Of a DNA stretch of 25,472 bases, positions 1 through 25,472 are shown piece after piece (the first letter of the stretch is position 1; each line of letters starts with the position of its first letter). The stretch covers positions 1 through 25,472 of the IMG/VR virus record IMGVR_UViG_3300025131_000380; one strand, given 5' to 3'. The notes below the pieces were generated by a model. It saw only the letters and a list, made by a program, of their open reading frames with translations. It had not been told where the DNA came from and searched no databases. This DNA is from a virus. Both the position numbers and the translations under genes were made by a program.

Positions 1-118
1 ACTTGTTAATACTTAATTGAGATTACTTTAAACAAGGCAGAAAGGTATTGGAAAAAAACCTAAAGACTTTTTTAAAACCAATTAATGTTAACATTAGTTA
101 ATAATATATATACAGAAA
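1..118. other. Non-coding left flank with palindrome and hairpin
   Basis: No gene is visible in these AT-rich bases, which lie downstream of the metallopeptidase stop. A perfect 14-base palindrome, TAATGTTAACATTA, occupies 83-96. An imperfect hairpin at 47-82 pairs ATTGG with CCAAT and an A-run with a T-run. On the minus strand its 3' arm is T-rich, so it could act as a weak terminator of the late operon, but the stem is mostly A-T and interrupted. Confidence 0.4.
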
Positions 119-853
119 TTATTTCTTATTCAAATATTTTTTTACTTCTTTTTCTGCAAATCGTTCAGCTTTCTCTTCCCACTTATTATCATCGTGGGGA
201 TCTAAACCGTCATAAGCAGCCATTGTTCCTGCTTGAGTGTATTTCTTCACAAATTTTTTAACTCCTAATCTATATGCATCTTTAGCATGTTTAATTTCAT
301 GCAGTACAGACATTAAAAACTCTCTCATAGATTTATAAGATGGTCTAAGTGTAATAGTATCCGTTTCAGGAACATATTCTCCTGAATTCTTACCAGTAAT
401 TATTTTAACTTTAGATTTAAGTTTATACTTTTTAACTAATCTCTTTGCAGTTTCTATATAATCTACTCTTTCCATCAAAAAATATTTCATAGCTTTTCTA
501 TAATGAGAATTTTCATCTAACTCTACTGAATTTTGTTCTTCAAAATCTTTTTCAGGTATCCAATTTTCCCATTTTTGAAATTCTGCTTCAAATTGTTTAT
601 CTATCTTGGCAACATATGCAGTTTTTCTAACAGCATATTGTTCTTCTTCACCTTTACCATAAATGTAATCTGCTTTTGGAAAAAGCATTTGTATATAACC
701 ACCTCTAACAAACCATGGTTCAGGTTTACCTGCTAATGTACCTAAAGTTCTTTTTTTATCACCTCTGATAAATCCTGTATCAGGTTCACCCTCATCGCAA
801 GTGTACCCACCTATATTAGAAGTTATTTCCATTAATTTTTTAAACTTACCCAT
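119..853 (-). CDS. HExxH zinc metallopeptidase-like protein
   Basis: This 244-residue protein has the sequence HEIKH at residues 185-189, inside a predicted helix (LMSVLHEIKHAKDAY), which is the zinc-binding and catalytic motif of gluzincin/IrrE-type peptidases. About 40 residues later, KWEEKAERFA (224-233) resembles the helix that supplies the third zinc ligand (Glu) in M78/ImmA-type proteins. The first 110 residues match no family I recognise; they contain one Cys and many acidic residues. There is no signal peptide. The ATG overlaps the stop of the upstream virion gene (TAATG), so the two are probably translated together as the last genes of the structural operon. This position suggests a virion-associated or maturation protease, but that is inference. 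The motif is clear; activity and substrate are unknown. Confidence 0.7.
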   Translation of the reverse strand: MGKFKKLMEITSNIGGYTCDEGEPDTGFIRGDKKRTLGTLAGKPEPWFVRGGYIQMLFPKADYIYGKGEEEQYAVRKTAYVAKIDKQFEAEFQKWENWIPEKDFEEQNSVELDENSHYRKAMKYFLMERVDYIETAKRLVKKYKLKSKVKIITGKNSGEYVPETDTITLRPSYKSMREFLMSVLHEIKHAKDAYRLGVKKFVKKYTQAGTMAAYDGLDPHDDNKWEEKAERFAEKEVKKYLNKK

Positions 854-1866
854 TATGCATCAAACCTTACTACTATACCTAATGATAGATCTTTATCATT
901 TTTTATAGGATGTGATAACTGCCCTATAGCAATTAAATCATTAAAATCATTATACAACCCAACTTTAGTAACATAAGGTGCAAATTGAGAGTGTGTAACA
1001 AAATTTTCATAACTATCTGCTTGTTCATAAGAATGTTTATATGAACCAGATTTAGCAGTTGCATGTCCTGGTGGAAATAACTTCCAAGATTCAGATCCAG
1101 AAACATTTATACTTCCACTTTTATTTAGAGTTGTAGAAATATTTGTAGTAGAATTATACTCATTTGGACCTATTATACAAGTATATGAATGTTCTCTTAT
1201 TGTAGTCTGTGCTTTATACCTTAAACTAAATCCATCAGTACTAGTTCCTGTTCCTACATCTACATATCTTGATCCTGTATTAGTAGTAACTAATAATCCA
1301 TGTTCATAAAATACATTGCCTACAAAACTTCCTGTAGCTTTATATTTGTATTCGTCAGCAAAACTATGACTTGCAAATGTAGCGAAACTAGCAGAACGAA
1401 CAGTACTACTATTATCATACAAATTTCCATTACCATCATCAACTATAGTAACTGTTTCAGGAGTACTGTCGTCTGTTAAAGTTATTGATTTTGGTCTTAT
1501 TCTCTCACCAAACAAATTTTTTGATACAGATATTATTGATGCTGAAGCATGTAAAAGACGATATTGTTTGTTAGAATTTTGACCAAAATTGTTAAATGGA
1601 TTTAAAGTTCCAACTGTCCTTTCAATTCCAGACCCGCGTTGTCTATAATACATTTTATTAATCATAAACCAAGTAGGTATGTGATAAAAACTAGCAGATT
1701 CAAAAGTCGTTTTTGTAGCAGTATTTGGATCAAAACTATATAGGCTTGAACTGATTGCTCTAAACCCATATATATTACTTCCACTATCTACATTAGTTAC
1801 AGTAAATTCTTTGTATACTTTAAATGGTGTTACGTTGATATCTCTTGGGTCGAGTCTTTTTAACAT
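853..1866 (-). CDS. Virion structural protein, paralogue A
   Basis: This 337-residue protein is rich in Ser, Thr, Gly and Tyr, as is typical of phage tail or fibre proteins. Its C-terminus (about 290-337) contains VTKVGLYNDFNDLIAIGQLS followed by HP. It closely parallels the end of the next upstream gene product (ITQVGLYNDNNELLAIAKLS followed by KP), so the two share a C-terminal domain. A weaker match lies just before it (EHSYTCIIGPNEYN here, SQHYFCRVPNKEFN there). It has no membrane segments. The ribosome binding site is GGGAG upstream of the ATG. The gene lies 18 bases after its paralogue and overlaps the peptidase gene by TAATG. A role in the tail, neck or baseplate periphery is inferred from position; no specific T4 counterpart is recognised. 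Confidence 0.65.
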   Translation of the reverse strand: MLKRLDPRDINVTPFKVYKEFTVTNVDSGSNIYGFRAISSSLYSFDPNTATKTTFESASFYHIPTWFMINKMYYRQRGSGIERTVGTLNPFNNFGQNSNKQYRLLHASASIISVSKNLFGERIRPKSITLTDDSTPETVTIVDDGNGNLYDNSSTVRSASFATFASHSFADEYKYKATGSFVGNVFYEHGLLVTTNTGSRYVDVGTGTSTDGFSLRYKAQTTIREHSYTCIIGPNEYNSTTNISTTLNKSGSINVSGSESWKLFPPGHATAKSGSYKHSYEQADSYENFVTHSQFAPYVTKVGLYNDFNDLIAIGQLSHPIKNDKDLSLGIVVRFDA

Positions 1867-1884
1867 GACCTATTTCTCCCAAGT

Positions 1885-2934
1885 TTAGAAATCTAATTTG
1901 ACTTTGATAATAGCTTCTCGAGAATAAGATTTTAATAATGGTTTACTCAATTTAGCAATAGCCAACAATTCATTATTGTCATTATATAATCCAACTTGAG
2001 TTATAAAAGTTTTAGGATTTTTGAAAAAAGTTGCATTAGTAAAAGAACCATCTGATCCAGAAGTGAAAGTAGGATTTGAACTAAAATTAAATTCTTTATT
2101 TGGAACTCTACAAAAATAATGTTGTGAAGTAATTACTTCTTCTCTACGAGATTGAAATTTTCCAGCAACTTTTATTCTATCATAAAAGATATCATTATTA
2201 GCACCATTAACATTCGAACCTGATTGAGCAATAAATGAAGCTGAGGTGTTTAATATGGGACCATTAAAAACTATTATTCCCAGATCTGGATAAAATAATC
2301 CATACCCACCGCCAGGTTGATCAGCAGCTTCTGTATCAGTGTCCGCTATTCCACTTGAAATTGAACCACTAACAACATTAAAAACTCTACCACCTTGATT
2401 AACTTCTGGAGATGTAGTAGCACCACTGTCATCTATAAACTTATAAAGTTCTGCTTCAGTACTACCACTAATATGAAGTTCCCAATTACCGGGATCCATC
2501 TTTTCACGAAGTTGTTGTCTAGCAGCAGATATAGCAAAAACAAAGTTAGGCTTAATATTACCACCCGATCCAGCAAAAGTAAATTTTTCTTCAGTTGGTC
2601 CTAAAAGAACATTTGATAATTGTCTATAAATTGCTGCTGAAGCACGATTCCCATCCACTCCTTTTTTACCTAATGATCCACTACCATTAACATCTCCGTA
2701 TGCTATAGAAAACTGTGCTTGAGCTGTACTATCACTTTGGGGATTTGTACCGTAAACATCTAAATAATGAGCTCCACTACTTCCTGATTGTGTAGATGAT
2801 GTATAAAATGCTGATAATGTACCACTACCATTTTCCCACATTCCAGACGAAACGGTATCTCTAACATTTGTTACTATATCACTTGATAAAGGACTTCCTG
2901 CGTCTTCAATATTAAAATCTTTATATATAGACAT
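1885..2934 (-). CDS. Virion structural protein, paralogue B
   Basis: This 349-residue Ser/Gly/Asn-rich protein carries the same C-terminal domain as its downstream neighbour (VGLYNDNNELLAIAKLSKP near residue 320). The N-terminal two thirds are low in charge and rich in SGS and SSS runs, typical of beta-structured tail proteins. The segment GGYGLFYPDLGIIVFNGP (about 209-226) may match EHGLLVTT of paralogue A. The start codon has GGAG 10 bases upstream. The gene sits 28 bases after the 222-residue protein gene in the late operon. The pair probably arose by duplication of an attachment or assembly domain, and the divergent N-termini may serve different positions in the particle. Function is inferred from context only. 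Confidence 0.65.
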   Translation of the reverse strand: MSIYKDFNIEDAGSPLSSDIVTNVRDTVSSGMWENGSGTLSAFYTSSTQSGSSGAHYLDVYGTNPQSDSTAQAQFSIAYGDVNGSGSLGKKGVDGNRASAAIYRQLSNVLLGPTEEKFTFAGSGGNIKPNFVFAISAARQQLREKMDPGNWELHISGSTEAELYKFIDDSGATTSPEVNQGGRVFNVVSGSISSGIADTDTEAADQPGGGYGLFYPDLGIIVFNGPILNTSASFIAQSGSNVNGANNDIFYDRIKVAGKFQSRREEVITSQHYFCRVPNKEFNFSSNPTFTSGSDGSFTNATFFKNPKTFITQVGLYNDNNELLAIAKLSKPLLKSYSREAIIKVKLDF

Positions 2935-2962
2935 ATCTTATTTCTCCAATTATTTAGCTACT

Positions 2963-3631
2963 CTACGCCGCCCCTGCACCTTTAATCAAGGAATTTAATG
3001 TTACATTATTAGTTATTGTAATAGAAGTAGTAGCTCCTGTGTCATTTCCTACTATTGTAAGTTGAGTAGCCTTAGGCGCACTTACACCACTACCAACGCC
3101 AATTTGTACTTTTTTAGCCGAAAGGGTTAAACTGTTAGGTGCATCATCTTCCCCTAAGAAAAATGGGGTTGTTGTTCCAACTCCTTCTCCAGCAGCCACT
3201 GTTACTGTCATAGTACATACCGATTGATCATGTAATATAAATGTATAAGAAGAATCAGCAACATTTGCTGTATTTACATTTACTTCCGATGGAGGCTGTG
3301 ATAGTCCACCCGCAGCACCAAATGTTATAGATCCAGGCGCAACAGAAATAACAGGCATTTTAATAGTATTTTTAGGTAAACTTATTAATTTATACCTCAT
3401 AACATGATTCTCATCAGGTATTGCTTCCAACAATGGCATATTTTCAATTACCTTTCCATAGTAATCCGTACCATTAGGATGTGTTACATCCCACAAGTTA
3501 TAATCTACCTCATCATCCGCTAAAGCAAATTTAGTAATATTAAATTCATCTGTTCCTTGTGCCAACAATTCACGACCTTTTTTTGTTAATATAGCATCTA
3601 CAGTAACAGTTGTATTGTTTAAAAATCCCAT
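2963..3631 (-). CDS. Virion structural protein with Ig-like C-terminal half
   Basis: This 222-residue protein has two parts. Residues 1-95 (starting MGFLNNTTVTVDAILTKKGR, with FALADDEVDYNLWD near 36-49) resemble a conserved N-terminal module of structural proteins in T4-like marine phages, as I remember it. Residues 98-222 are Thr/Val/Ala/Gly-rich with alternating beta-strand character (VTVAAGEGVG, TSITITNN), as in Ig-like surface domains of phage proteins, ending GAGAA. A good site, AGGAG, lies 8 bases before the ATG. Upstream is an 82-base gap with a candidate late promoter motif (3678-3688), so a new transcript may begin here. There is no enzyme motif. A decorative or adhesive role is inference. 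Confidence 0.6.
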   Translation of the reverse strand: MGFLNNTTVTVDAILTKKGRELLAQGTDEFNITKFALADDEVDYNLWDVTHPNGTDYYGKVIENMPLLEAIPDENHVMRYKLISLPKNTIKMPVISVAPGSITFGAAGGLSQPPSEVNVNTANVADSSYTFILHDQSVCTMTVTVAAGEGVGTTTPFFLGEDDAPNSLTLSAKKVQIGVGSGVSAPKATQLTIVGNDTGATTSITITNNVTLNSLIKGAGAA

Positions 3632-3677
3632 AATTAGCTCCTAATACTTTTAAATTTAGATTGTATGATATAACTCA

Positions 3678-3688
3678 TATATAAATAT
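3678..3688. promoter_or_regulatory. Candidate late promoter motif, copy 1
   Basis: The plus strand reads TATATAAATAT, which contains the T4 late promoter octamer TATAAATA at 3680-3687. It lies in the only sizeable gap of the left structural block, 47 bases upstream of the minus-strand gene at 2963-3631. The same 11 bases recur at 14882 and 17003. The T4 octamer reads on the plus strand while the downstream genes lie on the minus strand, so the functional orientation is unresolved. On the minus strand the motif reads ATATTTATATA. Confidence 0.4.
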
Positions 3689-3713
3689 CATTCTTTCTAA
3701 TTTTTATTACTTT

Positions 3714-6700
3714 TTATTTACGACCTTTACCACCCCGTTTTTTTGGAGAAGTTTTACCACGACGTTTTACTGGAGGCGTTACCTTTTTCTTATATACAGG
3801 GTTTTTTATACGTTTTTGTAAAGGTTTAGTTTCTTTCCTCTCAGTTTTCTTTTTTGGTTTTGCAGTACCCGCCTTACGTTTCGTTTTTCGTTTTGGCCGA
3901 CCTTCAGCTTTACGTTTTTCTACAAGTTTCTTTTTTCTATCAGCATCTGTTTCTACTACATCTTCCACAAGACGTTTAGCTTCTCTCAATCCTTTTAATC
4001 CTCTTAATTTTTTAATAGGTATTTCGCGTTCTTTTATTTCCTCTACAACTTCAGGGAGTAGTACACCATTTTCATCAAGTAACATTTTAGGAAAACTAGG
4101 CAATTCGCCTTTTGGTCCCAATATGAATCCTTCTGTAAGCTCTCTGGGAAGTTGTAATTTTTCAGGAAGTTTTTCTTTTCTTTCATCTCTTTCTTTAAAA
4201 TCTGAAACTATTCCTTCTCCAGTTGTTAATGTTGAATCTCCAGTTTTCGTAGTTACTAACTTTGTAGGAGCTGTAATTATTACTTCTACCGGAGACTTAC
4301 GATCAGCTGAAGTTTTAAGAACGTTTTTAGATCCACCATAAGTTCTATTAAATAATGCAGTATTATGTTCTACTAAATTATCTAAATCTACATTATAATA
4401 AGATGAAGAATATGCAATTTCTAAAGAAGCACTTAAAGATGATGAATAAAATGACATCAACTTTTGATTTCTACCATATATTCTAGAGCCAGATACCGCC
4501 GGCTGTAAAACTTCTCTAGAACCAGATATAGTATCGCCAAATGACATCGTTACGTTAGAATAATATTTATCTCCCCTACTAAGTCTCTGCCATAAACTTC
4601 TTTCAAGAAATCTATCTCTAGCCTCTGAACTACTTGCTTCATATAATAAATATGCTCCACTTGAAGACATCATAGATCCCGTTTCATAGCTATAAACTCT
4701 AATATCAGCATCATATGCATTAAAACTTCTAACTACATTTCTATCATGATTATATGATGATGTAATTTGTATTAAACCATCTACCATATTTCCAATATTT
4801 ATAGAAGAACTATAATATGGCGTTCTGATATCTGGATCTCTTCCCATAATAACTTTTGGTCTTTCAAAAATATTAGGTTCTATTAACAAACCAATATCCG
4901 CCTTTGTTCTAGCAGGAATCATTTTTCTTAACTGTGGATATAATGATTGATCATAATATTTAATGAGTCTGATATAATCCCAAAAATTATTTGGAGATGT
5001 ATATTTCTTCCAATAATTATCTGCAACATAATTTAGTCCTCTATAATTTAATTTCAATTTATCTCTTGGATCTCCTAAATAGTTATCAAAATTCAAGTTA
5101 GCTACAGAATTTATTATATCATTGTTTATAACATCTGTAGGTGCAAAGAATATACCAACTTTATTTAAATCAATTGGTGCACTATCATAGGCGCTCACAG
5201 TTGCTCTTCTATCTGGCTGTAAATGCTGTCCAGGTTTAATTGAATTACTTTCAAGTCTAATCTTATTAGTTGTTCTTCTTAATGCACCTATACTTGGTAT
5301 AAATGATTTCAATTCATCTACAACACTTCTAAAAAAGTTTCCTGAAAATCCACTATGAGAACCAGAATAAGTAGTAGTCTGATTTGAACTAACATCACGA
5401 ATACCTTCTGTATCAGAACTTAAATCTTTATTATCATCAAATGAATATCTTAATACTAAATTATTATAAGAAGACGAAACTGTATTTCCATCATATGCTT
5501 TTGGATTACCTATATGATTTTTAAATGAACCTGTATTTAATGTTTCTGTCCAATGTCTGTATTCCATTATAGATCCAGTAAATGCAGACCCGACATCAGA
5601 TACTCCAGCGGATCCACTTCCACCAATATATATCTCTCCACTTCCCGTCCAAGCATTACTAAATGATGATGAAGCAGCATGTGTAACATCCATCGTTGTA
5701 GAGCTGTATAGATGTATCTTACTTCTACTTGAATCGTATTTACCTACATTCAATTCATAAGATTGTGAAATATTTGCATCATCACTGCCAGACATCCTCC
5801 GAACCATTACAGAATAGAAATCACCATCGTATATAGGTAAAGCTGATGATGACACTTCTTTGTATTGTCCAAGTGAAGCACCAACTTGTGAACCAGATAG
5901 CATAAAGGAAACAAAACCATAGTTATCAGTTGAATCGTTATCTTTCAATCTAATATACCAATCTTGATTATTATCATCTTCTTTTTGAACAAGTATTTGA
6001 TTAGAACTACTAACTGCTCTAAATCTAAACTCAATTGTATCTGGTTTTCTACCCGAATCAATATCATTACTCCACGCAGTTTTTACACTTTGAAAACCTC
6101 TAAAATCTAAAGCTTTTGTAAATTTTCGTGTAATTTCAAATTGTGGAGTTTCACTATCAGGAACATCAGGTCCACCATATTCTTTTACTCTTAAAATAGT
6201 TGATGGAATGCCATAAATATTTATGAGTCCTTTTAATGCTCTAATAGTTCCTTTGTTCTTTAAGAAGAACGGCATATTATTTATAATACGACTCCAAATT
6301 TCACGTGATAAATCCCTTTCTGATACAGTAGAATAATCTGAATATGCTGAGCCAGTAACTTCTTTTCCTAAAGCAAATTTTGTTAGCGGAACTAAATCTT
6401 TTCCATCATTTAAATTCCAACCTAAAGATTTAGCTACACTTCTCAATAAATCTTTTGATATACCTTCTGTTAACTTTTCTCTTCTATCAAAAGTATCAGT
6501 AATAGAATTTATATAAATCCATATATTATCAAAATGCTGTGCTACCATATCAGTAAAATCTAAGTAGACTTGATTTTCAGGATCTTCTTTTATATACTCG
6601 GGTAATAAATTACTTAATTTATTTAAATTTTCCGTATCATAATTAGAAGAACTAATCATAGCATTAGAAAACCACGTAGTTGCTTGAGATGATGTTGTAT

Positions 6701-9700
6701 GAGAAAAAATATAAGGACTGTTTAGTGTACCACTCCCACCAGCTACTGGCCATGAATTATCGTGAAATATTCCTAAAGAACTGCTGACATAAGAAGAACT
6801 TTCAAAATACATATATTTTTCAAATGAATCAAGATTATTTTTGATATCGTGTATTTTTGTATTCCACTTATTTAAATCAGAGGATGATCCGCTTACACCA
6901 ATATAAGATGAACTTATAGTTCTGTAATCTTCAATTAATTCTAATTTATATTTAAAATTCCTTATTCGTTTTTCAGCTGAACTAAAATTTACAAAATTTT
7001 CATACCGTGAGTAATCTGTATTAAGTTCTACACTGTCGATACTCTGACTTAAAAATTCATTTCTTAATTCTGTAGATATTATAGCATCATCTGTTAAAAT
7101 ATCAGTTTCAGTTTTAAAATCAGTTGTTCTTGCTTGGATTGGACTTTCGACATTTTTTAAATCTGGCGATTTTAAAACTAATTTACCAGTTTCTTCAGGA
7201 ACAAAATCAATTATTTTTATAGTTTCTTCTAAAGGATTTGCCATTTCCTTTACAATAATACACTCATCGAATTTTTTAAAATCATTTGGTAAAGGTTTAT
7301 ATAATTTATAAACAACTGAGTGTGGATAATTTTCAACTGATATTTTATCTTGCTTAAAATTCGTAGTTAAAAATAAATTATTATCAAATTTAAGATAAGT
7401 TCTTAAATCCATTGGATTTAAATTTAAATAAGATACTTGAAATGCAGGAAAAGTTCCTGGATTACTTATATCATAATATTCTGTTTCTGGATCTTCGTCA
7501 TCTACTCCTATATCTATAGCATTTTGTTTAAAATTTCTACTTACTGTAATGGTCTTCCCATCTGTACTCACACTTGCAATTTGAGCGGTAAAAGGTTTAA
7601 AAACATCTTGAGTAATAGATTGATCTCTTAATGTAAAGTCCATAAAAAGATCGTCTACCCAAGTTACACCATGAACTCCAACTGGTCCTCCACTAGAAGC
7701 TTGACCATAAATATATAAATACCATTTTTGATCTAATTTCCAATCATCAGGAATTTCTATTTCTAAATTAATTTTTTGCCATTCACCAGCAATAGTAGGT
7801 AATGCTTGTCTCCTAGTAATATTCGGTGATGTATAATGAAATCTTGGAGGCATTAATCCAGTACTATTCCATTGTTGTCCATCCCAAGTCCATAATCCAT
7901 TGCCAGCACTATTTGATCCTATGGGGTAATCTTCAAAATTAGCAGTAGAAAATCCTATTTTTAATGGATTAGGATCAAAATCAAATTCTGAAGAACCGTC
8001 ATCATAAATAGCATTAGAATTATAATTTGTAGCTGATGAATTTCTACTTCCCACAACTAATTCAGCACCATTTGTTCCTCGTTCACCAACCCCATAAAAT
8101 TTTAAATTAATATCCTTTGGCCAACCTCCTTCTATTCCATCACCAGCAGATGACTTAAATCTATAAACTTGATCACCCACAATAGTATTATATCTTGACC
8201 AACCACGTTTTGGAAACATTACGTCTGGTTCTGAAGGTAATCCAGCAAAGTTATCAGACCTATTCTGCGGGTAACCAGAATCAAAACCACCGTCTATTAA
8301 ATCACCACCATTATCACCGTCTGTAAGTCTCCAATATAGATCTCCTATGAAAGCATAATATTTAAGAGTGCCCGAACTATCTCCATTTTTAAAAGACCAT
8401 TCCATTTTATTATTATTATCTATAACTGCATCATTAAATGCTGAATCTAAATCCTTCAAAAGTTGAACTTGTAAACCCTGTCTTGTTTGTACACCTACAT
8501 TAGTTTTTATATAAAAATATTTATTTGACTCAATAGTACTTACGCCACTATTTTCATCTATATCTCCATTATTATAAAATATCAAAAACCAACTACTTTT
8601 TATACCATCATTCCCGCCCTCTGGAACTCTTGTAATACTTTGTATAAAACCGTTAGCAAAAATGTCTTCATATAAAGTACTGCCATTGTCTAATATTACA
8701 TCTCTTGTGCCTATAAAATAATCATCAAAAGCATGTAATTGTATTTTATTATAATCAGTTGTATATTCCCATTCAGTGATCCAGACTAGATCATCTTTAA
8801 TTAATATTCCATTATCCCCTGTCTGAGTACCAGTTTGCCACCCACTATTTAATCCCCGAGTGGTATCTCTTCTAAATAAAGGAGAACCTTGACCTTCTAA
8901 TTGATATGGGTGGCTATTTATTGCATCGGGCCATTCTAAAGGATTTACTGATCCTACAGGAGGTGATGGACTATTTGTATTACCATGTATTACCCACGCA
9001 CTTCCATCCCACTCCCATTCTCCACCATTACTTAATGTACCTTCCAGTGTATAATCGATGTCCCCTTCAGATCCTAAATTTGGGCTCCATACAAAAACTG
9101 GATTTGCTCCTCCTGAAGATTGAGTTATTATCCAAGCACCTGCTCCACCCCAATATGCAGTTGTATCTCCTATTGCTAAATCAGCAAAGGTTAAATTATA
9201 TGTAGTCAGTATCATTACAAGTCTAGCTGGTGGTTGTGGTTCAATTGCGGTTGCATTTCCACTACTATTAGCCATATAACCCGTTGGAGGATGAGTTGGC
9301 ATTGTTTCTGTAGGATCTGGACTATTTGGATCAAAATAACCGGTTGGCTTTAACGGAGTTGGATCATCTTCAACTATCATTTCATCAGCGTATCTAAGAG
9401 ATACCTGCACTCCTTTACCAGCAACTGTACTTTTTACATTAAGACTCACATTTACAATATCACCGTGTGTAACTCCTTGTCCTTGTAAATTATTCATCCG
9501 TTGACTTATACCTAACCAACGATGAGGTATATTACTCGGCCAAATATCTAAGTCAGTAAACATATCATTCTGATCGGGAAACTTCATAGCAGTTCCACCC
9601 GTCATACCTTCTCCTATTACCCACCTAGCATGATAACCAACAGCAGCAGTTCCTCCAGTAGAACCTCCTGCAAAACTATTAAATCCAGAAGACCAATTTT

Positions 9701-10574
9701 TTACTGAAATTGCGTCTGCGTGCAAACTAGCATCCCATTCATATTTATTTTTTAAATTTAACGGATCACCAAAGCTATCCGTATCATATAATTCACCACT
9801 TGGATTTTTAATAAAATTTGTTTCAGTTCTTGCTGCTATCTTTATTTCATTTACCTTAAAAACATTTGGTACAGTTACTGTACCATCTATCATTTTTTGT
9901 GTAAATAAAAAACCTCCCGTATTAGGAGATATTGTTAAAACATTAGAATCATTTTTATTATTTCCTACAAAATCAATAACAGAATCTATTTTAGTTATAT
10001 TAATTGATGTTTGTATATCCACAAAATCTAATATATAATCACCATTTATATTTTTTGCTTTTAATCTAACTTCTTTACGAGATCGAGAAATTTCATCTAT
10101 TTGATATTTTAAATCTTCAATTGCTAATTGTTCATTAGTATTGCCATTGTCTCTAAATTGTTCTTCAGTACCAATATAAACTTTACCGTCATCTGTTATA
10201 TAGATGTTTGATAAGTTATTATAAATGTCTCCTTCTAATCCTGTTTTTGTTCTAACTAAAACACTAATATCGTCTCCTGCTAACTTTCTTAAAAAATGAT
10301 ATTTTACTTTAAAAGTACCACTATCAAATCCCAATTCTGTTATATGTTTTCCAGGATAAAATTCTATATTACTATTTGTATTTACAGAAAATTCTGCCAA
10401 TGAAAGATTTTTAAATTCAATAAGATTATTTTGGCTATCGAGAATTTCAAAATAAACAAAATCTCTATTACCTTGAGTTCCCCATAAACCATCTTCATAT
10501 GGTTTTTGACCTACTCTTTTAGTAATATGAGCATTCAGTAATTCTATATCTCTCCGTTCAAGCTTACTTGCCAT
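3714..10574 (-). CDS. Giant tail/baseplate structural protein
   Basis: This 2286-residue protein is the largest in the window. Visible parts, with approximate residues: an N-terminal baseplate-like region with a short helical segment (to 200); a long beta-rich region (250-1000) with two WxWDGxxW repeats near 518 and 897; a helical region near 1380-1450 (SVAKSLGWN, NMPFFLKNKGTIRALKGLIN) that resembles Tail_P2_I-type tail proteins; a LamG/concanavalin-like domain at about 1508-1690 ending EYRHWTETLN; a conserved region to about 2190; and a final stretch of about 70 residues in which roughly half are Lys or Arg. There is no signal peptide. Its ATG overlaps the preceding stop (TAATG). A tail/baseplate connector carrying a carbohydrate-binding module is the likely role, inferred from context and fold resemblance. 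Confidence 0.75.
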   Translation of the reverse strand: MASKLERRDIELLNAHITKRVGQKPYEDGLWGTQGNRDFVYFEILDSQNNLIEFKNLSLAEFSVNTNSNIEFYPGKHITELGFDSGTFKVKYHFLRKLAGDDISVLVRTKTGLEGDIYNNLSNIYITDDGKVYIGTEEQFRDNGNTNEQLAIEDLKYQIDEISRSRKEVRLKAKNINGDYILDFVDIQTSINITKIDSVIDFVGNNKNDSNVLTISPNTGGFLFTQKMIDGTVTVPNVFKVNEIKIAARTETNFIKNPSGELYDTDSFGDPLNLKNKYEWDASLHADAISVKNWSSGFNSFAGGSTGGTAAVGYHARWVIGEGMTGGTAMKFPDQNDMFTDLDIWPSNIPHRWLGISQRMNNLQGQGVTHGDIVNVSLNVKSTVAGKGVQVSLRYADEMIVEDDPTPLKPTGYFDPNSPDPTETMPTHPPTGYMANSSGNATAIEPQPPARLVMILTTYNLTFADLAIGDTTAYWGGAGAWIITQSSGGANPVFVWSPNLGSEGDIDYTLEGTLSNGGEWEWDGSAWVIHGNTNSPSPPVGSVNPLEWPDAINSHPYQLEGQGSPLFRRDTTRGLNSGWQTGTQTGDNGILIKDDLVWITEWEYTTDYNKIQLHAFDDYFIGTRDVILDNGSTLYEDIFANGFIQSITRVPEGGNDGIKSSWFLIFYNNGDIDENSGVSTIESNKYFYIKTNVGVQTRQGLQVQLLKDLDSAFNDAVIDNNNKMEWSFKNGDSSGTLKYYAFIGDLYWRLTDGDNGGDLIDGGFDSGYPQNRSDNFAGLPSEPDVMFPKRGWSRYNTIVGDQVYRFKSSAGDGIEGGWPKDINLKFYGVGERGTNGAELVVGSRNSSATNYNSNAIYDDGSSEFDFDPNPLKIGFSTANFEDYPIGSNSAGNGLWTWDGQQWNSTGLMPPRFHYTSPNITRRQALPTIAGEWQKINLEIEIPDDWKLDQKWYLYIYGQASSGGPVGVHGVTWVDDLFMDFTLRDQSITQDVFKPFTAQIASVSTDGKTITVSRNFKQNAIDIGVDDEDPETEYYDISNPGTFPAFQVSYLNLNPMDLRTYLKFDNNLFLTTNFKQDKISVENYPHSVVYKLYKPLPNDFKKFDECIIVKEMANPLEETIKIIDFVPEETGKLVLKSPDLKNVESPIQARTTDFKTETDILTDDAIISTELRNEFLSQSIDSVELNTDYSRYENFVNFSSAEKRIRNFKYKLELIEDYRTISSSYIGVSGSSSDLNKWNTKIHDIKNNLDSFEKYMYFESSSYVSSSLGIFHDNSWPVAGGSGTLNSPYIFSHTTSSQATTWFSNAMISSSNYDTENLNKLSNLLPEYIKEDPENQVYLDFTDMVAQHFDNIWIYINSITDTFDRREKLTEGISKDLLRSVAKSLGWNLNDGKDLVPLTKFALGKEVTGSAYSDYSTVSERDLSREIWSRIINNMPFFLKNKGTIRALKGLINIYGIPSTILRVKEYGGPDVPDSETPQFEITRKFTKALDFRGFQSVKTAWSNDIDSGRKPDTIEFRFRAVSSSNQILVQKEDDNNQDWYIRLKDNDSTDNYGFVSFMLSGSQVGASLGQYKEVSSSALPIYDGDFYSVMVRRMSGSDDANISQSYELNVGKYDSSRSKIHLYSSTTMDVTHAASSSFSNAWTGSGEIYIGGSGSAGVSDVGSAFTGSIMEYRHWTETLNTGSFKNHIGNPKAYDGNTVSSSYNNLVLRYSFDDNKDLSSDTEGIRDVSSNQTTTYSGSHSGFSGNFFRSVVDELKSFIPSIGALRRTTNKIRLESNSIKPGQHLQPDRRATVSAYDSAPIDLNKVGIFFAPTDVINNDIINSVANLNFDNYLGDPRDKLKLNYRGLNYVADNYWKKYTSPNNFWDYIRLIKYYDQSLYPQLRKMIPARTKADIGLLIEPNIFERPKVIMGRDPDIRTPYYSSSINIGNMVDGLIQITSSYNHDRNVVRSFNAYDADIRVYSYETGSMMSSSGAYLLYEASSSEARDRFLERSLWQRLSRGDKYYSNVTMSFGDTISGSREVLQPAVSGSRIYGRNQKLMSFYSSSLSASLEIAYSSSYYNVDLDNLVEHNTALFNRTYGGSKNVLKTSADRKSPVEVIITAPTKLVTTKTGDSTLTTGEGIVSDFKERDERKEKLPEKLQLPRELTEGFILGPKGELPSFPKMLLDENGVLLPEVVEEIKEREIPIKKLRGLKGLREAKRLVEDVVETDADRKKKLVEKRKAEGRPKRKTKRKAGTAKPKKKTERKETKPLQKRIKNPVYKKKVTPPVKRRGKTSPKKRGGKGRK

Positions 10575-10882
10575 TACAATTCTCTCAGTTTTCTATCTAG
10601 AATACTATTAACAACTGTTTCGTTATCTTTTAATTGGTTTACTGTTGTATTATGTATTATTTTCGAAGACGGATCTTCATACAACTTACCTGTATAAGGA
10701 TCTTCGAAAAGCAAAATGTTACCTTCTCGATCTTTATATAATAGAGATCCATCATCAGCTGAGCCCGAAGCTGCTGCTCTTTCTAATAACAAGGCTTTTC
10801 TTTGTAAATATTCTTGTTCATCTCTGTCAATCAACTGTTGATAAAAAGTAGAATTTTTTAATTCCTCTTGAGTATAAGGCAT
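10574..10882 (-). CDS. Small conserved baseplate-operon protein
   Basis: This 102-residue, mostly helical, charged protein has a central segment, LLYKDREGNILLFEDPYTGK (47-66), that looks like a small beta hairpin, between helical ends. I recognise no family or motif. It starts 3 bases after the stop of the 374-residue protein gene, with the site GTGAGAT upstream, and its stop overlaps the ATG of the giant tail protein. The tight coupling suggests that it is made in proportion to the giant protein and may be its chaperone or partner, but nothing in the sequence shows this. Confidence 0.6.
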   Translation of the reverse strand: MPYTQEELKNSTFYQQLIDRDEQEYLQRKALLLERAAASGSADDGSLLYKDREGNILLFEDPYTGKLYEDPSSKIIHNTTVNQLKDNETVVNSILDRKLREL

Positions 10883-10885
10883 TTT

Positions 10886-12010
10886 TTATCTCACTACTTT
10901 AAAAACAAAATCATCATCAAAATATTGTATCGTTTCCTCTGAAGTATTACTACCACTTACAACTTTAAATTCAAATTTATAATATCTTTCTGACTGCAGC
11001 CCATTCATCCAAAAATTAAAATAGTTGCCAGTAGAATCACAACTGATTAAAGAACCTGTTCCATAAGGAACAATAACATCTTCTGTCTGGGTATCCAATA
11101 TAGAATAGTAAGCTCCATCTTTACCAATATTTGCTTTACTTCCACTCGGTAAATATTTTGCTGTAAGATATTCTGAAGCAGTATTCGAATATGATTTTGT
11201 TGGATATCTTTCTCTTCCAACAACTCTAAATTTTGTTTTAGATTTTTCTTTATATTCAGGTCTTAACGCTTTCATATAAAAAACCATATCTTCTAATTGT
11301 GTGGAAGAAAGCGCACTAAGTGAACCAGTATTCCATACTGTATCATACCACTCTACTTCTAACTTTGGCGGATAAATTGTATGAGTATTACTAGAGAAAA
11401 ATTTAAAATTTCCTAATCTATCAGTGCTACCTTCATCAGTACTTGTATCTGTATTCGATAAACTTCCACTTCTTTTTATAATAAATCCTTCATTTTCATA
11501 TGTTTTATCCATCCATTTAGATACAATTGGAGTAACATCCATTCTCATATCTGTAGTACCATATGCAAAAGATTGTGAACTATAGGAGGATGTATACCAA
11601 GTACCGCCGGTCTCAGAACCACTGACCCAATAATTTTTTGCGGTAAGACCGTCTCTATAAGCCCAACTTGCTCCTTCTTGTGTGGCTGGGCTATCACCTA
11701 AAAATCCTTGACCAACTACCCAACTTTGACTAACTGGGTAGGCATAAAGTGATTGACTATAGTTTATATTAACCGGATTTGCATCATACATATTTAAATA
11801 AAATTTTGCATCTCGTGCAATAGTTCCTCTGTGCATTGATTGAGAAATATAAGCTAAGTCAAATTTCATTAAAATACGAGAAACTCTAACATTTCCTCCT
11901 GAAGCATTCATACTTTTATCTATTTGTAATATTTCGTCAAGTCCAGTATTTCTACTAGCTGAGGCTTGGTACATAGTTGTGTCTGCGTCTGGAAAAATAA
12001 AATAATGCAT
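10886..12010 (-). CDS. DNRLRE-like virion protein
   Basis: This 374-residue protein resembles the DNRLRE/CBM-like fold of secreted and phage surface proteins. The start reads FIFPDADTTMYQASASRNTG, followed by ILMKFDL near residue 47. Later DVTPIVSKWMD (about 159-169) and EGFIIKRSGS match the typical pattern of a strand, a short helix and a closing strand. The C-terminal part (230-374) begins with a helix (QLEDMVFYMKAL) and ends with FEFKVVSGS-type strands, so it may be a second domain. There is no catalytic motif. The gene overlaps gp6 by TAATG and is followed by a small gene after 3 bases. A baseplate wedge or fibre-attachment component is likely from its position next to gp6; the exact T4 equivalent is unclear. 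Confidence 0.6.
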   Translation of the reverse strand: MHYFIFPDADTTMYQASASRNTGLDEILQIDKSMNASGGNVRVSRILMKFDLAYISQSMHRGTIARDAKFYLNMYDANPVNINYSQSLYAYPVSQSWVVGQGFLGDSPATQEGASWAYRDGLTAKNYWVSGSETGGTWYTSSYSSQSFAYGTTDMRMDVTPIVSKWMDKTYENEGFIIKRSGSLSNTDTSTDEGSTDRLGNFKFFSSNTHTIYPPKLEVEWYDTVWNTGSLSALSSTQLEDMVFYMKALRPEYKEKSKTKFRVVGRERYPTKSYSNTASEYLTAKYLPSGSKANIGKDGAYYSILDTQTEDVIVPYGTGSLISCDSTGNYFNFWMNGLQSERYYKFEFKVVSGSNTSEETIQYFDDDFVFKVVR

Positions 12011-13959
12011 TAGTTACCTCCTGCTGAATCACCAATAACTCGACCTTCAACGTCTATTGATGGATACTTTAATTCAAATATACTTGGATCTAAAGATGGA
12101 TAAACAATTCCATCTTTTGTAGCCCCTTTAATATCATAAATATTTCCTGAATAACCACTTGATTCTTGAAATTTATTGGTTACTAAAACAGGATGACCAG
12201 CAACATTATCTTCTTCAGGTGGTATAACTGCTGAAACCCCATCTACAAGAGATATCTGATAAGCTAAGTCTGCTAAAATAATTGGTTGTCCTATTTGCCA
12301 TTTATCTACATTAAAAAAATCTTTAATTTTTTGTATTGCTTGTAAAATAACCTCTTCTTTATTATAACCAACTTTTGTAAGTAAATTAAATTTAATTCCA
12401 ACATTAATAACAAACGCATCTTTAATATTAACTGCATCAGTTACCATTCTAAATTGAGTTAAATAAGTTTGTATATTTTCTTTTACAGCCTTATTTACAG
12501 TAGTCAATTTCTTTCCAGCATCAAATCCCAATGTATATAAATTCAATGCTAATGGATTTATAATTCTAGAATCAGAATTAGCTCCTGATTGACTATCTAA
12601 CTGTGTATCTTGTACGATATAACATTTAGCAATATTACCATATTTAGGTGGCAATGCATAGACTCTTGTAATATAATCTTCTTTAGTTACAGCTCTCTGT
12701 TGAGCTTGAAAATATGCTAAAGCATTATTTTTTACTTCTATAATACTTTCAGCATCCTTTCCACCAGAACCTGGAATAACATTATTTACTGCTACAGATG
12801 CCTTTGTTTGGTTTACTAAGCTCGTTGTAAGTCCAGACTCATCTAAGGAAATTTCTATCGAATTAATATTTCTTAAACTGTTTGATCTAACATTATGATT
12901 AACTCCGCCACCATATCTATATGTAATAGTTAATTGAGTATTTGAAGGTGCTTGTCCATATGCTTTAGTTTTTAAAAAATTTGAAGGATCAAATGCTGTG
13001 CCTAATTTAGATGGTGAACCAGGAAGAGAAGAACCAACTTCGTCTGGATTAGGAATTATTTCCTCATCAGGACTATCTGATGTTCCAGCACCAAATCGTA
13101 ATTCAGTTTTACCATCTTCTCTAATAAAAGTTGTAAATCTACGAGCAGTTTTAAGTAATTTAAGTAAATATGGAGCTTGATCACTATATGTATATAATTC
13201 ATCGTCATTTTTTGCTATATTTGTCATATCAGTATATACTGTGTCCTGAGCTAAGAAAGGAACTTCATACCAATTATTTCCATCACTATCTGTTACTTTA
13301 GTTATTTCTGTTACATTTTTATTAGCTAATGCAATTCTACTATACTTTTCAGCAGTATTAAAAGTAAAATATTCTGTAGCAATTTCCCCACTAGAAACTT
13401 TAACAGATTTTTTTAAAAGATAAGTTACAGGAACATTATCACTACTCTCATAAACAGTTATCTCCATTGGATCATAAGAACTTGAAAAACTAAAATTACA
13501 ATCTTCTTGTGTAATAAATTTTATACCAGTATCTGAAACTATTTCCATTCCAGATTTTACTGCTAGAGCATAAGTTAAATCTGCTTTAGTAGAATAATCA
13601 TCACCTTCGCCGGCACCTATAGCCGGTACAGTTTGAAAAACATCTAATCCTGTCGTAGCAGGTGTAGACAATTTTGGTGTATACCCTAAAGACTGAACCA
13701 TATTATAAACGGTTTTCTTTTCTTCAGCAAATGCTAAAAGACTTTCTTTAAATTGGTTATCTATATAATAAGATAATACATCACCCACATATGCTGCCAT
13801 TTCAATAAAAATCATACCAGGAGAAGATTCATTAAAATCATTATACTCATTAGGAAAATATACTTTAGCAAATTCAATTAAATTACTTTTAAAGGATGTA
13901 AAATCTTTATTTAAATATCTAACTTCTTTTACTGATTGTTTTGGTGCTGTGTATGGCAT
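12010..13959 (-). CDS. 6: Baseplate wedge protein, gp6-like (Baseplate J)
   Basis: This 649-residue protein is of similar length to T4 gp6 (660). The N-terminus, with KDFTSFKSNLIEFAKVYFP (18-36) and a helix with MIFIEMAAYVGDVLSYYIDN, is characteristic of gp6-type wedge subunits. Near residues 395-455, PGSGGKDAESIIEVKNNALA and RAVTKEDYITRVYALP match the Baseplate_J core (GG-D-E, then RAVT-x-x-DY). It would form the ring that joins baseplate wedges around the central hub. The ribosome binding site CGGAG lies 8 bases before the ATG. The gene follows gp25 after 16 bases and overlaps the next gene by TAATG behind AGGAGG. Adjacency of gp25 and gp6 supports both calls. Confidence 0.88.
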   Translation of the reverse strand: MPYTAPKQSVKEVRYLNKDFTSFKSNLIEFAKVYFPNEYNDFNESSPGMIFIEMAAYVGDVLSYYIDNQFKESLLAFAEEKKTVYNMVQSLGYTPKLSTPATTGLDVFQTVPAIGAGEGDDYSTKADLTYALAVKSGMEIVSDTGIKFITQEDCNFSFSSSYDPMEITVYESSDNVPVTYLLKKSVKVSSGEIATEYFTFNTAEKYSRIALANKNVTEITKVTDSDGNNWYEVPFLAQDTVYTDMTNIAKNDDELYTYSDQAPYLLKLLKTARRFTTFIREDGKTELRFGAGTSDSPDEEIIPNPDEVGSSLPGSPSKLGTAFDPSNFLKTKAYGQAPSNTQLTITYRYGGGVNHNVRSNSLRNINSIEISLDESGLTTSLVNQTKASVAVNNVIPGSGGKDAESIIEVKNNALAYFQAQQRAVTKEDYITRVYALPPKYGNIAKCYIVQDTQLDSQSGANSDSRIINPLALNLYTLGFDAGKKLTTVNKAVKENIQTYLTQFRMVTDAVNIKDAFVINVGIKFNLLTKVGYNKEEVILQAIQKIKDFFNVDKWQIGQPIILADLAYQISLVDGVSAVIPPEEDNVAGHPVLVTNKFQESSGYSGNIYDIKGATKDGIVYPSLDPSIFELKYPSIDVEGRVIGDSAGGN

Positions 13960-13975
13960 TATTTATCTCCGATAA

Positions 13976-14422
13976 TTACTTTATTGTACTGCCAAATAAG
14001 TATTCTTTTGGTTCTTGACTTTTAAAATCCATAGATAATTTTTCTACTTGAGTGCTATCTATATCTAATGAAAAATGGATAGATACATTAATTGCGTTTC
14101 TATTATTTGCAGAAAAATTAGTTTCAATGGATTCTATCCCAACAAAAGGTAGCCATTCACTTACAGATGATCTTATAGTCTCTTCTATTCTATTTTCTAA
14201 ATCATCTCCTTCTTGTTCAAAAATAACTTTTTCCAAATCTGATCCAAATGTGGGATTTCCTAATCTTTCACCTTTTTTAGTTAATAAAAGATTTTTAATA
14301 TTATATTTAGTTTGCTCAATAGCTTTCTGCGTTCTACCAAAAAATCCTTGGTTACCGTGTTCCAATGGTAATTTGAGCCCTATATAAACACTTGGATTTA
14401 AATCATTTTCAATTACACCCAT
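13976..14422 (-). CDS. 25: Baseplate wedge protein, gp25-like
   Basis: This 148-residue protein is close to T4 gp25 (132). NIKNLLLTKKGERLGNPTFG (residues 42-61) followed by SDLEKVIFE, then a helix and SEWLPFVGIESIE, is the gp25/GPW (lysozyme-like baseplate) family signature. The protein is structural: it nucleates sheath assembly on the baseplate, and the historical lysozyme label does not imply an active site. The N-terminal MGVIENDLNPSVYIGLKLPL is a typical arm. The start overlaps the stop of the upstream 147-residue gene (TAATG). The neighbours (spike upstream, gp6 downstream) agree with a myovirus baseplate cluster. Confidence 0.88.
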   Translation of the reverse strand: MGVIENDLNPSVYIGLKLPLEHGNQGFFGRTQKAIEQTKYNIKNLLLTKKGERLGNPTFGSDLEKVIFEQEGDDLENRIEETIRSSVSEWLPFVGIESIETNFSANNRNAINVSIHFSLDIDSTQVEKLSMDFKSQEPKEYLFGSTIK

Positions 14423-14865
14423 TATACACTCTTCTTTTTATTTATTGCTTTCATTACATCTCTATAATCTCTTGTTAATGCTCCCATAACTTCTTCTGGA
14501 ACATTATTTGGATCTACACCAGCCGCTTGAGCAGTATCAATAGCAGCTGCTTTTCTTCTCATTTCATCACCACCGCCTACAGAACTTCCATTGTAACCAA
14601 TTAACTCAGTCATCCTTTCAGTTGTATAAGGATTACCACTTATTGTCGGATATTCTTCAAACTCTTGAGACTGTGCTGTTTCATTTAAAATTTTATTCAA
14701 CATCGGATTTTTGGTGTAACTTACTTCTTTTTTAAATTTTTTAGGCTGTAATTTTACAGAAGTATCTTTAACATTCTCTTTAATAAATATCTTCTTTACT
14801 TCTTTTTTAACTTCATGCCTAACTATTTCTCTTATTAAAGAAATAATTTTTTTAGTATTTGCCAT
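14422..14865 (-). CDS. Hypothetical helical protein between spike and gp25
   Basis: This 147-residue protein begins with a strongly basic amphipathic helix (ISLIREIVRHEVKKEVKKIF, residues 8-27), continues through a Lys-rich linker and ends with a helical segment (EEVMGALTRDYRDVMKAINK, about 124-143). I recognise no family, although similar small proteins next to gp25 occur in marine T4-like phages as I recall. The ribosome binding site TAGGAG stands 7 bases before the ATG, and a candidate late promoter motif lies just upstream (14882-14892). It is coupled to gp25 by TAATG. A baseplate or scaffold accessory role is inferred from context. Confidence 0.55.
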   Translation of the reverse strand: MANTKKIISLIREIVRHEVKKEVKKIFIKENVKDTSVKLQPKKFKKEVSYTKNPMLNKILNETAQSQEFEEYPTISGNPYTTERMTELIGYNGSSVGGGDEMRRKAAAIDTAQAAGVDPNNVPEEVMGALTRDYRDVMKAINKKKSV

Positions 14866-14881
14866 AACTAACTCCTATTTG

Positions 14882-14892
14882 TATATAAATAT
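14882..14892. promoter_or_regulatory. Candidate late promoter motif, copy 2
   Basis: This is the second exact copy of TATATAAATAT (plus strand). It lies in the 28-base gap between the 167-residue gene and the start at 14865, 16 bases upstream of that ATG and its AGGAG site. The short distance would fit the short leaders of T4 late transcripts if the element works on the minus strand as ATATTTATATA. The T4 octamer itself reads on the plus strand here, so orientation is open. Confidence 0.4.
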
Positions 14893-14893
14893 A

Positions 14894-15397
14894 TTAAACT
14901 AACATATTCTTACGTTCATCTGCTAAACGCTTTTTCGCTTCTTTTCTATTTTTTTCTTTTTCTAATTTACGATTAGTATTATCTACAAATTTTTCTAAAT
15001 TATCTAATATTGGCGGAACAACATTAATTGCGTCTCCTATATCTTTTATTTCTTGAGTAGCTTTATTAATTATAAATTCCAGCCCATGTGCTATAGCTGC
15101 AGCCGCTGGATTTAAAGCAGATCCAATTACAGAAGATTTTCTACTAGCTTCAGATGCATCTTTACCCGCTTTTAAAGAAGTTCGTATAGATTTAACTCTA
15201 TCAACTGTATCCCTTACTTTCTGTTTAACTTCTTCTAAAGTAATCATATCTCTTTCAATTTCTGCAAGCTTATCAAGTTGCCCTTCTCCAGATCTCATAC
15301 CCTTAATAACTTTATCAACTTTTCCATCCATATTTTTTCTTGTACCGACAATTTGATCATTTATAACTTCTTTTATTTTATCAGAAACCGCACTCAT
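14894..15397 (-). CDS. Hypothetical coiled-coil protein next to spike
   Basis: This 167-residue protein is highly charged and nearly all helical. There are heptad-like stretches at about 40-85 (KLAEIERDMITLEEVKQKVR) and 130-160 (LEKFVDNTNRKLEKEKNRKE), separated by an Ala-rich hydrophobic segment with NPAAAAIAHGLEFIINKA (93-115) that could be a membrane-active or hinge helix. The C-terminus is Lys/Arg-rich. It starts 2 bases after the spike stop, with GGAG overlapping the spike end. No known family is recognised. A hub, chaperone or tape-measure-like accessory for the spike is possible from its position. Confidence 0.55.
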   Translation of the reverse strand: MSAVSDKIKEVINDQIVGTRKNMDGKVDKVIKGMRSGEGQLDKLAEIERDMITLEEVKQKVRDTVDRVKSIRTSLKAGKDASEASRKSSVIGSALNPAAAAIAHGLEFIINKATQEIKDIGDAINVVPPILDNLEKFVDNTNRKLEKEKNRKEAKKRLADERKNMLV

Positions 15398-15399
15398 AG

Positions 15400-16572
15400 C
15401 TATTCTCCATCATTTGCTATAAAAACAGTATTACTAAAAATAGTTGGTAAAGTGTCGTTTTTCATTCCACCGACATCTTCTTCTCCAATTAATAAGTTTT
15501 TTAATTTTACAGCAGCATCAGATATTTCTGTTATACCTATTTCAGGTTTTGAAATTTCATTACAAAAATCACTTAACGCATCAATTAATTTTTCAAATAA
15601 ATCTTCTAATTCAAATCCTTTTACAGCTGGATTTATTGCATCAACTTCACCCAATTGTATATGACCATTTTTTCCAGGCTCTAAAGTAATTTCATAATTA
15701 GAAGTTAAATTAATATTTCTTACAGCAAACATATGAATATCACCGTTATTCTTTGCTCCGCCTGGACTACCTTTTGCATTTATAACTATTTTATCTGAAT
15801 TAATAGTTATCATATCTCCATCCATAACTCCTCCAAGAGTAGGTGGATATTTATTGGATACAGCAGCTGGATTTAAAACATCGCTTTCAGAATCTAATGG
15901 ACCAGATGTTAAATAGATTGAAGAACCATCCCCATTTATATCTTGTACATGAGGAAAGCTTCTGTTATATATTTTTCTAGGATCTATCCATTGTCTATTT
16001 GTTATTTTTATACTTGGATTTTTATATAAAGTATCACTACCTAACTTTATTCCTTGTCCAAATCTACCATTTATAATTAAATCACCTTGTTGACCCAAAA
16101 TTTTTCTATTATGTTTAGTTCTTTGTGGTAAAACTAGTCCTTCACCCCTTTCTCCAGCTACACGATTCATATTTACTTGATTTCGTATATTTAAAGAATG
16201 ATAATAAAAATATTGTCCACCATGACGAGCTACATTCACAACTTCACCTTTTGTTGGATAAGCTGTTATATGTGCTGATAACGGTTTTATATAGTCACTT
16301 ATTTCATCACCTTCACTTTGACTATATAAAAATCTAGCCTTTATTGTTCCTAAATAAGAATAATCAGGAATATTTTTATTATTTGTATCTTTTATAGTAG
16401 GAAAATCTTTTGGGTCAAGTAAAACTTGTAAAACCATAGCAGGTTCAAGTTCATAAAATTCAGATATTTCATCTACATTATCTTTAATAATACCATAAAC
16501 ATCATCATATGTAGTAAATCCTGTTTTACTTATGTCTCTATTTAAAATAGAAGAATTTCTACGATAAGCCAT
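15400..16572 (-). CDS. Baseplate central spike protein, gp5-like without lysozyme
   Basis: This 390-residue protein has an OB-fold-like N-terminal region at about 72-124 (YLGTIKARFLYSQ, then HITAYPTKGEVVNVARHGGQ), as in gp5 and VgrG hub/spike proteins. It is followed by GDLIINGRFGQGIKLGSD (163-180) and a strand-rich part (KIVINAKGSPGG, INLTSNYEITLEPG, GHIQLGE) that resembles the start of a triple-stranded beta-helix needle. T4 gp5 carries a lysozyme domain between these parts; none is visible here. A C-terminal helical segment (about 320-365) follows. The start overlaps the upstream stop (TAATG). It would form the membrane-piercing tip of the baseplate. The family call rests on motif pattern and position beside gp25 and gp6. 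Confidence 0.72.
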   Translation of the reverse strand: MAYRRNSSILNRDISKTGFTTYDDVYGIIKDNVDEISEFYELEPAMVLQVLLDPKDFPTIKDTNNKNIPDYSYLGTIKARFLYSQSEGDEISDYIKPLSAHITAYPTKGEVVNVARHGGQYFYYHSLNIRNQVNMNRVAGERGEGLVLPQRTKHNRKILGQQGDLIINGRFGQGIKLGSDTLYKNPSIKITNRQWIDPRKIYNRSFPHVQDINGDGSSIYLTSGPLDSESDVLNPAAVSNKYPPTLGGVMDGDMITINSDKIVINAKGSPGGAKNNGDIHMFAVRNINLTSNYEITLEPGKNGHIQLGEVDAINPAVKGFELEDLFEKLIDALSDFCNEISKPEIGITEISDAAVKLKNLLIGEEDVGGMKNDTLPTIFSNTVFIANDGE

Positions 16573-16961
16573 TAATTACTCACTTTTTTTATATCTACAT
16601 TAATTTCATCTGAGCGTTTTTGTAAGTCTGTTGCAGCATCTTCTAAAGCACCCATAAGTTGCTCTTTTTCAGAATCAGATAAACCAAATTCTTCTCCAAC
16701 TCCCCCTCTTTGCTCGGATGATATAATACGTTGTACAACTGCAGCCATTTTCACTAACTGGTCATCATTTTTTACATTTATCTCTAAATATTCTTTTAAC
16801 ATAGGAATGATCTGTACAGCTGTATCGCCGTCTTTTATAAAGCCAACAACCTCTTGCATTAAAACTTCTAGCTGTTTTTTATTAGTTTGTGTATTGTCAT
16901 AAATATCTTTAAATAAATCTGATAAGGATTTACCATCAAATACTTCAAAATCGATAGCCAT
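16572..16961 (-). CDS. Hypothetical helical protein heading the late operon
   Basis: This 129-residue acidic, all-helical protein contains KSLSDLFKDIYDNTQTNKKQ (11-30), a second helix through VQIIPMLKEYLEINVKN and a C-terminal helix EKEQLMGALEDAATDLQKRS (98-117). There are no cysteines and no catalytic or metal motif. GGAG stands 9 bases before the ATG, behind an 80-base intergenic region that also carries the divergent plus-strand promoter and a third copy of the TATATAAATAT motif. Its stop overlaps the spike ATG. It may be a chaperone or hub protein; I recognise no family. Confidence 0.55.
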   Translation of the reverse strand: MAIDFEVFDGKSLSDLFKDIYDNTQTNKKQLEVLMQEVVGFIKDGDTAVQIIPMLKEYLEINVKNDDQLVKMAAVVQRIISSEQRGGVGEEFGLSDSEKEQLMGALEDAATDLQKRSDEINVDIKKVSN

Positions 16962-17002
16962 TTTTTACTCCAATTAGATAATATTTTTTAGAATTGTTGT
17001 TA

Positions 17003-17013
17003 TATATAAATAT
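17003..17013. promoter_or_regulatory. Candidate late promoter motif, copy 3
   Basis: This third copy of TATATAAATAT is in the divergent intergenic region. Read on the minus strand it lies 42 bases upstream of the structural operon's first gene. Read on the plus strand the T4-like octamer TATAAATA (17005-17012) lies about 90 bases before the small membrane gene. Either or both directions could be served. Confidence 0.4.
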
Positions 17014-17042
17014 TTGACTTTTTAACTTTTGATTAATATATA
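17014..17042 (+). promoter_or_regulatory. Sigma70-like promoter of the plus-strand gene
   Basis: A -35-like TTGACT (17014-17019) is followed after 17 bases by a -10-like TATATA (17037-17042). Transcription would begin near 17050 and leave a leader of about 50 bases before the ATG at 17099. The leader has a short AGGG/CCCT hairpin and a strong GGGAG ribosome binding site. The promoter resembles host housekeeping promoters rather than the late motif, so early expression is plausible. Confidence 0.5.
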
Positions 17043-17098
17043 TGATAGTTATATATAGGGTGGAAATCCCTTTTTCAATAACTAACGGGAGAAAAAAC

Positions 17099-17320
17099 AT
17101 GAAGGAAATAATAACAATGGTGAAAGGCTATGTAGATGATTTAGCTCATCTAATGATGTCTTTTGTAGCTATAGGTGCTGTGTCTGAAGTAATTTTCGGA
17201 ACCGGTGTCTTTGGCGTCAACGTTATTGGTAACCTGACATCAATCATAAACACATTCGGTGAGTCCGGATTTGCTGGGCTTGTCGCCTTGTTGGTGTTGG
17301 TGGGTTTATTCCGTAAGTAA
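17099..17320 (+). CDS. Small two-segment membrane protein (monocistronic)
   Basis: This 73-residue protein begins at the ATG that follows ACGGGAG, not at the upstream in-frame ATG at 17042, which has no ribosome binding site and would lie within the promoter. It has two hydrophobic segments, about 17-41 (AHLMMSFVAIGAVSEVIFGT onward, with Gly) and 57-71 (FAGLVALLVLVGLF), joined by a polar loop, and ends FRK. It is the only plus-strand gene in the window. By hand count about 43-45% of the bases from 17161 to the stop are G or C, against less than about 30% in a line of the neighbouring sigma-factor gene. It has its own promoter and terminator. Holin-like, superinfection-exclusion or virion-membrane roles are all possible; none is shown by sequence. 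Confidence 0.75.
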   Translation: MKEIITMVKGYVDDLAHLMMSFVAIGAVSEVIFGTGVFGVNVIGNLTSIINTFGESGFAGLVALLVLVGLFRK

Positions 17321-17333
17321 TATAGGAGTAAGT

Positions 17334-17362
17334 AAAAAGGGGATTGAAAAATCCCCTTTTTT
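17334..17362. terminator. Bidirectional intrinsic terminator
   Basis: A 12-base-pair stem (AAAAAGGGGATT at 17334-17345 with AATCCCCTTTTT at 17350-17361) is closed by a GAAA tetraloop. T-runs follow it on the plus strand (CCCCTTTTTT) and, by symmetry, on the minus strand. It sits between the convergent ends of the small plus-strand gene (stop at 17320) and the sigma factor gene (stop at 17368), so it can serve both. Confidence 0.88.
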
Positions 17363-17367
17363 ATTCT

Positions 17368-18150
17368 TTAATTTCTAATTAAAGATCCAGTATAATTAAC
17401 ATCAACCACACCATCCTTATCAAATTCTAAAAACAGTCTTTTATTAAATTTCTTCATTACATTTATTATACGAGTTATATGTTGAGTATTAGAACCAGTC
17501 ATTTCACGAATCAAAATATACAAAGCTTTCTTATTAAAATTTTCTATATTTCCTTTTATACGAAATAAATGTAACACTGAATCAGCAACTCTAATATCCT
17601 TATCTCTGTGAAATATATTAGTCAAATTAACATTCCAAAAACGATGCAATTCATTTATAAATAATTCAGCATCTGTAGATTTTTCAAGTTCTTTCTTTTC
17701 AGAAGTAATATTTCTTTTATAATCTAATACATCCATTTCAGAATGTATTTTACCCATTTTATAATTTTTATTATTATTTAAAATGAGATAGTTTTTTGCT
17801 ACAATACTAAAGTAAGAAAAAGCTTTACCTTTACCTTCTTTAAATTTGTGTATATTTAAAACTAAAAAAGAAACTACTTCGTGCTTTACTTCTACTGAAG
17901 ATACATCAAAATAATAGAACTTAAATGTGTGAATTATATTTTCAGCTAATTTATCAAAAGCTGCTCTAATATGTTCATTATAAATTGTATTTCTTAATAC
18001 AGGATTATCTGATTTATTATAACGAATTATTGCATCTTCAGTTCCTTGATGAAAATAATAATTTTTCTTTTTAGCCTTCTTCTTTTTAACTATTGGTTTA
18101 ACTGATGATTTTACCTTTACTGTAGATCCTGATTTTGATGTTGTAACCAT
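17368..18150 (-). CDS. 55: Late-transcription sigma factor, gp55-like
   Basis: This 260-residue protein carries a sigma region 2-like core at about 38-130. DAIIRYN and AAFDKLAENIIHTFKFYYFD are followed by FKEGKGKAFSYFSIVAKNYL (103-122), the stretch that in sigma factors binds the RNA polymerase coiled coil and reads the -10 element. T4 gp55 is shorter (185 residues); this one has a Lys-rich N-terminal extension (KKKKAKKK at 22-29) and a longer C-terminal part that ends SLIRN. In T4, gp55 directs host RNA polymerase to TATAAATA late promoters, coupled to the sliding clamp. It overlaps the upstream small membrane gene by TAATG. The structural operon beyond the terminator is the obvious target. 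Confidence 0.82.
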   Translation of the reverse strand: MVTTSKSGSTVKVKSSVKPIVKKKKAKKKNYYFHQGTEDAIIRYNKSDNPVLRNTIYNEHIRAAFDKLAENIIHTFKFYYFDVSSVEVKHEVVSFLVLNIHKFKEGKGKAFSYFSIVAKNYLILNNNKNYKMGKIHSEMDVLDYKRNITSEKKELEKSTDAELFINELHRFWNVNLTNIFHRDKDIRVADSVLHLFRIKGNIENFNKKALYILIREMTGSNTQHITRIINVMKKFNKRLFLEFDKDGVVDVNYTGSLIRN

Positions 18151-18413
18151 TATTCTTGTTCCCCTTTAAATTTATCTAATTGTTTTATTATAGTTTTTAT
18201 TTGTTCATATATAGTTCCCGTTTCATCATCAGATTCAAAGGATCCTAAATAATCTATTTGCTTTAATTCAATATTAACTTTTTCTATTGTTTGAATAAAA
18301 TCTTCTATCCATGTTTCTAATATTTCTTGTTTAGTATTTAAATTCCAAATTATATAACAAGAAGATAAAAACCAAAGAAATAATATTACAACACTTATTT
18401 CTAAAATCATCAT
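18150..18413 (-). CDS. Small single-pass membrane protein
   Basis: This 87-residue protein has an N-terminal transmembrane helix (ILEISVVILFLWFLSSCYII, residues 3-22) followed by an acidic helical domain (about 30-87) with coiled-coil character. The start ATGATG overlaps the TGA of the HD-domain gene, and its stop overlaps the sigma factor start, so all three genes are coupled. The likely topology is a short periplasmic or membrane anchor with a cytoplasmic coiled coil. I recognise no family. It resembles T4-type small inner-membrane proteins only in layout. Confidence 0.6.
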   Translation of the reverse strand: MMILEISVVILFLWFLSSCYIIWNLNTKQEILETWIEDFIQTIEKVNIELKQIDYLGSFESDDETGTIYEQIKTIIKQLDKFKGEQE

Positions 18414-19198
18414 TTGTCTCCAAATAATTCGTCAAAAAGGTCTTGTGATTTTTGACTTAGTTTAGGCGAAGGTTGTTCAGTTTCCGTTTTAGGCTCAACT
18501 GCTTTTTTCATATTAGTTGTAAGTTGAGTATTATATTCTTCATCTAAACGATTCCATTCATCCGATTCAATATGTGTCGCCATCATATCAGCTTGATGAA
18601 GTATGTACGCTATATTGGATTTTAATCCCCAATCAGGGTTGTACGATATATAATAAGATTTATTTGCTTCCTCGTATAAACCATCAGTTAAACGTATTCC
18701 GATGTATTCCCATTGTGTCATAGAAATTCCGAAGTGATTTAAAAGAAAAATAGCTCGGTCGGTAACAGACATATATTGAAGTTTCGGATTATGTGTGTAT
18801 ATTTCTCCTCTATTCTTGCGATGCCATTCGGAGTCTTGTGGAATATAATAATCTTGATTTAAGTCACCTACCTTACCTAAGTCGTGATGCATAGCAGCAA
18901 AGATAAGTTCTTCATCGGTGAAGTTAATCTCAGCGCCATTAGACTCCCACAACTCTTTAAGTTGAATAGCGCAATCAGTTACATGCAGTACATGCTCTAC
19001 ATACCCACCTACCATAGCATTATGATATGCCTCTTTACCACTAGCTGGCGCTATTGACATTCTTTCTTCAAAATACTGATACATACTGAGAAGTTTTTCT
19101 CTTCTATTATTAGGATAATCTTCTGAAAATGTATCTTTAATTAAGTTTATAAGTTTAACCCAATTTTCATGGACTTGTTCTGCTGTTAATTGTTTCAT
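18410..19198 (-). CDS. HD-domain phosphohydrolase
   Basis: This 262-residue protein has the metal ligands of the HD superfamily in order: H69 in GGYVEHV, the H105-D106 pair in AAMHHDLGK (102-109), and D204 in HQADMMATH. His155 and His201 are further candidates. HD enzymes hydrolyse phosphate esters such as nucleotides, (p)ppGpp or cyclic nucleotides; the substrate here cannot be read from sequence. A Pro/Ser/Gln-rich C-terminal tail (about 235-262) ends in an acidic helix SQDLFDELFGD, which resembles a short protein-binding peptide (possibly a clamp- or polymerase-binding motif; inference). The gene is 2 bases after the Rdx-like gene and overlaps the membrane protein gene. Confidence 0.78.
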   Translation of the reverse strand: MKQLTAEQVHENWVKLINLIKDTFSEDYPNNRREKLLSMYQYFEERMSIAPASGKEAYHNAMVGGYVEHVLHVTDCAIQLKELWESNGAEINFTDEELIFAAMHHDLGKVGDLNQDYYIPQDSEWHRKNRGEIYTHNPKLQYMSVTDRAIFLLNHFGISMTQWEYIGIRLTDGLYEEANKSYYISYNPDWGLKSNIAYILHQADMMATHIESDEWNRLDEEYNTQLTTNMKKAVEPKTETEQPSPKLSQKSQDLFDELFGDK

Positions 19199-19200
19199 TA

Positions 19201-19413
19201 CTATAACCGCTCCTCTATTAAAGTTATTATATTATTATTTGTTTCTACTATATCTTTACTATAAACCAAATCTTTTTCAAGTTGTATTTGATATAAAGTT
19301 CTTCGCGTTCCCATCAAATTTACTTTTACACCGTCCCACTCTTCTTTTACAGCTGTTCTTAATGACTTTGCATTTGATTCAAATTGTTCACTATATACTA
19401 TTGTTACTAACAT
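19201..19413 (-). CDS. Rdx/selenoprotein W-like small protein lacking CxxC
   Basis: This 70-residue protein starts with a strand (MLVTIVYS), a helix (KSLRTAVKEEW) and a strand (GVKVNLMG), then has LEKDLVYSKDIVE followed by a C-terminal helix. This order and the (I/V)(F/Y)SK element resemble the small thioredoxin-like SelW/Rdx family. That family has CxxC or CxxU after the first strand; here the equivalent site reads YSEQFES and has no cysteine, so redox activity is not expected. The start has GGAG 8 bases upstream, which overlaps the end of the glycosyltransferase gene. The resemblance is visual and moderate; function is unknown. Confidence 0.5.
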   Translation of the reverse strand: MLVTIVYSEQFESNAKSLRTAVKEEWDGVKVNLMGTRRTLYQIQLEKDLVYSKDIVETNNNIITLIEERL

Positions 19414-20775
19414 TTATCTTCTCCATTCATAACCATTCTTAGTAAATTTAATTTCATCATATTTTCTTAAAGCATTTCTGTAACCGCTAAACTTTATTCT
19501 AACACCCCAACCGAGATAATCAGTTATTTGTTTTTTTGTTACAAAACCTTTACGCTTAATAAAATCTCTAATCTTTAAAACACCTTCAGTTTCTCTCATA
19601 TCCTTTAAGTTAAATACATTTTCCCAATTACCAAACCATTTAGATATTCTTTCTTCCCACAACATATTTTTTGCTAACGTTGTTGTATCATAATCGATAG
19701 GATTATCTAACATAGCATTAAATTTATTTTTAAAATCTTTTCTATTATCATATAAGAAAGGATAAGGATCCTTTACCACACTTGTCATTTCTGGATAGCA
19801 TAGTTTATTTGGCAACAAATAAGGAACTCCTACAGAGAATCCATCGGTAGTAGAAATACTCCAAGCAGAATAAGTTTGAAATGTTCCTACACCAAATTTC
19901 ATTGACGCTAAAAATTCCATGTATTCATCTCTACTTTCACAATTAACTTTTTTATTCCAAGGTCTTTCTACTTGCGTCAATGTAGTATATACTTTAAAAT
20001 CTTGCCTTTGTTCCCATATTTCATCAACTACCTTTACAAACCATTCCCAACCTGTATAACCAGCACCTCTATGATTAAATACAACCGTTTTATCTTTGTA
20101 TTTATCTCTTACATTGATTCTATCAACACCTAAATAATGTGGTTGAATAATTTCATGTAATCTATCTATAACTTTATCATTCCAATGGCGAGCTGCATTT
20201 TTAATTGTAAGTTGTTTTAACCAATCACTATTAACACCACATTCATCCATCATAAGTAATCCAGCAACACTTTCATATAATGCTCTCGCAGGAAAATCTT
20301 TATGAACACCATCCCTATCACCATAAGGAGCATTTTCAGGTACCTCAAACCAATGTGAATACCCAATAAATTTTGGTGTAATATTAGAATTGTTATGTAA
20401 ACAATTAGCCATCTGTAAAGTATGTTCTGGCAAATGAGAATACACTATATCAAAATCATTATTTCTCCAATCAACATGATTCATAAATTGTTTTGTATTA
20501 AAATGTTGACGCATCTGATTAATATATGTAGGTAATTCATACATTCTTTGATCTACATTTGGAAAGTTTAATGACTTTACAAATTCAGGAATCAAAAGAG
20601 TGAAATGTATGTTCCATCTTTTACTCATATAAGGTAGAACATGCCTTAATACCTCTACTAAACTATCTGCTTCTAAATTTTGTCTATAAGTATAATTTCC
20701 ATATAACAATATTTTATAATCATATTGGTTATTTTCATACTTATCTTCTAAAAAATTACTTATGTCTTTTATCAT
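19414..20775 (-). CDS. GT-B glycosyltransferase with C-terminal winged-helix-like domain
   Basis: This 453-residue protein looks like a GT-B glycosyltransferase. The N-terminal Rossmann-type part has YKILLYGNYTYRQN (20-33) and FDIVYSHLPEHTLQ, and the second half has TVVFNHRGAGYTGWEWFVKV then STTDGFSVGVPYLLPN (about 307-322), as in the nucleotide-sugar binding half. Residues 398-453 (FIKRKGFVTKKQITDYLGW, then GYRNALRKYDEIKFTKNG) look like a winged helix-turn-helix. A DNA-binding module on a sugar transferase suggests DNA as acceptor, as in phages with glucosylated bases, but protein or lipid acceptors cannot be excluded. It starts 8 bases after the DUF262-HNH gene stop, with the site AGGAAGGA. 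Confidence 0.7.
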   Translation of the reverse strand: MIKDISNFLEDKYENNQYDYKILLYGNYTYRQNLEADSLVEVLRHVLPYMSKRWNIHFTLLIPEFVKSLNFPNVDQRMYELPTYINQMRQHFNTKQFMNHVDWRNNDFDIVYSHLPEHTLQMANCLHNNSNITPKFIGYSHWFEVPENAPYGDRDGVHKDFPARALYESVAGLLMMDECGVNSDWLKQLTIKNAARHWNDKVIDRLHEIIQPHYLGVDRINVRDKYKDKTVVFNHRGAGYTGWEWFVKVVDEIWEQRQDFKVYTTLTQVERPWNKKVNCESRDEYMEFLASMKFGVGTFQTYSAWSISTTDGFSVGVPYLLPNKLCYPEMTSVVKDPYPFLYDNRKDFKNKFNAMLDNPIDYDTTTLAKNMLWEERISKWFGNWENVFNLKDMRETEGVLKIRDFIKRKGFVTKKQITDYLGWGVRIKFSGYRNALRKYDEIKFTKNGYEWRR

Positions 20776-20783
20776 ATTCCTTC

Positions 20784-22139
20784 CTACTTTACTTCTGGCA
20801 CATTACAATCACGACAGATAACTTTGGTGTTCTCTACAATGGTAGCACCACCAGCAGAATGTGCATCTATATGTCCTTTCACTGCGTCACCGAAACGAAG
20901 TGTACATCCACAATCCTCACAAACCTTATTACCTTTACCATCATCATTTTGTAACCATAAATTAAATAAATCTCTATCTGAAATAACTCTCAAGGGGTCA
21001 ACACCAATCACACCATCACAACTATCTAACTCATTAAGTAAAAATTGTAACCTAATTTCCAAACCCTTTGAATCAGAACTTAATCGTGTCTTTTGGTGAT
21101 AAGCTGTCTCCTCAATACCAATCTTCTTCTGCTTATCACTAACCATCAATAATCTATTGTGTGTAACAAAAAACCAATCAACAAACTTATTCCAATGTTT
21201 GACTCTCAATGACTTATCATTTAATATGTGATTTGTTATGAGAGTTAAATTTAAAATAACACCCAAGTTTACACTCTTCTTATACTTCTTATTTTTCAAC
21301 ATAGTGTACAACTTATCTAAAACTTTATCGACCTTTGTACTACTAAATTGATTTCTATATTCAGGTTTCAAATACATATTTTTCAAAGTTTTTGCTGAAA
21401 TACCAGATTCTTTACCTATACCCAAAACGATGGCAGCAATCTTAGCTAACAACTCATCTTGAGCCATCTTCTTAAATGTCAATGAAGTGTAGAGTGATTT
21501 AAGAGATTTACTATCCCTCTTAAATAAATCATGTAGTTCAAACTTCACACCTTTCCACTTATTATCTAATCGAGAAGTTCCACGAACATAAGCAGCAGGT
21601 GCAGTATTTATCGCATTTCTCTTTTCAGCTTCTGTCATAGCATTGAGGTCATTTAAATCACAAAACATCTGCATTATCTCAGCTTCATTATGGGAATGAG
21701 TCAATACCAATCTTAATTCGGATGAGAGAAACTTCTCTGCTAATTGTGGAAAATTAATCTTTACATCAGACCAATTCATACCACTAAGATCACATTCATC
21801 TTCAATCTGATAGTCCACCACAACACATGTGTCCAATTTAAATTTGTCATTGAGAAAATCCATAATGGTTCTAAATCTCTGTTGCCCATCTATCATTTCT
21901 GTTATGGAATGTAAAGCGCTTATTCTATTTCCACCATCCATAACCATATCCTGATTATCAACTCTAGCGTATAAATTAGGGATGACACGATTACCCTTAA
22001 AAATACTACCAATGAGTTTTTGTTGCCAACCCTTCTTCTCATGTGCGATGTAATCTCGCTGATAGGCTGGGTTTAAATTTATTGTTTTTGATATCGTTTC
22101 GATATCCTTTATGTTTATCACTTTAAGTGAACTCTTCAT
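20784..22139 (-). CDS. DUF262-HNH nuclease-like protein
   Basis: This 451-residue protein has an N-terminal DUF262 (ParB-like NTP-binding) domain: YQRDY (26-30), WQQKLIGSIFKG (38-49), DGQQRFRTI (84-92), then FCDLNDLNAMTEAEKRNA (159-176). An extra DGGNR sits at 68-72, so the motif appears twice. The C-terminus has an HNH/treble-clef: C407 and C410, GHIDAHSAGG (422-431), N437, C442 and C445. This architecture occurs in modification-dependent restriction and anti-phage nucleases such as the GmrSD/BrxU-type group. In a phage it could attack competitor DNA or be a homing-type endonuclease. The first 60 bases after 20820 are 43% G+C by hand count, higher than most neighbours. It is followed closely by the glycosyltransferase. 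Confidence 0.75.
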   Translation of the reverse strand: MKSSLKVINIKDIETISKTINLNPAYQRDYIAHEKKGWQQKLIGSIFKGNRVIPNLYARVDNQDMVMDGGNRISALHSITEMIDGQQRFRTIMDFLNDKFKLDTCVVVDYQIEDECDLSGMNWSDVKINFPQLAEKFLSSELRLVLTHSHNEAEIMQMFCDLNDLNAMTEAEKRNAINTAPAAYVRGTSRLDNKWKGVKFELHDLFKRDSKSLKSLYTSLTFKKMAQDELLAKIAAIVLGIGKESGISAKTLKNMYLKPEYRNQFSSTKVDKVLDKLYTMLKNKKYKKSVNLGVILNLTLITNHILNDKSLRVKHWNKFVDWFFVTHNRLLMVSDKQKKIGIEETAYHQKTRLSSDSKGLEIRLQFLLNELDSCDGVIGVDPLRVISDRDLFNLWLQNDDGKGNKVCEDCGCTLRFGDAVKGHIDAHSAGGATIVENTKVICRDCNVPEVK

Positions 22140-22189
22140 TTGTTTATTTTCCTATGTTTGGCTATTATTATGTAGGACAATCATTTAAA

Positions 22190-22251
22190 CCATTTCAATA
22201 AATGGTATGATTCAATCCCTTTAACATATACTCTGCCAATGTTAGAGTATA
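22190..22251. other. Two hairpins between accessory genes
   Basis: The 117-base gap between the DruA-like and DUF262-HNH genes holds two stem-loops. One pairs CCATTT (22190-22195) with AAATGG (22200-22205) around CAAT. The other pairs TATACTCT (22227-22234) with AGAGTATA (22244-22251) and sits just after the DruA-like stop. The second is followed by a T-run only in the plus direction, so it is a poor minus-strand terminator; it may protect mRNA ends or regulate the next gene. Confidence 0.45.
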
Positions 22252-22256
22252 ATTTT

Positions 22257-23450
22257 TTATCTACCTACTTCTGCTAAGTACATTTCTTTAGTTTCTTTCC
22301 AAGTCTTTCCTACGATATCACCATAGAAAAGCTTTTCTGGTTTAATTCTACCTTCATTAAATAATTTGGTATATCTTCTAATAGCTTTTGGTTTCCACCA
22401 CTTCATTATGTAAGCACTATCATCAGTATACTTCTGTTTCATCTTTAAATCTTTTTCTTCTATTTCACCTCGTAAAAATTCCTTACCATTCTCATAGATA
22501 TCGGCATAGAAGATACCTCTCTTAAATCCATGTTGGTATTGTGAAGCCTTAACTCCGACTACATTAAAAATCATACCAATAATTTTTTGTTTAATTCCTG
22601 TTGGTGGTCCTGCTACACCTTCTTTTTGTGTATTTATTTTTTTATATTCATCAGAACGATTTTCTTTTAACCAATCAACCCAAACTTCATAAGTTGAATC
22701 ATCTGGCTTCAATGTTACTCTACCAACTGATTCGCCTAAAGTTTTCCAATGAGGTATACTATTGTACATAGAATGTATGCCATACAAAGATGTAGTTGAA
22801 AGTCCTACCAAAGTTTGTCCATAAGTTTTTTTCCAAGCATCTCTAACTACTGAAGATGTTACTAAAGCGGCTACTAATTTACCACCTAAAAAATTATATC
22901 CTAATGGTTGAACACAACATATTGTTGTACCAATAGAAGTATGTTTCAATTTACCATCTTTATATTTATTATCTAATGACCAACCAATAAATCTATCTCT
23001 AGCTCCTAATGAAGTTACATCAGAACCTAAACAAATAACTCCTAACAATTTACCGCTTATTCTATCTTTAACAAAGAACTTCATATTTCTTCCAGGATTA
23101 GCAGTAAACTCCATTGTATGAATCAACTTACGAACTAATGTCCAAGTCTCATTATCCTTAGCATTACCCTGTTCTAACATTTCAACGTAAGGTTCTAATG
23201 CTTCAATTTCTTTAATGGTTTGTTCTTTATTATTTATATCATTAGGACACCAAAGTGAATTATTAATTCTTTTGAATTTAGATGCTTTCTGAGTCATTGA
23301 ATAAACATCAGCATTAAACTCTTGCCATTTTTTGTAAAGTGTTTGTTCTTGTACAGACATAGACTTTAGATAATCTAAGTTATCGATAAACTTCTTGCGT
23401 TCAGCATCGAAATCAAATTTTTCTTCATCGAAGAAATTATTAAAACCCAT
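22257..23450 (-). CDS. DUF4338 / DruA-like protein
   Basis: This 397-residue protein carries the core motif block of DUF4338, the family of DruA from the Druantia anti-phage system. It has GKLLGVICLGSDVTSLGARD (about 130-149) followed by RFIGWS, then CCVQPLGYNFLGGKLVAALV, a tract equivalent to VLLETFVD-type strands (TLVGLSTTSLYG) and HWKTLGESVGRVTL. A helical N-terminus (1-90) and a charged C-terminal extension (about 270-397) flank it. Druantia normally comprises several genes; none of its helicase partners is in this window. The start ATG has only a weak CGAGA site. It stands between a tRNA and the DUF262-HNH gene, a usual kind of place for acquired phage genes. Its biochemical role is unknown. 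Confidence 0.7.
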   Translation of the reverse strand: MGFNNFFDEEKFDFDAERKKFIDNLDYLKSMSVQEQTLYKKWQEFNADVYSMTQKASKFKRINNSLWCPNDINNKEQTIKEIEALEPYVEMLEQGNAKDNETWTLVRKLIHTMEFTANPGRNMKFFVKDRISGKLLGVICLGSDVTSLGARDRFIGWSLDNKYKDGKLKHTSIGTTICCVQPLGYNFLGGKLVAALVTSSVVRDAWKKTYGQTLVGLSTTSLYGIHSMYNSIPHWKTLGESVGRVTLKPDDSTYEVWVDWLKENRSDEYKKINTQKEGVAGPPTGIKQKIIGMIFNVVGVKASQYQHGFKRGIFYADIYENGKEFLRGEIEEKDLKMKQKYTDDSAYIMKWWKPKAIRRYTKLFNEGRIKPEKLFYGDIVGKTWKETKEMYLAEVGR

Positions 23451-23500
23451 TTATTTCTCGTTAATTTTCAATAGTTAAATAGCCACGCTGGCCAAATTTG

Positions 23501-23572
23501 AGCGGATGGATGGAGTCGAACCAGCATCTCTTCGATGGTATCGAAGCGTGTTTCCTATAACACTTCATCCGC
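23501..23572 (-). tRNA. tRNA-Gly, anticodon ACC
   Basis: The minus strand folds as a 72-base cloverleaf: acceptor GCGGATG/CATCCGC (7 pairs), D-stem GTGT/ACAC with a GG-containing loop, a 5-pair anticodon stem CTTCG/CGAAG with loop ATACCAT, a 4-base variable region, and a T-arm with TTCGA (one C-T mismatch in the stem). The discriminator is U73 and the acceptor starts G1-C72, C2-G71, the known bacterial glycine identity features. The anticodon reads ACC (codon GGU). Residue 8 is A and 14 is U, the reverse of the usual U8-A14. CCA is not encoded. The unusual loop makes function uncertain, but the fold is clear. Confidence 0.75.
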
Positions 23573-23614
23573 AATAATAAGTATTTTTATAATTTTCCAA
23601 ATACAAATATTTTT

Positions 23615-24058
23615 TTATGTTTGTGATTGTATAAATTTTTCATCAATAAAATTTTCTAAATTTTTAATTGCTTTTGTTACTAACGTTTTAGTATTTTCTG
23701 GAAAAGCTGTAAAAGCTGGTGTTGGTGGCGGAGTTCCAGTCAATACTCCTCCTGAAGTAACTGCTGTTGCTATTAATGTAGTAATACTTCCTATTCTTGC
23801 AATAACTTCAGCACAATTTTCTGGTCTTAACTTTGCTTCGGGTGGACTTCTCATACCTTTTGAAATAAATGCTGGCGTAATTCCAGCCAACACAAGATTA
23901 ATATTAGTTGTAATTACAGCAAAATTTCTTGTAAGAGCTACCGTTGATGTTCCATAAGTTACACCATCAACAGCTGCCTCAGCAACCTTTGCAGTTACTG
24001 ATGCTAACGTCACAGCCGTTTTAGCTGCTTGTGCTGGTATTAATAATATTCCTGGCAT
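23615..24058 (-). CDS. Small Ala/Thr-rich hypothetical protein after tmRNA
   Basis: This 147-residue protein is rich in Ala, Thr and Val. The N-terminal 60 residues (AAKTAVTLASVTAKVAEAAV, then TTNINLVLAGITPAF) form hydrophobic helices without the length or continuity of clear transmembrane spans. A Pro/Thr-rich loop GTPPPTPAF (about 108-116) precedes a C-terminal helix, ATKAIKNLENFIDE-like. Similar compositions occur in small structural or baseplate-associated proteins of marine phages, but I recognise no family. The ribosome binding site AGGA (24066-24069) lies only 4 bases past the end of the tmRNA, so the tmRNA and this gene share a transcript. The long opposite-strand frame is rejected because it overlaps the tRNA and has no good start. 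Confidence 0.6.
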   Translation of the reverse strand: MPGILLIPAQAAKTAVTLASVTAKVAEAAVDGVTYGTSTVALTRNFAVITTNINLVLAGITPAFISKGMRSPPEAKLRPENCAEVIARIGSITTLIATAVTSGGVLTGTPPPTPAFTAFPENTKTLVTKAIKNLENFIDEKFIQSQT

Positions 24059-24072
24059 ATTTTTTCCTAAGT

Positions 24073-24477
24073 GGAGCTGAGGGGATTCGAACCCCTGTCC
24101 AGTCTGTCTTTTTCAAAGAGTCATTCACAGCTTAGTTTGGTTTCCAAATTGGTAGTCCACCAACAAACCCACCATAACCTCTTTACTCAGAAAGGCTTAA
24201 CTAACAAGTCCGTTTTACTTCACACTTGCAGAAGAAGATTGTCTAACTTATTTTATACTCGGGTGTTAAACAACCCAAGGACTTATGCGTAAGCGTAAGT
24301 CGGTTGGCTATCACCGATTGGTGTAGCTGGGTAATCATACACAGCTAAGTGCCAATCAATAACCAACCCGTCTAGCGAACTATCGCTATTTGAGTTTGTG
24401 AGCCTTTTGTAACAAGACCTGCTCAATCTCTGCTGCACTCTATTGTCAAATAACATCTGTCGATACCATTCAGCCCC
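24073..24477 (-). ncRNA. ssrA: Transfer-messenger RNA (tmRNA), one-piece
   Basis: The 5' end GGGGCTGAATGGTATCGACA and the 3' end AGGGGTTCGAATCCCCT followed by CAGCTCC form the tRNA-like domain. The 7-base-pair acceptor (one G-U) closes the 405-base molecule, and a T-arm with TTCGA is present. In between lies a tag reading frame that ends ...TYAYA then TAA at 24283, and a 3' half with helix-forming segments as in the pseudoknots (GTTGGTGGACTACCAATTT region). CCA is not encoded. The arrangement is standard (not the permuted two-piece form of alphaproteobacterial hosts). It rescues stalled ribosomes by trans-translation. It is packed between coding genes: the stop of the upstream gene is 4 bases away, the next ribosome binding site 4 bases beyond. 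Confidence 0.93.
24283..24342 (-). other. tmRNA tag-encoding frame
   Basis: The frame within the tmRNA reads VYDYPATPIGDSQPTYAYA and stops at TAA (24283-24285). UAGCU before GUG matches the usual UAGNN ahead of the resume codon, which favours GTG (24340-24342) as the resume point; GCT one codon earlier (24343-24345) is the alternative. The tag ends YAYA rather than the usual hydrophobic LAA or VAA. Tag length and end are read directly; the resume codon is inference. Confidence 0.7.
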
Positions 24478-24481
24478 ATAT

Positions 24482-24637
24482 TTAATCATCTGCGCCTTTC
24501 CACCAATCTTCATCTTCTTTATATTGTTCAAAGACATCACCGTCTTCTAAATAAATTATTATTTCTCTTACCAAATCCCAATTTTCTTCTTCCGTAGCTT
24601 CTTTTAAAGTACTAACTATCCAATCTAAGTCAAGCAT
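24482..24637 (-). CDS. Acidic 51-residue protein upstream of tmRNA
   Basis: This small gene was read directly. An ATG (24637) follows TTGGAGATAAAT (GGAG site, 6 bases away) and the frame runs 51 codons to a TAA. The product is acidic and helical, with MLDLDWIVSTLKEATEEENW at the start, LVREIIIYLEDGD in the middle and EDEDWWKGADD at the end, giving three Trp in the N-terminal third and C-terminal tail. I recognise no family; the length and acidity recall small phage inhibitors or DNA-mimic proteins, but this is speculation. The stop lies 4 bases before the tmRNA 5' end, so the two are cotranscribed and separated by RNA processing. Confidence 0.65.
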   Translation of the reverse strand: MLDLDWIVSTLKEATEEENWDLVREIIIYLEDGDVFEQYKEDEDWWKGADD

Positions 24638-24666
24638 ATTTATCTCCAAATTTGGAAATAAATAGT

Positions 24667-24972
24667 CTAAGCCTTAAATTGTGATGTGATATTTTTTAAA
24701 ACTTCTTCTAATTTTTCATCTACATTATCAGTAGATACTGTTTTTTTATTTTCAAATCCAAATGGTCTTGGTGCTAACAACGTAATTAACACTGATAGTC
24801 CAAATGCTTCAAAAATATTAATAGTCGGTAAACCAAATATACTTGGCATCAACCAATTCCATAATAAGCATACTGGTATACTCAGTACACAACCGATACC
24901 AAAAAATATTGCTAACCCAAGTAAAACTATTTTAATGAGATCCCAATAAATACTAAACGAACCAATTTTCAT
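24667..24972 (-). CDS. Small two-pass membrane protein
   Basis: This 101-residue protein starts at the ATG 5 bases after AGGAG. An earlier in-frame GTG (24978) overlaps the AGGAG site itself, so it is a less likely start. Hydrophobic segments lie at about 8-36 (LIKIVLLGLAIFFGIGCVLS onward) and 50-66 (AFGLSVLITLLAPRP), giving two membrane passes and a cytoplasmic acidic tail (about 75-101). It follows the GMP reductase-like gene by 8 bases. No family is recognised; a membrane-remodelling or lysis-related role is only a possibility. Confidence 0.6.
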   Translation of the reverse strand: MKIGSFSIYWDLIKIVLLGLAIFFGIGCVLSIPVCLLWNWLMPSIFGLPTINIFEAFGLSVLITLLAPRPFGFENKKTVSTDNVDEKLEEVLKNITSQFKA

Positions 24973-24980
24973 TTTCACTC

Positions 24981-25472
24981 CTATAATAAATGTGGTTTTG
25001 CTTCAATTGTTCCTGCTTGGGTAACTCTAACGAATTCACATTTCGATTGAAAATCCAGTATATCCCTCGCGCCAACATATGAAAAAGACGAGCTAAGACC
25101 ATCACGAATATCAGATAAAATCCGTTTAACTTTACCTTTATACGGGATAATTTTAGAGTTTCCCTCAATATTATTATACTCTCCTCTATCACTTTTAGAG
25201 TCAATAGAAGCACTTCCTCTATACTTTTTATATAACCTCTCATTTGGCCATTCTCCTACTTTTGTTATATCACCCGGCGTTTCCTTTGTCCCAGCGAGAA
25301 GGGACCCGAGCATAACTGAATCAGCTCCACAACCAAGTCCTTTACACACATCCCCAACATTACGAATGCCACCGTCAGCAATGACAGGAACATCGTAATC
25401 GTCAGCAACGGAACACACATCAAGAAGAGCAGTAACCTGAGGAAGTCCAACCCCGGTTCTGATTCTCGTTTC
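24981..25472 (-). CDS. guaC: GMP reductase / IMP dehydrogenase family, C-terminal part
   Basis: The gene is cut by the right edge: 163 codons are visible. They begin ETRIRTGVGLPQVTAL, just after the catalytic Cys loop (which would read SxC(T/E)TR). PVIADGGI and GADSVMLGSLLAGT then build the conserved phosphate-binding barrel, and YKKYRGSAS starts the flap. GMP reductases have RTGVG, GSAS and a short flap ending in EGxxxxxPYKG; here NNIEGNSKIIPYKG agrees, as does the end SSSFSYVGA. This favours GMP reductase (GMP to IMP, NADPH) over IMP dehydrogenase. No CBS domain can be judged because the N-terminus is missing. In a phage it would tune purine nucleotide pools for DNA synthesis. Confidence 0.78.
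   Translation of the reverse strand, partial: ETRIRTGVGLPQVTALLDVCSVADDYDVPVIADGGIRNVGDVCKGLGCGADSVMLGSLLAGTKETPGDITKVGEWPNERLYKKYRGSASIDSKSDRGEYNNIEGNSKIIPYKGKVKRILSDIRDGLSSSFSYVGARDILDFQSKCEFVRVTQAGTIEAKPHLL

Follow-up and report, generated by a model that had tools for sequence, protein, structure and literature searches.

The DNA analyzed in our study, referred to as the window over its full length of 25,472 bases, is a virus record that comes from a tailed phage, one of whose genes encodes a T4-type baseplate wedge protein, and we confirmed that it carries a genuine phage-encoded one-piece tmRNA (ssrA). The gene, its fold, a conserved resume signal, a long conserved tag frame and a linkage to a neighbouring gene were all found by computation. 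We favour the reading, with a probability of roughly 70%, that this is a working phage-carried tmRNA which uses the SmpB of the host and adds a bipartite tag consisting of a C-terminal protease signal and a second signal at the N-terminus. Most likely the true resume codon is nt 91 (position 24387), 45 nt earlier than the start called by ARAGORN, so that the tag comprises the 34 aa SDSSLDGLVIDWHLAVYDYPATPIGDSQPTYAYA; the ARAGORN tag of 19 aa, starting at nt 136, is almost certainly truncated.

ARAGORN called the gene in one-piece form, and the Rfam model RF00023 matched it end to end from 24069 to 24477 with 78.7 bits (E 2.8e-29; cut-off 47), which is the covariance-model check that the initial annotation had proposed. 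Both calls excluded a permuted gene order, as in two-piece tmRNAs. Since the fold was also better than that of shuffled sequences (MFE z-score -4.45), the earlier observation of a phage-encoded one-piece tmRNA at this locus is confirmed; its strand, which had been left unnamed, is minus. CCA is not encoded in the gene, the 3' end of which reads CUCCA-CUU. Only the tmRNA and a tRNA reached Rfam gathering scores in the window, which thus showed no riboswitch, and a promoter scan returned no more sites than in shuffled sequences. The statement that few phages carry ssrA is outdated. Ten phage tmRNAs were listed in 2014 (PMC4131195), by 2021 the count had reached 402 of 18,146 phage genomes and 133 distinct genes (PMC9004378), and hundreds of mycobacteriophage records matched in our analysis. 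One-piece forms are rarely marine (PMC9004378). The methylophage Melnitz and related marine myophages also carry ssrA, but theirs is of the permuted two-piece, alphaproteobacterial type (PMC9004378).

Table 1. Features of the tmRNA locus in the window (positions of the whole stretch).
Feature	Position	Strand	Evidence
tmRNA (ssrA) gene, one-piece, 407 nt	24071..24477	minus	ARAGORN, RF00023, covariation over 11 + 56 sequences
tRNA-like domain, 5' half, acceptor GGGGCUG including G3	24458..24477	minus	G3-U70 kept in 56/56
Pseudoknot 1 region: S2 UGAGC/GCUCA, S1 GAGAUU/GGUCUU	24399..24431	minus	S2 by covariation; S1 by eye
Hairpin AGCGA-UAGU-UCGCU, opening at first base of resume codon	24374..24387	minus	pairing in 56 sequences
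Tag reading frame including stop, SDSSLDGLVIDWHLAVYDYPATPIGDSQPTYAYA after the tmRNA-borne Ala	24283..24387	minus	putative start from A(-4), open frame and silent changes
Conserved N-terminal tag block, 15 codons, [GS]DxSLxGLxIDWHLA	24343..24387	minus	alignment of relatives
C-terminal end of the tag (PTYAYA) with stop; overlaps P5	24283..24303	minus	alignments of relatives
Helix P5	24282-24299	minus	overlaps C-terminal tag end and stop
Pseudoknot 2: S1 CUUGGGU/ACCCGAG, S2 UUGUUUAAC/GUUAGACAA	24239..24279	minus	covariation, 11 + 56 sequences
tRNA-like domain, 3' half: T-arm, acceptor CAGCUCC, discriminator A73	24072..24098	minus	T-arm pairing
Small acidic protein gene, 51 aa, MLDLDWIVSTLKEATEEENWDLVREIIIYLEDGDVFEQYKEDEDWWKGADD, directly upstream of tmRNA	24482..24637	minus	linkage, structure prediction
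147 aa ORF, 13 nt after tmRNA gene, RBS-like TTAGGA before it	23615..24058	minus	close relatives carry ORFs with a similar N-terminus and size in this place

The fold was supported by covariation in two alignments. The first contained 11 sequences, namely the window, a contig binned in a metagenome-assembled genome (MAG; L275) and nine others; the loci of these relatives were located via the baseplate gene and a neighbouring DruA-like gene, their tmRNAs lying near the same gene. This set is unbiased because the loci were retrieved without use of the tag. A model of the acceptor, T-arm, P2, stem 2 of pseudoknot 1, P5 and pseudoknot 2 gave 97.3% standard pairs, with changes on both sides in 22 pairs compared to 10.7 in shuffles and compensatory changes in 54 cells compared to 16.3. 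None of 500 shuffles reached these values, and sliding the partners lowered the pairing to 34-45%. In the second alignment of 56 sequences the acceptor and pseudoknot 1 columns were misaligned (the pseudoknot 1 stretch was 76.8% paired); therefore, direct end-to-end pairing and the 11-sequence alignment were used for those parts. The ends of the tRNA-like domain pair, as described in the initial annotation; they form a 7-bp acceptor with G3-U70, and a T-arm is present. Wherever both ends were located (56 sequences), G3-U70 was retained despite acceptor stems of five kinds, and A73 was present each time. A group of long-tag tmRNAs (L349, L385-L388 and similar) has the acceptor GGGCCCG/CGGGUCC in place of GGGG..., likewise with G3-U70. 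Double changes were seen in 5/5 pairs of the T-arm (100% paired, 56 sequences), in 3/5 pairs of stem 2 of pseudoknot 1 (100% paired, 11 sequences), and in 3/7 and 4/9 pairs of stems 1 and 2 of pseudoknot 2 (100% and 93.8% paired, 56 sequences). The segment 24110-24280, on whose pseudoknot pairing the earlier proposal had been made to depend, thus contains a pseudoknot with compensatory changes. For pseudoknots 3 and 4 plausible pairings were found by eye in a region that is not alignable across the relatives. The hairpin at the resume codon was 100% paired in the 56 sequences, with the compensatory version GGUGA/UCACU in three of them (L327, L329, L368). The molecule shares with canonical bacterial one-piece tmRNAs the G3-U70 domain, T-arm, P2, pseudoknots 1 and 2, the A at position -4 and a stop in P5. 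It differs in its tag, which has 34 aa compared to most often about 10 aa (PMC11915505), is bipartite with a constant N-terminal block, ends in YAYA instead of LAA or VAA, and contains the extra stem GGUUGG/CCAACC within its frame.

When viral contigs were searched with the alignment of the tags, 109 relatives were returned, of which 80 were kept; with the window included, there were 61 distinct sequences. The members are uncultured marine phages with tags of 34-42 aa that are in frame from the block to the end, and all follow one layout: the constant block GDxSLxGLxIDWHLA is followed by a variable linker, and the tag closes with approximately (Q/E)P(T/S)YAYA(A). Most of the 61 were retrieved by the peptide pattern GL[VD]IDWH, and the conservation of these residues is therefore partly by construction. 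The flanking residues are exempt from this effect: S4, L5, L14 and A15 were invariant in the 61 sequences while using two to four codons each. Not all conservation of the block is at the peptide level, since parts of it are held by RNA pairing in the resume hairpin and in the GGUUGG/CCAACC stem; constraint on the RNA is a partial alternative explanation of the constant block. The initial annotation overlooked this block because it placed the start of the tag too late. No record of the long tag was found in 50,697 annotated phage genomes, a sequence search of a structure library with the tag gave weak matches only, and the family was not found in the literature searched. As far as we searched, the long-tag tmRNA family is undescribed so far, and phage tmRNAs as such are already known. 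Mycobacterium phage Bxz1 and similar mycobacteriophages share the one-piece form, a large phage and a long annotated tag (ATDTDATVTDAEIEAFFAEEAAALV, 25 aa); their tag is unrelated in sequence and length, and only the 3' end of the tRNA-like domain aligns, covering 11% of the query. Five related phage loci with the same DruA neighbour (L115, L117, L135, L136, L148) carry short tags, GNEYQYMAAA, GNEYQYMAVA and GNYNTYNVAYA, which also lack LAA. The family is conserved over dozens of phages, and its constant block is absent from the bacterial tags seen here; both observations suggest that selection in phages acts on the tag itself and not on ribosome release alone.

From these features we infer how charging, use of SmpB, tagging during infection, choice of protease and a role of an adaptor might be connected. 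The host would add CCA, and the alanyl-tRNA synthetase of the host would then charge the tmRNA by means of the G3-U70 identity element and A73. Host SmpB would deliver the tmRNA to ribosomes stalled in infection, translation would resume at nt 91, and the stalled chain would gain Ala and the 34 aa tag. The end PTYAYA(A) would act as a protease signal suited to the proteolysis of the host itself. The constant block, separated from this end by the variable linker, would be a second signal, most likely the binding site of a delivery factor or partner. An adaptor site is our best guess on the analogy with SspB, which binds the E. coli tag in its N-terminal part. The E. coli tag AANDENYALAA and its adaptor share the logic of an adaptor site combined with a C-terminal unfoldase site (PMC9382460), but the motif is another one, the spacing in the window is much longer, and an adaptor for IDWHLA is only proposed. 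The partner of the block might come from the host, or it might be the small acidic protein of the phage whose gene lies just upstream. Host SmpB is needed if the RNA works, since no SmpB was found in two sets of records from related phages (28 and 25), of which many are long but none is known to be complete; the model was positive in 10 control bacteria.

Tentatively, and with a rather low probability, tagging may even be owned by the phage, in that the IDWHLA block of the bipartite 34-42 aa tag would be bound by the acidic protein encoded upstream, and the phage would control to which protease stalled products are sent or how else they are dealt with. In most cases only a few bases separate the end of the acidic protein gene (45-57 aa) from the long-tag tmRNA that follows it. 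It was found near 41 of 51 long-tag loci and near none of 58 other phage tmRNA loci, which have short tags. Among loci found via DruA, it was present in 8/11 with a long-tag tmRNA and in 3/69 without one, and the genes downstream of long-tag tmRNAs vary despite this linkage. Structure prediction gave the protein a helical-hairpin fold (mean pLDDT 82) with an acidic tail of low confidence. It had no convincing relative in Pfam or PDB and only weak matches in the structure-library sequence search, and in Pfam and PDB it showed no sequence relation to a known SspB-type adaptor. That this protein reads the tag is a guess, and the linkage may reflect inertia of gene order. A protein reading GDxSLxGLxIDWHLA is a concrete target, with a candidate partner gene adjoining. 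In three relatives (L101, L183, L361) the acidic gene and the tmRNA are separated by a gene for a cold-shock-like protein.

The tag frame does close with PTYAYA and a stop, and thus with a non-LAA end as initially described, both in the ARAGORN call and in the alignment of relatives. It had been suggested that this end may stabilise tagged products or redirect their turnover; this reading, with the products kept from ClpXP or passed to Lon, we regard as rather improbable. The terminal di-alanine contacted by ClpX (PMC9601184) is missing in a YA end, and one relative ends in YAFA like the Lon-directed Mollicutes tag NYAFA (PMC9382460). However, of the 60 family members that have a stop, 38 carry a final AA and 19 a final YA, the two forms being one codon apart (AYAA 30, YAYA 18, SYAA 3, YAAA 3, AFAA 2, YAFA 1, others 3), and YAYAA-type ends are commoner than YAYA. 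A canonical LAA or VAA end was found in 0/60; the window ends in AYA. Moreover, the candidate host order also has AAA and AYA tag ends, and YAYA is therefore probably no escape from proteolysis. ClpX was above the cut-off in 30 and Lon in 31 of the 41 genomes of that order. With AA and YA interchanging in the family and similar ends in the candidate host, YAYA by itself is not strong evidence of stability. Degradation by another route appears as likely as stability, given the resemblance of the one YAFA end to the Mollicutes tag. The window has TYAYA in place of the exact NYAFA end and relative L090 has TYAFA, and the comparison, which keeps a possible Lon route open by analogy, concerns a long tag with a Y-A-aromatic-A end and not kinship of the tmRNAs. 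The phage family differs from the Mollicutes case in that roughly two of three members carry an AA end, and ClpX is encoded in the candidate host order.

This candidate host came from a scan of genome collections, in which the phage contig L275 with the same neighbouring genes was found binned in the marine MAG 'bacterium TMED198'. The tmRNA of this MAG has the tag ADYGYAAAA and scored 172 bits with RF00023; ClpX is present in the MAG and no Lon was found above the cut-off. For the comparison with host ssrA that had been proposed earlier, the tags of this order were used (ADYGYAAAA, ADNYGMAYA and others), which mostly end in AAA or AYA, with two ALAA among those listed. They share with the phage tags a D or N as second residue, the hairpin at the resume codon and the AAA/AYA ends, but comprise 9-10 aa and lack the IDWHLA block. 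Of 245 genomes searched in the TMED198 phylum, one had the tag pattern, and there the match was the phage contig itself, so there was no sign of a tag copied from hosts of this phylum. As binning is fallible and the pattern is limited to this one genome, the TMED198 order, suggested by one binned contig and shared tmRNA features, is a lead. Two other hosts were considered from the nearest named relatives of the baseplate wedge protein, Microcystis phage Mel-JY01 (49%) and Flavobacterium phage immuto (40%). The photosystem gene PF00124 was absent in 28 related records, an absence that does not exclude a cyanophage origin, and Shine-Dalgarno-like motifs before the genes of the window make a Bacteroidota host less likely.

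The length of the tag depends on where translation resumes. The 45 nt ahead of the ARAGORN start were open in the tag frame in 61/61 sequences, with 103 and 138 stops in the other two frames. In the unbiased 11 sequences 13 of 22 changes in this stretch were at third positions, and 9/18 codon changes were silent compared to 0.26 expected (P = 0.025), which is modest; in the larger set, the codons independent of the search gave no significant result (P = 0.32). An A stands at position -4 of nt 91 in 60/61 sequences, and the exception (L314) has an A one codon earlier. In E. coli the equivalent base A86 sets the tag frame and A86G is nearly inactive (PMC2481249). From nt 91 the frame stays open up to the stop inside helix P5. 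The resume codon is AGC in the window, which is rare (2/61), and GGC in most relatives, where the hairpin reads GGCGA-UAAU-UCGCU. In the tmRNAs of the TMED198 order a hairpin (GCCG-AUUA-CGGC) likewise begins at the resume codon; such a hairpin is mostly missing in phage tmRNAs with ALAA tags. An ordinary phage tmRNA whose 19 aa tag starts at nt 136, the preceding 45 nt being an untranslated structured spacer, is unlikely. ARAGORN chose this start, the preceding UAGCU resembles UAGUC of E. coli (PMC2481249), and the 45 nt sit in conserved hairpins; however, the base at -4 of nt 136 is a G in 13/61 sequences, the spacer would be an open frame with silent codon variation, and nt 90-96 fall within the range of resume codons of the other one-piece tmRNAs found in our analysis (nt 77-99). 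Automatic tag calls can therefore be badly truncated for long-tag tmRNAs.

Even less probable is a phage tmRNA that competes with the host tmRNA by titrating SmpB or stalled ribosomes, with the tag being secondary. A competitor role was suggested for the RNA of phage DS6A, which consists of the tRNA-like domain only, and a molecule of this type strongly inhibits tmRNA (PMC4131195); that no SmpB was found in the related phage records would also fit. A pure inhibitor needs no tag, though, whereas the 61 sequences have kept the frame, the resume signal, the stop and the two ends of the tag. Finally, it is highly improbable that the locus is a host-derived copy in decay or a protein gene mistaken for a tmRNA, and the protein gene was rejected: although an 85 aa ORF (24283-24540) covers the tag and the score of 78.7 bits is below that of the tmRNA of the candidate host, stops break the frame upstream of nt 91 in 9 of the 10 relatives aligned with the window, the RNA pairs covary, and G3-U70 in 56/56 sequences is not expected of a decaying copy.

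Further genes surround the working tmRNA proposed here. A search with the 147 aa protein encoded downstream gave no confirmed relative. The gene at 22257-23450 (minus) encodes a homologue of Druantia DruA (PF14236, 90 bits), which lies near the tmRNA in several related phages, and the gene at 20784-22139 (minus) combines GmrSD N-terminal and HNH domains, perhaps as a restriction-like or homing-like enzyme. The C-terminal part of an IMP dehydrogenase (PF00478) at 24981-25472 (minus) is cut by the end of the contig; in relative L235 an IMP dehydrogenase-like gene lies directly upstream of the tmRNA. A tRNA-Gly with the anticodon ACC, which is unusual for Gly in bacteria, is located at 23500-23572 (minus), and Gly-TCC occurs in the related phages L064 and L275. 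A hydrophobic 92 aa ORF at 17042-17320 (plus), possibly holin-like, stands amid genes of the minus strand.
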